In this document: piece by piece, positions 1 through 64,000 of the stretch
How the letters are laid out: the number at the start of each line of letters is the position of its first letter
Numbering within the stretch: position 1 is the first letter of the stretch
Source: Flexithrix dorotheae DSM 6795
Lineage (GTDB): Bacteria > Bacteroidota > Bacteroidia > Cytophagales > Flammeovirgaceae
NCBI RefSeq assembly: GCF_000379765.1
Contig: NZ_KB903454.1
Span: forward strand, 62,001 to 126,000
Direction: 5' to 3'
DNA length: 64,000 bases
Program-made: the position numbers and the translations under genes
Notes under the pieces: model-generated
Seen by the model: only the letters and a program-made list of their open reading frames with translations
What the model was told of the DNA's origin: nothing
The model's database searches: none

Positions 1-1
1 C

Positions 2-364
2 AAATTTGAAGATGCAGAACCTTCACAATGGGATTTTAACGAGAAAATATATGTAGCTTATTTTGAGGAAGGAGGAGACTTCTTCTATGCCAGGTTTGAC
101 GCTGAAGGTAACTGGACTGAAACTGGCAAATTCATATCTGAAGACGAGGTAAACGAGAAAGTTTTAACTGCTGCTTCAGAAATGTTCAATCCTGTAGATA
201 TCACTGAGTACTATGAAGTTACCAACAGTAAAGGCAGCAAAGCCTATATGGTTTTGGTAGACCAGGTGGAAGAAAGGAAAATGGTTATTTTCTCCAAAGA
301 TGGTAAAATGGTAAGATCAGAAGTATTTGCAGTGCAATTGCTTGATGATATCGATCAAAACTAA
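2..364 (+). CDS. PepSY-like domain protein, 5'-truncated by the window
   Basis: The reading frame is open from base 2, so the start and any signal peptide lie outside the window; 120 codons remain. The visible part alternates short aromatic beta strands (VAYFEE, FFYARFD, AYMVLVD) with a final FSKDGKMV turn. This is the pattern of the PepSY-like periplasmic family (pfam11396 type, 'beta-lactamase-inhibitor-like'), which is secreted and of unknown function. An internal ATG at 182 is in the same frame but would cut through the domain, so I do not use it as the start. A strong hairpin terminator follows. The family assignment rests on pattern recognition only. Confidence 0.65.
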   Translation, partial: KFEDAEPSQWDFNEKIYVAYFEEGGDFFYARFDAEGNWTETGKFISEDEVNEKVLTAASEMFNPVDITEYYEVTNSKGSKAYMVLVDQVEERKMVIFSKDGKMVRSEVFAVQLLDDIDQN

Positions 365-401
365 TGGGCAAAAAGGTTTAAGAGTATAAACACATTTAAA
401 G

Positions 402-427
402 GGCCAGGTAATTCCTGGTCTTTTTTA
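402..427 (+). terminator. Rho-independent terminator after the PepSY-like gene
   Basis: A 7-bp stem (GGCCAGG 402-408 with CCTGGTC 414-420, one G-T pair) with loop TAATT is followed by six T. It lies 37 bases past the stop and just before the convergent sigma-factor stop. Confidence 0.8.
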
Positions 428-982
428 TTTCAGGTAATTCTTATGGAGTTTTGTAATTTTTTCCCTGGCCCGTTTTAATCTCATCTTCACAGCACTTTCT
501 CCCAAATCAAGAGAATCCTGAATTTCTTTTACCGACAACTTTTCGTTGTATTTTAAAAGCAAAATCAATTTTTCCTCCGGGGTTAATTTTTCCATTAATT
601 CGGCCAGGACTTCCATTGTAATTTCTGGGGGCAACTCTTCATCCAACTCAGAAATATCCTCCACCGAATCGGCTATTTCTCTGGTGATTTCCAGGTTGAG
701 TTTTTTCTTGTTTTTTCTTAAAAAATCGATGCAGGTATTTTCTGCAATGGTTAAAATCCAGGCCCCAAACTTAGCTCCATCTTTAAAGGAATTAAGTTTT
801 AAATAAACTTTAATTATCGTTTCCTGAGTAAGATCTTTAGCCTGATCTTCATCCTTTACCATGAATTTACATTTGGAAAAAACCTTGGGTTGATACCGGG
901 TTAAAAGTTCCCCAAAAAGGGAGGCATCAAAATTTTCTCTCAATTGAACAACGATGGCCTCTTCCGTCATATCAGCATTCAT
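425..982 (-). CDS. RNA polymerase ECF-type sigma-70 factor
   Basis: At 185 aa this is a normal length for an extracytoplasmic-function sigma factor, which directs RNA polymerase to a small regulon. Region 2 is visible around residues 20-90 (DLTQETIIKVY, FGAWILTIAENTCIDFLRK). An acidic linker follows (residues ~105-125), then region 4 with a helix-turn-helix at ~145-180 (LSVKEIQDSLDLGESAVKMRLKRAREKI). No anti-sigma factor is encoded next to it. The divergent neighbour is a membrane histidine kinase, and 213 bases separate the two genes. The long acidic linker between regions 2 and 4 could modulate activity (inference). Start is the first ATG; MTEEA at residue 5 is an alternative. Confidence 0.88.
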   Translation of the reverse strand: MNADMTEEAIVVQLRENFDASLFGELLTRYQPKVFSKCKFMVKDEDQAKDLTQETIIKVYLKLNSFKDGAKFGAWILTIAENTCIDFLRKNKKKLNLEITREIADSVEDISELDEELPPEITMEVLAELMEKLTPEEKLILLLKYNEKLSVKEIQDSLDLGESAVKMRLKRAREKITKLHKNYLK

Positions 983-1195
983 AAAAAAATATATAAATCA
1001 GTCGAAAAGATTATCGAAATTTACCTTCCGACAATTATAATTATAAATTTTAATTCCACCGTAAAAGTTTCCCTTTGAAGTTGATAAAAGTTTAAATTAA
1101 AATGAAGTTCATGGCATTTTTCCTTCCATCAGGAATTCATTTCGATTATCCCCAAAGAAATTATCCAATTCTCATTTTTTAACTAAATTAAGCCC

Positions 1196-2752
1196 ATGAA
1201 TCAGCAACCTTTGTTAAAAATCGGGCTCATTTTAATGGTGATTTTTCTTTTGCCAGTTATTTCTTTTTCGGTTTATGAAATATCCCAGCTCAATCAAAAT
1301 GAAAAGGATATAAAGGAAATTTATGACAACCAACTGGATGCCATTTTGTATTCCGTAAATCAATACTCAAATGATGTGATCAATTCTATTGCCAGTGAAT
1401 TGAATAGTGCTTTGAATGATCATTACACAAATGGAGAAAAGGCGGTTCAGGCCATAATGGAAGAAAATGAATCGATTACTCATATTTTTTTGATCAATAA
1501 TTTAAGTGAATTGAAAATCACCTTTTTGGGTAAGGATACTCTGAGAAATAAAGAAGCTCTTTCCATTGCAATAAAAGAATTGGTGTTGTTTAATAATGAT
1601 GTGGTGAAGAAACTTTTTACGTTTCAAAGAGGAGGTTATAGAAAAATTGAAGGACTTAATAAACCAGAATTACCGAATGGTAAGTTTCCCTTAATTTTTT
1701 TATTGGATGAAGATAATCAGGATTATCAAATTGCAGGGTTAATTGTAGATCCTGAACTTTTTATTCAGGAGGAAATGGGACCCAAAATCCAATCAATTTC
1801 TCTGGAAAAGTTTATTATCACAGCTTTCCATCAAAACATTGAAAACCCGGTTTATAGCACAGAAGACTTTGAAGGAAAAACTATTCAGCAAAGCCGCCCG
1901 CTATGGCTTTTTCCCGGTTATGAATTGGGCATCATCCTGAAAGGAGAAACAATTGATCAATTGGTCAGACAGCGGTCACAAACTGACTTAATCTTTATTT
2001 TGGCAGTTAATGTCCTGCTTCTTATAGGGGTAGTCATGGTTTTCAGAAACATTCGAAAAGAAGTAAGATTGGCTCAGGTAAAATCCGATTTTGTGTCCAA
2101 TGTTTCCCATGAAATAAGAACTCCACTTTCCTTAATCAGTATGTTTGCAGAAACCCTACAAATGAATAGGGTAAAGTCCGAAGAAAAAAAGAAAGAATAT
2201 TATTCCATTATAAGCCAGGAAGCCCACCGACTTAGTGGAATTGTAAATAAGATTCTGAACTTTTCTCAAATGGAAGCCGACCGAAAAAAATACCATTTCG
2301 AAAAAGCAGATCTTAATGAGATAATCCATGAGGTTTTAAACAATTATGATTATCACCTTAGATCAAAAGGATTCCAATACCAATTTCAAGCTGGAGAAAT
2401 ACCGGCTTTAAACCTAGATAAAGGAGCAATTACAGAATCGGTAATTAACCTACTGGATAATGCCATAAAGTATAGTGAAGAACAGAAAAAAATCACCATA
2501 GAAACCAGGTTAGAAAAGAACCAAGTGGAATTAAAAATTAAAGATTCGGGGATTGGTATTTCAGAACTTCATCAGAAGGAAATATTTGAAAAATTTTTCA
2601 GGGTAACCACCGGATCCATACATAATACCAAAGGGACAGGACTTGGCCTGACCCTGGTAAAACATATTATGGAAGCTCACAAAGGAGCAATTAAATTAAA
2701 TAGTAAATTGGGAGAAGGGAGTACCTTTACCCTGCTTTTTCCTATTGCTTAA
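1196..2752 (+). CDS. Membrane sensor histidine kinase
   Basis: 518 aa. An N-terminal membrane helix (residues ~8-28), a ~240-residue extracytoplasmic sensor region and a second helix (~264-285) are followed by a HisKA domain with phospho-acceptor H305 in NVSHEIRTPLSL. The HATPase domain has the N box (NLLDNAIKYS), G1 (DSGIGI), F box (FEKFFRV) and G2 (GTGLGLTLV). There is no HAMP-like linker beyond a short connector. The kinase looks active. No response regulator gene is adjacent, so its partner is elsewhere. It is divergent from the ECF sigma gene and ends convergently with, and 11 bases inside, the amidohydrolase gene. I do not recognise the sensor region. Confidence 0.9.
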   Translation: MNQQPLLKIGLILMVIFLLPVISFSVYEISQLNQNEKDIKEIYDNQLDAILYSVNQYSNDVINSIASELNSALNDHYTNGEKAVQAIMEENESITHIFLINNLSELKITFLGKDTLRNKEALSIAIKELVLFNNDVVKKLFTFQRGGYRKIEGLNKPELPNGKFPLIFLLDEDNQDYQIAGLIVDPELFIQEEMGPKIQSISLEKFIITAFHQNIENPVYSTEDFEGKTIQQSRPLWLFPGYELGIILKGETIDQLVRQRSQTDLIFILAVNVLLLIGVVMVFRNIRKEVRLAQVKSDFVSNVSHEIRTPLSLISMFAETLQMNRVKSEEKKKEYYSIISQEAHRLSGIVNKILNFSQMEADRKKYHFEKADLNEIIHEVLNNYDYHLRSKGFQYQFQAGEIPALNLDKGAITESVINLLDNAIKYSEEQKKITIETRLEKNQVELKIKDSGIGISELHQKEIFEKFFRVTTGSIHNTKGTGLGLTLVKHIMEAHKGAIKLNSKLGEGSTFTLLFPIA

Positions 2753-4370
2753 ATCCGGGACCTTTCACAAATTTGCCGGGAGTTTTTCCTGTATGTGCTC
2801 CGTTTTCAATTACCGGAACACCATTCACCAATACATGAATTACCCCCTCGGCATATTGATGAGGTTTTTCGAAAGTGGCTTTATCGATTATGGTATTTGG
2901 GTTAAAAATTACCACATCAGCAAAAAAACCTTTTTCCAACTTACCTCTTTGCTTCACCCCTATCCTTTGAGCCGAAAGCCAACTCAATTTATAAATGGCC
3001 TCTTCCAGTGGAATCACCTTTTCTTCTCTGACGTATTTGCCTAATAATCGGGCAAAGTTCCCATAAGTTCTGGGATGAGTCATGGATTCCAGATTTTTCC
3101 CTTCAGCGGCAATTGACCTGGCATCAGAGCAAAAAGTGATATAGGGAAGCTTGATTTGCTTTTTCACATTTTCTTCAGTCATTAAAAAATAAGCGCAACC
3201 TATATCCCCATGGTTTCCTAAAATTAATTCTACAATAGTTTCTGCCGGTGACATTCCATAAATTCTGGCTACATCTCCTACATTTTTTCCGATGAGGTAA
3301 TTCAGGGAATCCTGATTAAATTCAAGTAAAAGAATATTTTCAGGCTTACCTGAAAGACTCAAAAAATTCTCCCAATCTGTCTCATCACTTTCCATTTCAC
3401 TTATAATTTTCTTTCTTGTTTCAGGATTTGCCAACCTTTCCAAAAACTTTTCTTTCCCTCCATCCTGAGCCCAAGGAGGCAAGCAGGCATCCAGTCCGGT
3501 AGATGCTCCAGTGTAATTATACATATTGGCTTTGATGTCTAAACCTACAGCATTGGCCGAATCGATTTTAGCCAAAATTCCATCCAGTTTTTTCCAATTA
3601 TTTTCCCCGGCAGCTTTTAAGTGGAAAATTTCAGCAGGAAGATTTCCTTCCTTTGAAATCTTTATTAATTCATTTACAGCTTCTTCAATTTTATTTCCTT
3701 CACTTCTCATGTGGGAAATGTATCTTCCGCCATATTTTCCAGCTTCTTTGGATAAGGCAATTAATTCCTCGGTAGAGGCAAAAAACGCTGGAGGATAAAT
3801 TAAAGAAGAGCCAACCCCGAGCGCTCCACCTTCCATAGATTCTTTTACCAATTCCTGCATTTTCTGAAGTTCCTCCGCATTTGGAGCCCGGTCCTCATAT
3901 CCTAATTGATTGATCCTGATAGTGGTAGCCCCAACATATGAAGCGAAATTACAAGATACTCCCTTTTCTTCCAGTGCTTTCATATTGTCATAAAATGAAA
4001 GTGGGCCGTTTTTGGCATCTTTGGCATTATATGGCCCAAGGGATGAACCCTCTCCAAAAACTTCTAAAGTAACCCCTTGTTTTAAATCCGAAAGAGATCG
4101 GCCATCAAGTTGAAAAGGATAGGCTGCCCAACTGAGATTGTTTACAAAACCAGGGCTTACCGCCATGCCTGTTGCATCAATTCTTTGCTTGGCTTTTTTA
4201 GAATCCAGGTTACCAATTTTAGCTACTTTATCCCTTTTAATCCCAATATCAGTTTGAACTCCGGGTGAACCAGAGCCATCGTAAACGGTGCCATTTTCAA
4301 TTATATAACTATATGGCGTGCAGGCCATGAACAAAAAAATTACTGACCCAATCAAAAATATTTTATTCAT
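2742..4370 (-). CDS. Exported N-acyl-D-amino-acid deacylase-like amidohydrolase (lipoprotein)
   Basis: The amidohydrolase fold is recognised from the N-terminal composite beta strand (GTVYDGSGSPG), the metal-site region YISHMRSEG and HLKAAG, and the C-terminal FCSDARS and ADVVIFNP segments. This order is typical of D-aminoacylase / dihydroorotase-like enzymes that remove acyl groups from D-amino acids. I chose the ATG at 4370: it gives MNKIFLIGSVIFLFMAC, a lipoprotein signal with Cys17. An ATG four codons upstream (4382) would overlap the epimerase stop. The gene follows the dipeptide epimerase gene by 4 bases, so the two are one operon. A role in cleaving murein-derived D-amino-acid conjugates outside the cytoplasm is inferred; the exact substrate is unknown. 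Confidence 0.85.
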   Translation of the reverse strand: MNKIFLIGSVIFLFMACTPYSYIIENGTVYDGSGSPGVQTDIGIKRDKVAKIGNLDSKKAKQRIDATGMAVSPGFVNNLSWAAYPFQLDGRSLSDLKQGVTLEVFGEGSSLGPYNAKDAKNGPLSFYDNMKALEEKGVSCNFASYVGATTIRINQLGYEDRAPNAEELQKMQELVKESMEGGALGVGSSLIYPPAFFASTEELIALSKEAGKYGGRYISHMRSEGNKIEEAVNELIKISKEGNLPAEIFHLKAAGENNWKKLDGILAKIDSANAVGLDIKANMYNYTGASTGLDACLPPWAQDGGKEKFLERLANPETRKKIISEMESDETDWENFLSLSGKPENILLLEFNQDSLNYLIGKNVGDVARIYGMSPAETIVELILGNHGDIGCAYFLMTEENVKKQIKLPYITFCSDARSIAAEGKNLESMTHPRTYGNFARLLGKYVREEKVIPLEEAIYKLSWLSAQRIGVKQRGKLEKGFFADVVIFNPNTIIDKATFEKPHQYAEGVIHVLVNGVPVIENGAHTGKTPGKFVKGPGFKQ

Positions 4371-4374
4371 GTCC

Positions 4375-5403
4375 TTATACATTTAAAGTTTCTTTTAATA
4401 ATGTTACACCCGAACCGTTTTCTTTCCCATATTTTACAATTCCATTTTCAATGGTAACTCCACTGGCAATATCACTTTTGAGCAACAAAGCTCCGTCCAT
4501 ATCTACATAATCTAATTGAGGTAAAAGCTGGGCGATGGCGGAAATACCCACCGTAGACTCTGTCATGCATCCTACCATTTTTTTCAATCCCAGTTCCTCT
4601 GCTTTTTTAATCATTCTCCTGGCTGGAGTTAGTCCACCACATTTGGTTAACTTAATATTGACTCCATGGAAATACCCATAACATTTTTCCACATCATTTT
4701 CCTTAATGCAACTTTCATCTGCAATAATGGGCAATGCACTTTTTTGAAAAACCTTTTTCATTCCTTCCCAATTGTCAGCAGCTAGTGGCTGCTCAATAAA
4801 CTCTACACCCAACTCAGCCATTTCTTTTGAATTTTGTATCGTTTCTTCAGTGGTCCAGGCACAGTTGGCATCAACCCTGAATACCGCATCTGTAACTTTT
4901 CTTAAAGCTTTAATGATCTCAATATCTTCGGATGTTCCTAATTTTATTTTATAAAGCGGCCAGGGCTGTTCCTGAAGTTTTTTAGTCATATTTTCGATGG
5001 AATCAATGCCAATGGTAAAGTTGGTTAATGGATTATTTGCCTGGTTTGAATTCCAAAGCTGATAAACCGGTTTTCCATGAATTTTTCCATAAAGATCATA
5101 GGCTGCTTCATCAAGCGCACATAAGGCAAATGAGTTTTTCCCAATGCGTTGGTTTAACTCTTCCCAAAGTTTTTCAGGCGTTTCAAATTGATAGGATGCC
5201 AAAAAACCTCTTACTTCTTCCAGGCTTTTACTAATATACTCAGCTGTAATTTTATAATACTTATTGGTAGTGGCTTCCCCAAATCCGGAGAAACTGTTTT
5301 CTCTTAACTCCACAATTACAGTTTCCTGACTTTCCCTTGAATCATGGGCTATTTTAAAGGGATGTTTGAGCACCAGTTTAGTGGGATAAATATTTAATTT
5401 CAT
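4375..5403 (-). CDS. Dipeptide epimerase (L-Ala-D/L-Glu epimerase type)
   Basis: 342 aa, enolase superfamily. The catalytic frame is complete: K152-x-K154 (YKIKLG), D178 (RVDAN), E204 (FIEQPL), D229 (IADES) and K251 (NIKLTKCGG). The C-terminal D301-x-D303 (VDMDG) is, from what is known of the family, the signature of dipeptide epimerases, where it holds the substrate amino group. The usual substrate is L-Ala-D-Glu from murein, epimerised so that ordinary peptidases can cut it in the cytoplasm. It is first gene of a two-gene operon with the D-aminoacylase-like gene. It is divergent from a PGRP-type amidase, which supports a murein-recycling role. Confidence 0.9.
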   Translation of the reverse strand: MKLNIYPTKLVLKHPFKIAHDSRESQETVIVELRENSFSGFGEATTNKYYKITAEYISKSLEEVRGFLASYQFETPEKLWEELNQRIGKNSFALCALDEAAYDLYGKIHGKPVYQLWNSNQANNPLTNFTIGIDSIENMTKKLQEQPWPLYKIKLGTSEDIEIIKALRKVTDAVFRVDANCAWTTEETIQNSKEMAELGVEFIEQPLAADNWEGMKKVFQKSALPIIADESCIKENDVEKCYGYFHGVNIKLTKCGGLTPARRMIKKAEELGLKKMVGCMTESTVGISAIAQLLPQLDYVDMDGALLLKSDIASGVTIENGIVKYGKENGSGVTLLKETLNV

Positions 5404-5471
5404 GTGTTAATGGGTTAATGTGTTTTAAACTTTGAGGAAAATCGAATAGCAATTTCCGATTGTAGTTCATC

Positions 5472-5500
5472 TTGACCTGGTGAGTGCTTGGATAGGTCAA
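5472..5500. promoter_or_regulatory. Inverted repeat in divergent control region
   Basis: TTGACCT (5472-5478) and AGGTCAA (5494-5500) form a perfect 7-bp dyad with a 15-base spacer. It lies between the divergent epimerase and amidase genes. Two more GGTC words follow at about 5512-5527. Candidate operator; no regulator is encoded next to it. Confidence 0.4.
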
Positions 5501-5537
5501 TTTTATTTATTGGTCTTTTGTAAGGTCTTTTTTAGTT

Positions 5538-5556
5538 TTTGCATTAAGAATGCAAA
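5538..5556. promoter_or_regulatory. Inverted repeat TTTGCATT-AAG-AATGCAAA
   Basis: A perfect 8-bp dyad with a 3-base spacer, 77 bases before the amidase start. Arms and spacing fit a dimeric repressor site; the hairpin lacks a T tract after it, so it is not a terminator. Confidence 0.45.
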
Positions 5557-5632
5557 CCGGATTGGTTAAAATTGCTAAAAATTAACAATCCTGATATTTC
5601 AGGCAAAAAAATAAAAGAAAACACACAAAACC

Positions 5633-6301
5633 ATGCAAAAACAACTTCTATTTTTAATTACATTATTTTATTCCTTTCAACTTGCTCATGGCCAGATTAA
5701 AATTGTGGACAAACCTGTAATTTTTGATGAACGTAGGAAAGAATTGTCACTTGAGTATATGAAGACCAGGTACGATATTGAAAAAGAGACTCCCACTATC
5801 GACCCAAAGATCATAGTTGTCCACTATACGGTAATTCCCACTTTCGAAAAAACTTTTCAGGTATTCGATAAATCGGAAATTCCACAATCCAGAGACCAGA
5901 TAAAGGGAGCCAGCCAATTGAATGTTTCGGCTCAATTTGTAGTAGATAGAGATGGCACCATTTACAGGCTAATGCCTGAAACCACCTTTGCCAGACACGT
6001 AATCGGCTTAAACCATTGTGCTATAGGCATTGAAAATGTGGGAGATGGAAAAGATAATCCACTTACAAAAGCTCAGTTAAAAGCCAACGCCAAACTGGTA
6101 AAATATCTCAAAGAAAAATATGAAATCGAATATTTAATTGGTCATTATGAGTATAAAGCATTCCAAAATCATCCTCTTTGGAAGGAAAAGGATAAGAATT
6201 ACAGAACAGTAAAGGATGACCCGGGAAAAGATTTCATGAAGGCCTTAAGAAAAAAAGTAAAAAAACTGGATATTAATCCTGCACCGGAATTAACCAATTA
6301 A
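5633..6301 (+). CDS. Exported N-acetylmuramoyl-L-alanine amidase (Amidase_2/PGRP)
   Basis: 222 aa with a cleavable signal peptide (MQKQLLFLITLFYSFQLAHG). The zinc amidase fold is visible: first ligand His in IIVVHYT, second His in the FARHVIGLNHCAIGIENVG region, and the last ligand Asp in DDPGKDF. GHYEYK lies between them. The enzyme cuts the MurNAc-L-Ala bond and releases stem peptides from peptidoglycan in the periplasm. It is divergent from the epimerase operon and is followed 29 bases later by a D-serine dehydratase-like gene on the same strand. The four genes together would process D-amino-acid-containing murein fragments (inference from context). Confidence 0.92.
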   Translation: MQKQLLFLITLFYSFQLAHGQIKIVDKPVIFDERRKELSLEYMKTRYDIEKETPTIDPKIIVVHYTVIPTFEKTFQVFDKSEIPQSRDQIKGASQLNVSAQFVVDRDGTIYRLMPETTFARHVIGLNHCAIGIENVGDGKDNPLTKAQLKANAKLVKYLKEKYEIEYLIGHYEYKAFQNHPLWKEKDKNYRTVKDDPGKDFMKALRKKVKKLDINPAPELTN

Positions 6302-6330
6302 TTTATTTTCAATCTTAACTGAACTCTATT

Positions 6331-7437
6331 TTGGCTTTAAATATCATACAACCTACCCTGCTACTTGATAAACAAAAAGCTTTAAATAACATTAAAAGAA
6401 TGAGTGAAAAAGCCAGGCTGAATGGCATGGCCTTCACTCCTCATTTTAAAACTCACCAATCTGCAGAAATAGCCTCATGGTATAAAACTTTCGGGGTTTC
6501 AAAAATTAAAGTATCTTCCCTTAAAATGGCCAGGTATTTTGCTAAAAATGGATGGGAAAATATTGTTTTGGCATTTCCCCTAAATATCCTGGAAATTCCG
6601 GAAATAAATGAGTTAGCCCAAAAGGTAAAACTTGATATTTTAATTGTAAATAAAGAAGCATTAATTGCTTTAAAGAACCAGTTGACCACGGCCATTGGGT
6701 TTTACATTGAAATAGATACAGGATACCATCGAACAGGAATTCCTCCAAGGGAAATTGATTTGATTTCAACTTTAATCAGGAAAGCTAAAGAAAATCAACT
6801 CCTTCATTTCCAGGGATTTTATTGTCATGCGGGGCATTCTTATCACCTGGATTCTCCTGAAGATTTTAAATTAAACTTCCAACAATCCCTAGATGCTTTG
6901 AACCATTTAAAATCAATTTTTATTCCCCAAAATAAGCACTTAAAAATTTCTTTTGGGGATACTCCCTTTTGTAGTGTTTTTGAACAATTTAAAGGAGTAG
7001 ATGAATTTGGTCCGGGAAATTTTGTTTTCTATGATTTAACCCAACAAAAAATTGGTTCTTGCCATTATGAAAATATAGCTGTAGCAATGGCCTGCCCTGT
7101 AATTGCCATCTATCCCGAAAGAAATCAAATTGTAGTTCATGGCGGAGGTGTTCATTTTGCCAAAGATTTTCTAGTCAATAAAAATGGTCAGGCAATTTAT
7201 GGAAAAGTAGCAGCATTTGCCCCTGGAAATCCAAAAGGTTGGGGTAAGCCAATTGAAGATATTGAACTTACTGGTATTTCGCAGGAGCATGGAACTTTAT
7301 CTGCAACTAATGCTTTTATTTCAAAAACAAAAATTGGAGATATTCTCTCTATATTACCTGTTCATTCTTGCATGACGGCAAATGCAATGGGTGAGTATTT
7401 AACTCTGGATGGAGAAAAGCTTAAAATGATGAAATAA
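6331..7437 (+). CDS. D-serine dehydratase / D-threonine aldolase family PLP enzyme
   Basis: 368 aa, fold type III (alanine-racemase-like) enzyme. The PLP lysine lies in FTPHFKTHQ. The metal site near the C-terminus reads PVHSCMTAN with H345 and C347. As I recall the family, a His-Cys pair binds zinc in D-serine dehydratase, whereas D-threonine aldolase has His-Asp, so a D-serine dehydratase activity is favoured. The start is probably TTG at 6331: a stop lies in frame at 6316, the first ATG is 24 codons inside the conserved N-terminal segment (TLLLDKQKALNNIKRM), and CTG 6319 or ATT 6328 are less likely. It sits 29 bases after the amidase, so co-transcription is likely. It ends 4 bases from a convergent hydrolase gene. 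Confidence 0.85.
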   Translation: MALNIIQPTLLLDKQKALNNIKRMSEKARLNGMAFTPHFKTHQSAEIASWYKTFGVSKIKVSSLKMARYFAKNGWENIVLAFPLNILEIPEINELAQKVKLDILIVNKEALIALKNQLTTAIGFYIEIDTGYHRTGIPPREIDLISTLIRKAKENQLLHFQGFYCHAGHSYHLDSPEDFKLNFQQSLDALNHLKSIFIPQNKHLKISFGDTPFCSVFEQFKGVDEFGPGNFVFYDLTQQKIGSCHYENIAVAMACPVIAIYPERNQIVVHGGGVHFAKDFLVNKNGQAIYGKVAAFAPGNPKGWGKPIEDIELTGISQEHGTLSATNAFISKTKIGDILSILPVHSCMTANAMGEYLTLDGEKLKMMK

Positions 7438-7441
7438 AACT

Positions 7442-8470
7442 TTAATATTCAGCAAATTCCAAAGCTCTTAATTCTGTATACGTTTCTTTCTTTCCTTTAA
7501 GTTCGAATCCCACATGTCCTCCATTTTGAGGCAATTCTAAATTTAAAAAATCACTTTTTTTGGCAAGATCCTCCGGATAGCATTTGTCCACCAGAAATGG
7601 GTCATTAAGGGCATTAATTAACAAAACTGGCTTCCTGATTCCAGAAAGATGATGAATGGAACTGGCTTTATCGTAAAAATCTTCAGCACTTTTAAATCCA
7701 TGCAATGGTGCAGTATAATTTTGATCGAATTTCCTCAAAGATTTTATTTTGTATTTTTCCAAAGGTTCTACTGAAATCAGCTCTGGCATCAGTTCAGCTT
7801 TCGCCTTTACCTTTTCAGAAAGTTTTTTAAAAAACCGCTTGTTGTAAAAAATTTTACTTTTTTTCTCTAATTCTATGCTACAATCTGTTAAGTCGCAAGG
7901 AACTGAAACCGCAATACCTTTTTTAATTTCCGGTCTTACTTTTTCCCCTCTTTCACCAAAATATTTTAAGGTAAGACTTCCTCCCATGCTAAACCCAACC
8001 AACACCAATTCATTGTAGTTTTTTTTATCCAAAATATGATGAATCACTAAAGAAAGATCAGGCGTATCAGCATGGTGATAAAACCTGGGCAAGCGATTCA
8101 TTTCTCCACTACAACTTCTGCAATTCCAACCTATTCCGTCCCAACCATTTTGATTAAACAATCTGATCACACCTTTTACATAATGCCGATTGGCACTTCC
8201 CTCAAGGCCATGGGAAACAAGTACAGCCTTTCGATTCCCTTTGGCAGACCAGTCGATATCTAGAAAATCACCGTCAGGAGTTTCTATCCTTTCTCTGGTA
8301 TAATTTACTTCTTCAATTTCCCTGAGGAAACTTGGAATTATAGTTTGTAAATGACCATTGAATTGAAAAGATGGGGATTTAAATTTTTGCGCTTTAATAA
8401 TAGGCATTGGCTTGTAGGGAAAAAAAATCAAAAGATGGTCAATAGTGTAAAATTTAATCATTTGATTCAT
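7442..8470 (-). CDS. Alpha/beta hydrolase of the YheT / EMB8 family
   Basis: The family signature NGHLQTIIPS is near the N-terminus, and PDGDFLDIDW, VLVSHGLEGSANRHYVKG, NCRSCSGEMNR and YHHADT follow. The nucleophile elbow is GFSMGGSL, the acid is in NALNDPF and the His in NGGHVGFE, so the triad is intact. Family members are thought to act on esters or lipids; the substrate is unknown. The first ATG (8470) overlaps the upstream Nudix gene by 17 bases. An ATG at 8407 gives MPIIKAQKFKSPSFQFNG, which fits the normal family N-terminus better and may be the true start. It is the second gene of an operon with the Nudix hydrolase. Confidence 0.88.
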   Translation of the reverse strand: MNQMIKFYTIDHLLIFFPYKPMPIIKAQKFKSPSFQFNGHLQTIIPSFLREIEEVNYTRERIETPDGDFLDIDWSAKGNRKAVLVSHGLEGSANRHYVKGVIRLFNQNGWDGIGWNCRSCSGEMNRLPRFYHHADTPDLSLVIHHILDKKNYNELVLVGFSMGGSLTLKYFGERGEKVRPEIKKGIAVSVPCDLTDCSIELEKKSKIFYNKRFFKKLSEKVKAKAELMPELISVEPLEKYKIKSLRKFDQNYTAPLHGFKSAEDFYDKASSIHHLSGIRKPVLLINALNDPFLVDKCYPEDLAKKSDFLNLELPQNGGHVGFELKGKKETYTELRALEFAEY

Positions 8471-9080
8471 TTAGAATCATAACTAACTCACTGATCATCA
8501 TTGCAGTAGCCCCCCAAACAGTTTGACCAGCTACCTGAAAGGAAGGGGCTACAAATTTAAGTCCTCGAACATTCATGGAAATCATTTTTTTGTTTTCAGG
8601 TTTTTTGAAATAATTTAAAGGAACATCAAAAACCTGGTCTACCTCAGTTCGGTCAATCTCATATTTAATATCGTTTTTTGAATAGGCAACAACCGGAGTT
8701 ACCAGAGAATTACTTGGGGGAATATAAAGCTCTGATAATTTTCCAATCACTTGGGATCTTGGGATTTGTACCCCAATTTCTTCCTTGGTTTCCCTTAATG
8801 CTGTATCAATAATATCGTGGTCTTCATCCTCTCTTCTTCCCCCAGGGAAAGCAATTTGCCCACTATGGACCCCATCGTATTTAGGCCGTAGAATAAGAGG
8901 AAGTTTAATGGAATTTTCCTTTGGAAAAAGAAGAATTAAAACTGCGGAAACTCTGGGATTAACAGGTTTTACTTTTTCCATGGCCAACCTCCCGGGGGAA
9001 CTCATCAAGTCATGTGCTTTTTTCCCTGGCAGATCAGTCTTAAGCCTGTTTTGTAGTTGTGAAATAAACTGATTTATCAT
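8454..9080 (-). CDS. Nudix hydrolase, CoA pyrophosphatase type
   Basis: 208 aa. The Nudix box is complete: GGRREDEDHDIIDTALRETKEEIGV fits Gx5Ex7REUxEExGU if split into GGRREDEDH and DIIDTALRETKEEIGV. It is preceded by HSGQIAFPGG, the sequence typical of the NudL/PCD1-like CoA pyrophosphatase group. These enzymes hydrolyse CoA or its derivatives to 4'-phosphopantetheine and 3',5'-ADP in the cytoplasm. It overlaps the following YheT-like gene, so the pair is probably translated together. A near-perfect dyad (9097-9112) resembling the candidate NrtR-like operator lies 17 bases upstream of the start. Confidence 0.88.
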   Translation of the reverse strand: MINQFISQLQNRLKTDLPGKKAHDLMSSPGRLAMEKVKPVNPRVSAVLILLFPKENSIKLPLILRPKYDGVHSGQIAFPGGRREDEDHDIIDTALRETKEEIGVQIPRSQVIGKLSELYIPPSNSLVTPVVAYSKNDIKYEIDRTEVDQVFDVPLNYFKKPENKKMISMNVRGLKFVAPSFQVAGQTVWGATAMMISELVMILNESND

Positions 9081-9096
9081 TTAATGAACAAATAAA

Positions 9097-9112
9097 TTAG
9101 CACTGGTGCTTA
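9097..9112 (-). promoter_or_regulatory. Variant AGCAC-TG-GTGCT dyad before the Nudix gene
   Basis: TTAGCACTGGTGCTTA carries perfect 5-bp arms around TG. It differs from the 55952/61767 site (AAGTACTGGTACTTA) by a symmetric T-to-C / A-to-G pair in the core, plus one flanking base. It is 17 bases upstream of the Nudix start codon. Possible weaker or related site. Confidence 0.35.
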
Positions 9113-9195
9113 GTAGTATAAAAATAAGTATTTCTAATTTATTAATAACACTCAATCATTATACAAGTTCATTAAAAACAAAAATGTGGTAAAAT

Positions 9196-10005
9196 CTAAT
9201 ATGGGCAGTATACAGGGATACTGAAACCATTTCTTTTATCACTGAAAATATACTCATGGTATTCATTCAGATGATTTTTTTGTTTGGCCCCAAAAATGTA
9301 TTGTAGTTTAATGGTAAACATTCCATAAACATCCTTTTTATCCGGATTACCATTGGCAATCTTCCCGGATTCCAATCCTTCAGGGTTTATAGCACGATAA
9401 TAAGCACGCCCTTCATCAGTTAATTCATCCACAATAATAAATTCCTTACTTACACCATCCAGCATATCCGTGTCAGTAAGCCTTACACCTGCATCCAGAA
9501 TAATACCCCACCGAGGGCTCATCCGGTATCTTAAACCAACTGTAAGAGGTATTATCATGGTATGACTTGGAATAGCTTCTCCATCTGGTAACCATTTGGA
9601 AGTATTAAACCACCATGACTGATTATTAGCCTTCCATACTTTATTTGCAGGTTCAACCTTAGCAATGCCAATACCACCTGAAAAAAAAGGCATTAATTTC
9701 CTGCCTGGATAAGCTGTCACAAACCCTGCATATACATCATATAAATCCGCCTTAAAAGTACGGTTCCTGGAATCGTAAATATCTCTTGCATATAATTGAA
9801 AAGCAGATACACCTCCTTTTAGGTAAAAACCTTTAGAAACTCTATACCAGGCTTCCATATTAAAAGCGGGTCTTGAATCTCGGGGAAGTGGGTCTGCAAC
9901 ATCTCCTGAATAACTGGTACCACCTAAACCTGCTGCAAGACTCCACTGAGCCTGTGCCTGTTTAAATCCGATCAAAATTAAAAAACCAATTACCAGGATC
10001 TTCAT
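9196..10005 (-). CDS. Outer-membrane beta-barrel protein (DUF6089-like)
   Basis: The start at 10005 gives MKILVIGFLILIGFKQAQAQ, a clean signal peptide; upstream ATGs at 10059 and 10023 only add a charged extension. The mature protein begins WSLAAGLGGTSYSGDVADPL and alternates amphipathic strands (YRVSKGFYLKGGVSAF, LTVGLRYRMSPRWGIILDAGV) to a strand-like end. This is a small outer-membrane barrel of about 250 residues. The G-x-x-x-Y-x-GD opening resembles the DUF6089 family common in Cytophagales; its function is unknown. It is transcribed alone, 115 bases before the Nudix gene on the same strand, without a clear terminator between them. Confidence 0.75.
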   Translation of the reverse strand: MKILVIGFLILIGFKQAQAQWSLAAGLGGTSYSGDVADPLPRDSRPAFNMEAWYRVSKGFYLKGGVSAFQLYARDIYDSRNRTFKADLYDVYAGFVTAYPGRKLMPFFSGGIGIAKVEPANKVWKANNQSWWFNTSKWLPDGEAIPSHTMIIPLTVGLRYRMSPRWGIILDAGVRLTDTDMLDGVSKEFIIVDELTDEGRAYYRAINPEGLESGKIANGNPDKKDVYGMFTIKLQYIFGAKQKNHLNEYHEYIFSDKRNGFSIPVYCPY

Positions 10006-10395
10006 TCTGGTTGAAATTTGCATATAAAAATTCTTCTGCATCCAAAATTTCAGTTTCACTTAAAGGATGCGTCTACATCTACATCAATAGGTTGTTAGAT
10101 AATTCCTAAAAAGTTGGGGTTTAAAGGCTATTGTTAAGTTGAAATGCAAAAATATATCATTGGACCTTTCTGAAGAAAGTTTTTTTTTAATTCTTTCATT
10201 CTCCATTTAAATGAATGGAAAAAAATCATTATAATACCAATTAACCCAACTTTTTCCTAAACTCAAAAATCACATGCTTAGAACTCCTAAAGTTGGATAT
10301 AATGAAGGGTTAGTAAAAATTTGAAATGCAAATAAATCTTAACAAGGAAAATAATTTAATTATCCTCTAGTCCAACACTGTTTTACACAGTATTT
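10006..10395. other. Intergenic region with imperfect repeats
   Basis: No gene is seen. Two imperfect direct copies of a ~45-base unit occur (10106-10150 and 10287-10332). Each has CTAAA..GTTGG followed 21-24 bases later by the identical 12-mer TTGAAATGCAAA. An inverted CCAACTTTTT (10249-10258) matches the first half of copy one. This may be a decayed repeat element or a duplicated control site. Confidence 0.4.
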
Positions 10396-12444
10396 TTAAG
10401 CATCCTTCCAAAACCGGATTAAAAGGATTTCAACAAAGAGGAAGAACAAGGCTAATAGCAAGGCATACCTCCACAATGGGGTGGAGATGTTTTTTGTGCT
10501 AAATTCTTTGGCAAATTCGTCTTCATCAGGAGCTGAAAAAATCTGTACATTTTGCGATTCTCCAAAAATCGTTTGCAGGTCCTCAGCAGAATAATATTCT
10601 AATTGTGATTCCGATTTATCGTAATTGAACGCGATTAACCCTCCATTTCTTTTCGTTTTTGAGTTTTCAATAGCATAAGTCCCTGATTCTAAGTTGTTTT
10701 TAGGAACATTTAGCATAAGATTATTTCCTGCTATTTGCTGAGAAGGAATTAATTCAAAATCTCCATTTACCAATTTAAATATATCATTTTTATTCACCGA
10801 GTCGATAGAAATACTGGCAATATTTTCATTAAATGAATAAGCAAGCCTATCATTTTTTACTTTACTGTTAAGCGCAATTTTATACATCACCGGAACAAAT
10901 AAAGCGTGCTTGGAAAAGTCAGTAAATTTCTCTTCCAAGGGGGTAGTAAATAGGTATAATTTGCTATCGTTTTGGGTAAAATAGGTAAGAAATGGACTCT
11001 CATTTTTAAACTTCAGTAAATTTGTCCCCACTCTGGGCCATTCCAAATACGGATTAGCCACAGGCATACTCATACTTGAGGAAACTTTTTCAAAAACCCC
11101 TTCAAAAAAAGGGATCTCCATAGATGGAGGAGCGAGCCCCATTTTTGAATCTGCATTAAGGTTTTGCAAACTACTTTCTGAAATAGTTATGGGATATTGC
11201 ACAAGGGCCGTATAACTTTCCAGATCAGGTTGTGAGGAAGGGAAAAGAACAATGCTGGTTCCATTTGCATACGCTCTTTGAAGTGAAATTAACAAAGCAT
11301 TATCAATCTCATCAATATTTTCCAGAATTATTAAATCCGCAGAATTGAGCGCACTATAATCTAGAGAGGATATTTCATATTGCGTGATTTCAAAAAAAGT
11401 CTCTGATGAATAAACATCCTTAATTTTATTATTTCCCCGATTAGCAATGTTTATAATTTTTATTTTGGGCGCTACTTTTATGGTGAAGAAATATTCATCA
11501 TCAAAGTTTACCGGAAAATCTTCCAGTTCAATTTTACAGGCTTTTTCACCAGAATCATAAACTGAAAAATTCATGGTGATTTCTTTTCTGGCATTCGCTT
11601 CGAGGTTTATTGTAGCACTGGAAACCTGTTTTTCATCAATAAACAACTTTACCACCCTTCCTTCAATATCTTCTTCACCAGAATTTACAATTTTCACTTT
11701 CAGGATATTATTTTCCTGTTCTTTAATAAAAGGAGTTTCTAACCAAACTGAATCGATATAAAGATTGGAGCTTTGGTTGGGAATAAGTGGAATCAGGTAA
11801 TAACTATTAGAAGTATCAGTTAAAATTTCATTGAGATTGCCAATGGAAGATTTTTGAAAATCTGAAATCCAGAAAATATGATTCCCGGTTTCTGAGCTAT
11901 TATTTCTTAATCCATCCAATTGTCTGGCATAAACATTTTCCAGTGTCCTTCCGGCATTACTAAAATCCAGCTCCAATAATTTATCACTTAATTTTTCACC
12001 TTCATAAAAAAAACTGACATTACCCTCAAAGCTATTATCGATCAGTTGATACCGGGTATTTCCGGAAAAAACACCTTTTATTTGTTCTATATTATTTTTC
12101 CCAATATCAAAAAGTCTTTTATTATCCAATTCATTTTGGAGACTATAAGAATTATCGAAATAAATACTTACGAGATTGCTTCTGGAAAGCCCTGCAGAAT
12201 TTTTATTGGGAATGAAAGGTCTTGCAAATGCAAGAACCAAAAAAGTAATAAAAAGTATTCGTGCAAGAAGCACAAGAATGTTTTTTAATTTATTCCGGGA
12301 ATTGGTGATTTCCTTTATGGAAGTAAGAAATGCTACATTAGTAAAATACACCTTCTTTGCCCGCTGGAAATTAAAAAAGTGGATAATTACCGGAACAGCA
12401 ATTAAAGACAATCCATAAAGAAAAAAAGGTGCGATGAAGTTCAT
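10396..12444 (-). CDS. BatA-domain membrane protein (aerotolerance-type N-terminus)
   Basis: 682 aa. The N-terminal ~90 residues are the BatA module: a membrane helix (FFLYGLSLIAVPVIIHFFNF), basic RAKKVYFTNVAFL, a second helix (ILVLLARILFITFLVLAFARPF). A VWA-like region follows (VSIYFDNSYSLQNEL) in which the MIDAS DxSxS reads DNSYS. Long beta-rich repeats come next, then a C-terminal helix (~655-678). In Bacteroidota such proteins are linked to the Bat cell-envelope system; the biochemical role is not known. It is separate from the BatB/BatC-like pair at 18.5-20.4 kb. The neighbours do not suggest an operon. Confidence 0.8.
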   Translation of the reverse strand: MNFIAPFFLYGLSLIAVPVIIHFFNFQRAKKVYFTNVAFLTSIKEITNSRNKLKNILVLLARILFITFLVLAFARPFIPNKNSAGLSRSNLVSIYFDNSYSLQNELDNKRLFDIGKNNIEQIKGVFSGNTRYQLIDNSFEGNVSFFYEGEKLSDKLLELDFSNAGRTLENVYARQLDGLRNNSSETGNHIFWISDFQKSSIGNLNEILTDTSNSYYLIPLIPNQSSNLYIDSVWLETPFIKEQENNILKVKIVNSGEEDIEGRVVKLFIDEKQVSSATINLEANARKEITMNFSVYDSGEKACKIELEDFPVNFDDEYFFTIKVAPKIKIINIANRGNNKIKDVYSSETFFEITQYEISSLDYSALNSADLIILENIDEIDNALLISLQRAYANGTSIVLFPSSQPDLESYTALVQYPITISESSLQNLNADSKMGLAPPSMEIPFFEGVFEKVSSSMSMPVANPYLEWPRVGTNLLKFKNESPFLTYFTQNDSKLYLFTTPLEEKFTDFSKHALFVPVMYKIALNSKVKNDRLAYSFNENIASISIDSVNKNDIFKLVNGDFELIPSQQIAGNNLMLNVPKNNLESGTYAIENSKTKRNGGLIAFNYDKSESQLEYYSAEDLQTIFGESQNVQIFSAPDEDEFAKEFSTKNISTPLWRYALLLALFFLFVEILLIRFWKDA

Positions 12445-12766
12445 ATAGTGATTAAATGGTTTTCAAGCAAAAAGAAATTTAAAAAATAGGTGAAATACTA
12501 ATTTCAGGTAAAAAAATCTTGCAACTGCTCAAGTATCTATGAAAGGCAATTGTTGTTTGAACAAAAAATATTTTGAGCTTTCAATGCTATTCCTCCATAC
12601 ACTCGTGCAAATCGTTCCTGTAAATAACTTTGGGTTTTTAAAATTCTTATTTCAACCATAAGTTATTGCTAAAAACAGCAAATTTAAATTTTCAATTCAA
12701 TAATACTTCAATAGTTTTTAATAAAAAATTTAAAAATATTGGCTATACAAAATTGCCAAAAATTAT
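12445..12766. other. Intergenic region between M14 peptidase end and BatA-like start
   Basis: AT-rich. Apart from the weak terminator at 12732-12759 I see no gene, RNA or clear operator. The last ~120 bases hold the presumed upstream region of the BatA-like gene, without a convincing TTG/TAnnTTTG pair. Confidence 0.4.
12732..12759 (-). terminator. Weak terminator after the M14 peptidase gene
   Basis: On the minus strand TTGGC and GCCAA form a 5-bp stem with an 11-base loop, followed by TATTTTT. It begins 8 bases after the stop codon. Confidence 0.45.
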
Positions 12767-15340
12767 TTATCTGGCTGTACCATGAATTATGGTTGAGCCA
12801 AAAAACATGGCATTTAAAAACAATTTATTCGTTCCAAACCAAAATGCCCTGAAATTGGCATTATCTACCATTGAAATAACTTTCCCTTTACCTAGGTTAT
12901 TTATCATCACCGCCCCGGTATTTCCTATGCTTTCCAGATTAGCTTTAGAAATATATCCTGATAATAATGGAGATGCAGTATAAACCAACGGATTGGCATA
13001 TGGCTTTTTGTGTGGATGAAACATACTGCCAGAATTTCTAAATACCGGTAAAAAAGTATCTTTATATCCATAACCAATTGGATGTGTAATATCGAGATTT
13101 GCCCCAAAAATAGCCCCTCCAATTACTTTTGCACCGGAATCATTGCTATAATCTGCATAAGTTCTACCATTCAGGTTTTCATTTTTTTCTTTCCTTTTTG
13201 GTTCAAGTGATAAAATATCATTTTGAGTACCCCAATTCACCGCACTTTTTTGCAAGATTAAAACTCCACCTTCCTTTACCCAATCCTTTATTTTATGCCT
13301 TCCCTCACTTTCCAGGCGATTGTAGTTACCATTTACCATTACCAAAGTATTGTACTCGGATAAGGAAATCTTTTGAATGTCTTCAGCTTCAACCATAGAA
13401 ATGGGAATATCAAACCGTTGGTCAAGCAAATGCCAGATTTCTCCTGCTTCATAACTGCTAACCCCTTCTCCCACAACCATAAGGGGTTTAGGTTTGGGGA
13501 CGTCTTTTAAAGAATTACTGCCCAAATCAATTCCACTTATGGCATAGCCTGAACTGGCCACATAAATTGAAATTCCATTTTCATCGGCAATTTCTCTCAT
13601 CAAAACATCCAGTTTTTCCACATGATTATTAGGCAGTCCTGTAGGAATCACGATTGTCCCATAAGAGAAATTTTCCTTTTTATTTCCAATTTCCTGGGTA
13701 AAAGGTTTAGAACTTACCTTTGCTTTTACTCCTTTTTTCAACAGTTGGTACAAAGCTCTGGGTGCATAATAATCATCCCACCTGAAAATATAGGCCACTC
13801 CCTCCTTCTCGCCTATTATTTCTCCTTTTGGAAATTCCGGGGTGTATATTTCATTTCCTAAAAAACCATTAGTCATAGTTTCCAATTCGGAATAATCTAA
13901 ATTAAAAGCAAGAGGCATTGTCCATGTCGAAATATCATAAAACAAACTATCTTTAAATGTAGTTTGTGTTTTAAAAATAGCTTTCACCAGAGAATATTGA
14001 GGCTGATCCAATGGCACAATGAAACTATTTTCAGGCAAAAAATTCTCCCCACCATTATTTACTGATTTCCCCAGTTCATAAACTCTTATTTGGTGGTGTT
14101 TCAATATATCGAGAAAGTGGTAAACTCGGGCTGGATCATTTTCAGCCTTGAAAACATATGCTTTTACAGGGTCAGCATTTGCTCTTGAGGAGGCGTCCTG
14201 ATAAAAGCTTTTCTGAAAGTTTAAAAACTCATCTTTCAATTCAAAACCTCCTTTTAATGTGGCCAATGAAGCAGTGAAATGATTTTTAATGGTAAATGGA
14301 AATGTTAAAATACCATTGATTGTTTCCTGAGCATGTCCGCGGGAACTGGCCTGCTCAAATAAAATCCCTATGCTGCCCTGCACATCCGGATAAGTAGAGC
14401 CTTTACCATAGTAAAAATCATCAAATCCTTCTTTGGAATAGTAAAGAGAATTGATTTCGTCCATTCCCAGTGCAAAATACTCCCCTAACTTATTGGTTAA
14501 ATCAATATTTTTCTGGGGCGTGAGTGGATTGGTCCTTTGAGGAACTCCCGGTTGGAAAAAGAAAGTAGCATTGGACCCCATCTCATGGTGATCGGTTAAA
14601 ATATTAGGTTTCCATTCCTGAAATTTTCTCACTCTTGCTCTCGATTCAGGATGCTGTACTGGTAACCAATCCCGATTCAGGTCAAACCAGTAATGATTCG
14701 TTCTTCCCCTAGGCCAAACTTCATTATATTCCCTGCTATTTGGATCGGTAATTAAATTCTTTCCCTTGTGCATGTTCACCCAGGTTGAAAATCTGTTAAA
14801 ACCATCGGGGTTATAACATGGGTCTAATAAAATGATGGTATTCTGAAGTAATTCATCAATTTCCTTTCCCTGGGCCGCAGCCAGATGATAGGCAACCAAA
14901 GGACCTGCATTGCCACCACTTGGTTCGTTGCCATGAATACTATAACCAAGCCAGATAACAATTGGCATATCCGCAATATTCAATTTACCAGATTTTGAAG
15001 GATCGGCTAATTCCTGGTGTCTAGCCTTTATTTCTTCAATTTTCTCCAGGTTTTCTTTTGAAGAAATAGTTAGCAGTAGTTGAGGCCTGCCCTCATAAGT
15101 TTCCCCGGTTTGTTCAATTAAAATGCGATCCGATTTTTCAGCAATGCCTTTATAAAAATTTAATAACTTATCATGAGTTAGATGCCACTCTCCAATTTCA
15201 TGGCCAATTAAAGCTTTTGGAGTGGGAATTGATTTGTTATATTCAATTTCGGAAGGAAGATAATAATTTAAGTCAATTTGGGAGAAAGCTGCCTGATAGT
15301 TAGTAAAAAGAAAGAAAATAAATAGAAACTTTCTGATCAT
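12767..15340 (-). CDS. Secreted M14-family zinc carboxypeptidase
   Basis: 857 aa with signal peptide MIRKFLFIFFLFTNYQAAFS. The M14 zinc site is present: H136 and E139 in SIHGNEPSGG, and a third His at 251/252 in LTDHHEMG. RGRTNHYWFDLNRDW provides the usual Arg/Asn substrate region and FEQASSRG holds the likely catalytic Glu. The catalytic domain covers residues ~45-370; the remaining ~490 residues include a Rossmann-like stretch (~600-720) seen in large Bacteroidota members. No T9SS sorting tail is present, so the protein is probably periplasmic or outer-membrane associated. It would trim peptides at the C-terminus. It is divergent from the OmpH gene, with 112 bases between them. Confidence 0.9.
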   Translation of the reverse strand: MIRKFLFIFFLFTNYQAAFSQIDLNYYLPSEIEYNKSIPTPKALIGHEIGEWHLTHDKLLNFYKGIAEKSDRILIEQTGETYEGRPQLLLTISSKENLEKIEEIKARHQELADPSKSGKLNIADMPIVIWLGYSIHGNEPSGGNAGPLVAYHLAAAQGKEIDELLQNTIILLDPCYNPDGFNRFSTWVNMHKGKNLITDPNSREYNEVWPRGRTNHYWFDLNRDWLPVQHPESRARVRKFQEWKPNILTDHHEMGSNATFFFQPGVPQRTNPLTPQKNIDLTNKLGEYFALGMDEINSLYYSKEGFDDFYYGKGSTYPDVQGSIGILFEQASSRGHAQETINGILTFPFTIKNHFTASLATLKGGFELKDEFLNFQKSFYQDASSRANADPVKAYVFKAENDPARVYHFLDILKHHQIRVYELGKSVNNGGENFLPENSFIVPLDQPQYSLVKAIFKTQTTFKDSLFYDISTWTMPLAFNLDYSELETMTNGFLGNEIYTPEFPKGEIIGEKEGVAYIFRWDDYYAPRALYQLLKKGVKAKVSSKPFTQEIGNKKENFSYGTIVIPTGLPNNHVEKLDVLMREIADENGISIYVASSGYAISGIDLGSNSLKDVPKPKPLMVVGEGVSSYEAGEIWHLLDQRFDIPISMVEAEDIQKISLSEYNTLVMVNGNYNRLESEGRHKIKDWVKEGGVLILQKSAVNWGTQNDILSLEPKRKEKNENLNGRTYADYSNDSGAKVIGGAIFGANLDITHPIGYGYKDTFLPVFRNSGSMFHPHKKPYANPLVYTASPLLSGYISKANLESIGNTGAVMINNLGKGKVISMVDNANFRAFWFGTNKLFLNAMFFGSTIIHGTAR

Positions 15341-15397
15341 GATAATTTTATATTAATTATTTATAATACTACATTTGCATCAATGCTAAAAATGCAT

Positions 15398-15414
15398 GTA
15401 CTTTATGAAAGTAC
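15398..15414. promoter_or_regulatory. Inverted repeat GTACTTT-ATG-AAAGTAC
   Basis: A perfect 7-bp dyad with a 3-base spacer in the 112-base region between the divergent M14 peptidase and OmpH genes. It may serve either gene; candidate operator only. Confidence 0.35.
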
Positions 15415-15452
15415 TAATTAAAGAAGATTAAACTTAAAATTGTTAGATTAAA

Positions 15453-16058
15453 GTGAAAAGTTTAGGTGTAATATTAAGTATTATCGCAATTCTTGCTGTT
15501 TTGCCATTATACTATTTCAAATTCTCGGGAGAGGAAATGTCAAATGCAAATACTAAAGCAGCAGATAACATTAAACAACAGGAAGCTAAAATTGCTTACG
15601 TGAATTTTGATACATTACTACAGAATTACAAGTTTTACGATGACATCAGTGTAGAATTCCAAAGCAAAAGAGACAAAGCTTCAAAACAATTGGAAACCAG
15701 AGGACAGAAACTGGAATCGGAAGTAGTGAGTTTCCAAAGAAGAGCTCAGGCTAATTTGTTGTCACAAAATGAATTTAACAGACTACAACAAGAACTGGCA
15801 CAAAAACAACAGGACTTACAGGTTTATCAACAAACTGTATCTGCAGGACTACTTGAAGAGGAACAAGCTAAAAACAAGGAGCTGTATGATAAAATCCATT
15901 CCTATTTGAAAAAATACAATGAAACAAAAGGATTCAATATGATATTCAATTATAGAGAAGGTGATGCCATTTGGCTTGCTGAAGATGGATTGGATATTAC
16001 CAATGATATTGTGGAAGGCCTGAATAAAGAATATGAGGCTGAAAATAAAGAAGAATAA
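15453..16058 (+). CDS. OmpH/Skp family periplasmic chaperone-like protein
   Basis: 201 aa. A hydrophobic N-terminus (LGVILSIIAILAVLPLYYF) is followed by the conserved opening KIAYVNFDTLL and a long coiled coil (~75-165) rich in Q, E and K. The closing motif GFNMIFNYREGDAIWLAEDGLDITNDIVEGLN is the family's C-terminal strand-helix. Skp holds unfolded outer-membrane proteins in the periplasm. The start is GTG at 15453; no ATG precedes the hydrophobic segment. The N-terminus has no obvious cleavage site, so the protein might stay membrane-anchored. A strong terminator follows. Confidence 0.88.
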   Translation: MKSLGVILSIIAILAVLPLYYFKFSGEEMSNANTKAADNIKQQEAKIAYVNFDTLLQNYKFYDDISVEFQSKRDKASKQLETRGQKLESEVVSFQRRAQANLLSQNEFNRLQQELAQKQQDLQVYQQTVSAGLLEEEQAKNKELYDKIHSYLKKYNETKGFNMIFNYREGDAIWLAEDGLDITNDIVEGLNKEYEAENKEE

Positions 16059-16090
16059 CCAGGCAGGTTAAGAGGGTTATTTTTCACAAA

Positions 16091-16131
16091 TACCGAAATC
16101 AGTTCCTTAAGAATTTGATTTCGGTATTTTT
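16091..16131 (+). terminator. Rho-independent terminator after ompH-like gene
   Basis: A perfect 11-bp stem (TACCGAAATCA 16091-16101, TGATTTCGGTA 16116-16126) is followed by a T run. Confidence 0.9.
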
Positions 16132-16205
16132 GTATATCCTTGTTTCAAAATGAATTCAATCTTAAATTTTTATTTTTGTTTTTTAAACTCTTTTCATGCT
16201 CAAAA

Positions 16206-16236
16206 TTGATAATTAAAATCCTGGAAATTAAGTTTC
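16206..16236 (+). promoter_or_regulatory. Candidate promoter of the TPR lipoprotein gene
   Basis: TTG (16206-16208), 20 bases, then TAAGTTTC (16229-16236). This is one base off the Bacteroidota -7 consensus TAnnTTTG with normal spacing, about 70 bases before the start codon. Confidence 0.45.
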
Positions 16237-16306
16237 AGAATACATGGCAACTACCCCTTTTCACATCAGGGTTTAAGAAATTAATATTAATCAAATCAAC
16301 TCGTAA

Positions 16307-17368
16307 ATGGATTATTTTTTCAAATCTGTTTTTTGCATAAGTTTAATTTTTATTCATGCGTGTAGTTCTCCCGAGAAAACCGGTGACAGGCTCTTACCTA
16401 TTCCAGATGAAACCAATAACAATGCTGAAAGTCAAATTTCTTACCTCACCAGAATAATTGAGGAGGAAGACCCTAATCCAGAATATTTTTTTCATCGGGC
16501 TAAACTATTTCTTAGTGTGGAAAAGCCAAGTGCAGCATTACGGGATATTAACAGGGCCATTAACCTCAACCCTAACCAGGCATCCTATTTTTTTTATAAA
16601 GCCCTTGCTTTAAAAGCGGAGGAAAACTTTGAAGAGGCATTAACTGCAAGCATAAAGGCCGAAGAAGGTGGTTTTGAAAATGTAGAGTTAAAGATTCTTG
16701 CAGGTGAATTATATCTTAGTCAGGGGGACACCGTAAATGCTTTAAATAATTTAAGGAAAGGATTAGAAAACGCTCCGGATAATTATAGTGTTTCCTATAA
16801 CCTTGGGAAAATTTATGCTGGCGGAATGGATACACTGCAGGCATTAAAGTTTTTAAATAATGCCATCAAAATTTCCCCTGAAAAAATAGCTCCTTACAAT
16901 GAAGCTATGAGAATTTTATTGAAGGTAAGTGATTATCCCGCTACATTAAATTATGCAAAAAAAGGTCTGGGAAACAGTACACCCAACCCTTCTTTCTCCT
17001 ACCTTTTGGGAGAAACCCTGGAGTTTTCCGGGGAAATTGATTCAGCGGCATTTTGGTATTTAAATTCCTACAAGATGGAGCCTGTCAATTGGCAGCCAAA
17101 TTTTAAATTAGGGCAATACTATACTAAAAAGAGAGACTTTTTAAAGGCTCAAAAATTTTTGTCACAGGCTGTAAAATCCAATCCAAATTTGAAGGAAGGG
17201 TTTTCCGAATTGGGGAGAATAAATGAATATTACCTGGGAAATCTTGCTGAAGCAAAAAACTATTATGAAAAAGCTTTTTCCCTTGATAGTGCCGACACAA
17301 AGCTTCCATTTTATTTGAGAAGAGTGGAAAGAAAACTGGAGTTTCAACGGTTTTCAACTGAATTTTAG
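16307..17368 (+). CDS. TPR-repeat lipoprotein
   Basis: 353 aa. The N-terminus is a lipoprotein signal (CISLIFIHAC, lipid Cys at ~19). It is followed by a run of about eight 34-residue tetratricopeptide repeats covering residues ~50-340 (for example PSAALRDINRAINLNPNQASYFFYKALAL and the repeated YNLGKIYAGGMDTLQALKFLNNAIKISPE type). TPRs bind partner proteins; the protein is likely anchored in the outer or inner membrane facing the periplasm. No enzymatic domain is present and the partner is unknown. It is a single gene between two terminators, so it is transcribed alone. Confidence 0.85.
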   Translation: MDYFFKSVFCISLIFIHACSSPEKTGDRLLPIPDETNNNAESQISYLTRIIEEEDPNPEYFFHRAKLFLSVEKPSAALRDINRAINLNPNQASYFFYKALALKAEENFEEALTASIKAEEGGFENVELKILAGELYLSQGDTVNALNNLRKGLENAPDNYSVSYNLGKIYAGGMDTLQALKFLNNAIKISPEKIAPYNEAMRILLKVSDYPATLNYAKKGLGNSTPNPSFSYLLGETLEFSGEIDSAAFWYLNSYKMEPVNWQPNFKLGQYYTKKRDFLKAQKFLSQAVKSNPNLKEGFSELGRINEYYLGNLAEAKNYYEKAFSLDSADTKLPFYLRRVERKLEFQRFSTEF

Positions 17369-17425
17369 AAACTTATCCTACAAGAATTTTCGATAAATCC
17401 GCCTCACAAAATATTCAATTAAAGC

Positions 17426-17465
17426 AAAAGAGGCAAGCCAAATAATCAGCTTGCCTCCTTTTAAA
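17426..17465. terminator. Bidirectional terminator between convergent genes
   Basis: A perfect 9-bp stem (GAGGCAAGC 17430-17438, GCTTGCCTC 17449-17457) with A-rich left and T-rich right flanks serves both the TPR gene and hldD. Confidence 0.88.
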
Positions 17466-17479
17466 TATTTTATTTTCCT

Positions 17480-18448
17480 TTAGTAGGTCTTATAACCTTC
17501 CTGAAGGTAATTTTTCACATAATCATGTATACCATCTTCCAAAGAAGTAAATGGTTTATTGTATCCTATTGCAGTCAATTTTTCCATATTAGCTTCTGTA
17601 AAGTATTGGTATTTATCCCTAATATCCATAGGCGTATCAATAAAGGAAATATTCTCTTTCTTGCCCATGGCATTAAAAGTACCTTTAGTTAAATCCAAAA
17701 AAGTCCTTGCATGGCCAGTTCCTAAATTAAAAATTCCTGAGTCTTTTCGGTGGTGCATTAAAAAGCTAATCACTTCAACCACATCTTTCACATAGATAAA
17801 ATCTCTGGTTTGTTCTCCATCTTTAAAGTCCGAATTATGAGACCGGAACAGTTTCATTCCATCAGTTTTATTGATTTGATTGAAGGCATGAAAAATTACC
17901 GAAGCCATTCTTCCTTTATGATACTCATTAGGCCCGTAGACATTAAAAAACTTCAAACCTGCCCAGTAGAAAGGTTTTTCCTTTTGCTGAATGGCCCATT
18001 TATCAAAATCATTTTTGGAATCTCCATAAGGGTTAAGTGGTTTTAGCTTTGGTATAACCTCCTCATTATCATCATAACCAAATTCACCTAAACCATAGGT
18101 TGCTCCAGAAGAAGCGTAGATTAGGGGAATCTGATTTTCGCAGCATGCTTGCCATATTTTTTTTGTATAATTCAGATTAAGTTCATTAAAAATTTCAACA
18201 TCGAATTCAGTGGTATCTGTCCTGGCACCAATGTGAAAAATAAATTCGACTTCAGCCTTGTTTTTTTCTAGCCAGGCAAAAAAATCTTTTCTATCTACTT
18301 TTTCCTGGATTTTTTTCCCTTCCAGATTGACTAATTTTTCAGTTTTTGAAAAATCGTCCACTGCCACTATAAAATTAAAATTATCCTGGTTTAATCTGCT
18401 TATTAAACAACTACCTATAAATCCTGCTGCTCCTGTTACTACAAACAT
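17480..18448 (-). CDS. hldD: ADP-L-glycero-D-manno-heptose 6-epimerase
   Basis: 322 aa, extended short-chain dehydrogenase fold. The NADP-binding GAAGFIGS is at residues ~6-13, Ser/Thr of the active site is in YASSGATYG, and the YxxxK dyad is in YGDSKNDFD. KFFNVYGPNEYHKGRMASV is characteristic of ADP-heptose epimerases. The enzyme makes ADP-L,D-heptose, the last step before heptose enters the LPS core. The heptose-7-phosphate kinase lies 36 kb away (53697..54677), so the pathway genes are scattered. The gene follows the BatC-like gene by 60 bases on the same strand and may be read from the same promoter. Confidence 0.92.
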   Translation of the reverse strand: MFVVTGAAGFIGSCLISRLNQDNFNFIVAVDDFSKTEKLVNLEGKKIQEKVDRKDFFAWLEKNKAEVEFIFHIGARTDTTEFDVEIFNELNLNYTKKIWQACCENQIPLIYASSGATYGLGEFGYDDNEEVIPKLKPLNPYGDSKNDFDKWAIQQKEKPFYWAGLKFFNVYGPNEYHKGRMASVIFHAFNQINKTDGMKLFRSHNSDFKDGEQTRDFIYVKDVVEVISFLMHHRKDSGIFNLGTGHARTFLDLTKGTFNAMGKKENISFIDTPMDIRDKYQYFTEANMEKLTAIGYNKPFTSLEDGIHDYVKNYLQEGYKTY

Positions 18449-18508
18449 TAACTTTTTATAATTTTATGATTAACACAAATAATTACGAATATCCAATGGA
18501 ACTCAATT

Positions 18509-19348
18509 TTACCAATCGGGTTTATTGCTTTTTGGAAGTTGATTTTTTGATTTCTTTTTCAACTGCTGATAATATTGTTTTTCCTGTTCTTCCATAGCTC
18601 TTAAAATCATTTCAGCCCTTTCCTTGTCAATTTCAGACATTTGCTGCTCCATTTTTTGTTCCTTAGGATCGGATTGTTTTTCCTCAGTATTTTTACTATC
18701 CTGAGGCTTGTCCATATTTTGCTCATCAGTCTGCTCTTTGTCTTTTTCCTCCTTATCTTTATTTTGCTGATCCTGCTGATTTTCCTGGTCCTTATTTTGT
18801 TCCTGATCCTGTTGATTTTGTTGGTCCTGATTTTGCTGCTGATCTTGCTGTTGTTGATCTTTTTGTTTTTCCTGTTTATTTTTATCCTGCTGTTCTTCAT
18901 TCTTTTTCTGATCCTCCAACAGTTTTTTAACTACTTCATAACCTTTTCTGGCATCCTCATTTGCAGGGTTATTTTTAATGGCTTCTTTAAAATTTTCGAG
19001 GGCATTTTCGTATTTTTTATTTTTTGCCTTGATTAGTCCCAATTGCTGATTGGCAATCGAAGCAATTTTTTTATCATTTGCTTCATCCAGATAACTGTAA
19101 TTCGAAGCAGCATTGGTCATGTCACCCATTCTGTAATAACAATGAGCAATATTCAATCTTATCTTAGGATCATCTACACCAAGAGAGTCTATTAAAAAAT
19201 TATAGGAGGCAATAGCATCGGCATAATTTTCATTTTCATATGCTTCCTGTGCATATGACTTGTAACGATTAATTCTGGCTAGTTCTCCGGGATCAATTCC
19301 GAAAACCTTAGCGCTGGTCAAAAGCAAACAAAATAAAACAATTCTCAT
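18509..19348 (-). CDS. TPR protein with Gln/Lys/Asp-rich tail (BatC/BatE-like)
   Basis: 279 aa. A signal peptide (MRIVLFCLLLTSAKVFG) is followed by three to four TPRs (residues ~25-140: YADAIASYNFLID, YENALENFKEAIKNNPANEDARKGYEVVKKLL). An extremely polar low-complexity tract (~150-230) of QQ, DQ, NQ, EK runs is followed by a helical end. It lies 37 bases after a VWA-domain gene on the same strand, the order seen in Bat aerotolerance operons, where a TPR protein follows BatA/BatB. The tail is probably disordered; its antisense gives a long leucine-rich frame that is not real. The symbol is not certain, so I leave it blank. Confidence 0.8.
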   Translation of the reverse strand: MRIVLFCLLLTSAKVFGIDPGELARINRYKSYAQEAYENENYADAIASYNFLIDSLGVDDPKIRLNIAHCYYRMGDMTNAASNYSYLDEANDKKIASIANQQLGLIKAKNKKYENALENFKEAIKNNPANEDARKGYEVVKKLLEDQKKNEEQQDKNKQEKQKDQQQQDQQQNQDQQNQQDQEQNKDQENQQDQQNKDKEEKDKEQTDEQNMDKPQDSKNTEEKQSDPKEQKMEQQMSEIDKERAEMILRAMEEQEKQYYQQLKKKSKNQLPKSNKPDW

Positions 19349-19385
19349 AGTAATATTTTTTTCTTTTCTTAAATTGGATTAGACC

Positions 19386-20363
19386 TTAGATTTTTACCAC
19401 TTTTACCTTAATTACCATATCCAAAACCATTAGAATAAACGCTGCCAAAAGAAAGTAAAAGTAACGATTTGCCGCTGCATCTATCTCCTTACTACTTCTT
19501 AGCTCTCCCTCCAGTAAATCTATTGAATTAATTAATTGGGAAATCTGGTTGTCCTTATCGTTTATTTCAAAATACTTCCCTCCTGTAAGCTCTGCAAGGT
19601 CCTGAAGAGGTTTTGAATTTAATGTGGTCACTACATCATCCCCTTTATTATCCCTTTTAAACTTATAACCCTGTGGAATTTTACTTCCTTTTTTAGTCCC
19701 TATCCCTACAGTATACAATTTAATTTGTAAATCCTGAATTTCTTTGGCAATCTGGGTGGTTTCATCTCCAAAATCTTCACCATCACTTATTAGAATAATA
19801 ATTTTAGATTGTTGATTGTTCACCGTTTGGTTGTCAACTACCTGATGTTTTTCAAGTGCCATTTTTAAAGCAGGCGAAAAATCTGTACCGGAATTTGATA
19901 TAAGACTTGTATGGAGCGTTTCCACAAAAAGAAGCATAGCACTATTGTCATACGTAAGCGGACATTGCAGGAATGATTCATCCGAAAAAATAATTAATCC
20001 CAGCCGATCAGCATTAAAGGATTTAATGATATTCATTATTTCAAACTTTGCTTTTTCAATTCGGGAAGGTTTTACATCAGTAGCATCCATAGACTGAGAA
20101 AGGTCCATCAATAAATAAATGTCTTTACCCACCGACTTCACCTCCCTCCTGGATTCTCCGAATGTAGGCCCTAATAAAGCGATGAGCATTAAAGCGAAAT
20201 ACAGCGTTCTGATTACAACCTTAAATGCAAGTTGATCAGTACTACTTCTCACTTTTCTACCAATGCTTATGGTTTTGTAGACAAATGTTAAATAAAATCC
20301 AATAAATATAACCAGAAAGGAAAGTTCTAATACCCCAATACTCCTAAAAAAAGTGATGTCCAT
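19386..20363 (-). CDS. VWA-domain membrane protein (BatB-like)
   Basis: 325 aa. Two N-terminal helices (~12-30 and ~53-70) precede a von Willebrand A domain with an intact MIDAS: D87-x-S89-x-S91 (MDLSQSMDATD), Thr in the NSGTDF segment, and Asp in ISDGEDFGD. A C-terminal helix (~303-322) anchors it. BatA/BatB proteins of this type sit in the inner membrane with the VWA domain outside. They form complexes with the TPR protein encoded next (37-base gap). The function in Bacteroidota is linked to envelope or oxygen stress. MoxR, DUF58 and a second VWA gene are not next to it, so the operon is either reduced or split. Confidence 0.88.
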   Translation of the reverse strand: MDITFFRSIGVLELSFLVIFIGFYLTFVYKTISIGRKVRSSTDQLAFKVVIRTLYFALMLIALLGPTFGESRREVKSVGKDIYLLMDLSQSMDATDVKPSRIEKAKFEIMNIIKSFNADRLGLIIFSDESFLQCPLTYDNSAMLLFVETLHTSLISNSGTDFSPALKMALEKHQVVDNQTVNNQQSKIIILISDGEDFGDETTQIAKEIQDLQIKLYTVGIGTKKGSKIPQGYKFKRDNKGDDVVTTLNSKPLQDLAELTGGKYFEINDKDNQISQLINSIDLLEGELRSSKEIDAAANRYFYFLLAAFILMVLDMVIKVKVVKI

Positions 20364-20592
20364 CCAAAAAATAAATATAGTATTCGAACAAATTTATGCA
20401 AAGGAAAGAATATGTACCAGAAATCAATCAACATTGATTAATTATTATGGATTTATACGATTAATTTGGGATTAATGGTAAAAAAGGAATTTAAGCGATG
20501 ATCAGATTCATTAAAAACACTTCCATTTAAAACAAAATTATCCCATTGGTTATAATAACTTAGGCATCCAATAAGCTTTTCTGATTAAATAT

Positions 20593-20781
20593 TTAAATAT
20601 GTTTCAAGGCAGAATTTCTGGCTTTTTTCACCATAGTACCGGTTTCGTGCATCCTTTTTAATAAAGAATCTATACTATTCAGGGTAGTATCCAGATGGGT
20701 TAAAATTTCTTCCGGATTAAATGTAAGCGAAGTTGGCGGTGCAATAATTTCAAGAGTGGCAGGTGTATCAATTTTTTTCAT
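20593..20781 (-). CDS. Small hypothetical protein (62 aa)
   Basis: A small soluble frame with a proline-rich start and an amphipathic helix (residues ~24-60, ILTHLDTTLNSIDSLLKRMHE) ending in basic residues. I do not recognise a family and no neighbour suggests a role. It stands alone between 230- and 280-base AT-rich gaps. Length and balanced composition in an otherwise stop-rich region make coding plausible, but it may be spurious. Confidence 0.4.
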   Translation of the reverse strand: MKKIDTPATLEIIAPPTSLTFNPEEILTHLDTTLNSIDSLLKRMHETGTMVKKARNSALKHI

Positions 20782-21064
20782 AATTAATTAATGGTTAGTT
20801 ATAATGCTTATAAATTAATACCGGAAATGTAGAGATGTAACCTCTTTTTGGGTAAAATTATTATTGTGTTTCAAAAGAAAATATATGTTAATATAATGCA
20901 ACTATAGTCCCAATAATTATGTAATTAGAAAATAAATCAATATTTTCATAAAATACCCAGGGTTAATACACCAAAAACTAAATGAAAATCTCTATTATAA
21001 TGGGAGATTTCACAAATACTGTTGACTGAATAAAAAAGTTTTTTTTTCAACAAATTCTGAAACC

Positions 21065-21352
21065 ATGAAAGTTGCGAACCCAACCAAATTAGATCCTAAA
21101 GTATTGAAAGAAGTGTTTTTTTATTTACCAGACCAATACAAAATTCTGCTTACACTTGCAGATATTAAATTTGTATTAAAAGGAAAAGCACTCTACGAAA
21201 CCCTATCAGAAAAGGAAGAAGGCAATATTACCGCCTTTCTAGACTTACCCCAATTTATAAAAAGAGAGGCAAGCCAAAAAAGGAATGCCATATCAAATGA
21301 AGCCATAAATGCTGTGCTGGAAGCAAATAAAATGTGTGATATTGCTTATTGA
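21065..21352 (+). CDS. Small hypothetical protein (95 aa)
   Basis: A 95-aa mostly helical protein (LDPKVLKEVFFYLPDQYKILLTLADIKFVLKGKALYETL) with no signal peptide or membrane segment. I do not recognise it. A strong terminator 27 bases after its stop and normal codon use make it a real gene. It precedes the acidic protein gene by 166 bases, with its own promoter between them, so the two are not an operon. Confidence 0.65.
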   Translation: MKVANPTKLDPKVLKEVFFYLPDQYKILLTLADIKFVLKGKALYETLSEKEEGNITAFLDLPQFIKREASQKRNAISNEAINAVLEANKMCDIAY

Positions 21353-21378
21353 TACAGAAAGATTCCACTCCTACAAAT

Positions 21379-21418
21379 ACGCTTGGGAAATAAAATGATT
21401 CCCAAGCGTTTATTTTTT
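21379..21418 (+). terminator. Rho-independent terminator
   Basis: A perfect 11-bp stem (ACGCTTGGGAA 21379-21389, TTCCCAAGCGT 21399-21409), then TTATTTTTT. Confidence 0.92.
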
Positions 21419-21444
21419 ATATAAAATATAACTATTTTAATATT

Positions 21445-21473
21445 TTGAATCTAAAAATTGTTTCTTAATTTTG
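21445..21473 (+). promoter_or_regulatory. Candidate promoter of the acidic protein gene
   Basis: TTG (21445-21447), 18 bases, then TAATTTTG (21466-21473), an exact match to TAnnTTTG. It lies 45 bases before the ATG and directly after the terminator of the previous gene. Confidence 0.6.
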
Positions 21474-21518
21474 ATTCAATATCCTTAAAAAATTCAATCT
21501 TTACTATTTTCCATATAC

Positions 21519-23135
21519 ATGAGCGCCCAACCAAAAGCCATCTTCATAAAGGATTACTCCAAAAAACTGTCTACTAAAATTTGTGATGACTTTTTTGCAT
21601 CTAACTCAGTTATTGAAGGCAAACAAATTGTTGATCTACATCCTGTTAGACAAGTAAATTTGTTTGTTGTCAATACCATTTTTTTTGAATGGCAAAAGGA
21701 AACTGCCAAGTTGCGCAGTCCTTTTTTTAATTATAAATCTCCTGAAGTTAAGGAAGCCTATAACAATCTCATCAATTTGCTTTCAAAAAACATTAGTATC
21801 GAAAGGAAATTCTTTGAGCCAATATTGGAAAAGTCAATTCAGGAAACTTTAACCTATTTGATATCTCCCTCTTCACATTTTGAAATCAAGTTTAAAGAAG
21901 CTGATGGAAAAATATATATAGCCAGGCAATTATTACCCACCGGAAAATATTTTTCCATTCATGCAGACCTGATCAAAGCTTTTTTCCAAAAGTTGAAAAA
22001 TGAAGAGCCTAAATTAAAAGCAAAAAAAATCATCAAAATCCTGGATAAGATTATTGAAAAAGAGCCGGATTTACTCGATGAAATTGATGACACTCTTGAA
22101 TCATTTTCCAATTTAATTCCGATTTCCAGGGAGGATTTAATTTATTCAGAAGAAGAATATCAGGAAAAACAAAAGGATGAGTTATTTAACTTCACCGAAA
22201 ATGGAGATGATGATTTTGAATATGAAGATTTTGAGAATGTAGAAGATAATTTTTCTAAGGAAGAGGAAGTAACCATCCATCAGGAGGCTTCAACTCCAAT
22301 GGAGGAAGAGGAAAAACCTCTATTGGAAAAAGAAGAGCAAGATGAAGAAAATTTAATTAAAGCAGAAATTCCATCTGATGATGTGGAAATAAAGGAATCG
22401 GAAGAGCCTGAAAATGTAGTGCCGCCTATTATTCCTGAAAATGAAATCAGTCTGGAGGATATTGAGGAAGAAATAAAAATTGAAGAAGAAACTGAGAAAG
22501 AAGAAGAACCTAAAATAAAACCAGAAAACAATTCTTCCCCAAGCTACGAGTGGAATCAACCGGTAGAAGAAAGCCCAAAGGAAGAGGAGGCTCCAAAGGA
22601 GACATCAGATTTTTCAAGTGAATTTGATGACGATTTATTAGATGAAAGTGAGTTTGAAGAAGCTTCTGAAGAGAAAAAGGTTGATTTTTTTGATAAACCT
22701 GCACAACCTAAAGAGGAAGTAAATACACCTGCTGTAGAGGAAACAGTTTTAGACAAGATCCAACAACAAGAAACAAAAGAAGAAACTCCTAAGGAAAATC
22801 TGCATTCAAAATTTGCCGGGAAACAGGAAAAGGAAAACGAGGAAGAAGAAAAGGAAGAAAATGATGTTTATTCTGCACTCTTAGATAAACTTGACAAGGG
22901 TGATGTGAAGCCCTTAAAGGGCAATATTTCGCTAAATTTAAAATTCAAATTTCAAAATGAATTATTTGGGGGAAGTAATGAGGAATTTAATCATGCCATT
23001 GAACTGATAGATGGTTGTGATAATTACCATGCCGCCATTAGTTTAATAAAAGAAAGATATGTAAATAAATACAATTGGGATTTCGGGGAAGAATCTACAA
23101 TAGAATTTTTAAGCATGGTTGATGGGAAATATTAA
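21519..23135 (+). CDS. Acidic hypothetical protein with Glu-rich central region
   Basis: 538 aa in three parts. Residues ~1-200 are a folded helical domain (LSTKICDDFFASNSVIEGKQ; VVNTIFFEWQKETAKLRSPFF) seen as a conserved unknown in Bacteroidota. Residues ~205-450 are low-complexity, dominated by Glu, Asp, Lys and Pro. The last ~85 residues are again folded (LKFKFQNELFGGSNEEFNHAIELI). No signal peptide or membrane helix is seen, so it is cytoplasmic. The flexible acidic linker suggests a scaffold or adaptor (inference). Its own promoter precedes it and a terminator follows; it is monocistronic. Confidence 0.75.
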   Translation: MSAQPKAIFIKDYSKKLSTKICDDFFASNSVIEGKQIVDLHPVRQVNLFVVNTIFFEWQKETAKLRSPFFNYKSPEVKEAYNNLINLLSKNISIERKFFEPILEKSIQETLTYLISPSSHFEIKFKEADGKIYIARQLLPTGKYFSIHADLIKAFFQKLKNEEPKLKAKKIIKILDKIIEKEPDLLDEIDDTLESFSNLIPISREDLIYSEEEYQEKQKDELFNFTENGDDDFEYEDFENVEDNFSKEEEVTIHQEASTPMEEEEKPLLEKEEQDEENLIKAEIPSDDVEIKESEEPENVVPPIIPENEISLEDIEEEIKIEEETEKEEEPKIKPENNSSPSYEWNQPVEESPKEEEAPKETSDFSSEFDDDLLDESEFEEASEEKKVDFFDKPAQPKEEVNTPAVEETVLDKIQQQETKEETPKENLHSKFAGKQEKENEEEEKEENDVYSALLDKLDKGDVKPLKGNISLNLKFKFQNELFGGSNEEFNHAIELIDGCDNYHAAISLIKERYVNKYNWDFGEESTIEFLSMVDGKY

Positions 23136-23170
23136 TTAATATATTCCGCCACATCCGATCAAAAAAATTT

Positions 23171-23212
23171 AAATCCGAATTTAGGTAGTTTTTACCTGGA
23201 TTCGGATTTTTA
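23171..23212. terminator. Bidirectional terminator between acidic-protein gene and recQ
   Basis: The outer 10-bp stem AAATCCGAAT / ATTCGGATTT (23171-23180, 23200-23209) encloses an inner AGGTA/TACCT stem. T runs flank it on either strand. It overlaps the recQ stop codon. Confidence 0.88.
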
Positions 23213-25117
23213 ATTTACAATCATAAATAAGCCAGATTCATTATATTTTAATTCTTCATTGTCTAAAAGTTCCTGAAGATTCCTTAAAATTATCTCTTTT
23301 GGATATTTCCTCAATTTTTCAAATATCTCTTTTGGGGAGGATTTACCCTCCCGGACCAAAGTCAGTATTTCATTTTTTAATTCTTTGGGGTTGAGACTAA
23401 TACTTTCCTTTTTGAGCTGAATACACCAATCACAAACTCCACAATTCGTCTCATAATTTTCGCCAAAATAATAAAGTAACAACTTTGTTCTGCATTGATC
23501 TTCAGTTTGGATATAATTAATCACTGCCTCTACATTATTGAGATAATGTTCCCTTCTGTTTTTTAGAAAATTTGCATTCAAAGGTAATTTAGAAGCGTTG
23601 AACCGTTCAGTTAAAAAAGTAAGTTGTGGTATTTCTTTTTGTTTTTCGTAGTGAATTACCCCCATATGATCTAACTGCTCCAATTGTTTTTTTACTTCGG
23701 CCAGGCTAATCTTCATTAATTGGGCGATTTTTTTTTCACTGATAATGAGATAATTGGAAAAAGCTTCTCCTCCATAAACCCTTAGAATTAATTTAAGAAT
23801 GGGATCGAGACGGGCATTGGAAACCTGAAATTCATAAATTTTATCATGAGTAAAGAGAATTTTAAGTTTTGAAGGATTTGAAAAGGAATCGTTTAATTGA
23901 ATTAATCCCTGCTCCTCCAGTTTTTTTATGGCACTGAAAGTTTGCAAATAGTTTAATTTATAACTTTTAATAAAATCCTCTAAATCAAAATCATAACTTT
24001 CCATGAAACCACTTCCCACAGCTATTTTCAGATAGTTGGCTAAACTCTGGTAGGTTTGTTTTATCACTTCAACCGAAGGGTTTGAAGCCTCCACCCTAAC
24101 CTTTAATTGTTCAAGGTCATTTTTATCATACAAAACCACTGCATAAGCTATTTTTTCATCTCTTCCCCCCCTGCCCGCTTCCTGGTAATAGGCTTCCAGG
24201 CTATCAGGTAAATCAAGGTGAACAACCCAGCGGACATCCGGTTTATCAATTCCCATCCCAAAAGCATTTGTGGCAACAATTATCCGGGTTTTATTGTTTA
24301 TCCAATTTTCCTGTTTGGCCGATCTGTCTGTGTTAGAAATACCCGCATGGTAATAATCTGCACTTTCAGCATTTCTTTTCAAAAAATCGGATACTTCTTT
24401 TGTCTTTTTTCTGGATCTCACATATACAATTCCGGTACCTTTCACATTTCGAATGATCTCGAGTAACCGTTTTTCTTTGTTTTCTTCATAAAAAACCGAG
24501 TAGGACAGGTTTTTTCTTTCAAAACTTTTTTGAAAAACAAAGTTCTTTCGAAACCCAAGTTTTTCCTGGATATCATCTTTTACTTTTGGAGTAGCTGTGG
24601 CAGTGAGGGCAATGCAGGGTACATTTGGCAGTTTTTCTCTTAATTCACTTAATTCAAGGTAGGGAGGGCGAAAATCATATCCCCATTGGGAAATACAATG
24701 GGCTTCATCCACCGCAATTAATGACACCTTCATTTTGTCCAACCGCGTCAGAAAAATTTCGGTTTTCAATCGTTCAGGGGAAACATACAAAAACTTTATA
24801 TCGCCATATACACAATTATCGAGAGTAAAGTCAATTTCTCTACGGCTCATCCCAGAGAAGATGGCTTTTGCCGGAACATCCCGCTTTCTCAATTGCTCCA
24901 CCTGGTCTTTCATTAAGGCGATAAGTGGGGAAATGACAATAGTTAAACCTTCAAGCGCAAGTCCTGGCACCTGGAAACAAACTGATTTTCCTCCTCCTGT
25001 GGGTAATAATGCTAAACAGTCCTGTTGTTGAACCACAGCCTTAATAATATCCTCTTGTAATGGACGAAAGGTAGAAAACCCCCAGTATTTATATAGTATT
25101 TTATGGATGTCGGCCAT
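23210..25117 (-). CDS. recQ: RecQ-family ATP-dependent DNA helicase
   Basis: 635 aa. Helicase motifs are complete: Walker A TGGGKS (40-45), DEAH 137-140, motif VI region QEAGRGGRD, and TNAFGMGIDKPDVR. The RecQ zinc-binding subdomain is visible (CRTKLLLYYFGE, CGVCDWC), then a winged-helix region. No clear HRDC domain is present, so it is a shorter member. RecQ unwinds DNA 3'-5' and helps replication-fork repair and recombination. Many Bacteroidota carry more than one RecQ; which one this is cannot be told here. It is transcribed alone. Confidence 0.93.
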   Translation of the reverse strand: MADIHKILYKYWGFSTFRPLQEDIIKAVVQQQDCLALLPTGGGKSVCFQVPGLALEGLTIVISPLIALMKDQVEQLRKRDVPAKAIFSGMSRREIDFTLDNCVYGDIKFLYVSPERLKTEIFLTRLDKMKVSLIAVDEAHCISQWGYDFRPPYLELSELREKLPNVPCIALTATATPKVKDDIQEKLGFRKNFVFQKSFERKNLSYSVFYEENKEKRLLEIIRNVKGTGIVYVRSRKKTKEVSDFLKRNAESADYYHAGISNTDRSAKQENWINNKTRIIVATNAFGMGIDKPDVRWVVHLDLPDSLEAYYQEAGRGGRDEKIAYAVVLYDKNDLEQLKVRVEASNPSVEVIKQTYQSLANYLKIAVGSGFMESYDFDLEDFIKSYKLNYLQTFSAIKKLEEQGLIQLNDSFSNPSKLKILFTHDKIYEFQVSNARLDPILKLILRVYGGEAFSNYLIISEKKIAQLMKISLAEVKKQLEQLDHMGVIHYEKQKEIPQLTFLTERFNASKLPLNANFLKNRREHYLNNVEAVINYIQTEDQCRTKLLLYYFGENYETNCGVCDWCIQLKKESISLNPKELKNEILTLVREGKSSPKEIFEKLRKYPKEIILRNLQELLDNEELKYNESGLFMIVN

Positions 25118-25515
25118 AAGAAAAACTTTACAAAAAAGATTTAAAAAGGTGGTGAATAATAAAAATCCTAAAAGTATAAAATTTCAGTTTTTTTAATCCA
25201 ATTTAATTAAACATACTGGTAATTTATCCTTCTCATATATTTATTATCAATTTATCAATAAAGTACCATTTCAATTAAATAATCCTAAACTGAATACCTT
25301 AAGAATCAAGTAATTAAAAATCAAAAACCTATTGTTAATGAATCATAAATATTTAGTTTAGCCGCTACATTTTAGTGGATTTTCCGTTTATTTAAATTAA
25401 CTAAACACAAATACCTTAACCAAGTTTATTAAAACAAAGAAGATTAAGATTAAAAAACATTTTTAAATTTTTTCTTAGATTATTTCAACCGATACCTTAC
25501 CAAAACAACACACAA
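25118..25515. other. AT-rich intergenic region, divergent promoters
   Basis: 398 bases without a gene. It holds the presumed recQ promoter on the left and a long leader for the receiver gene on the right. A short imperfect hairpin CCGCTA..TAGTGG lies at ~25362-25380, just past the candidate -7 box. CATACTGGTAAT at ~25203 shares only the core of the 19-bp operator, so I do not count it. Confidence 0.4.
25332..25361 (+). promoter_or_regulatory. Candidate promoter of the receiver-like gene
   Basis: TTG (25332-25334), 19 bases, TAGTTTAG (25354-25361), one base from TAnnTTTG. Transcription would begin near 25368 and leave a ~150-base leader. Confidence 0.4.
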
Positions 25516-25902
25516 ATGAAAACAATTTATCTAGTGGACAACAACAGGTCCCATCATTCAAACATCAAACAACTCTTCATTGAAGATTATGAAGTAAAAA
25601 GTTTCAATTCTGCCAAATCTGTGATTGAAAGTTTAAAAAGACTCAAAAAACTTAATGAAGAAATGCCAGAAGTAATCATTATTGATTATAAACTTCGTGG
25701 AGGAAATAGCCTGGAATTATTTCACACTCTAAATGCCCGGCTGGAAGATACCAAGTTTATTTTAATGATTCCCCGGGAAGAGGAAAATGCACTTTTAGAT
25801 GTGATTAAAGCAGGCATCATGAATTATATTATGAGAGATGAAAATTACTTAAAAACATTAAAATCCTCGATTGGAAATAAAAGTGTTTATTCCATTATTT
25901 AA
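25516..25902 (+). CDS. Stand-alone degenerate response-regulator receiver protein
   Basis: 128 aa, only a CheY-like domain. It keeps the phospho-acceptor Asp in VIIIDYKLRGG and acidic residues early (VDNN instead of the usual DD), but the conserved Thr/Ser after strand 4 is replaced in ILMIPREEE, and the conserved Lys after strand 5 reads Arg in NYIMRDENY. These losses suggest weak or phosphorylation-independent signalling. There is no output domain and no kinase beside it. It is monocistronic with a terminator after it. It may interact with a kinase elsewhere or serve as a phosphate sink. Confidence 0.8.
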   Translation: MKTIYLVDNNRSHHSNIKQLFIEDYEVKSFNSAKSVIESLKRLKKLNEEMPEVIIIDYKLRGGNSLELFHTLNARLEDTKFILMIPREEENALLDVIKAGIMNYIMRDENYLKTLKSSIGNKSVYSII

Positions 25903-25951
25903 CCAGTAAATCTAAATCACCTAAAAAAACATTTGAACATCTTAAATATTT

Positions 25952-25988
25952 AAGACCAATGCCCAAAAGAGTATTGGTCTTTTTTTTT
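25952..25988 (+). terminator. Rho-independent terminator
   Basis: A 9-bp stem (AAGACCAAT 25952-25960, ATTGGTCTT 25973-25981) followed by a T run of eight or more. Confidence 0.92.
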
Positions 25989-26072
25989 GCGATAAAATGC
26001 TTCAGGCCTTATAAATAAATCCTCAGTGCTTAAGAATGGGGAGATTATGCTTAATTCAAAAAGAATTATTAC

Positions 26073-26080
26073 TATTTTTG
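26073..26080 (+). promoter_or_regulatory. Candidate -7 promoter element of queD
   Basis: TATTTTTG matches TAnnTTTG exactly, 25 bases before the ATG. A TTA at 26051 is at the right distance for a weak -33 element. Confidence 0.45.
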
Positions 26081-26092
26081 CGCATCTAAAAT

Positions 26093-26100
26093 AAGGAGGT
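26093..26100 (+). promoter_or_regulatory. Strong Shine-Dalgarno sequence before queD
   Basis: AAGGAGGT complements the 16S rRNA 3' end in full, four bases before the ATG. Most genes in this window have no such site, so this one is unusual. Confidence 0.75.
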
Positions 26101-26104
26101 AATA

Positions 26105-26524
26105 ATGGTACATGTTTGTAGAATTGAGCACTTTAATGCAGCTCATAAGTTGTATAATCCTAATTGGAGTAAGGAAAAAAATGTGGAAGTATTTGGCCCT
26201 TGTGCCAATGATAACTGGCATGGTCATAATTTTGAATTAATTGTAACCGTGAAGGGAAAAGTAAATCCGGAAACAGGATTCGTGATTGATATGAAGCTTT
26301 TAGGAAAGATTATTAAACAACATATCATTAAAAAAGTTGATCATAAAAATCTTAACCTGGATGTTGATTTTCTGGAAGGGAAAATGGCAAGTTGTGAAAA
26401 TTTAGCGGTTGAATTCTGGAAAATTTTGGATAGAGAATTAAAGCAGGTAGACGCTTTGGCCAAATTACACTGTATTGAATTGTATGAAACCCCCAAAAAC
26501 TTTGTGAGGTATTATGGGGAATAA
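26105..26524 (+). CDS. queD: 6-carboxytetrahydropterin synthase (QueD/PTPS family)
   Basis: 139 aa. Zinc ligands H14, H39 and H41 (FNAAHKLY, NWHGHN) and the catalytic Cys33 (GPCAND) are in place; the acid VIDMKLLG and the Asp-His pair VDHKNLN follow. The C-terminal Glu is in CIELYET. QueD converts dihydroneopterin triphosphate to 6-carboxytetrahydropterin in queuosine synthesis; some PTPS paralogues act in biopterin or folate paths instead. No other queuosine gene is next to it. It has an unusually strong ribosome-binding site and a terminator follows. Confidence 0.92.
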   Translation: MVHVCRIEHFNAAHKLYNPNWSKEKNVEVFGPCANDNWHGHNFELIVTVKGKVNPETGFVIDMKLLGKIIKQHIIKKVDHKNLNLDVDFLEGKMASCENLAVEFWKILDRELKQVDALAKLHCIELYETPKNFVRYYGE

Positions 26525-26552
26525 TTGAAAAATCTCAATTGAAATTTACCTT

Positions 26553-26600
26553 AAAACAAGGCCACAAATCATGAAAAAGGGAGGCCTTGTTTTATTTTTT
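26553..26600 (+). terminator. Rho-independent terminator after queD
   Basis: An 11-bp stem AAAACAAGGCC / GGCCTTGTTTT (26553-26563, 26583-26593) with a 19-base loop, then a T-rich run. Confidence 0.85.
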
Positions 26601-26630
26601 AAGCACTTTTTAACCTTAAACTAGCCTAAT

Positions 26631-27728
26631 TTGAAGTATTATATTATTGCCGGGGAGAAATCAGGAGATTTACATGCTTCTAACCTGATAAATGAAATCA
26701 AAAAATGTGATGCTGAAGCTAAGTTCAGAGGCTGGGGTGGTGATAATATGCAAAAAAGTGGTTTGGAATTGGTCAGGCATTACAAAGACACCGCTATCAT
26801 GGGTTTTCTTGAAGTTTTATTCAACTTTAGAAAATTACTAGGTTTTATAAAACAGTGCAAGCGGGATATTGCTTCCTATCAGCCAGATGTGGTAATCTTA
26901 GTAGATTATGCTGGTTTCAATCTGCGCATAGCTTCCTTTACCAAAAAAAATAACATTAAAACCTATTACTACATTTCACCAAAAGTTTGGGCCTGGAATC
27001 AGAAAAGGGCCTACAAAGTAAAAAGGCTGGTAGACAAAATGTTTGTGATTTTACATTTTGAAAAAGCTTTTTATAAAAAATATGGTCTTGAAGTAGACTA
27101 TGTGGGCAACCCTCTATTCGATGAAATTTCCAAGTTTAAACCTGATGCCCAATTTTTAGAAAAATATAATTTCTCAGAAAAGCCTATTCTGGCTATTCTT
27201 CCCGGAAGTCGCTTTCAGGAGGTTAAACTAATACTTGAAAATATGCTTCGGGTTATTGATGATTTTCCGAATTATCAATTTGTAATTGCTGGTGTGTCCA
27301 GCCTTCCGGAGGAACTTTATGCTTCGGCAAAAGAAAAAAACATTAAAATTCTATTTGAGGAAACTTACAACCTGCTTTCAGTAGCAAAATCGGCCGTAGT
27401 TACTTCTGGGACGGCAACCCTTGAAACAGCTCTTTTCAATGTGCCCCAGGTAGTCTGTTATAAAACAAGTAATATCACCTATCAGGTAGTGAAAAGACTG
27501 ATTAAAGTGCCTTACATTTCTCTGGTTAATTTAATAGCGAATAAAAAAGTAGTAACTGAATTGATCCAACATGATTTCACTTATGAAAAGTTAAAAACTG
27601 AAATCCAAAATCTGGATAAGAACAGGAAGATGATAATTGAAGATTACCAAAACCTTAAGGAAATGGTTGGGACAGAAGGGGCATCTAAAACCACCGCTAC
27701 ACTTATGTGGAAATACCTTAACGAATAA
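26631..27728 (+). CDS. lpxB: Lipid-A-disaccharide synthase
   Basis: 365 aa, GT-B glycosyltransferase. The N-terminal signature YYIIAGEKSGDLHASNL starts directly at a TTG codon (26631); no ATG is near and the motif begins within the first residues in all LpxB proteins, so TTG is the likely start. FRGWGGDNMQKSG, YYISPKVWAWNQKR and LPGSRFQEVK are family motifs. LpxB joins UDP-diacylglucosamine to lipid X to form the lipid A disaccharide. Other lpx genes are not adjacent. No clear ribosome-binding site is present; the queD terminator separates it from the previous gene. Confidence 0.94.
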   Translation: MKYYIIAGEKSGDLHASNLINEIKKCDAEAKFRGWGGDNMQKSGLELVRHYKDTAIMGFLEVLFNFRKLLGFIKQCKRDIASYQPDVVILVDYAGFNLRIASFTKKNNIKTYYYISPKVWAWNQKRAYKVKRLVDKMFVILHFEKAFYKKYGLEVDYVGNPLFDEISKFKPDAQFLEKYNFSEKPILAILPGSRFQEVKLILENMLRVIDDFPNYQFVIAGVSSLPEELYASAKEKNIKILFEETYNLLSVAKSAVVTSGTATLETALFNVPQVVCYKTSNITYQVVKRLIKVPYISLVNLIANKKVVTELIQHDFTYEKLKTEIQNLDKNRKMIIEDYQNLKEMVGTEGASKTTATLMWKYLNE

Positions 27729-27990
27729 ACGCAATTTGAAGTAGGTTTTTTACGAATAATGAAGATTTCCTCTCTGTAAGCATCCAAAAAATTAAATATT
27801 GAAAATATCGACAGTTAATTTTAATATAATATTTCACTATTTAATTGTACTATTCCAAGAATACAAGCCTCTTATTAACATTACTTCAGTTAACAAGGCA
27901 TAAGTGATATTATTAAAGAAAATTTATTTTTTTCCAGATGGTTTTAAAGGGGAGTAGTTTGAAATTTAAACATTAAACCCAACAACCAGG

Positions 27991-28866
27991 ATGAAACCAT
28001 TTCAATTTTCTGCGATTCTAATTTTGATTCTTTTCAATTTCACAAAACCACTAGCCGCTAACCCGGTGGATCAGGTCATACCTATAGTGGCCTTTTGGGA
28101 AAAAGGAGATTATCATTATTATGAAATTACCAAAACCAACACTTCAATAAATAATGGTATTGCAAATCTGAATGGAGAGATAAGTTATTTAGCAAGTTTT
28201 ATGGTGGTGGAATCGGATGATTTCGGTTATACCATCCAATGGCAAATTGAAGGGTTGAAAAATGAGGGTCAAACCTTTACTAGTAGTAAAGAAGGAGAAA
28301 ATATCCTTACTCGTTTTATTGGCATCAACATAATTTACAGAACCTCCCCAACCGGAGAAATTATTGAATTTCTAAATAGAAAGGAAGTGGAGGAAAAATT
28401 GGAGGATTCATTTTCAGATTTTCATAAACAAACAGCATCAGAATTTTTCAATACCCAAAAGCCTCTACCTGTTTTTGATGAAATCAAACTTTTACATTCC
28501 TTATTTGGAAGGCAATATCAGGCAAACAAGGTTATTGAATTTAAAGAAATCAGAAGGAATAAAAATAGAATGAAATTCGAACTGGATGGAATTTTCCTAC
28601 CTAAAAACATTAATAACGGAGAATCTTTAGGGCTTTTTACAAACGTGCTTACTTTAAATAAAACAAAGTTAATCACCAATTACGGGGCAATTGAAAACTA
28701 CAAAAACGATAATATAAACCTTTCCGAATTGAATTTTCAGGAAAAAGAAGAAAGGTTAATTAACTACGATAAAGGGCTGATTTTATCGATTTATAAAGAA
28801 ACCAAAACTACCGTTTCAACTAAACAGTCTGCAACAGCCACCTTATCCATTGAATTAATTCAATAG
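27991..28866 (+). CDS. Exported hypothetical protein
   Basis: 291 aa with a signal peptide (residues 1-22, ILILILFNFTKPLAA). The mature protein is beta-rich with aromatic strands (VAFWEKGDYHYYEI, YTIQWQIEG) and ends in alternating Thr/Ser strands, like periplasmic proteins of the DUF-type 'DUF6263/TonB-adjacent' class, but I do not recognise it. It begins 262 bases after lpxB and converges with glutaminase, so it is probably transcribed alone. No metal-binding or catalytic motif is visible. Confidence 0.65.
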   Translation: MKPFQFSAILILILFNFTKPLAANPVDQVIPIVAFWEKGDYHYYEITKTNTSINNGIANLNGEISYLASFMVVESDDFGYTIQWQIEGLKNEGQTFTSSKEGENILTRFIGINIIYRTSPTGEIIEFLNRKEVEEKLEDSFSDFHKQTASEFFNTQKPLPVFDEIKLLHSLFGRQYQANKVIEFKEIRRNKNRMKFELDGIFLPKNINNGESLGLFTNVLTLNKTKLITNYGAIENYKNDNINLSELNFQEKEERLINYDKGLILSIYKETKTTVSTKQSATATLSIELIQ

Positions 28867-28886
28867 TAAAATTTTACCCTCAGATA

Positions 28887-29801
28887 CTAAAAAATTGATA
28901 TCCCCGACTTAGTTGTAAACAACTCCAGAGCCTTCATTCCTACAAGGGAATTGCCTTTTTTATTTAAACCCGGGTTCCACACAGAAATACTAAACTGACC
29001 TGGTAAAACAGCTACAATACCTCCTCCAACACCACTTTTTCCAGGGAGTCCAACTTTAAATGCAAATTCACCAGCTTCATCATAAAATCCACAGGACTGC
29101 ATTATGGCATTCAGCCTTTTTGTTTGACTAACTGTCAGCTCCCTTTTATTTGAAAACCTGCAAAATCCATTATTGGCAAATAATAAAAATGCCTTTGAAA
29201 GTTCCTTACAGGTCATTTCAATGGCACATTGATAAGCATAAACCTCTAGTAAATGGTCAATATCATTATGAATATTCCCAAATGACTTCATCATATAAGC
29301 CAGGGCTTTATTTCGCTCACTATGCCCAATTTCCGATTCCGCTACCTTGAGGTTTGGAATAATTTCATTGTTGCCAGAAATACTCCGCATAATCCTTAGA
29401 ATTTCTTCTTTCGGTTTATCAAAAATAGAGATGAGCATATCGGTAATTACCAATGCCCCTGAATTAAGGAATGGGTTTCGGGGAATTCCTTTTTCAAATT
29501 CGAGCTGAGTGAGGGAATTGAAAGTTGTACCTGAAGGCTCCACTCCTACTCTTTCCCAAATTTGGTCACCTAATGAATAAAAAACTTTAGCTAGGGTAAT
29601 CACCTTTGAAATACTTTGAATCGAAAACTTCACTTCAGTATCTCCTACGCCATATTCTTCTCCCGAAATTGTAGTCAGACTAATCCCAAATTTTTTATTA
29701 TCCACATTGGCCAATTCAGGAATATAATCTGCCGGTGGTGCAGAGCCTATAATAGGTTGAACTTCGGCATGAATTTCATTGAGAATATTCTGATAATCCA
29801 T
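28887..29801 (-). CDS. glsA: Glutaminase
   Basis: 304 aa, the standard size of bacterial glutaminase A, a beta-lactamase-like serine amidohydrolase. The catalytic S63-x-x-K66 is in FSIQSISK; NPFLNSGALVITD and the C-terminal GKSGVGGGIVAVLPGQF also match the family. It converts glutamine to glutamate and ammonia in the cytoplasm. It is transcribed alone, divergent from pyruvate kinase across a 538-base gap and convergent with the exported unknown protein gene. Confidence 0.94.
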   Translation of the reverse strand: MDYQNILNEIHAEVQPIIGSAPPADYIPELANVDNKKFGISLTTISGEEYGVGDTEVKFSIQSISKVITLAKVFYSLGDQIWERVGVEPSGTTFNSLTQLEFEKGIPRNPFLNSGALVITDMLISIFDKPKEEILRIMRSISGNNEIIPNLKVAESEIGHSERNKALAYMMKSFGNIHNDIDHLLEVYAYQCAIEMTCKELSKAFLLFANNGFCRFSNKRELTVSQTKRLNAIMQSCGFYDEAGEFAFKVGLPGKSGVGGGIVAVLPGQFSISVWNPGLNKKGNSLVGMKALELFTTKSGISIF

Positions 29802-29827
29802 AAATTAAGGCATAATTTTTTAAGTAT

Positions 29828-29843
29828 ATTTACCTAAGTAAAT
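29828..29843. promoter_or_regulatory. Inverted repeat ATTTAC-CTAA-GTAAAT before glsA
   Basis: A perfect 6-bp dyad, 27 bases upstream of the glsA start codon. Weak evidence for an operator because the arms are short and AT-rich. Confidence 0.25.
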
Positions 29844-30263
29844 TTAATCCAAAGGCTCTTATAAAATGAAATAAACAGAAAAAGCCCAATCCATTACTGA
29901 AAAAAAGCAATTATAAATAAGGCTTTGGGGAAATAAAAATCATCTCAAAAATTGCCTTCAATTTATTGAAAATTGGAATTTAAAATTATAGTTTTTTATA
30001 AAATTTATCCGGAAAATATCTTTTTCACAAAAAAAATAACTTCAACCTTTAGAGGCTAATTCACCTTACTGTATTATACTGCCTATCAATAATTTAAGGT
30101 TACTGATAATTTAAACTCATTAAATTTTCGTCCAAGATTCAGCTTGCACCCCTTCTTTTCATTCCAATCTCACTCCTGGTTTTTTGTGTAAATTAAGTCA
30201 AGATTTTTCTAGATAAGCAAATAATCGCTACCTTCGGGCAAAAATTTATTCGGTTAAACAGCA

Positions 30264-30306
30264 ATTACGTAATTTCATTGAGATTTACCTCTAAAAGTTA
30301 CGTAAT
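30264..30306. promoter_or_regulatory. Twin TTACGTAA palindromes upstream of pyruvate kinase
   Basis: ATTACGTAAT (30264-30273) and TTACGTAAT (30298-30306) are copies of the perfect palindrome TTACGTAA, with centres 33 bases apart, close to three helical turns. They lie 34-76 bases before the pyk ATG. This looks like a dual operator for a cooperating dimeric regulator; the regulator is unknown. Confidence 0.6.
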
Positions 30307-30339
30307 CATAATGGTTCAGGTACTTAAATTACTTTTTCA

Positions 30340-31770
30340 ATGCGAAAAAAAACAAAAATTGTTGCTACAATTTCAGACAAGAATTGTGATGTTGATTTGA
30401 TTAGAAAATTAAGGAATGCAGGGATGAATGTGGTGAGGTTAAATACTGCTCACCAAAACCATGATGATACCTTAAAAGTAATCAATAATGTAAGAGCTGT
30501 ATCAAAGCGGATTGCGCTATTATTAGATACAAAGGGTCCTGAAATTAGGACAACTGCTTCAAATGAAACAATAGAGGTTAAATTTGGGGACAAAGTAATT
30601 GTAAAAGGAGATCCCAGCGGTATTACTTCAAAAGAATGTGTTTATGTAAATTATGCTGACTTCGTGAAAGATGTTCCGGTAAACAGCAGAATTCTTATTG
30701 ATGATGGATCTTTGGAATTGAGGGTGGTGGAAAAGGATAATGAAAAGTTGGTTTGTGAAGTCAAAAACAATGGAATTATTAAAGGTAAAAAAAGTGTAAA
30801 CATTCCTTCAGTTCACGTAAAACTACCTGCGTTAAGCCAAAAAGATATAGAATTTATCCATTTTGCCATTGAGCAGAAACTGGATTTTATTGCCCATTCC
30901 TTTGTAAGAAATAAAGAAGATGTAATTGCAGTTCAAAAGATTTTGGACGAAAAAAACAGCAACATAAAAATTATTGCCAAAATCGAAAACCATGACGGTG
31001 TTGAAAATATAGATGAGATTTTGGATTATGCCTATGGGGTTATGGTGGCAAGAGGTGACTTAGCGGTTGAAATTCCCCAGGAAAGAATTCCAATTACCCA
31101 AAAAATGATCATTAATAAGTGTATTGCAAGGAGGAAGCCTGTTATTACAGCAACTCAAATGTTACACTCAATGATAGAAAATCCCCGACCAACAAGGGCG
31201 GAAATTAGTGATGTAGCCAATGCTATTTATGACGGAACTGATGCTATTATGCTCAGTGGCGAAACTGCCTATGGAGATTATCCGGTAGAGTCTGTAGAAA
31301 CCATGTCAAAAATTGCCATGGAAATTGAAGCAGCTAAGCCAAATGTAAAAGAAACTGAGTATTTGGTAGTAAATAACGTCATCTCAGCATTCGTGGCCCG
31401 TTCTGCAGTACAGGCTGCTTATGAATTGGGGGCCAAGGCCATCATTATTGATACTCAAAATGGCAGAACAGCAAGGGCACTGGCTGCATATAGGGGAAAA
31501 AACTTTATTTATGCCCAATGCTATCAGGATCATGTGGTGAGAGAATTGGCTCTTACATATGCCGTGTTTGCTACTTACATGGAAAAGGAAAGTCATGATT
31601 TAATGTTTTTAAAACGTTCCCTGGATGCGTTAATCAAAAAAGACAGACTAAAAAAAGAAGACAGAATTGTAGTGGTTGCCGGAAACCATGGTGATTTTCA
31701 TGGTGCATCATTTATGGAAATTAGTACTGTAGAAATGCTTGAAAAGCATCTAAAAACCAGAGGATGTTAA
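30340..31770 (+). CDS. pyk: Pyruvate kinase
   Basis: 476 aa, full length. TIR-barrel motifs in order: RLNTAHQNHDD, LDTKGPEIR, IAKIENHDGV, GVMVARGDLAVE (catalytic Lys is in AKIEN), and MLSGETAYG. The first codon ATG gives MRKKTKIVATISD, the normal family start. It turns phosphoenolpyruvate and ADP into pyruvate and ATP. It lies alone, with a twin-palindrome control region upstream and a terminator downstream. The motif string is intact, so no damage is seen. Confidence 0.96.
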   Translation: MRKKTKIVATISDKNCDVDLIRKLRNAGMNVVRLNTAHQNHDDTLKVINNVRAVSKRIALLLDTKGPEIRTTASNETIEVKFGDKVIVKGDPSGITSKECVYVNYADFVKDVPVNSRILIDDGSLELRVVEKDNEKLVCEVKNNGIIKGKKSVNIPSVHVKLPALSQKDIEFIHFAIEQKLDFIAHSFVRNKEDVIAVQKILDEKNSNIKIIAKIENHDGVENIDEILDYAYGVMVARGDLAVEIPQERIPITQKMIINKCIARRKPVITATQMLHSMIENPRPTRAEISDVANAIYDGTDAIMLSGETAYGDYPVESVETMSKIAMEIEAAKPNVKETEYLVVNNVISAFVARSAVQAAYELGAKAIIIDTQNGRTARALAAYRGKNFIYAQCYQDHVVRELALTYAVFATYMEKESHDLMFLKRSLDALIKKDRLKKEDRIVVVAGNHGDFHGASFMEISTVEMLEKHLKTRGC

Positions 31771-31796
31771 TCCTAGAATTATTAAATAAAATATTA

Positions 31797-31828
31797 GAAG
31801 GGATAAGTTTTTACTTATCTCTTTTTTT
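31797..31828 (+). terminator. Rho-independent terminator after pyk
   Basis: GAAGGGATAAG and CTTATCTCTTT pair (31797-31807, 31814-31824) with G-T pairs and a six-base loop, followed by more T. Confidence 0.85.
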
Positions 31829-31852
31829 GGTTTAAACCCTTTCTTAATTTTA

Positions 31853-31886
31853 TTGTTTAATTTCTGGATGTTGCATATTACTTTCG
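31853..31886 (+). promoter_or_regulatory. Candidate promoter of the haem A synthase gene
   Basis: TTG (31853-31855), 23 bases, TACTTTCG (31879-31886), one base from TAnnTTTG, 16 bases before the start codon. The leader would be very short. Confidence 0.35.
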
Positions 31887-31902
31887 CAAAAAAGATAATT
31901 AA

Positions 31903-32958
31903 ATGAAGGAGAAAATTGATAAGGCAATTTTAATTTGGTTACTTTCCGGTTGTTTCCTGATTGCTACAATGGTAATTATTGGAGGAATAACCCGACTTAC
32001 ACATTCCGGGTTATCAATGGTTGAATGGAAGCTTATTATGGGCAGTATTCCACCACTCAACGAGGCTGAATGGATGGAAACTTTTGAAAAGTATAAACAA
32101 ACTCCCGAGTTTAAAATAAAACACAGCCATTTTACTCTTTCTGAGTTCAAATCTATTTTTTTCTGGGAATACTTTCACAGAATGATTGGCCGGTTTATAG
32201 GAATTGTATTTATAGTGCCCTTCCTTTATTTTCTTTTCAATAAAAGACTTTCCAAACCCATGTTTCAAAAGTTGCTTATTGTTTTAGCAATGGGAGCATT
32301 TCAGGGTTTTCTAGGCTGGTTTATGGTAAAAAGCGGTTTGGTGAACCGGCCTGATGTCAGTCATTATCGTTTGGCAGCTCATTTGGTTACTGCCCTAATT
32401 TTATATTGTTATACCTTCTGGCTCGCACTGGAGGTTGTTTTTAAAAGGTCAATGAAATTATCGGTTTCTTATGCCGGAATCCAAAAACTATTGGTGGCTT
32501 TTGGAATAATTTTGTTTGTTCAGATTACCTATGGAGCTTTTGTGGCCGGCTTAAAAGCAGGATTATTTTATCCAACTTTTCCAAAAATGGGGAGCTCATG
32601 GATTCCCATGGCGGTTTCCTTCGGATTTCAGGATAGCGGTTTTATGAGTATTTTTGAAAATATCGCTACAGTGCAACTCATCCATAGGTATGTTGCCAAA
32701 ATACTTTTTGTGCTGGTAATTGTGCTTTGGATAAAATCAAGAAAACTGGAATTACCTAACAGGCTGAGATTTGGCATCAATGGATTGGCCATCACGGTGA
32801 TGATTCAGTTTTTATCAGGAGTTTTCACTTTACTGCTTAAAATACCTGTTTCCCTAGGGGTTTTCCACCAGTTTGGGGCAATTGTATTGCTTACCTTCTC
32901 CATTTTCTCGTATTATCACCTTAAAGTGGAACCCGAAAAAGTTTTACAAAACAGCTAA
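31903..32958 (+). CDS. ctaA: Haem A synthase (COX15/CtaA family)
   Basis: 351 aa with eight predicted membrane helices. The family opening GGITRLTHSGLSMVEW and the haem-ligand histidines (WEYFHRMIGR, SHYRLAAHLVTA, QLIHRYVAK, GVFHQFGA) are present. The enzyme oxidises haem O to haem A for aa3-type cytochrome oxidase in the inner membrane. The oxidase and ctaB genes are not next to it. It converges with the LytTR regulator with one base between stops. Confidence 0.93.
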   Translation: MKEKIDKAILIWLLSGCFLIATMVIIGGITRLTHSGLSMVEWKLIMGSIPPLNEAEWMETFEKYKQTPEFKIKHSHFTLSEFKSIFFWEYFHRMIGRFIGIVFIVPFLYFLFNKRLSKPMFQKLLIVLAMGAFQGFLGWFMVKSGLVNRPDVSHYRLAAHLVTALILYCYTFWLALEVVFKRSMKLSVSYAGIQKLLVAFGIILFVQITYGAFVAGLKAGLFYPTFPKMGSSWIPMAVSFGFQDSGFMSIFENIATVQLIHRYVAKILFVLVIVLWIKSRKLELPNRLRFGINGLAITVMIQFLSGVFTLLLKIPVSLGVFHQFGAIVLLTFSIFSYYHLKVEPEKVLQNS

Positions 32959-32959
32959 T

Positions 32960-33775
32960 CTAAATATTAAAAACACCTTTAAGCTTATCACGAAAATTTC
33001 GGCTGGATTTCAATTCTTCTCCATTGTTCAATTTTATGATGAACTCATTATTGAAGTGAGGTTCCAACTCAATAATATGGTCAATATTTACAATACTGGA
33101 TTTGTGAATTCTTACAAACTTTTCTCCAGGTAGTAGCTCTTCCATTTGCTTGAGACTTTCCCTAACCAGATAAAATTTATTAGCTATATGAATTTTCACA
33201 TAATAGTCATAAGCTTGTACCCATATAATTTTCTCCAAATCTAAAAAGTAAATTTTGCCATCTGATTTGATGATAAGGCGGTTATTAATCAGTTTATTTC
33301 CCTGAGTTGTTTCTTTAATTATTCTCCCGGAATTCTCCTCATTTTGTTCTTTTTGGTAATAATCCAAAAGGTTCAGCAAATTGGCATTCACTTTTTCTAA
33401 CTGGTTTTGTTTAATTATACTTTTGGCATGATTCAAGGCTTTAAAAAACCGGTCATCCGTAAATGGTTTTAAAAGATAATCCATGGCATGTAATTCAAAG
33501 GCCTTCAGTGAATATTGATCATAGGCTGTAACAAAAATCACTGCTGGCAAAGTTGATTTATTGAGGCTATTAATTACTTCCAGGCCATTCACTCCCGGCA
33601 TTTGGATATCCATAAAAACCAAATTTGGTTGAATTTCATTTATGGTTTTTATGGCCTCAATCCCATTTTTACACATGCCTACAATGTCAATTTCAGCATC
33701 TCCTTCCAATAAAAGCTTAATGCCATCCCGGGCTTCCTTTTCATCATCAGCAATTACGACTGTTATTTTTTGCAT
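32960..33775 (-). CDS. LytTR-family response regulator
   Basis: 271 aa. The receiver domain (1-125) has the acidic pair IADDE, phospho-acceptor D56 (LVFMDIQMPG), Thr in FVTAYD and Lys in LLKPF. After a linker (~125-165) comes a LytTR DNA-binding domain (~165-265: WVQAYDYYVKIH, RESLKQMEELL, FVRIHKSSIVNIDHI). LytTR proteins bind direct repeats upstream of target genes. The sensor kinase is encoded just upstream with 2 bases between, so they form a two-gene operon. Target genes are not visible. Confidence 0.94.
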   Translation of the reverse strand: MQKITVVIADDEKEARDGIKLLLEGDAEIDIVGMCKNGIEAIKTINEIQPNLVFMDIQMPGVNGLEVINSLNKSTLPAVIFVTAYDQYSLKAFELHAMDYLLKPFTDDRFFKALNHAKSIIKQNQLEKVNANLLNLLDYYQKEQNEENSGRIIKETTQGNKLINNRLIIKSDGKIYFLDLEKIIWVQAYDYYVKIHIANKFYLVRESLKQMEELLPGEKFVRIHKSSIVNIDHIIELEPHFNNEFIIKLNNGEELKSSRNFRDKLKGVFNI

Positions 33776-33777
33776 TC

Positions 33778-34881
33778 TTAAATTTTTTTGTAGGGCAAAA
33801 TAATATTGACTAAAAAACCACCACCATTTTCCGAAACCATAAATTTAAATTTTCCAGCATATAATTGCCTTAGCCGGTTGGTAGTATTGGTTATTCCGAT
33901 ACCTTTACTGGCAGAAATATTCCAATCTGGAGGTAAGGAAGGGCCTGAATTAAACACTTTTAGGGATACATTTCCATTTTGCCTGGTGGCGGAAATTTTA
34001 AGCACTGCACTATCCAGGCTTTTGGCTACTCCATGTTTAAAAGCATTTTCCACAATGGGTTGTAAAAGTAAATTGGGGACTTTACAATCCAGGGTATCTT
34101 CCTCAATATTAAAATCCAATTTTAGCCGATCCTGAAACCTGATGGATTCAATTTCAAGATACTTCTTCACTAAATCTAATTCTTCAGCTAATGATACATA
34201 TTGTTTGGTATCTTTAGCCAGGCTGTTCCTTAACAAGTCACTTAAAGCAGATACCATGGTAACAGCCTGTTTGTTTTCGTTTCTGCGGATCATCATGGAA
34301 ATGGTATTAAGTGCATTGAAGAGAAAATGGGGTTTCATTTGCATTCTCAAGGTATTCAACTGGGAATTGATGAGTTTTGATTCCAATTCGAATGACCAAT
34401 TCTGTTGATTATGATACCGAGCAAAATAATCCAATGCAATTAGAATTAGTAAAAACACCCAATAGAATCCTGTTCCTGAAAGAAAATTGAAATACGTATT
34501 TTTCCAATGAATAAGCAATTCGTTAAAAGAGAAAGTTTCATGAGACAGAAACAATCTCTCTAATAAAATCCCAAATACTCCAGCCTGGATTTTATTTATT
34601 ACCCCAAAAAGCAATCCCGCTCCAAAGTGAATTAAGATAAATAAGTTTCGGTGAAGTTCTCTGGTTACCAGATACAGGCTTAAAATAAGGTGACTCAATA
34701 CCCAGAGACTTAAATAAAAAGATACTGGATGATATATTAATCCTTCCCAATAAAAAGAATCTTCAGCGTAGGAAGTTTTAAGATATTCATTCAAAAAATC
34801 CCAAAAACAAAGCAACAACCAAAACCCAAAGTTTAGGTTTAATATATGCTTATTTTGAAATACCCTCCTGGTTTCTATCAT
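33778..34881 (-). CDS. LytS-type sensor histidine kinase (His_kinase family)
   Basis: 367 aa. Four membrane helices occupy residues ~15-150. The phospho-acceptor H185 lies in QMKPHFLFNALNTISMM, the hallmark of the His_kinase (pfam06580) group, followed by a HATPase end with GIGITNTTNRL. There is no extra sensor domain, so the signal is probably sensed within the membrane. It pairs with the adjacent LytTR regulator. It is read from a 638-base upstream gap. Confidence 0.93.
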   Translation of the reverse strand: MIETRRVFQNKHILNLNFGFWLLLCFWDFLNEYLKTSYAEDSFYWEGLIYHPVSFYLSLWVLSHLILSLYLVTRELHRNLFILIHFGAGLLFGVINKIQAGVFGILLERLFLSHETFSFNELLIHWKNTYFNFLSGTGFYWVFLLILIALDYFARYHNQQNWSFELESKLINSQLNTLRMQMKPHFLFNALNTISMMIRRNENKQAVTMVSALSDLLRNSLAKDTKQYVSLAEELDLVKKYLEIESIRFQDRLKLDFNIEEDTLDCKVPNLLLQPIVENAFKHGVAKSLDSAVLKISATRQNGNVSLKVFNSGPSLPPDWNISASKGIGITNTTNRLRQLYAGKFKFMVSENGGGFLVNIILPYKKI

Positions 34882-35018
34882 TTAAATGGTTTATCAAAAT
34901 TTACTTACTGAGTAATGCAATTAGTTAGATTACAAATCCCAATGGATAAAGATATGGGGTTATGGTCAAAACCACTTTTCCATAAACTTTAAATACAGCA
35001 GGACTTAAACCCAATATG

Positions 35019-35041
35019 CCCTGACTTTCAGGGATTGTTTT
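35019..35041 (+). terminator. Orphan terminator-like hairpin
   Basis: CCCTGA / TCAGGG (35019-35024, 35028-35033) with a CTT loop and GTTTTTT shortly after. No plus-strand gene precedes it within 2 kb. Confidence 0.4.
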
Positions 35042-35462
35042 TTACTTTTCAAAAGAAAAAAATCCAGATTCAAATTTTCTTAAAGAGAAAAACTATGAGA
35101 AATCCATGATATTTGGAAATTAAATCTATGGAAAATTCGGCCTAAGATTCAACTATCTATAAGTATAACCAAAATTAAAGATATTCAATTTTGCTAAAAC
35201 CGGGTGTTAATAGAGGGAGGTTTTGCCTCATTTATTTAGCAACCTAATACCCTTAAAAAACAAGTTTCTTCAACCTTACCAATTTAAACAATCCATCGAC
35301 TATTTTGATCATTTAGGGAATAGTTAAGCCTATTTTAGAAAAGGACTATTTGGGTATTCAAAAATTACCTACAAATTATTCTCGCTGAAGATTCTGGAAG
35401 GAGATTTAGAAATTACAGATAAGAACGCTGTTTCAAAAAACTAATTCATTGAACCAGAAACG

Positions 35463-35481
35463 TTGACCTTTCATTTAATTA
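35463..35481 (+). repeat. Copy 1 of the repeat flanking the AraC-family gene
   Basis: TTGACCTTTCATTTAATTA, 39 bases before the AraC-family start. Identical to copy 2 except for one missing A. Confidence 0.6.
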
Positions 35482-35519
35482 CTGGTGGATGAGAATTTTT
35501 ATTCTTTACAATTCAGATC

Positions 35520-36332
35520 ATGGATATTAAATTAAATAAAAAAATTGAGGACGACATGAATCTTAAGGTTTCAAAAATGAAACCCGTGATTAAACCTTCT
35601 GTACCTCATAAGCATGATGGATATCACGAATTAATCTATCTTTCAAAAGGTTCGGGAATCCATAATATTGATGACACTGATTATGAAGTTTTATCCCCTA
35701 CAGGCTTTTTTTTAAAGAATGGACAGGTCCATTGTTGGGACTTTTCTTTCATCCCAGAAGGTTATGTCATTTTATTTAAAGAACAGGTTTTAGCCTCATA
35801 TCCCACTACTTTAAGTATGATGTTTAACCTGCCTATTAATTTTAATATTTCAGAACACCCTGATTTATTTTTATTGTTAAACCAATTTTACAAAGAATTT
35901 AAATCAGGAACAGCTTCCACCCACATTTTAAGTGCTTACCTTAACTTAATTCTCCTTAAAACACTTGCCTCCAAAACAACAACTACCGAATACAGTTCTT
36001 CTTTAATTACTGATTATTATCATTTTAAAAGCCTATTGGACGAAAATTTTTTAAAACTTAAACAGGTTAAAGACTATTCAAATCTTATGAATACCAGCAC
36101 ATACAAACTGAACGAGATTTGTTTAAAGATTGCCCGAAAACCGGCCATCTCAATAATCAAGGAAAGAATTGTGGTAGAAGCCAAAAACCTCATTTCCTTT
36201 ACCAGTTTAAATATTGCAGAAATTGCTTATAAATTGAATTTTAGTGATCCATCCAATTTTGTCAAGTTTTTCAAAACGCAAACTAACCTGACGCCATTAG
36301 AATATCGCAGTAAATCCTCTATTATATCTTAG
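35520..36332 (+). CDS. AraC-family transcriptional regulator
   Basis: 270 aa. The N-terminal part is a cupin-like sensing domain (HKHDGYHELIYLSKGSG, residues ~30-100). A helical dimerisation region follows, and the C-terminal AraC DNA-binding domain (~170-265) has both helix-turn-helix units (second: LNIAEIAYKLNFSDPSNFVKFFKTQTNLTPLEYR). It is upstream of a TonB-dependent receptor gene on the same strand, 249 bases away, which it probably controls. A near-identical 19/20-base repeat lies before the gene and again after it. Confidence 0.92.
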   Translation: MDIKLNKKIEDDMNLKVSKMKPVIKPSVPHKHDGYHELIYLSKGSGIHNIDDTDYEVLSPTGFFLKNGQVHCWDFSFIPEGYVILFKEQVLASYPTTLSMMFNLPINFNISEHPDLFLLLNQFYKEFKSGTASTHILSAYLNLILLKTLASKTTTTEYSSSLITDYYHFKSLLDENFLKLKQVKDYSNLMNTSTYKLNEICLKIARKPAISIIKERIVVEAKNLISFTSLNIAEIAYKLNFSDPSNFVKFFKTQTNLTPLEYRSKSSIIS

Positions 36333-36335
36333 ATT

Positions 36336-36357
36336 TTCAATTTTCAAAAAAATTGAA
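36336..36357 (+). other. AT-rich hairpin after the AraC-family gene
   Basis: TTCAATTTT and AAAATTGAA (36336-36344, 36349-36357) form a perfect 9-bp stem with loop CAAA, but only a short T run follows. It overlaps copy 2 of the repeat, so it may be part of an operator rather than a terminator. Confidence 0.35.
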
Positions 36358-36372
36358 CCTTTCATTTAATTA
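36353..36372 (+). repeat. Copy 2 of the repeat flanking the AraC-family gene
   Basis: TTGAACCTTTCATTTAATTA. It is 210 bases before the TonB-receptor start, on the same strand as copy 1. A shared site is expected if the AraC protein controls both genes. Confidence 0.6.
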
Positions 36373-36581
36373 AAATCATTCATTGGATTATTTCCAATAC
36401 TTTTTGGGAAGTAGCCAATTAAAAAATATGGAAAAGGAATAAGACACAAATTAATCAGGTCCATTTTCCCCGCAATTTAGTTGATTTATTTTATTACCAT
36501 TATTTCAAAAAAAACACCATAGTCATTGCCCGAAAAAAGCAGAGTTTTGTGCAATAGAATTACTTAATAATTATAAAATTT

Positions 36582-39050
36582 ATGCAAAGAATATTGACAA
36601 TAATTTTCCTAAACCTAATTGCGTTGAGCTCTTTTAGCCAGTCCAGCATAAATGGAAGTCTTTTGGACGCCTCCGAGAATCAGCCAATTGAGTATGGGAG
36701 TGTGGCAGTTTATCAATTAAAAGATAGTACCTTAATTGGAGGAGGGGTTACCAACGAAAATGGGAATTTCAGAATCGAAAAAATAAAGGCCGGAGAATAT
36801 TATTTAATTGCTTCATTTCTTGGGTATGAAAGTAAAAATATTGGAAATTTCACAGTAGAAAAAAACAAGAATTTAGAATTAAAACCTATTGTGTTGACTC
36901 CAAACCAAAAGTTTTTGGAGGAATTGGAAATTTCAGGTAAGAAAGCCACCACCATTCACAAAATTGACCGTCAGGTGTATGAAGCCGATAAATTTCAGTC
37001 CAGCCAGGGGGGAACGGCCACTGACATTATCAGGAATATGCCTTCTGTAAATGTAAATGGCCAAGGAGACATCTCAGTAAGGGGCTCTTCCGGTTTTGTG
37101 GTAATGATTAATGGCAAGCCCGTTCAAACAGATCCTTCCGTTATTTTAAATCAACTTCCAGCCAACGCAGTTGAAAATGTGGAAATAATCACCGCTCCTT
37201 CTGCCAAATATGATCCTGAAGGTAAGGCCGGAATGATCAATATTATTACCAAAAAAGGAGCTGCTGATGGCCTTTTTTTAATGGTAAATGGGAAATATGG
37301 ATTACCCAGTGTGGAGGATTATGACAATGCAGAAAAAGCGCATCGGTATGGCGGAGACTTTACCTTAAATTACAGAAAAGACAAATGGGATATTTCCCTG
37401 GGCGCAAGTTATCTAAGAAATGATATTGCAGGAAGAAGAGAAGGCGATGTTTATACCATAAGTGGAGACACCATGACCAGATTTCCTTCCGATGGAGAAA
37501 GAAGTTTTGATGAATACAGCTACTCAGGAAGATTTTCTGTAGCTTATACACCAAATGAAAAGGATTCTTATAATATAGGTTTTTATGGGGGAAAAAGGTC
37601 AAAAGACCGAACGGCTGATATTCTCTATTACGATAATCATGCGGTTTACATTCCATCAGGAGAAAGACTTTATACCTATCAGTATTACAATGAAAACTTA
37701 AGAATTCGAAGAGGAGATTTTGCCCTTGGTAGTTTTGATTACAGCCACAAATTCGATAATAAATCATCTATTTCTACTTCCTTTTTATATGAATACACCA
37801 TGCTAGGAGGGCCTACTACCAATAAAAACCTAGGATGGCCAAATACTGAAGAAGTGTTGCAGGATGAATACAATACTAATGATAATCCGCTAAACGGAAT
37901 TCGGTTTCAGTTGGATTATCAAGTTGCCCCATTACCTTTTGGGGATTTGGAATTTGGGTATCAATACCGAAACCTGGATCATAAAGGAGATTTTGTTTAT
38001 CAAAGAAAAAACCTGGAAACCGGAGATTTTGAATTGGTTCCTGAATTTTCGAGCTCAGTTAATTTGCGAAGAGTTATTCATTCTGGTTATGGACAGCTTT
38101 CGGGGGAAAAGGATAAATGGAGCTATGAATTGGGCATGAGGCTGGAAATGATGGACAGAGAACTGGATCTAAGGGATAAGGCTCTTACCATTGATACCAC
38201 TTACCTTTATGATTTTGTTAAACTTTATCCTTCAGCTAATTTAGTTTATCAGGCGAATGATGAATTAAAATTGAAGGCAGCTTATAGCAAAAGAGTAGAA
38301 AGAACAACCACATTTAAAATGAATCCATTTCCTGAAAGAGAGCATTCTGAAACACTTGAACAAGGTGACCCAGAACTATTACCTGAATTTATCGACCTGG
38401 TTGAATTGGGAGTTGTAAAGGATTTCGGGGATAATTCGGTATTTGTAACAGGGTATTTTAGAAATGTTCAAAATTTAATTAACAGGGTAAATACGGTTTT
38501 CAATGATACCATTTTAAATAGAATTTATTCTAATGTAGGAAGAGGCCGGACTTTTGGGGTGGAATTTGGTTCAGAACTAAATCCTAAAGACTGGTGGGGA
38601 ATTTACGCAGGAGCCAACCTTTATAATACTAATATCAAGGGCGAGTTCGACAACAAACCTATTGATAATTCAAGTTGGATGTACAGCATTAATGCCAATA
38701 CTACCTTTGCCTTGGAAAAGGACTGGACTATCCAGTTATCTGTAAATTACCTTTCTGACAGAATTACCGCACAGGGTGAAGATTCCAGATTTTTATCTCC
38801 TAATCTTACTGTGAAGAAAACATTTATGGATGGCCGCCTGACCGGAACTTTTCAATGGTTAAATATAGATATGGGGATGATGAGATCAAATGAGCAAAGA
38901 ATTACCACATTTGTCCCCAATGAATTTTATACCACTACCAATTATGTCTATGAGGTGGATGTCCTGATGTTAAACCTGAGTTATACACTTAATAAAGTGA
39001 AAAACAAAGCCAAGTTTATCAAGAGTGAATTTGGAGAGAAAGAATTCTAA
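36582..39050 (+). CDS. TonB-dependent receptor, OMP_b-brl_3 type
   Basis: 822 aa. A signal peptide (residues 1-20) leads into a carboxypeptidase-regulatory-like beta-sandwich (INGSLLDASENQPIEYGSVAVYQ, ~22-105). The plug follows (NMPSVNVNGQGDISVRGSSGFVVMINGKPVQTDP, ~145-230), then a 22-strand barrel to the end. No SusD-like gene accompanies it, so it is probably not a glycan SusC; iron-chelate or other small-molecule uptake is more likely. Expression is probably set by the AraC-family protein encoded upstream. Terminator downstream. Confidence 0.92.
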   Translation: MQRILTIIFLNLIALSSFSQSSINGSLLDASENQPIEYGSVAVYQLKDSTLIGGGVTNENGNFRIEKIKAGEYYLIASFLGYESKNIGNFTVEKNKNLELKPIVLTPNQKFLEELEISGKKATTIHKIDRQVYEADKFQSSQGGTATDIIRNMPSVNVNGQGDISVRGSSGFVVMINGKPVQTDPSVILNQLPANAVENVEIITAPSAKYDPEGKAGMINIITKKGAADGLFLMVNGKYGLPSVEDYDNAEKAHRYGGDFTLNYRKDKWDISLGASYLRNDIAGRREGDVYTISGDTMTRFPSDGERSFDEYSYSGRFSVAYTPNEKDSYNIGFYGGKRSKDRTADILYYDNHAVYIPSGERLYTYQYYNENLRIRRGDFALGSFDYSHKFDNKSSISTSFLYEYTMLGGPTTNKNLGWPNTEEVLQDEYNTNDNPLNGIRFQLDYQVAPLPFGDLEFGYQYRNLDHKGDFVYQRKNLETGDFELVPEFSSSVNLRRVIHSGYGQLSGEKDKWSYELGMRLEMMDRELDLRDKALTIDTTYLYDFVKLYPSANLVYQANDELKLKAAYSKRVERTTTFKMNPFPEREHSETLEQGDPELLPEFIDLVELGVVKDFGDNSVFVTGYFRNVQNLINRVNTVFNDTILNRIYSNVGRGRTFGVEFGSELNPKDWWGIYAGANLYNTNIKGEFDNKPIDNSSWMYSINANTTFALEKDWTIQLSVNYLSDRITAQGEDSRFLSPNLTVKKTFMDGRLTGTFQWLNIDMGMMRSNEQRITTFVPNEFYTTTNYVYEVDVLMLNLSYTLNKVKNKAKFIKSEFGEKEF

Positions 39051-39066
39051 TAGCATTATTCATAAG

Positions 39067-39104
39067 AAAAGGCATCCGTTCAATCAGAATAGATGCCTTT
39101 TTTT
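39067..39104. terminator. Terminator between TonB receptor and porU
   Basis: AAAAGGCATC / GATGCCTTTT (39067-39076, 39092-39101) with a 15-base loop, then more T on the plus strand; A/T flanks allow termination both ways. Confidence 0.85.
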
Positions 39105-39147
39105 ATCATCAATTTTGAAATATAATTATCTTTCAAAAACCATCTTT

Positions 39148-42100
39148 TTATCGCATCAAATACATTTTTCCAAACCCATTTTTAAACATATCATCTTTGG
39201 AAGTTTCCCGATGCTCAATTTCCTGTCCGTTTGACCTCACAAAAACCCGATATAAATAAACACCATTGGCCAATTGATCACCAAACTCATCCCTTCCATC
39301 CCATGCATATTCGGTGCGATTATTTCCAATACGAATGGTACCAATCTCATCCTGTGTAATTTCACGCACAACTCTTCCCGTTACGGTCATAATCTGGATT
39401 TTCAATTCATCGGGAATTTCCGCTCCGGTGAGTGTAAAGACAAATTGCACATGGTCGGAAAATGGATTAGGATATGGATAAAAATGCGTCACCTTTGATT
39501 CATTTTCTACCTCAAAGCTTATTCTGTAAGGAGCCAGTCCTGAAGCATTTCCACTTTTATCTGATCCTTTTACCATCAGGGTATATTTTCCATCAGGTAA
39601 TTTATCAGGCTGATAATACACCTGAAAATCATTGTTATTCACCCTCGTCCAATTGACATTTGGACTATTAAATTCAATTTTTCTAAAATCACAACTGTCA
39701 CAATTACTCATGAAAATTTCCAAACCAACAGTATCTTCTCTTACCAGAAATTTATTTTCATCTTTCAGGCTTATGGTAATTAGTGGAGTTGGAGAAACCA
39801 GCTCACCATTCATAATATGTACCCCATCGAAAACAACATCAAGAATTGGATTAGTACTATCCTTATTGACTTTAAATTTGGTTTCAAGAATATTGTTTTC
39901 ATAAATCTGCTCTTTCAAAACCCTGGGATTAACATAAACATTTAGTTTGTTTAAACCTACCCATTCAATACTTCCAAGATCTACAGATATAGGTATAGAG
40001 CCTTTTGCCGGCAGATTAGAAAGTGTATCGTAAAATTCAAGCTGTTTGTTGGTTGATTCATTTTGCAAAGCATATCTCACCACAAGATTTTCCTTAAAGT
40101 CAGTTTGAGTCACATTTTCAAATTTGTATTTAAAATTAATGGAATCACCTTCCTCAATTTCGGGAATGGTAGTTTGTGCTAAAACCGTATCATAAAATAA
40201 TATACCTTCCGGAACTTCCTCATAGAGTACTTTCCAATCGTGCAATTGAGCAGGTGTTTTGCTTGTTGTATCTGAAGTAAATGCCTGAAGTTTTAGATAA
40301 GGGTAAGTATTGGCATCAATCATGGAAATATCCGTATTTTCCGCTTTAATATTTGATAATACAGTGGATTCTTCCCCTTGTAAACTTATGCCTATTACAT
40401 CTACAAACCAGTCATCCTCAGTCGCATTCTCTTCCTTAATATTCAAATAAATAGATCCCCAATTTTCCGCAGGCCCGATTCTGGGGGTAAGTACATTTCC
40501 TTCAATGGCATCAAAATCAATAGTGAATTCTCCCGAAATCAACTGGGCATTAGAAGGAGTGGCTGAAGTATATCTGGGATAAATTTCTGTAGCAGTTCCG
40601 GGAGCAGCCCCTTTTCTTCCAAAGGCAATAAAAGGATCACCATTTTTTAAAGTGGATTTCATAGTTTCCACATCAATGCCCATTTCCGCAAACCCTGCAA
40701 AATTTTCATCGGAATAATCTTCATACCTCAATTTTCCCGCTGAAAAAATCACCACATAATCTCCCTCCTTTATGAAGCTCATATAAAAGGTCATGAAATT
40801 ATAATTCCTTAAATCATTGTCTAACAGTCTATATGCGTCTCCCCGGTCTCCATAACCACATTTCAAGTGTGGATAAACCGGAATGGAATAAGGTTTTCCA
40901 GAAAACTGATCTATGGCATAAGTAACCAGATTATTAATAGCACAAATTCCCTGGCCCACAGAAAGAAAATCATTTACATATAGGTGATAATTAGCTGGAT
41001 CCGCATTCTCATCGCCTACTGCCTGTACTTTCAATACCATTTCTTCTCTTTTAAATTCCCATTTTTTATTGGAATTATTGAGCTCAAGATTTTCAATTTT
41101 ATTTTTTTCAAACTGAGGAAATTCGCTTTGAGACCAGCCTTCAGGAGAATCTTTAATATAGGTAAAAGAACTTTCAGCCCAACTTTCATCCTCACTGGTA
41201 TCACTATATTTTACCCGCCAGAAATACACTGTGGAATCATTGGTTTGTCCCGATAATAAATCGGTTTCCCATTCCGAAGTAACACCAGCAAAAACAAGCG
41301 TATCCTTCAATACAGGACTATTGAATTGCGCAGCAGTATCAATTTGAAATTGATAAAACCTATCTGGAGTTAAAGGATCATTATTTTGGGCAAATAAACT
41401 AACCTTTTCTTCCTTCACTATACTAAACTCTCTGGGAGTAATGATAATCATATTCGTTTTAGGCAGGAATAAATTAAGTTGTCCGAAATTATTGCTTTCA
41501 TCCAACTCATCAATTTCTCCACTGGCATCAATAACTACCTCAAAAGTACTGTTTCCTCCAGAAACAAGTTTGTCTTCCTTTGTGACGGGAATAGTAAAAT
41601 AAATGGTATCCTGATAAGAAATTGGGGGAACACGAATAGGATCATAAAACCGAAATGATCCATCATTAAAATTTCGTTTCACTTCAATATTAAATGAATC
41701 CTTATCTACAGTTCCAAAATTGGAAATCACAATTCCGATTTTAAAGGAATCAGTCTGTACTGTAAGTTCTTCAGTTTCATCAAATTTTTGGATAAATAAT
41801 TTATCATCAGCAATGTGATAATCAGGTTTTTCAATGGGATAAAGCCTGATAGCCGGATCACCCGAATAAACAAATTGTTGGGCATTTGACCAGTCTCTTT
41901 CACTGTGTGCTCTGAGTTCCACATAATCCTTAATGGCTTCCTGTAAAACCACACCAATAGGTTTGTTGTAAAGGAGCTTATTGGTAAAAGCCCTATCAAA
42001 AAACTTTTTAGCATATTCTGCCTGTGTATCGGCAAATGCAAGATAACTATGTGCTAAAAAACCAATTGCTCCTTTTTCAGGGGTTAGGATCCAATCTTCT

Positions 42101-44205
42101 CCCACAGATCTGGTTCTGGCAAATACATTTCCTATATCACAACCCATCATGAACATAAATGGATACTTTCCTTTGTTCTCAAAGCCCCTTATGGGGTCAC
42201 TGGCATATCCAAACTCCAAATCAGCCGCAACAATTGAAGAATGTCCAAATGAAGTTACGATTCCAATTCCAGCATTTATTTCATCTGAAATATCGATAAA
42301 TTCCGTGTGACCGGTTGTTCCTTTTTGGATAATCTCCCCTTTTGCTCCAATAAAATCACCCTCCACCTTCGATTTAAATTCCAGGGTATGGAACTTGAGC
42401 AGATTATGTTCCTGAACCGTTTTACCTCCACTTAAAAACAATGCATTTTTTTTCCACAAATCATTGAACTCAAAACTTTCGTGCTCTTTTACCTTGTTCA
42501 GGTAATCCAAAACTTGTTGTGGGGTATTGGCGGATAATCTCCCTGTAGGAATAGCTGGCTCATAAATGCTTCCTTTCAGTCCTGAAGTCAGCATGTTATC
42601 AGAACATGGTTCTCCAAAACAGGGAACAAGGTTTTTATAGGTCCAAGAATTACTTGCAGGTTTGTTTTTTTCATAATTATAATTGATGGCCAACCCTTTT
42701 CCTACAATAAAGAAAAACTCGGGATTCCCGTTATTCAAAAGATATTCCGCAAACCTTCTTATGGCCAGGGGTGTAACTTCTCCGAAAGTAAACTGATTAT
42801 AAATATTCTGAATATCAGCAATATACACCTGATAACCTCCCCCTTCTGTTGAAGCCCTGTAATTTGCATATTCAAGAACAGGGTCATCAGAACCGTTTGC
42901 CGATTTCATTAATGCAGGATGGGAAATTATAAAATAATTAGCGGCAGTATTAATTCTGGAAATATTGGTAAGTCCAATAGTATCAATACTATAAATTTCA
43001 TCAGTGAGTAGTAACCTGGCATTTTTCCCGGTTCCAGAAATAACTGAAGTAAAGGTATTGGAACCATCCAGTGTTCCTAAAATTTCTTTTTTATCTTCAA
43101 CAGAAGTGATATCAAATAACCTATGGTTGGCTGGAACATTTTCAATTTCTACTTTTATCTGACTCTCATCATCTCTGGGCACATTGAATACTTTTTGTAC
43201 AGCCCCATCTGCATTAATTTCTTGTGGGTAAATTAATTTAATATAGGATAATGAAACAATTTCATTGTAATTGGTGGTGAGTTGTTCAATTTGATAAGAA
43301 ACAACTAATGAATCATCAATTGTGGGTAAATCAGAAAAATTTAAGGTAGTCGACAACACACTATTGTCATAATAGGAAAAGTTTAATGTGCCCAATTCTC
43401 GCTGGCTTCCTAAATCTTTTCCCGCATATATTTTCACCTGATGGACCGTATTGGATCGTCCAGTCATTTTTACCTCAAGCGTAGGATTTGGGCCTGAAGC
43501 ATACAGATTCTTAATTGGAATTTTATAATCTTTTTTGGTAGTACCTCCAGCATACAGATCGGTAAAACCTTTCCCTTCATCAAATCCGGAAAGTAATGCT
43601 CCTTCATTTGAAATGGATTGAAAAAATTTAGGATATAATCTGCCACTGGAAAAATACCTTTCTATTTTGTTGTACCCAAAATCAGTGGTAAAATGGATTA
43701 CTTCTTCCTGTAGGTGATAGGATTTAGCCACCAAACCAGGATCGGTCTCATTATTAACTTTAATTCTTTTGCCTAAAGATTCATCAAGGGTATAGGTTAG
43801 AAAACAAAAAGTCTGATTGCTATACATGCTGGCAAATGGATCAGTCTGGCTGATTGGATCAGGATAAAATTCAGTATCTAACCATCCATCGTTTTTTGTT
43901 CCATAAAACTCAATATAATCACCAGGATTAAAAACGCCATCAGCCTCTCCGGCAATGAAAATGGGTTGTTCTTTTCCCCGGAAAAAAAGCTGAATATGTT
44001 GTGGATTTACTGTATTGACCGGAAAGCCTCCGTTTTGAAGTTCCTCAAATGAAACCCTGAAAATCCCTTCTCTGCTCACCCCGATTTTATAATATTGCTG
44101 ATCATAATTAATCCACTCATTTTCAATCACCTGTGCAAAGGAAAAAGGAGAAAAAAATAAAGGAATTAAGTATAAAAAAAGTAAGATAAATCTATTGGTT
44201 CCCAT
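39148..44205 (-). CDS. porU: Type IX secretion system sortase PorU-like (long form)
   Basis: 1685 aa with signal peptide (residues 1-24). A gingipain-type C25 peptidase domain spans ~410-760. The catalytic His655 (TSFGHSS) and Cys689 (MMGCDIGNVF) are intact. After ~800 residues of beta-sandwich modules comes a C-terminal FlgD-like/T9SS-like module (YPNPFSDHVQFVFTL, GDQLANGVYLYRVF). PorU removes the sorting domain of T9SS cargo and links it to the cell-surface anchor. It is longer than the ~1100-1300 aa of classical PorU; the long form is known in Cytophagales as PorU2, a name I give from memory. It overlaps the porV stop by 14 bases, so both are one operon. Confidence 0.88.
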   Translation of the reverse strand: MGTNRFILLFLYLIPLFFSPFSFAQVIENEWINYDQQYYKIGVSREGIFRVSFEELQNGGFPVNTVNPQHIQLFFRGKEQPIFIAGEADGVFNPGDYIEFYGTKNDGWLDTEFYPDPISQTDPFASMYSNQTFCFLTYTLDESLGKRIKVNNETDPGLVAKSYHLQEEVIHFTTDFGYNKIERYFSSGRLYPKFFQSISNEGALLSGFDEGKGFTDLYAGGTTKKDYKIPIKNLYASGPNPTLEVKMTGRSNTVHQVKIYAGKDLGSQRELGTLNFSYYDNSVLSTTLNFSDLPTIDDSLVVSYQIEQLTTNYNEIVSLSYIKLIYPQEINADGAVQKVFNVPRDDESQIKVEIENVPANHRLFDITSVEDKKEILGTLDGSNTFTSVISGTGKNARLLLTDEIYSIDTIGLTNISRINTAANYFIISHPALMKSANGSDDPVLEYANYRASTEGGGYQVYIADIQNIYNQFTFGEVTPLAIRRFAEYLLNNGNPEFFFIVGKGLAINYNYEKNKPASNSWTYKNLVPCFGEPCSDNMLTSGLKGSIYEPAIPTGRLSANTPQQVLDYLNKVKEHESFEFNDLWKKNALFLSGGKTVQEHNLLKFHTLEFKSKVEGDFIGAKGEIIQKGTTGHTEFIDISDEINAGIGIVTSFGHSSIVAADLEFGYASDPIRGFENKGKYPFMFMMGCDIGNVFARTRSVGEDWILTPEKGAIGFLAHSYLAFADTQAEYAKKFFDRAFTNKLLYNKPIGVVLQEAIKDYVELRAHSERDWSNAQQFVYSGDPAIRLYPIEKPDYHIADDKLFIQKFDETEELTVQTDSFKIGIVISNFGTVDKDSFNIEVKRNFNDGSFRFYDPIRVPPISYQDTIYFTIPVTKEDKLVSGGNSTFEVVIDASGEIDELDESNNFGQLNLFLPKTNMIIITPREFSIVKEEKVSLFAQNNDPLTPDRFYQFQIDTAAQFNSPVLKDTLVFAGVTSEWETDLLSGQTNDSTVYFWRVKYSDTSEDESWAESSFTYIKDSPEGWSQSEFPQFEKNKIENLELNNSNKKWEFKREEMVLKVQAVGDENADPANYHLYVNDFLSVGQGICAINNLVTYAIDQFSGKPYSIPVYPHLKCGYGDRGDAYRLLDNDLRNYNFMTFYMSFIKEGDYVVIFSAGKLRYEDYSDENFAGFAEMGIDVETMKSTLKNGDPFIAFGRKGAAPGTATEIYPRYTSATPSNAQLISGEFTIDFDAIEGNVLTPRIGPAENWGSIYLNIKEENATEDDWFVDVIGISLQGEESTVLSNIKAENTDISMIDANTYPYLKLQAFTSDTTSKTPAQLHDWKVLYEEVPEGILFYDTVLAQTTIPEIEEGDSINFKYKFENVTQTDFKENLVVRYALQNESTNKQLEFYDTLSNLPAKGSIPISVDLGSIEWVGLNKLNVYVNPRVLKEQIYENNILETKFKVNKDSTNPILDVVFDGVHIMNGELVSPTPLITISLKDENKFLVREDTVGLEIFMSNCDSCDFRKIEFNSPNVNWTRVNNNDFQVYYQPDKLPDGKYTLMVKGSDKSGNASGLAPYRISFEVENESKVTHFYPYPNPFSDHVQFVFTLTGAEIPDELKIQIMTVTGRVVREITQDEIGTIRIGNNRTEYAWDGRDEFGDQLANGVYLYRVFVRSNGQEIEHRETSKDDMFKNGFGKMYLMR

Positions 44206-45301
44206 AAATATATCTTGGCTTGGTATTCTTAGATTTGCCCAGGCCTACAATAAGTGAAAAAATGTTAGAATATAGGCCTTCAGACTGATCACCAATATCA
44301 GTTAAGGCATAATCAATTTTAAACTGCTTTATCTTTATTCCCACTCCAAAATTGGGTTGGAAAGTCCAGTAAGTTCCTCCCTTGAAATCTTTTATTTCCT
44401 GAAACCCGGCTACCCCTCCCCTTAAAAACACAATTTTTTTAAAATCTAACTCCATTCCCAAATGTGGGTCAATAGAAAACATGGAAGTCTTTATGAGTGT
44501 ATTTCTGGCGCCATCGAATGTAATATCTACACCTGTTGTAACTAAAGCACCAAAATTTTCTTTTACCCTGGTGCCATAGGCGACATCGGCAATTACCCTG
44601 GGCAGGGTAATTTCAATAGAATTATCGGGAATGGTATTACCAGTTTTAGCGAACACATCGTAAAAAGTTTCAGGATTGTAATTCCAGGTATTATAGGTCC
44701 CGGTAATATCTCTGCCAACCAGTCCAAACTGCCAGTTTCCTCTTTTAAGTTGGGCCCCTATATCCAAGCCAAAGCCCCAGGCATTGGCGAAAACTCCAAC
44801 TGACCTGTAAATTATTTTGAAATTAGCCCCAAGGTTTAGTCCCTTGATCAGCTTTGACCTTCTTGCATAGGAAAACAAAAAACCATAATCTGCGGCAGAG
44901 AAAGAATTAATATTGTCATAATTGAGATTGCCATCTGCATCATACAAAAACCTGGTATCGGGAATATCGTCAGTGGCAAACCTGATGAGAGAAAGGCCAA
45001 TTCGACTTCTGCTATCGATCGGGGTAGCAAATCCAAAATAATCGTAATTGGAAATTCCCGCAAAATATGAAGCATGCATTAACCCAAAAGCATATTTTTC
45101 CTTTACATTAAGTAAACCAGCGGGATTCCAATACCCGGAAGTCACATCATCTGTCACTGCAGCCTGGCTATTTGACATGGCCAATCCTCTAGCTCCTACC
45201 CCAATTGCCATAAACTCATTACTGTACTTTGGAGCATTTTGAGCATGAAGGCTGGAAATGACCGCCAATTGAAAGATTATAAAAAATATTTTTAATTTCA
45301 T
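44192..45301 (-). CDS. porV: Type IX secretion outer-membrane protein PorV-like
   Basis: 369 aa. Signal peptide (residues 1-20), then a FadL-like beta barrel with the family opening FMAIGVGARGLAMSNSQAAVTDDVTSGYWNPAGL. The end is a strand-rich FSLIVGLG region. PorV is the shuttle that delivers T9SS cargo to PorU at the outer membrane. It is the first gene of the porV-porU operon. A PorV2 paralogue is possible, because the partner is a long-form PorU. Other T9SS genes (gldK-N, sprA, porX/Y) are not in the window. A 430-base non-coding stretch precedes it. Confidence 0.88.
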   Translation of the reverse strand: MKLKIFFIIFQLAVISSLHAQNAPKYSNEFMAIGVGARGLAMSNSQAAVTDDVTSGYWNPAGLLNVKEKYAFGLMHASYFAGISNYDYFGFATPIDSRSRIGLSLIRFATDDIPDTRFLYDADGNLNYDNINSFSAADYGFLFSYARRSKLIKGLNLGANFKIIYRSVGVFANAWGFGLDIGAQLKRGNWQFGLVGRDITGTYNTWNYNPETFYDVFAKTGNTIPDNSIEITLPRVIADVAYGTRVKENFGALVTTGVDITFDGARNTLIKTSMFSIDPHLGMELDFKKIVFLRGGVAGFQEIKDFKGGTYWTFQPNFGVGIKIKQFKIDYALTDIGDQSEGLYSNIFSLIVGLGKSKNTKPRYIYGNQ

Positions 45302-45731
45302 GAATCAAATTTGGAATTCCCATCTAAAAAATATTAATCAAGGTTTCCATTTCTCAAATACAAAAAATTGTTAGTCAAACACTTAAAAGTTTTAGCTATA
45401 AAAAATAATTGTATTTCGATAATTAATTCTTAACCAAAAAATCATTTAACCGAGGTTAGAATTAATTAGGAAAAAGTGTATTATCTTGAAATTTTGAAGC
45501 ATAATAATTCAATACCTTCCAATAATCACTGCACATGTAACGAGGATTAGAAAAGAAGCGTCTGTAAAAAAGCAGATTTATTATCTGTGGTTTAGAAGGG
45601 ATATTTTTAAAGAAAAGCTGAGTAGCCCGCTGTTCTTATAAATGCGACTAGCTTGAAATACGGATATGTTTTAATGGAATCTATCAATTGATCACCAAGC
45701 CCTGTATTATTTAATTTTAGCTCCTGTAGGA
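45302..45731. other. Intergenic region upstream of porV
   Basis: 430 bases. It holds no clear promoter match. On the minus strand a 51-codon frame (45607..45762) begins inside the previous gene's 3' end and could be a gene remnant. AT-rich beyond that; no RNA or repeat seen. Confidence 0.4.
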
Positions 45732-46187
45732 CTAGCTGGAGTGATCGGCAATAATTACCCATTCTCCTTTTATTTTCTTCCAGGTTAGGGAAAAATGCCC
45801 TTCTGCATCTCCAATTTCACGGGTGAGATGGAATTTTCCTACAATAAATATCACTTTTTTATCGAGCTTTTCTGAAGAAATTATTTCAAACTTTAGCTTT
45901 CCCATGGTTTCGGTATCAGGATAATTCTTTTTATACCTTTCCAAAGTGGCCTGGTAACCATAAATCACTCCTTTACTTCCAATGAATTTTAACTTATCCG
46001 AAGGCCAATAACCCACCATAAATTTATCAATATCACCATTATTCCAGTCCTGGGTTTGTCTTTTAAGTATATTTAATACCTGATCAATATCTTTATCTGA
46101 CTGACCATTTGTAGTTAAACTTATGGCAAAAAATAAAACTATTATTGATAAAAATTTTGAATAAAATAGCATAGTGTTTTTTTTCAA
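45732..46187 (-). CDS. Exported NTF2-like / DUF4440 protein
   Basis: 151 aa with a signal peptide (LSIIVLFFAISLTTNGQ); a second ATG at 46172 is an alternative start. The mature part is a single NTF2-like fold: helix (DIDQVLNILKRQTQDWNNGDIDKFMVGYW), KLKFIGSKGVIYGYQATLERYKKNYPD, and closing strands (FHLTREIGDAEGHFSLTWKKIKGEWVIIADHSS). Such proteins bind or isomerise small molecules, or only form a scaffold; the job here is unknown. It is the only gene on its transcript as far as the sequence shows. Confidence 0.82.
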   Translation of the reverse strand: MKKNTMLFYSKFLSIIVLFFAISLTTNGQSDKDIDQVLNILKRQTQDWNNGDIDKFMVGYWPSDKLKFIGSKGVIYGYQATLERYKKNYPDTETMGKLKFEIISSEKLDKKVIFIVGKFHLTREIGDAEGHFSLTWKKIKGEWVIIADHSS

Positions 46188-46465
46188 AAGGTTGTAATGG
46201 ATTAATTATAGAGAATCTTAAGCTGACCTTGATTTAATTTTAATGATATTTGACAAAAAATCAAATTATTGAAAAATTATTCGATAATCGGATCATTTAC
46301 CCTCCTTTTCCATGCACGATTAAAAAATCAAATAAAAGTTAATAATTCAAAGGTAATGGCGTTGAAGAATTGGTTAAATACAGACCAGGTTTAAAATACT
46401 AGTTAAAAGGTGCCGGAAAGCCCTTTTTTGTCAAAACCTAACTAAAATTTTTAGGACTTTTATTT

Positions 46466-48727
46466 ATGCGTAATTCATTTTTATTCTTACTTGCAATTAC
46501 TATTTCTCATTTTTTTCCGATTTCTCAAACTTTCTCCCAGGATAAAGTTGAAATTACCGGGATAGTAATTGACGAAAATGGCAAAACTGTTCCGGATGTA
46601 AAAATTTCAATTAACGAAAACAGCTATGTAACTTCCGATGCTGCCGGAGTTTTCTCCACTGAAATATCCTCCAGTAAAATAGATGAAATTGAAGCTTTTA
46701 AACGGGGGTTCGAAATGTTCAGCTGGGGCAAATTGAAGGGGGATAATTTTAAGATTGAAATTAAATTGAAACCAGTAGATTTTAATCTTATTGGGAAAGT
46801 TTTTGATGAAAATGAAGAATTACTGGCAAATGCGGATATTGTTTTAAATCCTGATGATCCACAATTAAAGGCCAAATCAAATAGTAAAGGTGTATTTTCT
46901 TTTAAAGTTCCGGCATTTATCAGAGTAGATGAAACCAGTAAGTTTTCCGTAAATGGGAAATTATTAGAGCCTGAAGGGGTGGAATTTCAGAAAAAAGGAG
47001 GGCTACTTCATTTGACACTTCCGGTACCCTACCAGACCATTGTAATTTACGATAAAGACAACAATAAACTCACCCATACAAGTTTCACCATCAATGGTAA
47101 AGAATATGAAACAAACGACCAGGGGGAATATAAATTAAGAATAAGAGAGGTAGAAAAACAACAATATGCCATTAATGGACATGAGGTAATAAGCTCAAAG
47201 CACCTTCCGGGTGATAACCATTATTTATTATACTTTTCTAATATAAAAGAGGAGAAAGAAGAGCTTTCCAATGTAGAATATCCCGAAGGGTCTGATGAAA
47301 TTGTGGAAGAAGTAGAGGTTGAAGATGATAAAATTGACCTGGAAAAGATAACTGAGTATGATAAAGACATCAACATTATCATTAACGACCTGGAATTGGA
47401 AAAACAGAGGTTGTTGCAGAAAAGCACTGAAATTCGAACTCAGATGGAATTAGTTGCTGAAAAGATGGGAGAAGAATCGGAATTGACGGATGAAGAAAAA
47501 AAACATCTTACAGAAACTATGACCTCTCTTGAAACTCAATTAATTGAAAACGATCTTGCTTATGAGGATGCTCAGGTGAAAACCAAAGAAATAATTGACA
47601 AAATGAAATTTGTAATTATTGAAAAAGATTCGGTTAATCATGCTGTAGAAGAACAAATTGAAGTAATAGCCACTGAAAAAAAACAGGTAGAAGAAGAACT
47701 AGAAAGAGATTTTATAATTTTCTCAGTAGTCGCCATTTCCCTATTAATAGTTGCACTCATTTTATTTGGTTCCGGAAAAAGAATTAAAAAGAAAAACAAT
47801 GAATTATTTAAACTAAATACTGAGTTAAGCCAAACTAAGGACGACCTTCTGGAAAAGGTGCAGGAAATTAATCAGCAGAAAGAAGAAATTGCAGTACAAG
47901 CAGAAAACCTGCAGGAACTAAATAGAGATGTTACAATAAAGAACAAAAAAATTACAGACAGTATCAGATATGCCAAATCGGTTCAGGAGGCCGTATTACC
48001 TTCATTAAATCTTTTAGATTCCTTCTTAAGCAATTATTTTATTACCTATTTACCAAAGGACATTGTTTCGGGAGATTTTTACTGGTTTACCAAAGTACCC
48101 CCTCACAATGGAGAAGGAGAAAAAATATTGATTGCCGCTGTGGACTGTACAGGGCATGGGGTATCCGGAGCATTTATGTCAATGGTGGGAAATACCTTGC
48201 TTGAAGAGATTGTAAATCAGATGAAAATTTATGATACTTCAGAAATATTGGAGCATCTCAATAAAAGAATTATTGAAGGCCTAAGGCAAAATGAAACTAC
48301 TAATAGAGACGGAATGGATATTTGTATTTGCAGCCTGGAAAAACTAACCACTGGAAATACTAAAGTAACATTTACCGGAGCAAAAAGGCCATTATTTATA
48401 CATAGAAATAATGAGAAAATAGTGGAAACCCTTGCTGGTGACAGAAGATCAATTGCCGGACGACAACCCAAAGTGAGTATTGAATTTTCCAAACAGGAAA
48501 TTGAATTATCTCCAAAGGATGTTATTTACTTAACTACTGATGGATTGGTAGATCAAAATAATGAGAACAGAAAACGTTTTGGAACCAACAGACTTAAAGA
48601 TTTTATACTTGAGAATTCTGGTTTCGATAAGGATACCCAGAAGAAAAATCTTGAGCAAAAATTAAAAGAATATCAGGGAAAAACTGAACAAAGAGATGAT
48701 ATTCTTGTTATTGGAATTACAGTATAA
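46466..48727 (+). CDS. SpoIIE-type PP2C phosphatase with periplasmic beta-sandwich sensor
   Basis: 753 aa. Signal peptide (1-25), then three tandem carboxypeptidase-regulatory/CNA-B-like domains: ~28-110 (GIVIDENGKTVPDVKISI), ~112-190 (GKVFDENEELLANADIVL), ~192-255 (VIYDKDNNKLTHTSFTI). An acidic coiled coil (~285-415), a single membrane helix (~416-436), a second coiled coil (~440-505) and a cytoplasmic SpoIIE phosphatase (~515-753: DIVSGDFYWF, VDCTGHGVSGAFMS, LTTDGLVDQ, QRDDILVIGI) follow. Metal-binding Asp residues are in place. It resembles a one-piece receptor that turns an extracytoplasmic signal into dephosphorylation, probably of an anti-sigma antagonist. The sandwich sensor is unusual for this family. 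Confidence 0.88.
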   Translation: MRNSFLFLLAITISHFFPISQTFSQDKVEITGIVIDENGKTVPDVKISINENSYVTSDAAGVFSTEISSSKIDEIEAFKRGFEMFSWGKLKGDNFKIEIKLKPVDFNLIGKVFDENEELLANADIVLNPDDPQLKAKSNSKGVFSFKVPAFIRVDETSKFSVNGKLLEPEGVEFQKKGGLLHLTLPVPYQTIVIYDKDNNKLTHTSFTINGKEYETNDQGEYKLRIREVEKQQYAINGHEVISSKHLPGDNHYLLYFSNIKEEKEELSNVEYPEGSDEIVEEVEVEDDKIDLEKITEYDKDINIIINDLELEKQRLLQKSTEIRTQMELVAEKMGEESELTDEEKKHLTETMTSLETQLIENDLAYEDAQVKTKEIIDKMKFVIIEKDSVNHAVEEQIEVIATEKKQVEEELERDFIIFSVVAISLLIVALILFGSGKRIKKKNNELFKLNTELSQTKDDLLEKVQEINQQKEEIAVQAENLQELNRDVTIKNKKITDSIRYAKSVQEAVLPSLNLLDSFLSNYFITYLPKDIVSGDFYWFTKVPPHNGEGEKILIAAVDCTGHGVSGAFMSMVGNTLLEEIVNQMKIYDTSEILEHLNKRIIEGLRQNETTNRDGMDICICSLEKLTTGNTKVTFTGAKRPLFIHRNNEKIVETLAGDRRSIAGRQPKVSIEFSKQEIELSPKDVIYLTTDGLVDQNNENRKRFGTNRLKDFILENSGFDKDTQKKNLEQKLKEYQGKTEQRDDILVIGITV

Positions 48728-48750
48728 TCAACCTAACACTTTATTTTTTT

Positions 48751-48772
48751 AAGGGCCATGTGCCCTTTTTTT
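48751..48772 (+). terminator. Rho-independent terminator after the phosphatase gene
   Basis: AAGGGC / GCCCTT (48751-48756, 48762-48767) with loop CATGT, then a T run. Confidence 0.85.
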
Positions 48773-49026
48773 GTGTGCTCATTTTTGTAGTACCTACCTT
48801 TAATTACAGAAAAAACAACTCAAACCAACCTCCTCCTTCCATTAAGTATGGAAACAACTCAGGTTTATCATTAATTACTTTGTATCATTTGAAGGTTAAA
48901 GCTCTTTCTATCAATTATAGTTTATCACTAAAACCTGAAATTCTGCGATAATGAATTGGAAAACTTTCTGAACATTAAAATCTCCAATAAATAGAGGAGC
49001 AAAAAATCATCTCTAATAAAAGCCTT

Positions 49027-49060
49027 AAAAAAATAAAGGACTTATTTCAATTTGCCCTTT
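49027..49060 (-). terminator. Terminator after the S8 protease gene
   Basis: On the minus strand AAAGG and CCTTT pair (49056-49060, 49035-49039), with ATTTTTTT after it, 30 bases past the stop. Confidence 0.55.
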
Positions 49061-49089
49061 ATATCATGCTTTAATTTTCCTAAAAAAGC

Positions 49090-52000
49090 TTATTTAATCA
49101 ACCTGACCTTTTGCCTGAATTGAATTTCATTAGTGGAAATATGGAGCATGTAAAGTCCACTTTCCAATGATTCCAAATCCATGAACTGATTACTTTTATT
49201 GAAACTTTCAATTTGCTTTTCTAAAAGAATTTTTCCTTCAAGGTTAAATAAATGTATACTAGCCTTGCCCTTTATATAAGTTGGAAAAAGGAAATTTACT
49301 TTTCCAATAGAAGGATTAGGAAAAACAATTATATCTTCATTTTCAGGCCTTTCCAGACCAGTTGTCACAGGCTCATCTTCAGCAAACACCATTACTTCAC
49401 GGGTAATTTGATGTCTACAATCAAGGGAATCGGTAAATTCAAGTGAAATAGATAATTCCCCACTCTCAGCAATCACCAAAACAGGGTTTTGTACATTACT
49501 TGTATCCCCATTTCCAAATTCCCAATTCCAATCAGAACCGTTGGGTCCACGTAAATACAAGGTGAGATCCTCAGCAATTTCAAGCGAATCAGGAATAATA
49601 TCCAAAACCGTAGAGTAATCAGGTCTGAATACGGTAACAGCCCTTGGCAGAGTCTCTTCAACAGAATCAATGTTAGTGATGAAAACCTTCGTCACATTTG
49701 ATTTAGGGATAAAAGAAAATGCACCACCTTCAAACCCTAGGCTGTCCAATGACTCATTGAAATAAAACCTGAAATTTTCTCCACCCGATGGCATCAGTTT
49801 AATACTATCTCCGGGACAAACGTTTTGGAATTGATCAATTTTCGGGAGTCCGGCATTCCCATAAACTATAATTTCACTTTCCAGAAAAGTGGAACAACCC
49901 AGTGAATCCACAAAATTTACTGATATGAGATAAATCCCTGCAGAATCATATTGATGGTTTACCAAAGTGTCATCAGAAACTTCAGTACCATCCCCGAAAT
50001 CCCATGAAATGGATTGATAATGATTTGGCAGATTCCCAAGTCCATATTCGTAAACATCCTTTTCAATAACTAAAGAAGGAATCTTTAAAGCAACAAAAAT
50101 TTGATTAATATTAATGGTATGGCTGATGTAAGTACTATCCGGAGCTGAAATATCTTTATACAAAAGAATTGTATCCTGTTCAATTGCCGGAATCGTAAGA
50201 CTTTTTCCCTGGAACAAGGTATCTTGAAAACTATTATCAGAAAACACCCAAAAATCACTACTGTCTGGTAGGGAAATCACCATGTTGGCTCCTTCACATA
50301 AAATAGTATCTTTCAAAACAGGCCTTCCTTCTACTCCACTCACCTGAATTTGTTTCTGTACTAATTTCTCACAGCCGAGGCTATCCTCTAATGTCAGAGT
50401 AATAGTGAATGCGCCATTTTTCTCATATTTATAATTTGGAAATTCATCAAAAATCAAATTTTCGCTATCTCCAAAGTTCCAGGAAAACTTTTGTACACCA
50501 GACCCAAAATCGGGAATTGGACTTAAAAAAGCAGTTTCATTATAATCTATAGAAGAAACTACTTCAAAATCTCCGGGAATACTGTCATTAATGATAAATG
50601 AAACTTCAAGAGGATCACTTTCCAAAATTTTATCGGCATTAGTGATGAAAATTTTATTTCCGGAATAACCTGATCCAAGCAAAATAGAATCTCCTTCTCC
50701 TATTTCATTAGACAGTGATTCATCCGCATAAAATTTAAAATAGTCACCTCCTTCTGGAAAAAATGATGGTATTTCATTAAAGCAAAAAGAGGTATCCTGA
50801 ATTTCAGGAATTTCCCCTTTTAATCCTTCAAAATCAAGCTTTTGAGCAGCGAATACAAAACCCTGCCTTAATTCTTCTATACTTTCCCCAGCCAGCAAAA
50901 TGTAAGTTAATTTCCGTTCATCACCGGGATTTAGGCGAATGTTATTTAAACCTGTAATATTAGCCACATCCCCACCGGAAATACCACCCGCCTCCGGATT
51001 TTGGATCTCCTGATTTAAAGAATTTATTTGTTCTGAAGTTGAAAACCCGTCTTCTAGATTAATTTCATCAATTTCTCCAGGGAGATTAAAAGCATAATAA
51101 CCAAAAGATTCATCCAATATTTTTACCCCTACAAAGTAGTTATTATCCAAATCTTCTATAATGCCAAAATTGAATACAGAATCCCAATTTGCAGTTTGCT
51201 TTGAATCAGGCTCACCCCAATTAATAAACAAACCCACATGAAGGGAATCAATTAATTCAGAACTATTATTTTCTAAGGTGTAACTCAAAGCCAAAAAATT
51301 GAGACTATCTCCTGTTCCCCAGGATTTAAAGTTTTGTTTAATCTCCAGGCCAAGTACAGTATCTTCATCATAAAAAACACCCTCAATTCCTTTATATTCC
51401 AGACTATCAGCTGCATAGATTAATTCAAATTTTGTTTCGAAATCATTCTGAAAGTTTCCTATTTCTCCATTAAAATTGGCCAGACTATTAACAGAATCAA
51501 CTACCAATACCAATCCAGCTTCTTCAATTAATTTTTGGTTTTTCCATCTAATTCCTAAACCGGTTCTAACTGAATCTTCCACTTTCCAGCCCAGCTGTCC
51601 ATTTTGGCCAATTGTAAGTCTAAAATCCCCTAATCGGGCATTAAACAAATCATCTGTGTTTAATTCAAAATACTGATAATCCTGGTACAAGGAATCCTCA
51701 AGTGATAGTTTAAAGAAGATTTGTTTATTTGCCGGCAAATCATTTTTGAACAATACCTGAAATGGAGAATTTTCATTGTCAATAGAATCCCCTGTGGTCA
51801 GAGCGCCTATGGAAAATTCATCGGAAATTATTTCTACAAACTCGGAAGGGCTCGATAAAGTCACTTTACAATTGGAAGTAGTTGGTTCCAATATACTTTT
51901 GTATTGTGCCCAAATGTTCATGGTATCTTCTCTGATAATGGCATTACCCACAAATCCTTCGGTAGTTATATTTTCCACAAATATTGATTTGTGGTCATTC

Positions 52001-53379
52001 TTCTCTGTTAGGGCCCGATAAACATTTAAAAGTCCTTTGCCCAACCGATCTGTAAATGCACTATTTCCCGGAACATCATAAATTACATCATCTGTAGTAG
52101 CCTTAATCAGGTCAACACATTGTTTCGCAGAAAGATCGGGAAACTCGCTACGAATTAGTCCCAAAGCTCCAGCTACAAAGGGTGAAGCATAGGAAGAACC
52201 AGATACGATTTTGTGCCCCTCCATTCCGGACGAAATGGAAGTTGTTGGCATATAAGCACCCGGAGCCATGACATCAATATAATAACTATAAGTTCCCGGA
52301 CTTACACGCACATTACTTGTATCCAGTGAGTGAATCACAGACAAAACATTGCGGTAAGAAGCCGGATAAAAATCTAATTGATTAGAAGTATTTCCCGCTG
52401 CTGCCACAATAGCCACATCCAGCACTTCTACTATATAATTCATTACTTCCTCCTCAAATTTTGATGGCCCTCCAGTCGGTCTTCCCCAGGATAAATTGAT
52501 AATATCGCATCCATTTTCGGCTGCATAAAAAGCCGCCTGATAAGCATTAATCAGATAACCTGCACTATTGGCAATCTTTACTGGCATGAACCTGCAATTA
52601 TACCCTACTCCGAAAGTTCCAAAACTATCATTCACTTTTGCCGATGCCACTCCGGCTACTTCAGTTCCATGACCAAATACATCAGAGACATCGGTATCAA
52701 AATCACCAAAATCATAACCCAGGGAATCATCAATAAAGCCATTTCCATCATCATCAACACCCCCTATACCATATCTTTCCAAATCATTAAAATACAATTG
52801 ATCTCTTAAACTTTGATGAGTGGTTTTTACACCAGTATCCACGATTCCAATTACAATATTGGTATCTCCCTGGGAAATGTCCCATGCTTCATAAACTCCC
52901 GTATGCTCATGCCCCCAATGCAATTCAAGGTAGGTTGTATCATTAGGGACGAATAACAATTCATTATAAAAGGAAGGTTCTGCATACTCCACCCAGTTTT
53001 CATTATTCAAATCCTTTAATAGCCCATTAATATCACTTCCTTCAGCAACTTTAATTTGGTAAAAATTCCCAATAGCCGACCGTTTTTCAGCGCTATTATT
53101 TAGGGAAATATCTCCAGAATTACCCAAACTTTTAAGTTTTGCCTCCCTCTTTTTATTTGCAGGAAAAATCTGCTGATAACTTTTTATCCCAGGTTTATTT
53201 AAATATTCATCCAATTGATAGCTCCCTGATAATAATTGAGCTTCCTGATTTTTTTCAAAAAAAGATGCATCCACCTTCACAATTATTTCATCTTTTCTAA
53301 TAAAGGTTTTTTCATTTTCCTGAGCATAAGAAAAGATTGGGCTAAAGGCAAAAACAAGGATGTAGTAAAGATTCTTCAT
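49090..53379 (-). CDS. Large S8 (subtilisin) protease with PKD domains and T9SS sorting tail
   Basis: 1429 aa. Signal peptide (1-19), propeptide (~20-140), S8 domain (~145-465) with D181 (IVDTGVKT), H237 (GHGTEVAG), oxyanion Asn330 (AAAGN) and Ser396 (GSSYASP). After linker domains come three PKD-type domains (SWNFGDSENL, SWDFGDGTEV, NWEFGNGDTS) alternating with Ig-like segments. The end (VFPNPSIGKVNFLFP...GLYMLHI) is a T9SS type-A sorting domain. It should be exported by T9SS and anchored at the surface as a degradative enzyme. PorU/PorV encoded nearby would process it (inference). Confidence 0.93.
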   Translation of the reverse strand: MKNLYYILVFAFSPIFSYAQENEKTFIRKDEIIVKVDASFFEKNQEAQLLSGSYQLDEYLNKPGIKSYQQIFPANKKREAKLKSLGNSGDISLNNSAEKRSAIGNFYQIKVAEGSDINGLLKDLNNENWVEYAEPSFYNELLFVPNDTTYLELHWGHEHTGVYEAWDISQGDTNIVIGIVDTGVKTTHQSLRDQLYFNDLERYGIGGVDDDGNGFIDDSLGYDFGDFDTDVSDVFGHGTEVAGVASAKVNDSFGTFGVGYNCRFMPVKIANSAGYLINAYQAAFYAAENGCDIINLSWGRPTGGPSKFEEEVMNYIVEVLDVAIVAAAGNTSNQLDFYPASYRNVLSVIHSLDTSNVRVSPGTYSYYIDVMAPGAYMPTTSISSGMEGHKIVSGSSYASPFVAGALGLIRSEFPDLSAKQCVDLIKATTDDVIYDVPGNSAFTDRLGKGLLNVYRALTEKNDHKSIFVENITTEGFVGNAIIREDTMNIWAQYKSILEPTTSNCKVTLSSPSEFVEIISDEFSIGALTTGDSIDNENSPFQVLFKNDLPANKQIFFKLSLEDSLYQDYQYFELNTDDLFNARLGDFRLTIGQNGQLGWKVEDSVRTGLGIRWKNQKLIEEAGLVLVVDSVNSLANFNGEIGNFQNDFETKFELIYAADSLEYKGIEGVFYDEDTVLGLEIKQNFKSWGTGDSLNFLALSYTLENNSSELIDSLHVGLFINWGEPDSKQTANWDSVFNFGIIEDLDNNYFVGVKILDESFGYYAFNLPGEIDEINLEDGFSTSEQINSLNQEIQNPEAGGISGGDVANITGLNNIRLNPGDERKLTYILLAGESIEELRQGFVFAAQKLDFEGLKGEIPEIQDTSFCFNEIPSFFPEGGDYFKFYADESLSNEIGEGDSILLGSGYSGNKIFITNADKILESDPLEVSFIINDSIPGDFEVVSSIDYNETAFLSPIPDFGSGVQKFSWNFGDSENLIFDEFPNYKYEKNGAFTITLTLEDSLGCEKLVQKQIQVSGVEGRPVLKDTILCEGANMVISLPDSSDFWVFSDNSFQDTLFQGKSLTIPAIEQDTILLYKDISAPDSTYISHTININQIFVALKIPSLVIEKDVYEYGLGNLPNHYQSISWDFGDGTEVSDDTLVNHQYDSAGIYLISVNFVDSLGCSTFLESEIIVYGNAGLPKIDQFQNVCPGDSIKLMPSGGENFRFYFNESLDSLGFEGGAFSFIPKSNVTKVFITNIDSVEETLPRAVTVFRPDYSTVLDIIPDSLEIAEDLTLYLRGPNGSDWNWEFGNGDTSNVQNPVLVIAESGELSISLEFTDSLDCRHQITREVMVFAEDEPVTTGLERPENEDIIVFPNPSIGKVNFLFPTYIKGKASIHLFNLEGKILLEKQIESFNKSNQFMDLESLESGLYMLHISTNEIQFRQKVRLIK

Positions 53380-53402
53380 ATTTAGATTTATATTTTAACA
53401 GG

Positions 53403-53414
53403 TATTCCGGAATA
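53403..53414. promoter_or_regulatory. Palindrome TATTCCGGAATA
   Basis: A perfect 12-bp palindrome, 24 bases upstream of the S8 protease start. Candidate operator. Confidence 0.4.
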
Positions 53415-53456
53415 GATCTATTTTTCTTATTGGAGATATAAAACCTGAAAACCGTT

Positions 53457-53471
53457 GGTATTTATAATACC
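53457..53471. promoter_or_regulatory. Inverted repeat GGTATT-TAT-AATACC
   Basis: A perfect 6-bp dyad with 3-base spacer, 78 bases upstream of the S8 protease start. Shares GGTATT with the flank of the 53403 palindrome. Confidence 0.35.
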
Positions 53472-53673
53472 TTCCTATTGACTAACCATAAACTGAATGA
53501 AAAAAATGAAAATTTTGAAAAAAATCAGTATTGTAAATATGGTTGTATTAATAACGAATAATCCCTTAATGCCTTATAAATGAGAGAGGTATTCAATAAA
53601 AATTACTGAATTATGGAGAAGTTTGATTACCAGAGAAATCAAATCTGGATTTAAAGATTGATTGAATATGGAG

Positions 53674-53704
53674 AAAAAAATGAGTGATCAGATCAATCAC
53701 TCAT
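53674..53704 (-). terminator. Terminator overlapping the stop of the heptose kinase gene
   Basis: On the minus strand ATGAGTGAT and ATCACTCAT (53696-53704, 53680-53688) form a 9-bp stem with loop TGATCTG, then a T run. The left arm contains the stop codon. Confidence 0.8.
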
Positions 53705-54677
53705 TTCCAAAAAGTTTTATAGCCTCTTCAAGGAGTCGGTTTTTTTCAACAGGAACTACTCCGAGGTGTTCGCAGACTAAGCCTCCACCCAGGTTGGAAA
53801 TTCCCGCAATTTTTTTCAGTGGCAATCCAACAGCAAGGCATAAGGACATGATACTAATCACAGTATCTCCTGCCCCTGAAACATCTGCAATTTCTCTTTT
53901 ATGTGCAGGCAAATGAAATTTTTCCTCAAAATCAGTAATATAAACACCATTCTCAGAAAGGGTTACCATTACTGCATCTACCGGCATCACTTTGGCCAAT
54001 TTATTTACAGCTTCGCTTAGTGCCTCAATGTCTTTATTTTCAAACTCAACTTTCAAACCTTCTCTGAGTTCTTTGAGGTTAGGCTTAAATAAAGAACATC
54101 CAGTATAAGCCAGGAAGTTACGTTTTTTAGGATCAACTGTAGTGGGGATCTGTTTTGATTTGGCCAGGGAAATCACTTGCCCGATAACTTTTTCAGTTAA
54201 AACACCCTTATCGTAATCCTCAAAAATAATGACATCAATTTCATCAATTTTGTTTCTCACAAATTCCACTATTTTCTCCTCGTCTTCTGAAGAAATTACC
54301 TTTTCAGTTTCTGAGTCTACTCTAAGCATGTGTTGGGAACCTGCCAGAATTCGGTGCTTCACAGTAGTCACTCTATCCTTACTTTGAATAATGCCCTCTT
54401 TTGTCATTCCCCTCTTATCAAGTAATTCATGAAAAGTGATACTTTCAGGATCATCTCCAACCACTGAACATAAAATTGGCTCTGCACCCAAAGCTTTAAT
54501 ATTTAAAGCAACATTGGCCGCTCCTCCTAATCTCCAGTCTCTTTCGTTTATACTTACAATGGGGACTGGAGCTTCAGGTGATATGCGATTTACTTTTCCC
54601 CAGATGTAGGAATCAATCATCACATCTCCTAAGATCAATACTTTTAGATCATTAAATTTTTCAAATACCTTTCTCAC
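53697..54677 (-). CDS. D-glycero-D-manno-heptose-7-phosphate kinase (HldE kinase domain only)
   Basis: 326 aa, PfkB-type sugar kinase. The start DVMIDSYIWGKVNRISPEAPVP and GGAANVALNIKALG match the kinase half of HldE; the PfkB end DVSGAGDTVIS has the catalytic Asp. It adds the 1-phosphate to heptose-7-phosphate for ADP-heptose synthesis. E. coli HldE (477 aa) also has an adenylyltransferase half; that half is missing here, so a separate HldC-type gene is needed elsewhere. The start overlaps the aminotransferase stop by 4 bases (ATGA), implying coupled translation. Confidence 0.9.
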   Translation of the reverse strand: MRKVFEKFNDLKVLILGDVMIDSYIWGKVNRISPEAPVPIVSINERDWRLGGAANVALNIKALGAEPILCSVVGDDPESITFHELLDKRGMTKEGIIQSKDRVTTVKHRILAGSQHMLRVDSETEKVISSEDEEKIVEFVRNKIDEIDVIIFEDYDKGVLTEKVIGQVISLAKSKQIPTTVDPKKRNFLAYTGCSLFKPNLKELREGLKVEFENKDIEALSEAVNKLAKVMPVDAVMVTLSENGVYITDFEEKFHLPAHKREIADVSGAGDTVISIMSLCLAVGLPLKKIAGISNLGGGLVCEHLGVVPVEKNRLLEEAIKLFGNE

Positions 54678-55873
54678 GTTAATTTCTCTAGTGCTGTTTT
54701 GATTCTTTTAATGGCTTCTTCAAGGTCTTCATCCGATGCTGCAAAAGATATTCTTACACAGTTCGGTTCTCCAAATGCCCCTCCATCCACAATTGAAACA
54801 TGGGCCTCATTCAACAAAAACATGGCAAGATCATTAGCGTTATTAATCGCCTGTCCATCATAGGATTTTCCAAAATAATAACTAATGTCAGGGAAAATAT
54901 AAAAGGCTCCCTGCGGCAAATTGGTTTTAAATCCGGGAATTTCATCCAGTAAACCTTTCACCAAATCTCTTCTCCTATGATAAGCCATTTTCATTTCTGT
55001 TGCTGCTTTCAGGTCTCCTGTCAATGCGGCTACTCCTGCTTTTTGAGAAATGGTACAGGTACCGGAAGTGACTTGTCCCTGAATTTTATCACAGGCCTTA
55101 GCCAGCCATTTTGGAGCAGCTATATAACCCAGTCTCCAACCGGTCATGGCAAATCCTTTCGAAAGCCCGTTCACAATTATCACCCGGTCTTTTATATAAT
55201 CTATTTCAGCAATACTATGGTGCGGACCACTAAAATTGATGTATTCGTAAATTTCATCTGAGATGATATATAAATCTTTGTATTCGGACACAACTGAAGC
55301 AATCCCACTTAATTCTTCTTTGGTAAAAACCGACCCGGTTGGATTACAAGGGGAGGAAAACAATATCGCTTTTGTCTTATCGGTAATGGCCGCCCTTAGT
55401 TGTTCTGCAGTAACTTTAAAATCATTTTCTATATTTCCTTTTAAAGCCACCGGAATACCTTCTGCCAGTTTTACCTGCTCAAAATAAGTTACCCAATAAG
55501 GTGTAAAAATGATTACTTCATCACCTTTATTCAATAAGCTGAGCAATACATTAGCTATAGATTGTTTTGCACCTGTGGAAGCCACAATATTTGCAGGTTC
55601 ATAATCCAATCCATTATCCCGCTTTAACTTATGAACAATTGCCTCTTTTAAATCTGGAAATCCGGCCACAGGAGGATAAGATGTAAAGCCCTCATCTATC
55701 GCCTTTTTAGCTGCATCCTTTATATGCTGTGGAGTCTGAAAATCAGGTTCTCCCAGGTTTAGTTTAATCACATTTGCTCCTTGGGCTTGCAGTTCTCGTG
55801 CCTTTACTGCCATGGCAAGCGTTGCAGATTCTGATAATGATTTTAATCTGTTTGATAAAGCATTCTCCGACAT
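54674..55873 (-). CDS. Class I/II PLP-dependent aminotransferase
   Basis: 399 aa from the ATG at 55873 (MSENALSNRLKSLSESATLAM). A longer frame starts at 55933, but its first 20 residues are not family-like. GEPDFQTPQHI, SPCNPTGS, SDEIYE, the PLP lysine in NGLSKGFAMTGWRLGY and the final Arg in NCVRISFA are all present. The pattern is that of aspartate-type aminotransferases (AspC/AAT group I-gamma). It overlaps the heptose kinase start by 4 bases. A 19-bp operator-like site and a TAATTTTG box (55931-55938, minus strand) lie upstream. Confidence 0.93.
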   Translation of the reverse strand: MSENALSNRLKSLSESATLAMAVKARELQAQGANVIKLNLGEPDFQTPQHIKDAAKKAIDEGFTSYPPVAGFPDLKEAIVHKLKRDNGLDYEPANIVASTGAKQSIANVLLSLLNKGDEVIIFTPYWVTYFEQVKLAEGIPVALKGNIENDFKVTAEQLRAAITDKTKAILFSSPCNPTGSVFTKEELSGIASVVSEYKDLYIISDEIYEYINFSGPHHSIAEIDYIKDRVIIVNGLSKGFAMTGWRLGYIAAPKWLAKACDKIQGQVTSGTCTISQKAGVAALTGDLKAATEMKMAYHRRRDLVKGLLDEIPGFKTNLPQGAFYIFPDISYYFGKSYDGQAINNANDLAMFLLNEAHVSIVDGGAFGEPNCVRISFAASDEDLEEAIKRIKTALEKLT

Positions 55874-55930
55874 TTGCTCAGTTATTTTATTGATCTGATA
55901 CTTTTTTAATCTCCAAAAAAATGGGACCGG

Positions 55931-55938
55931 CAAAATTA
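55931..55938 (-). promoter_or_regulatory. Candidate -7 element of the aminotransferase-kinase operon
   Basis: TAATTTTG matches TAnnTTTG, 58 bases before the aminotransferase ATG. The matching -33 position, 20 bases further up, falls inside the 55952-55970 dyad, which would let a bound protein block it. Confidence 0.5.
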
Positions 55939-55951
55939 TGAATTAATCGGT

Positions 55952-55970
55952 TAAGTACCAGTACTTTTTA
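55952..55970 (-). promoter_or_regulatory. 19-bp operator-like dyad, copy 1
   Basis: Plus strand TAAGTACCAGTACTTTTTA: perfect inverted repeat AAGTAC-CA-GTACTT (55953-55966). The same 19 bases occur at 61767-61785 in the same orientation relative to the gene that follows. It overlaps the -33 position of the aminotransferase operon. Confidence 0.7.
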
Positions 55971-56000
55971 TATTTATGAAATGGAGCACAAACTTTCCAT

Positions 56001-56672
56001 TTACGCTTCTTCCCCAACTGCCACATTCAAAAATTGATTAAAAGGATATAAGGCATGAAAAACCTTAATGGCCTCTTCTTTAAAGTTTTCCTGAAACACT
56101 TCCTCATCCTCAAATGATTTAAAGACTACAAAACTTTTCAGCTTTAAAAGCTCAATAGCCGGATGATCTTTTGGGTATCCTTTTGGTGCTGTCTTCAGAG
56201 CATCATCTTTCCATATTTCATCAAAATATTTTTTAAAATCCTGATGATTTAAAATATGCTGAAAGTCCTCCAAATTATAATCAATCTCTTGACGGACTTT
56301 TTTAAGGTCTTCGGGCATAGGATGATACATTCCCCCACCTACAAAAGATTTCCCCCCTGGCTGAAGGTGTATGTAATAGCTGGCATATTTTGACTTTTTC
56401 CCACCCATTGCCATGGATGCACCAAAATTTAATTTGTAGGGAGATTTATCATTACTAAACCTGATATCCCTGTTAATTCGGAAAATGCAATGTTTTGTTT
56501 CCAAACCAATTAAGCCTGGATCAAAACCAGAAATCCCGGTAATTAATTCTTCTATCAATTTTTTAAACTTTTCTTTTTCTTTCAGATAAATCTTTCTGTT
56601 TAGATCAAACCATTCTTTATTGTTATTATCTTTAAGCTTAGATAAAAAATTCAGGGTGGATTCAAAATTCAT
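56001..56672 (-). CDS. DUF2461-family protein
   Basis: 223 aa from the ATG at 56672 (MNFESTLNFLSKLKDNNNKEWF). An ATG at 56783 adds a basic 37-residue extension and is less likely. LNRKIYLKEKEKF, CIFRINRDIRFSNDKSPYKLNFGASM and YYIHLQPGGKSFVGGGMYHP are characteristic of DUF2461 (TIGR02453). The family is widespread and has no known biochemical function. It ends 31 bases from the operator site upstream of the aminotransferase. Confidence 0.88.
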   Translation of the reverse strand: MNFESTLNFLSKLKDNNNKEWFDLNRKIYLKEKEKFKKLIEELITGISGFDPGLIGLETKHCIFRINRDIRFSNDKSPYKLNFGASMAMGGKKSKYASYYIHLQPGGKSFVGGGMYHPMPEDLKKVRQEIDYNLEDFQHILNHQDFKKYFDEIWKDDALKTAPKGYPKDHPAIELLKLKSFVVFKSFEDEEVFQENFKEEAIKVFHALYPFNQFLNVAVGEEA

Positions 56673-56794
56673 GATCGGGGTTTTTATTTTCAGTTTAATT
56701 TTAGAGAGGTGAAATTTTATTTTTTTTTTGTTGCTTTTATCTCTCCCGACCTGAAAATTAACTTTCAAAACATCAATAACCAAAAATATTTCCT

Positions 56795-57619
56795 ATGCCT
56801 TACCTAACTTTAAATAAAGCCCAAATTTATTACGAAATCCATGGTGATGGACCTGAAACAATTTTATTTAGCCATGGCTTACTATGGAGTACAAAACTCT
56901 TCCATAAACAAATTGCTCTTTTTAAAAACCATTTCAAGTGTGTGGTTTATGACCACCGTGGCCAGGGCAAAAGTGAAGTAACCAAAGGTGGGTATGATAT
57001 GGACAACCTTGCCACAGATGCGGAAGAATTGATAAGAAAACTGGAACTGGCTCCTTGCCACTTTGTAGGTTTATCCATGGGGGGATTTATTGCCATGCGG
57101 CTTGCGGCCAGAAAGCCTGATTTAGTTAAATCAATTAGCCTTATAGAAACTACAGCAGACCCTGAACCAAACGCCTTCAAATACACACTTTTGAATACCA
57201 TTGTGAAAATTTTTGGAGTAAAAGCGGTCACCCAAAAAGTTATGTCCATAATGTTCGGAAAGAAATTCCTGACTGACCCTCAAAGGAAAGATGAAAGAAA
57301 AGAATGGGAAAAGGAATTGGAAAAGAATAAAAAAACTATCGTAAAAGCAGTGACGGGAGTAATCAAAAGAAAAGGGGTATTTGAGGAATTAAAGGATATT
57401 GAATGTCCTGCATTAATCATGGTTGGAGACTTGGATGTAGCCACTGTTCCGGCCAAATCTCATAGAATAAAAAGCCAGATAAAACATTCTGAACTTGTCA
57501 TATTAAAGGGTGCCGGACATTCTTCTTCTATAGAAGAACCAAATCAGGTCAACCGTGCTTTAAAAGGATTTATTTTAGGAATTTTACAAGAAGAATACAG
57601 CAATAAAGAATTAGAATAA
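56795..57619 (+). CDS. Alpha/beta-fold hydrolase
   Basis: 274 aa. Oxyanion FSHGLLW, YDHRGQGKSE, nucleophile Ser in GLSMGGF, acid in VGDLDVAT and His in GAGHSSSIEEP form an intact triad. It is close to the 3-oxoadipate enol-lactonase / esterase group, but with no pathway neighbours the substrate cannot be named. Divergent from DUF2461; convergent with the FG-GAP protein, with one base between stops. The start is the first ATG, which gives MPYLTLNKAQIYYEIHG. Confidence 0.9.
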   Translation: MPYLTLNKAQIYYEIHGDGPETILFSHGLLWSTKLFHKQIALFKNHFKCVVYDHRGQGKSEVTKGGYDMDNLATDAEELIRKLELAPCHFVGLSMGGFIAMRLAARKPDLVKSISLIETTADPEPNAFKYTLLNTIVKIFGVKAVTQKVMSIMFGKKFLTDPQRKDERKEWEKELEKNKKTIVKAVTGVIKRKGVFEELKDIECPALIMVGDLDVATVPAKSHRIKSQIKHSELVILKGAGHSSSIEEPNQVNRALKGFILGILQEEYSNKELE

Positions 57620-57620
57620 A

Positions 57621-59207
57621 TCAGTCTTTTTCCTTTTTATATTTCAAAACCAAAACTTCAGGACCGTTTTTTACCCAACTTTTTTTCAGTTCTTTAGGCA
57701 CCGGAGTTGGGGCATAAATAAACGAACCTAATAGAATTTCGGGACTTCCATCCATTTCCAAATCTGCTATTTCCATAGTTAACCATCGTCCTTTTTCACT
57801 TTCGGCAAATGTGTATGGGTGAAATTTCAAACTCCCTTTATTTTCAAGGAATACAAAATTATTATTTGGCGTTTTTTCATAGTCCGGAAAAAAACAATTT
57901 ACGGCAATATCCAAATCTCCATCCTGATCGAAATCTATTGGTTTTGCCATTGTGGCCCCATACAGTGGTTGAAAAAATGCTTCTTTAAACGAAAAATTCC
58001 CATCGTTCAGGTAAATTCTAACGCCATGAAAATTTTTGAAGGAATAAGAATAATCTGCATTATCCCCATTGGCCAATAAAAAGTCCAAATGACCATCATT
58101 ATTAAAATCTGCCATCTCTATATGACTTACTCCAAAAACAGGCAAAAACTTTAGAAGTGGTTTCAATTCAAAGTTTCCCTCACCATCATTGAGAAAGGCA
58201 TAAACGCCTTCCTTTCCCTGAGCTCTCAGGAGAATTATATCCTGGGAGCCATCATTATTTAAATCTTTTACAAAAGCTTTTATCGCACCGGGCAAATCCG
58301 AAATGATATGTTCGACAAAGGAACCATCCTCTTGCTGCTCATACCAGGTGAACTTTCCCACATTAAAACCAAATTCACAAATAATGATATCTTCAAGGCC
58401 ATTATTATTGAGGTCAGCCCTTTCAAAATTAACCGGTCGGTGCAAATTGGTAAGCAATTCATTTTTATCTACACTAAAACCATTTCCATAAAAATGAACT
58501 TTTCCCCGAGGTAAATCCGAAGGATTCATAATGCCAATATTGAGTAAATGGAAGGCATTGTTTTGGGTAAATCGAATATCCGTTGGTGGGGTTTCTACGG
58601 CAATGGAATCATATGTATTTTGTTGGAAATTATACTTGAATAACCAGTTGGAAGCAGTACCATAATACACATCCCCTGAATGAGGTTCCTGTTTAATCAT
58701 AGTAACAAATGGAGGTAAGCCCTTTGGTTTGGCAATCGGAAAAGCTTCATAATGTAAAGTATCAAATTCATCAAAAAATCCTAGTGGATTGGAGATAGAA
58801 TCCGGTGCTTTTTCATGATAATATTTTTTGATCTTCTCCCATGACTTCATTGGAATTAAAGGTGTTAAAGGGTAAATATTTCCCTTTTCCAACAAGGCCA
58901 ATTCCTCAGTGGATTTTGTACCATATAGTTTCATCAGGTTTTCACTAACTCCTATGCCAAGCCTAAGTCCCATTTGATTAAATACTTTCGCCCAAATCTC
59001 CTTCTCTAACAAACCTGGTTCCGGATAAAAATGACAGTTTCCACAAACCAGTACTGATAATTTTTCACCGCTTAGGGAAAGTAATTCATTTGAATCAAGT
59101 GCTAATTGGAAAGGAGTATTACTTAATTCTGGATTGTGCTTAAAACTTGAATTACACGAACAGAAGGAAATAAATATTAAACTGGAGAAAAGAAGGTATT
59201 TACTCAT
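57621..59207 (-). CDS. FG-GAP/VCBS-repeat lipoprotein with a c-type haem motif
   Basis: 528 aa from the ATG at 59207 (a second ATG at 59222 only adds five residues). The N-terminus MSKYLLFSSLIFISFCSC is a lipoprotein signal. C55-x-x-C58-H59 (VCGNCHF) is a covalent haem-binding motif, followed by a ~70-residue helical part with KLYGTKSTEELALLE. At least five FG-GAP repeats (ADLNNNGLEDI, KDLNNDGSQDI, ADFNNDGHLDF, IDFDQDGDLDI, ADLEMDGSPEI) form a likely beta-propeller. A one-haem cytochrome linked to a propeller is unusual. Surface or periplasmic redox-linked binding is inferred. Confidence 0.85.
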   Translation of the reverse strand: MSKYLLFSSLIFISFCSCNSSFKHNPELSNTPFQLALDSNELLSLSGEKLSVLVCGNCHFYPEPGLLEKEIWAKVFNQMGLRLGIGVSENLMKLYGTKSTEELALLEKGNIYPLTPLIPMKSWEKIKKYYHEKAPDSISNPLGFFDEFDTLHYEAFPIAKPKGLPPFVTMIKQEPHSGDVYYGTASNWLFKYNFQQNTYDSIAVETPPTDIRFTQNNAFHLLNIGIMNPSDLPRGKVHFYGNGFSVDKNELLTNLHRPVNFERADLNNNGLEDIIICEFGFNVGKFTWYEQQEDGSFVEHIISDLPGAIKAFVKDLNNDGSQDIILLRAQGKEGVYAFLNDGEGNFELKPLLKFLPVFGVSHIEMADFNNDGHLDFLLANGDNADYSYSFKNFHGVRIYLNDGNFSFKEAFFQPLYGATMAKPIDFDQDGDLDIAVNCFFPDYEKTPNNNFVFLENKGSLKFHPYTFAESEKGRWLTMEIADLEMDGSPEILLGSFIYAPTPVPKELKKSWVKNGPEVLVLKYKKEKD

Positions 59208-59429
59208 TGGGTAAAAAATCAATGGCGATTAAATCTAAAATAACAAATCAATAAATAACTGCATAGTTTTTTCTCTACTGTTATGTACTGTAATGATTAA
59301 ATTTAAATTATTTTTAATTATCTTGGTGGAATAAAAACTGAAAGTTAATTTCATTAATATTCTTTAATATAAAATTAATATTACCCAAATTTTTTGAATA
59401 TATCCTCCAACTCAATATAAAATCCTAAC

Positions 59430-60449
59430 ATGAATATAGACTCCAGTCTGATAAAAATAGACCCAAAAACAAAAAAACCAATTTATAAGCAAATCCAGGA
59501 TTGTATTATTGATGGAATTATTGCTGGTAAAATTACCCGACATCAAAAACTCCCATCCATCAATCAGATCAGTGAAAAACTTGATCTTTCCAGAGATACG
59601 GTAGTAAAGGCCTACTATCAATTGAGGGATAAGGGAATAATTGCTTCAACTCATGGGAAAGGTTTTTATATTTTTAGTACAAACACAAAGCAAAACCTTA
59701 AAATATTCCTCTTGTTTAATGAAATGAATGAATACAAAAAGGTTTTATACAATTCCTTAATGTCGCACTTCCATCGAAATGTAATTGTAGATACCTTCTT
59801 CCACAATCATAACCCTAAAATTTTTGAGCGGTTAATTTTGGATAACATTGGAAATTATAACCATTTTATCATCATTCCAACCTTCTATAGGTACGAAAAG
59901 AAAATTTTGAAAACCCTTAAACAAATCCCACCAGACAGACTGTTAATACTGGACCGGCCAATGAAAAAGCTGGATTGTGCGATGGTTTATCAAAATTTTG
60001 AAAGTGATATTTTTTATGGAATGGAAAAAGCGAAGGAGCATCTTAAAAAATATAAAAGAATTACAGGAGTGTTCACCTCTAAAACACTTCACCCTGAAGA
60101 GGCAATTGATGGACTGAAAAAATTTTGCGAGAAATATGATTTCAAATTCAGGTTAATCGACCAGATCAATTCCAGATTATTAAACGAAAATGAGGTTTAT
60201 ATTACCTTTCAGAATGAAGATTTGATAAAGCTTCTAAACTTTGCCAAAAAGAAAAAACTCCAACCTGGAAAAGACCTTGGGGTAATCTCTTATAATGACT
60301 CTCAATTAAAAGAGGTAATCAGAGATGGCATTTCTGTAATTTCTACAGATTTTAAAAGTATGGGAAAAACCGCAGCAGAATTAATTTTAAAGCAGAAAAG
60401 GGATCAGATTTCCAATCCCTTTTATTTTAAAGCCAGAAATTCAATTTGA
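59430..60449 (+). CDS. GntR-type regulator with sugar-binding-protein-like sensor
   Basis: 339 aa. The N-terminal winged helix (1-75, KPIYKQIQDCIIDGIIAGKI, LSRDTVVKAYYQLRDKGII) is GntR type. The rest (85-335) is a LacI/periplasmic-binding-protein-like effector domain (LNFAKKKKLQPGKDLGVISYND). Such regulators sense sugars. It is convergent with the aldo-keto reductase gene. A 208-base AT-rich upstream region probably holds its promoter. Confidence 0.9.
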   Translation: MNIDSSLIKIDPKTKKPIYKQIQDCIIDGIIAGKITRHQKLPSINQISEKLDLSRDTVVKAYYQLRDKGIIASTHGKGFYIFSTNTKQNLKIFLLFNEMNEYKKVLYNSLMSHFHRNVIVDTFFHNHNPKIFERLILDNIGNYNHFIIIPTFYRYEKKILKTLKQIPPDRLLILDRPMKKLDCAMVYQNFESDIFYGMEKAKEHLKKYKRITGVFTSKTLHPEEAIDGLKKFCEKYDFKFRLIDQINSRLLNENEVYITFQNEDLIKLLNFAKKKKLQPGKDLGVISYNDSQLKEVIRDGISVISTDFKSMGKTAAELILKQKRDQISNPFYFKARNSI

Positions 60450-60462
60450 ACAATTTATATCC

Positions 60463-61476
60463 TTACAAGTCTAAATTTAAGGATTTTATTCCCTGGTTTA
60501 TTTGAAACTTTTCCTCCTCACTTAAGCTTAAGGAGGCAGCCTTGAGGTTGTCTTCCACTTGTTGTATATTCCTGGCTCCTGCCAAAGCACAGGTAATGCC
60601 AGGTTGTTCCAAAGTCCATTTCAATACTAATTGAGCAATTGTGGCACCTTTATCTTCAGCAATTGGCCTGATACCCTCCAGGAATGCATTTATTTTAGTC
60701 AGGTTTTCGCCTTTAAAATAAGGTAAATCAGCCCTGTTGTCCCCTTCGTTAAATTTATACCCGGATTTTATTTTTCCTGTTAAAACCCCACGCTGCAATG
60801 GGCTATAGGCTAATATCCCAATATTTTTTTCCAAACTATGGGGAACTACATCCTTTTCAATATCCTTTCTTAGCATAGAATACGGAACCTGGTTGGAAAC
60901 AATATTTACTGATTTCAAGGCCTCATCTACCCAATCAGTTTGGTAATTGCAAACTCCGGCAGCCCGGATTTTACCTTCTTTCAAAAGTTGCTCCACAGCC
61001 TCCATAGTTTCCGAAATCGGAGTAGATTCATCATGCCAGTGAATTTGGTATAGATCAATATAATCCGTTTTTAACCTGCGCAAACTATCTTCACATTCCT
61101 TAATTACACTGTCTTTCCCGGCAAATTTTTGAATATTGATATCATTTCCATTATTATCCTGTGTGGCAAAAAAGGCCACTCCTTTTTCAGTATCCCATCT
61201 CAAACCATACTTGGTTAATAGTTGGATTTTATCTCTTGGAACACTTTCTATCGCTTTTCCAACAATAATTTCACTAACCCCAAAACCATACACCGGGGCG
61301 GTATCAATGGTGGTTCCACCCAAATCTATTGAGGCACGAATAGCTTTTTGAGCCTCATTTTCATCTGCTCCTCCCCACAACCATCCTCCAATTGCCCAGG
61401 CACCAAAAGCTATTGCCGATATTTCCAAATCTGAACTTCCTAATTTTCTATATTCCATCTTAAGATTATTTGCCAA
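60463..61476 (-). CDS. Aldo-keto reductase
   Basis: 337 aa. The catalytic tetrad is present: Asp in TIDTAPVYGFG with Tyr, Lys in LLTKYGL and His in YQIHWHD. CNYQTDWVDEAL and the cofactor-binding CALAGARNIQQVEDN match the NADPH-dependent TIM-barrel family. A second ATG at residue 7 is possible. It reduces aldehydes or ketones; the substrate could be a sugar, given the GntR regulator nearby, but that is inference. Confidence 0.93.
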   Translation of the reverse strand: MANNLKMEYRKLGSSDLEISAIAFGAWAIGGWLWGGADENEAQKAIRASIDLGGTTIDTAPVYGFGVSEIIVGKAIESVPRDKIQLLTKYGLRWDTEKGVAFFATQDNNGNDINIQKFAGKDSVIKECEDSLRRLKTDYIDLYQIHWHDESTPISETMEAVEQLLKEGKIRAAGVCNYQTDWVDEALKSVNIVSNQVPYSMLRKDIEKDVVPHSLEKNIGILAYSPLQRGVLTGKIKSGYKFNEGDNRADLPYFKGENLTKINAFLEGIRPIAEDKGATIAQLVLKWTLEQPGITCALAGARNIQQVEDNLKAASLSLSEEEKFQINQGIKSLNLDL

Positions 61477-61787
61477 TTAAGTTAACAAAAATGACTATCT
61501 ATGCCCCATCTTTGAAGACATACCGAAATTTAAAATTCATTTCCCTAACTTCATAAACATTTTAAATTTTAGTTGGCTCCAAAACGTATAATCTAATTCT
61601 TAGAGTTCCCTTAGCATTTATAAATGGTATCCCTAAATTTGCAAGAGGACTATACTGTTTTATTGGAGAGCGTGGCTTCCAAATGCATATAACTAATTGG
61701 ATGACAGGAATAATTCTCCTTTAAACTACCACCACTGATTGATACTTTGGTGAAATTATTCATTATTAAAAAGTACTGGTACTTACT
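61477..61787. other. Control region upstream of the NrtR-like regulator
   Basis: 311 bases without a gene. It carries TAAATTTG (61634-61641), an exact -7 match that would leave a ~140-base leader, and the 19-bp dyad (61767-61785) two bases before the start codon. Confidence 0.5.
61767..61785 (+). promoter_or_regulatory. 19-bp operator-like dyad, copy 2
   Basis: TAAAAAGTACTGGTACTTA: the same 19 bases as 55952-55970 on the other strand, with the dyad AAGTAC-TG-GTACTT at 61771-61784. It ends 2 bases before the ATG of the NrtR-like regulator, as expected for an autoregulated repressor. Confidence 0.7.
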
Positions 61788-62516
61788 ATGAAAATAAAAT
61801 CGTCAATTAATGATATACCCAAAGGCTACTATCAGGATAGCGAATCTATCCATGTGGCAGTGGACTGCATTATTTGGGGATTCGATATCAAAAAGGAAAA
61901 GCTTAAATTACTTTTAATTAAGCGTCTGGTGGAACCTTTGGCCGGAGAATGGTCGCTGGTAGGAAGTTTTGTGAAAATTAATGAGGATTTGGATTATGCA
62001 GCCAACAGGGTTTTGAAGGAATTAACCGGATTGGAAAATATTTTCATGGAACAACTTCAGTCTTATGGAAAAAAAGACAGAGATCCGGGAGCCAGGGTAA
62101 TTTCCATTGTATATTGGAGCCTCATCCAGATCGACCAACAGGATGAAGATTTGGTGAATGCCCATGGTGCAAATTGGTTTGATTTTACAGATGTTCCCAA
62201 TCTGATCCTGGATCATAAGGAAATGGTGGAAATGGCTTTGCTAAAATTGCAACAAAATGCAAGATACAGACCCATTGGCTTTGAATTACTACCCAAAAAA
62301 TTCACACTGCCCCAGTTACTAAAATTATATCAGGAAATTTACCAAAAACCACTTGACGACAGAAATTTCAGGAAGAAACTTATTTCAATGAATTTATTAA
62401 AAAAGCTTGATGAAAAGGATAAATCTTCCTCAAAGAAAGGGGCTTACTATTACGAGTTTGATAGCCAGAAATACAATGAGCTGGTAAAAACTGGATTTAA
62501 TTTCTCGCTTTTCTAA
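61788..62516 (+). CDS. Nudix-domain transcriptional regulator (NrtR/AraR-like)
   Basis: 242 aa. The Nudix-like fold (residues ~20-150) has the segment LVEPLAGEWSLVGSFVKINEDLDYAANRVLKELTGL, where the catalytic REUxEE is replaced (VLKELTGL), so it is a sensor, not an enzyme. A winged-helix domain (~160-240, FTLPQLLKLYQEIYQKPLDDRNFRKKLISMNLL) completes the NrtR layout. Members bind ADP-ribose or a sugar derivative and release DNA. A 19-bp dyad lies just before the ATG. It is followed by an ABM monooxygenase (29-base gap) and an Fe-alcohol dehydrogenase gene on the same strand. Confidence 0.9.
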   Translation: MKIKSSINDIPKGYYQDSESIHVAVDCIIWGFDIKKEKLKLLLIKRLVEPLAGEWSLVGSFVKINEDLDYAANRVLKELTGLENIFMEQLQSYGKKDRDPGARVISIVYWSLIQIDQQDEDLVNAHGANWFDFTDVPNLILDHKEMVEMALLKLQQNARYRPIGFELLPKKFTLPQLLKLYQEIYQKPLDDRNFRKKLISMNLLKKLDEKDKSSSKKGAYYYEFDSQKYNELVKTGFNFSLF

Positions 62517-62545
62517 TTATTTAACCTAAAAACCTTGCTAAAACA

Positions 62546-62848
62546 ATGATTGCTACAATTGTTCATATTTGGGTAAAACCTGAATACAGAGATAATTTTA
62601 TTAAAGCATGTCTGAAAAATGCTGAAAACTCTATTAAAGAGCCTGGAAACTTAAGATTTGACTTTATCCAGGATATGGAAGATCCCAATAAGTTTGTATT
62701 TTATGAGGCTTATAAAGCTGAATCAGATGTTTTGGCACATAAAGAAACTGCCCATTATAACGAATGGAGGGAAACCGTAAATGACTGGATGGCCAAACCT
62801 AGAAAAGGCGTAAAGCACCAAATTTTAGGCCCCTCAACTTTAGGATAA
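62546..62848 (+). CDS. ABM-domain monooxygenase-like protein (quinol-monooxygenase type)
   Basis: 100 aa, a single ferredoxin-like ABM fold: IVHIWVKPEYRDNFIKACLKN, EPGNLRFDFIQDMEDPNKFVFYEAYK, HYNEWRETVNDWM. This is the pattern of small cofactor-free monooxygenases, of the YgiN / quinol-monooxygenase type. Its stop (TAA) shares one A with the ATG of the next gene (TAATG), so translation is coupled. With a Nudix regulator before and an alcohol dehydrogenase after, a role in aldehyde or sugar-derived metabolite turnover is likely. Confidence 0.88.
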   Translation: MIATIVHIWVKPEYRDNFIKACLKNAENSIKEPGNLRFDFIQDMEDPNKFVFYEAYKAESDVLAHKETAHYNEWRETVNDWMAKPRKGVKHQILGPSTLG

Positions 62849-64000
62849 TGCAAACTTCATTTTCATTTACAAGTACGCCTCAAATACATTTTGGTGTTGG
62901 AAAATTTAAGTTATTACCTCGGCTCATTAATAACTATGGAAAAAATGTGCTGATATTAACCGGAGCAAAGTCTTTCACAAGTTCTGTTAATTGGGATATT
63001 TTAAGAGAAAGTTTGGATGACTTAGAGATCAGTTTTGCCCATTTTGAAATTCCCAATGAACCTTCTCCTAACCAGATTGACCATTGTGTGAAGCAATTTA
63101 GAGAAAACGATTTGCGAGTTATTCTGGCCATAGGTGGAGGAAGTGTACTTGATGCAGGCAAAGCTGTGTCGGCCATGATTCCTTTAAACAAGCCGGTTAA
63201 GAATTACCTTGAGGGAGTTGGAACAGGGGAAAGTCATCCTGGGATAAAAATTCCATTTATTGCGGTACCAACTACCTCTGGCACAGGCAGCGAAACCACC
63301 AAAAATGCAGTAATTACGGAGGTAGGTAAAAATGGGTTTAAGAAATCACTAAGGCATGATAATTTCGTGCCTGACCTTGCTGTGGTGGACCCTTCACTCA
63401 CTTTATCCACTCCAAAAAATCAAACTGCCCATAGCGGAATGGATGCCTTCACTCAGCTGGTAGAATCTTACCTTTCCACAAAATCTAACCTAATGACCGA
63501 TTCACTTGCCATTAAGGCCTTGAACCAGTTAAAAGATGGATTACCATTGGCTGTAAATGAGGGAGCAAATATAGAAGGCCGAACCAAAATGGCTTATGCT
63601 TCTATGATTTCCGGAATTACCTTAGCTAATGCAGGCTTAGGTACTATCCATGGTTTTGCCTCTTCTGTTGGAGGAAAATGTAATATTCCCCATGGATTAA
63701 TTTGCGGTTCATTAATGGGAATTGTAAATAGAATTACGGTGAGAGAACTTAGAAAACAAGATGCCACTAATCTGGCATTAAGCAAATATGCCAGACTGGG
63801 CAGAATGTTTAGTCAAAAAGATGATAAGGGGAAAGATTATCAAATTGATTTTCTGCTGGATCAAATAGACCAATGGATTGAGGAATTTGAAATCGCTAAA
63901 CTTTCCAGGTTTAATTTAGAAGAACAGTTAATTCCATCAATTATAAAAGAAACCGGAAATAAAAATAATCCTTATCAGCTTAACCCTGCCGAACTGGATG
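62848..64000 (+). CDS. Iron-containing alcohol dehydrogenase, 3'-truncated by the window
   Basis: 384 codons are visible and the frame stays open to the last base. The NAD-binding GGGSVLDAGK, TTSGTGSETT and DAFTQLVES plus the metal-ligand regions (HSGMDAF, TIHGFASS and CNIPHGL) place it in the Fe-ADH family, which interconverts alcohols and aldehydes or lactaldehyde with NAD(H). The start ATG overlaps the previous stop by one base (TAATG). It is part of the regulator-monooxygenase-dehydrogenase operon; the rest lies beyond the window. A specific substrate cannot be told. Confidence 0.92.
   Translation, partial: MQTSFSFTSTPQIHFGVGKFKLLPRLINNYGKNVLILTGAKSFTSSVNWDILRESLDDLEISFAHFEIPNEPSPNQIDHCVKQFRENDLRVILAIGGGSVLDAGKAVSAMIPLNKPVKNYLEGVGTGESHPGIKIPFIAVPTTSGTGSETTKNAVITEVGKNGFKKSLRHDNFVPDLAVVDPSLTLSTPKNQTAHSGMDAFTQLVESYLSTKSNLMTDSLAIKALNQLKDGLPLAVNEGANIEGRTKMAYASMISGITLANAGLGTIHGFASSVGGKCNIPHGLICGSLMGIVNRITVRELRKQDATNLALSKYARLGRMFSQKDDKGKDYQIDFLLDQIDQWIEEFEIAKLSRFNLEEQLIPSIIKETGNKNNPYQLNPAELD

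Follow-up and report, generated by a model that had tools for sequence, protein, structure and literature searches.

The window analysed here, a 64,000-nucleotide stretch of the Flexithrix dorotheae DSM 6795 genome, carries on its forward strand a gene for a 753-residue receptor-like protein that ends in a SpoIIE phosphatase domain. The features referred to below are listed with their positions in the window (CRD, carboxypeptidase-regulatory-like domain).

39148-44205, minus strand: porU (Peptidase_C25)
44192-45301, minus strand: porV (Pfam PorV match below cut-off)
45732-46187, minus strand: DUF4440 gene, a neighbour
46466-48727, plus strand: CRD-array, helical-linker, transmembrane and SpoIIE phosphatase gene, 753 aa (open reading frame with ATG start; Pfam; orthologue in the genus)
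46466-46537, plus strand: signal peptide, residues 1-24 (hydrophobic N-terminus, judged from the sequence itself rather than by a signal-peptide predictor)
46538-46774, plus strand: beta domain 1, residues 25-103, transthyretin/CRD-like (PF13620 at 1.2e-5 for the cut piece; fold match to SusC NTE)
46775-47014, plus strand: beta domain 2, residues 104-183, CRD-like (PF13620 at 3.9e-4 for the cut piece, about residues 103-183; AlphaFold2 strands)
47015-47233, plus strand: beta domain 3, residues 184-256, CRD-like by homology (AlphaFold2 strands; homologous segments match PF13620)
47234-47338, plus strand: acidic low-confidence linker, about residues 257-291 (low pLDDT blocks, about 31-42)
47339-47710, plus strand: periplasmic helices, residues 292-335 and 342-415, common to the kinase-type relatives (AlphaFold2; hhalign of profiles A2 and A5)
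47711-47773, plus strand: single transmembrane helix, residues 416-436 (hydropathy)
47774-47995, plus strand: cytoplasmic helix or coiled-coil linker, residues 437-510 (AlphaFold2 helix 439-510; coiled coil inferred)
48005-48724, plus strand: PP2C/SpoIIE phosphatase domain, residues 514-753 (PF07228; fold match to 6k4e; aligned motifs)

An orthologue in the same genus (L054) is 83% identical to the window protein, and the 64-kb window gave no Rfam matches. A first-pass annotation of the locus had described beta domains on the outside of the cell, one membrane helix and a coiled coil leading into SpoIIE. The open reading frame, Pfam, AlphaFold2 and hydropathy bear out this order of parts, the helical portion being larger than stated there (linker at about 257-291; helices at 292-335, 342-415 and 439-510). 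Besides the signal peptide there is one hydrophobic segment, with a Kyte-Doolittle maximum of 3.19 at the averaging interval starting at residue 416. Because basic residues follow the membrane helix, the positive-inside rule would place the beta array in the periplasm, which in a Gram-negative cell is what "outside" has to mean.

The N-terminal part (residues 28-260) is not one unrelated domain, since both domain search and structure prediction give consecutive beta domains. Over the whole window protein, PF13620 (CarboxypepD_reg) scores 41.8 bits against a cut-off of 32.3, in two stretches. The AlphaFold2 fragment model, built on a three-row alignment (window, L097 and L113), shows the consecutive domains with block pLDDT values of 70-95 over residues 25-224, falling after residue 224; in the full model the same three of the 29 alignment rows cover the N-terminal part. 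Domain 1 in this model has the transthyretin/CRD fold, its best match being the N-terminal extension (NTE) of SusC (9hfj; Z 10.1, 2.2 A, 77 residues), followed by the transthyretin-like domain of carboxypeptidase D (3mn8; Z 9.5, 2.3 A, 73 residues), and the SusC NTE is also matched by profile (8.9e-5). The match of domain 2 to the C-terminal part of the usher FimD is weak (Z 6.4 over 72 residues). Pilins of the CNA-B type account for several longer matches, at large rmsd, and the CNA-B likeness mentioned in the first-pass annotation comes from such fold matches alone. The fold search rows span model residues 1-162, so that domain 3 lies outside the comparison. Cut out on its own (residues 184-260), domain 3 of the window protein has no CRD match; five of six homologous segments match PF13620 weakly (E 0.003-0.03). 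The triple beta-sandwich proposed earlier thus stands for two clear CRD domains, the third being weaker and matching PF13620 only in homologues.

The phosphatase domain belongs to the SpoIIE/PPM (PP2C) family by profile, fold and aspartate motifs. PF07228 matches residues 552-752 (E 4.3e-22, 79.4 bits against a cut-off of 25), and a fold search with the whole model, which returned the phosphatase part only, gave Pseudomonas aeruginosa SiaA (6k4e; Z 33.1, 1.7 A, 242 residues, 32% identity) and SpoIIE (5ucg; Z 21.4). The SGD, DCTGHG, TDG and RDD motifs align with 6k4e, and D537, D560, D692, D744 and D745, which we take to be metal ligands, are invariant in alignment A3. The NCBIfam SiaA model (NF038263) scores 185.6 bits against an equivalog cut-off of 700, its match being confined to residues 452-751, and the protein is therefore not assigned to SiaA.

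The likely target class of this phosphatase is STAS proteins. A partner of this kind had been suggested as a check, and the genome does encode short STAS proteins (at loci on C5, C2 and C1) and HATPase_c_2 proteins, including one adjacent pair (C5:20906-21625) beside another SpoIIE gene, with none of them tied to the window phosphatase. Two own-genome loci are worth recording: HATPase_c_2, STAS and a diverged SpoIIE gene lie consecutively on one strand as a partner-switch unit (L258:5889-8722, on C5), and several clustered STAS and HATPase_c_2 genes resemble a stressosome locus (L259:5479-9447, on C7).

The porV, porU and DUF4440 genes recur beside the gene only in its genus (2/2 genomes). Adjacency to porU/porV was considered as a functional link and rejected as weak; these genes are absent around L055, L056, L069 and L070. 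Just downstream, at 49090-53379 on the minus strand, the window encodes a type A cargo of the type IX secretion system (T9SS), namely a subtilase that carries PKD domains and a Por_Secre_tail.

The F. dorotheae genome has 18 SpoIIE genes (19 rows, two of which are one gene), and the sensor module occurs in three of them, on contigs C25 (the window), C1 and C2. The N-terminal part was found in 17 of the 18 genomes of the taxonomic family and the sensor module in 71/241 genomes and 39/103 genera of the order, the output domain having been checked for part of the matches. The layout had been called an unusual one, which holds within this genome and fails across the order; common as the architecture is, a description of it was not found in the literature searched.

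For comparison with other genes, 78 sensor genes were assembled from the fetched loci with a recognised output, three of 81 rows being dropped for want of a recognised output domain; L097 and L243 are the same gene, hence the 78 include at least one duplicate. A genome scan with A1 (SpoIIE peptides) returned mostly other SpoIIE proteins, which were then used as controls. The majority of the 78 end in SpoIIE and 11 end in a histidine-kinase domain (by profile); Pfam found HisKA-HATPase_c in all eight scanned kinase-type genes in or beside the set. Comparison of the kinase-type profile A5 with the SpoIIE-type profile A2 gave an hhalign probability of 99.9% (E 1.8e-33, 305 columns), the homology spanning the beta domains and the periplasmic helices. 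In a narrow search of 295 genomes at class level, A5 retrieved the window gene at 9.6e-34 and matched in 4/295 genomes, all of the same order. The window protein, with its homologous CRD array and periplasmic helices, thus belongs to this sensor family, and judged from these profile alignments one sensor module serves two outputs, a SpoIIE phosphatase or a histidine kinase.

Further variants concern the parts around the module. A GAF domain is inserted before SpoIIE in L058, L066, L068 and L097, and in L061 and L072 the sensor is fused behind TPR, a PD40 propeller and a further CRD (in L113 behind TPR and CRD); L265-L268 have the same kind of fusion by profile. At L202:1940-5612 and at L190:7956-11352, the gene after a CRD-sensor histidine kinase has a response-regulator-like start and SpoIIE (by profile), as if the outputs were chained. 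A cNMP-binding histidine kinase and a response regulator lie immediately upstream of one relative of the window gene (L055:4598-6454). The CRD-SpoIIE gene at L065:8088-10222 consists of two overlapping open reading frames, a frameshift of either the gene or the assembly.

The surroundings of these relatives differ from those of other SpoIIE genes. A gene was counted as linked if a PorP or a TPR/propeller gene lay no more than 6 kb away on its strand, or if it was fused to one. By this measure 15 of 78 sensor genes are linked, against 3/102 SpoIIE genes lacking the module (p 6e-4), and PorP alone accompanies 8/78 against 0/102 (Fisher p 0.001), in tests that count genes as independent regardless of kinship and use controls drawn from genomes other than those of the sensor set. 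Iteration of a TPR-PD40 profile made it pick up ordinary TPR proteins (24/81 vs 17/102), and a stricter propeller-only profile was used instead. The remaining 63 sensor genes, including that of the window, have neither PorP nor a propeller gene in the 6 kb around them.

Among the linked genes is a paralogue in the same genome (L070:99-8439, on C2), the last gene of an operon that comprises a CHU_C (type B) cargo with Ig repeats, PorP_SprF, a TPR-PD40 protein and CRD-SpoIIE; the window gene has nothing of this kind within 6 kb. All four components (cargo, PorP, TPR-PD40 and sensor) are likewise present at L067 and L065, PorP, TPR-PD40 and sensor at L062, and a CHU_C cargo, a PorP-OmpA fusion and CRD-SpoIIE at L235, while a PD40(-OmpA) protein lies upstream in L206, L211 and L212 (in the last by profile only). 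Kinase-type operons of families f16 and f19 contain a cargo of about 560 to 3,200 aa, PorP, TPR-PD40 and a CRD-kinase. Among 19 distinct kinase-type genes (24 rows collapsed by genome), 13 have a propeller gene and 10 a PorP gene on the same strand within 15 kb of extended flanks, and six are unlinked. Both outputs show such linkage, which recurs in five families (f1, f15, f16, f19 and f20), and gene order and fusions thus tie the sensor module genetically to surface anchoring by type IX secretion. As to the reverse frequency, the 15 PorP genes of the F. dorotheae genome have a CHU_C gene nearby in 12 cases, a propeller gene in five and a CRD sensor in one (same strand, 6 kb). Two histidine kinase genes of this genome without a match to the module profile (L248:5166-6800 and L256:956-2083) are located less than 1 kb from PorP on the same strand, beside CHU_C cargo.

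The earlier proposal of a link to the envelope or to T9SS survives in this altered form, through relatives that lie in or are fused to type B cargo, PorP and PorE-like units, and not through the porU/porV neighbours. For the window copy itself a T9SS ligand is a tentative extrapolation from the family and somewhat doubtful.

In a tree of SpoIIE domains, the separate genes L062, L067, L070 and L059 and the fused L061, L072 and L113 form one clade (SH-aLRT 99), with L113 the close sister of L072. The tree was made by a quick method with every third control locus (33/102 control genes) and without L065, whose phosphatase is split, and many of its deep forks are open. That split and fused forms share this clade is, in our view, the strongest hint that the CRD array works beside the TPR/propeller protein. 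L059, inside the linked clade, has a possible cargo remnant and neither a PorP nor a propeller gene, in a fragmentary genome. The clade of the window gene (window, L054 and L056) is separate from the linked clade, the deep forks between being poorly supported, and the linked state requires five changes on the tree, of which the starred branches force at least two.

The propeller proteins next to sensors also differ from other PorE-like proteins in their wall anchor. An OmpA domain was found in three of 14 scanned sensor-linked propeller proteins (L065, L206 and L211), against four of five PorE-like proteins at PorP loci of the F. dorotheae genome that have no sensor; six sensor-linked propeller genes (L212, L226/L263, L227, L270, L273 and L275) are left out of this count. 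By Pfam, OmpA is absent from L062, L067, L070, L228, L229, L234, L262, L269, L271, L272 and L274; the propeller of L234 was seen by our own profile and not by Pfam at 1e-3. Judged from these domain counts, many linked systems appear to have the membrane sensor in the position that the peptidoglycan-binding OmpA domain takes in PorE, and the retention of OmpA in L065, L206 and L211 counts against such a replacement.

The reading we favour, with slightly better than even confidence, is that the protein senses a periplasmic protein and controls its partner-switch phosphatase by way of a coiled-coil linker, in a family that reads PorE-like proteins under PorP/SprF. It would be an inner-membrane receptor phosphatase whose two or three CRD/transthyretin-like domains and helical stretch most likely bind a protein rather than a small molecule in the periplasm. 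Binding would alter helix packing, and the change would travel along the membrane helix to the coiled coil in the cytoplasm, thereby changing dimerisation and activity of the PP2C domain, which would then dephosphorylate a STAS-type anti-anti-sigma partner. We infer that physical contact underlies the linkage and that the signal runs inward: the sensors of the family would read PorE-like TPR/beta-propeller proteins hanging beneath the PorP/SprF barrels that carry type B (CHU_C) T9SS surface proteins. With the sensor in the place of OmpA, the surface protein would be wired to a kinase or phosphatase and not to the cell wall; the window copy, if its ligand is of the same kind, would have its surface partner supplied in trans. 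The complex of type B cargo, PorP and PorE has been published as an anchor (PMC9143113, available part). For RsbU, the accessible text of PMC12143880 reports that PPM domains are activated through dimerising coiled-coil linkers, and suggests that kinases which share the sensors are switched in this way too, a model that a sensor module with both outputs fits.

The large unlinked fraction of sensor genes would suit a different arrangement, in which the CRD array is a stand-alone envelope sensor with peptidoglycan, a glycan or a small molecule as its ligand, and the linked relatives are a later recruitment; the five changes on the tree, at least two of them forced, also allow recruitment to be secondary. 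The recurrence of linkage with both outputs and in five families speaks against it, as does the kind of fold: to our knowledge, the matched CRD/TTR folds (SusC NTE, carboxypeptidase, pilin CNA-B) are not glycan-binding modules. We consider this arrangement unlikely. Still less probable is that the array touches an outer-membrane transporter, as the N-terminal extension domains of SusC may do, and reports nutrient uptake; SusC NTE is the best fold match of domain 1 and matches by profile, but CRD folds are widespread and an unsystematic look noticed no linked transporter gene. Equally improbable is a general stress or biofilm phosphatase of the SiaA/RsbU kind with an N-terminal part that mainly holds the dimer. 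The PP2C domain is indeed closest to SiaA in fold, identity and score; the score is, however, far below the SiaA cut-off, and the periplasmic module has been kept with either output, phosphatase or kinase, which is what one would expect if it is a sensor.

Taken with the operons and fusions, our favoured reading of a protein-sensing receptor phosphatase would extend to a signalling class, which we hold to be about as probable as its absence: a T9SS type B surface protein, a PorP barrel and a PorE-like protein coupled to a CRD sensor with interchangeable output, often replacing the peptidoglycan anchor, the window protein being a member with its partner encoded elsewhere. If so, PorP/PorE-like clusters would gain a role in signalling besides anchoring, and these bacteria may monitor from within the cell what condition their surface proteins are in. 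How Bacteroidota sense contact or assembly of their secreted surface fibres is a question that the anchor-kinase and anchor-phosphatase operons and fusions would make directly testable. In the literature searched, which was mainly open-access and without preprints, no paper connected cargo/PorP/PorE-like gene sets with kinases or phosphatases that have a CRD sensor, and within the same scope a search pairing "carboxypeptidase regulatory" with "SpoIIE" returned nothing. A term search of the main text of PMC12635249 found no SpoIIE, histidine kinase or PorE.

Among known phosphatases, SiaA resembles the window protein in the PP2C domain, its motifs and the preceding helix, and differs in the sensor part. 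Proteins of the RsbU/RsbP type, as far as described in the available text of PMC12143880, share the helical linker into PP2C and a sensor exchangeable with those of histidine kinases, to which the window protein adds a periplasmic CRD array and a membrane helix. PorE consists of TPR, a propeller, a CRD and an OmpA-like peptidoglycan-binding domain (PMC9143113, available part). The CRD is common to PorE and the window protein, and the fused relatives hold TPR, beta-propeller and CRD in the order of PorE, whereas TPR, propeller and OmpA are all missing from the window protein (Pfam, E up to 10), which ends in a phosphatase and is therefore not a PorE. The operons that anchor type B CTD cargo by PorP/SprF and PorE, as presented in the accessible parts of PMC9143113 and PMC12618676, have the same gene set as is found around the linked relatives, which add a membrane sensor kinase or phosphatase and in which most scanned PorE-like partners lack OmpA. 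The closest precedent in signalling is the route from PorA to PorXY-SigP in Porphyromonas gingivalis, for which signalling by a T9SS surface protein to an inner-membrane sensor has been proposed; according to the available part of that study (PMC7712824), the surface protein and the PorY kinase should be connected by additional factors. The connection between surface and kinase, unexplained in that part of the PorA work, may here be one operon or one polypeptide.
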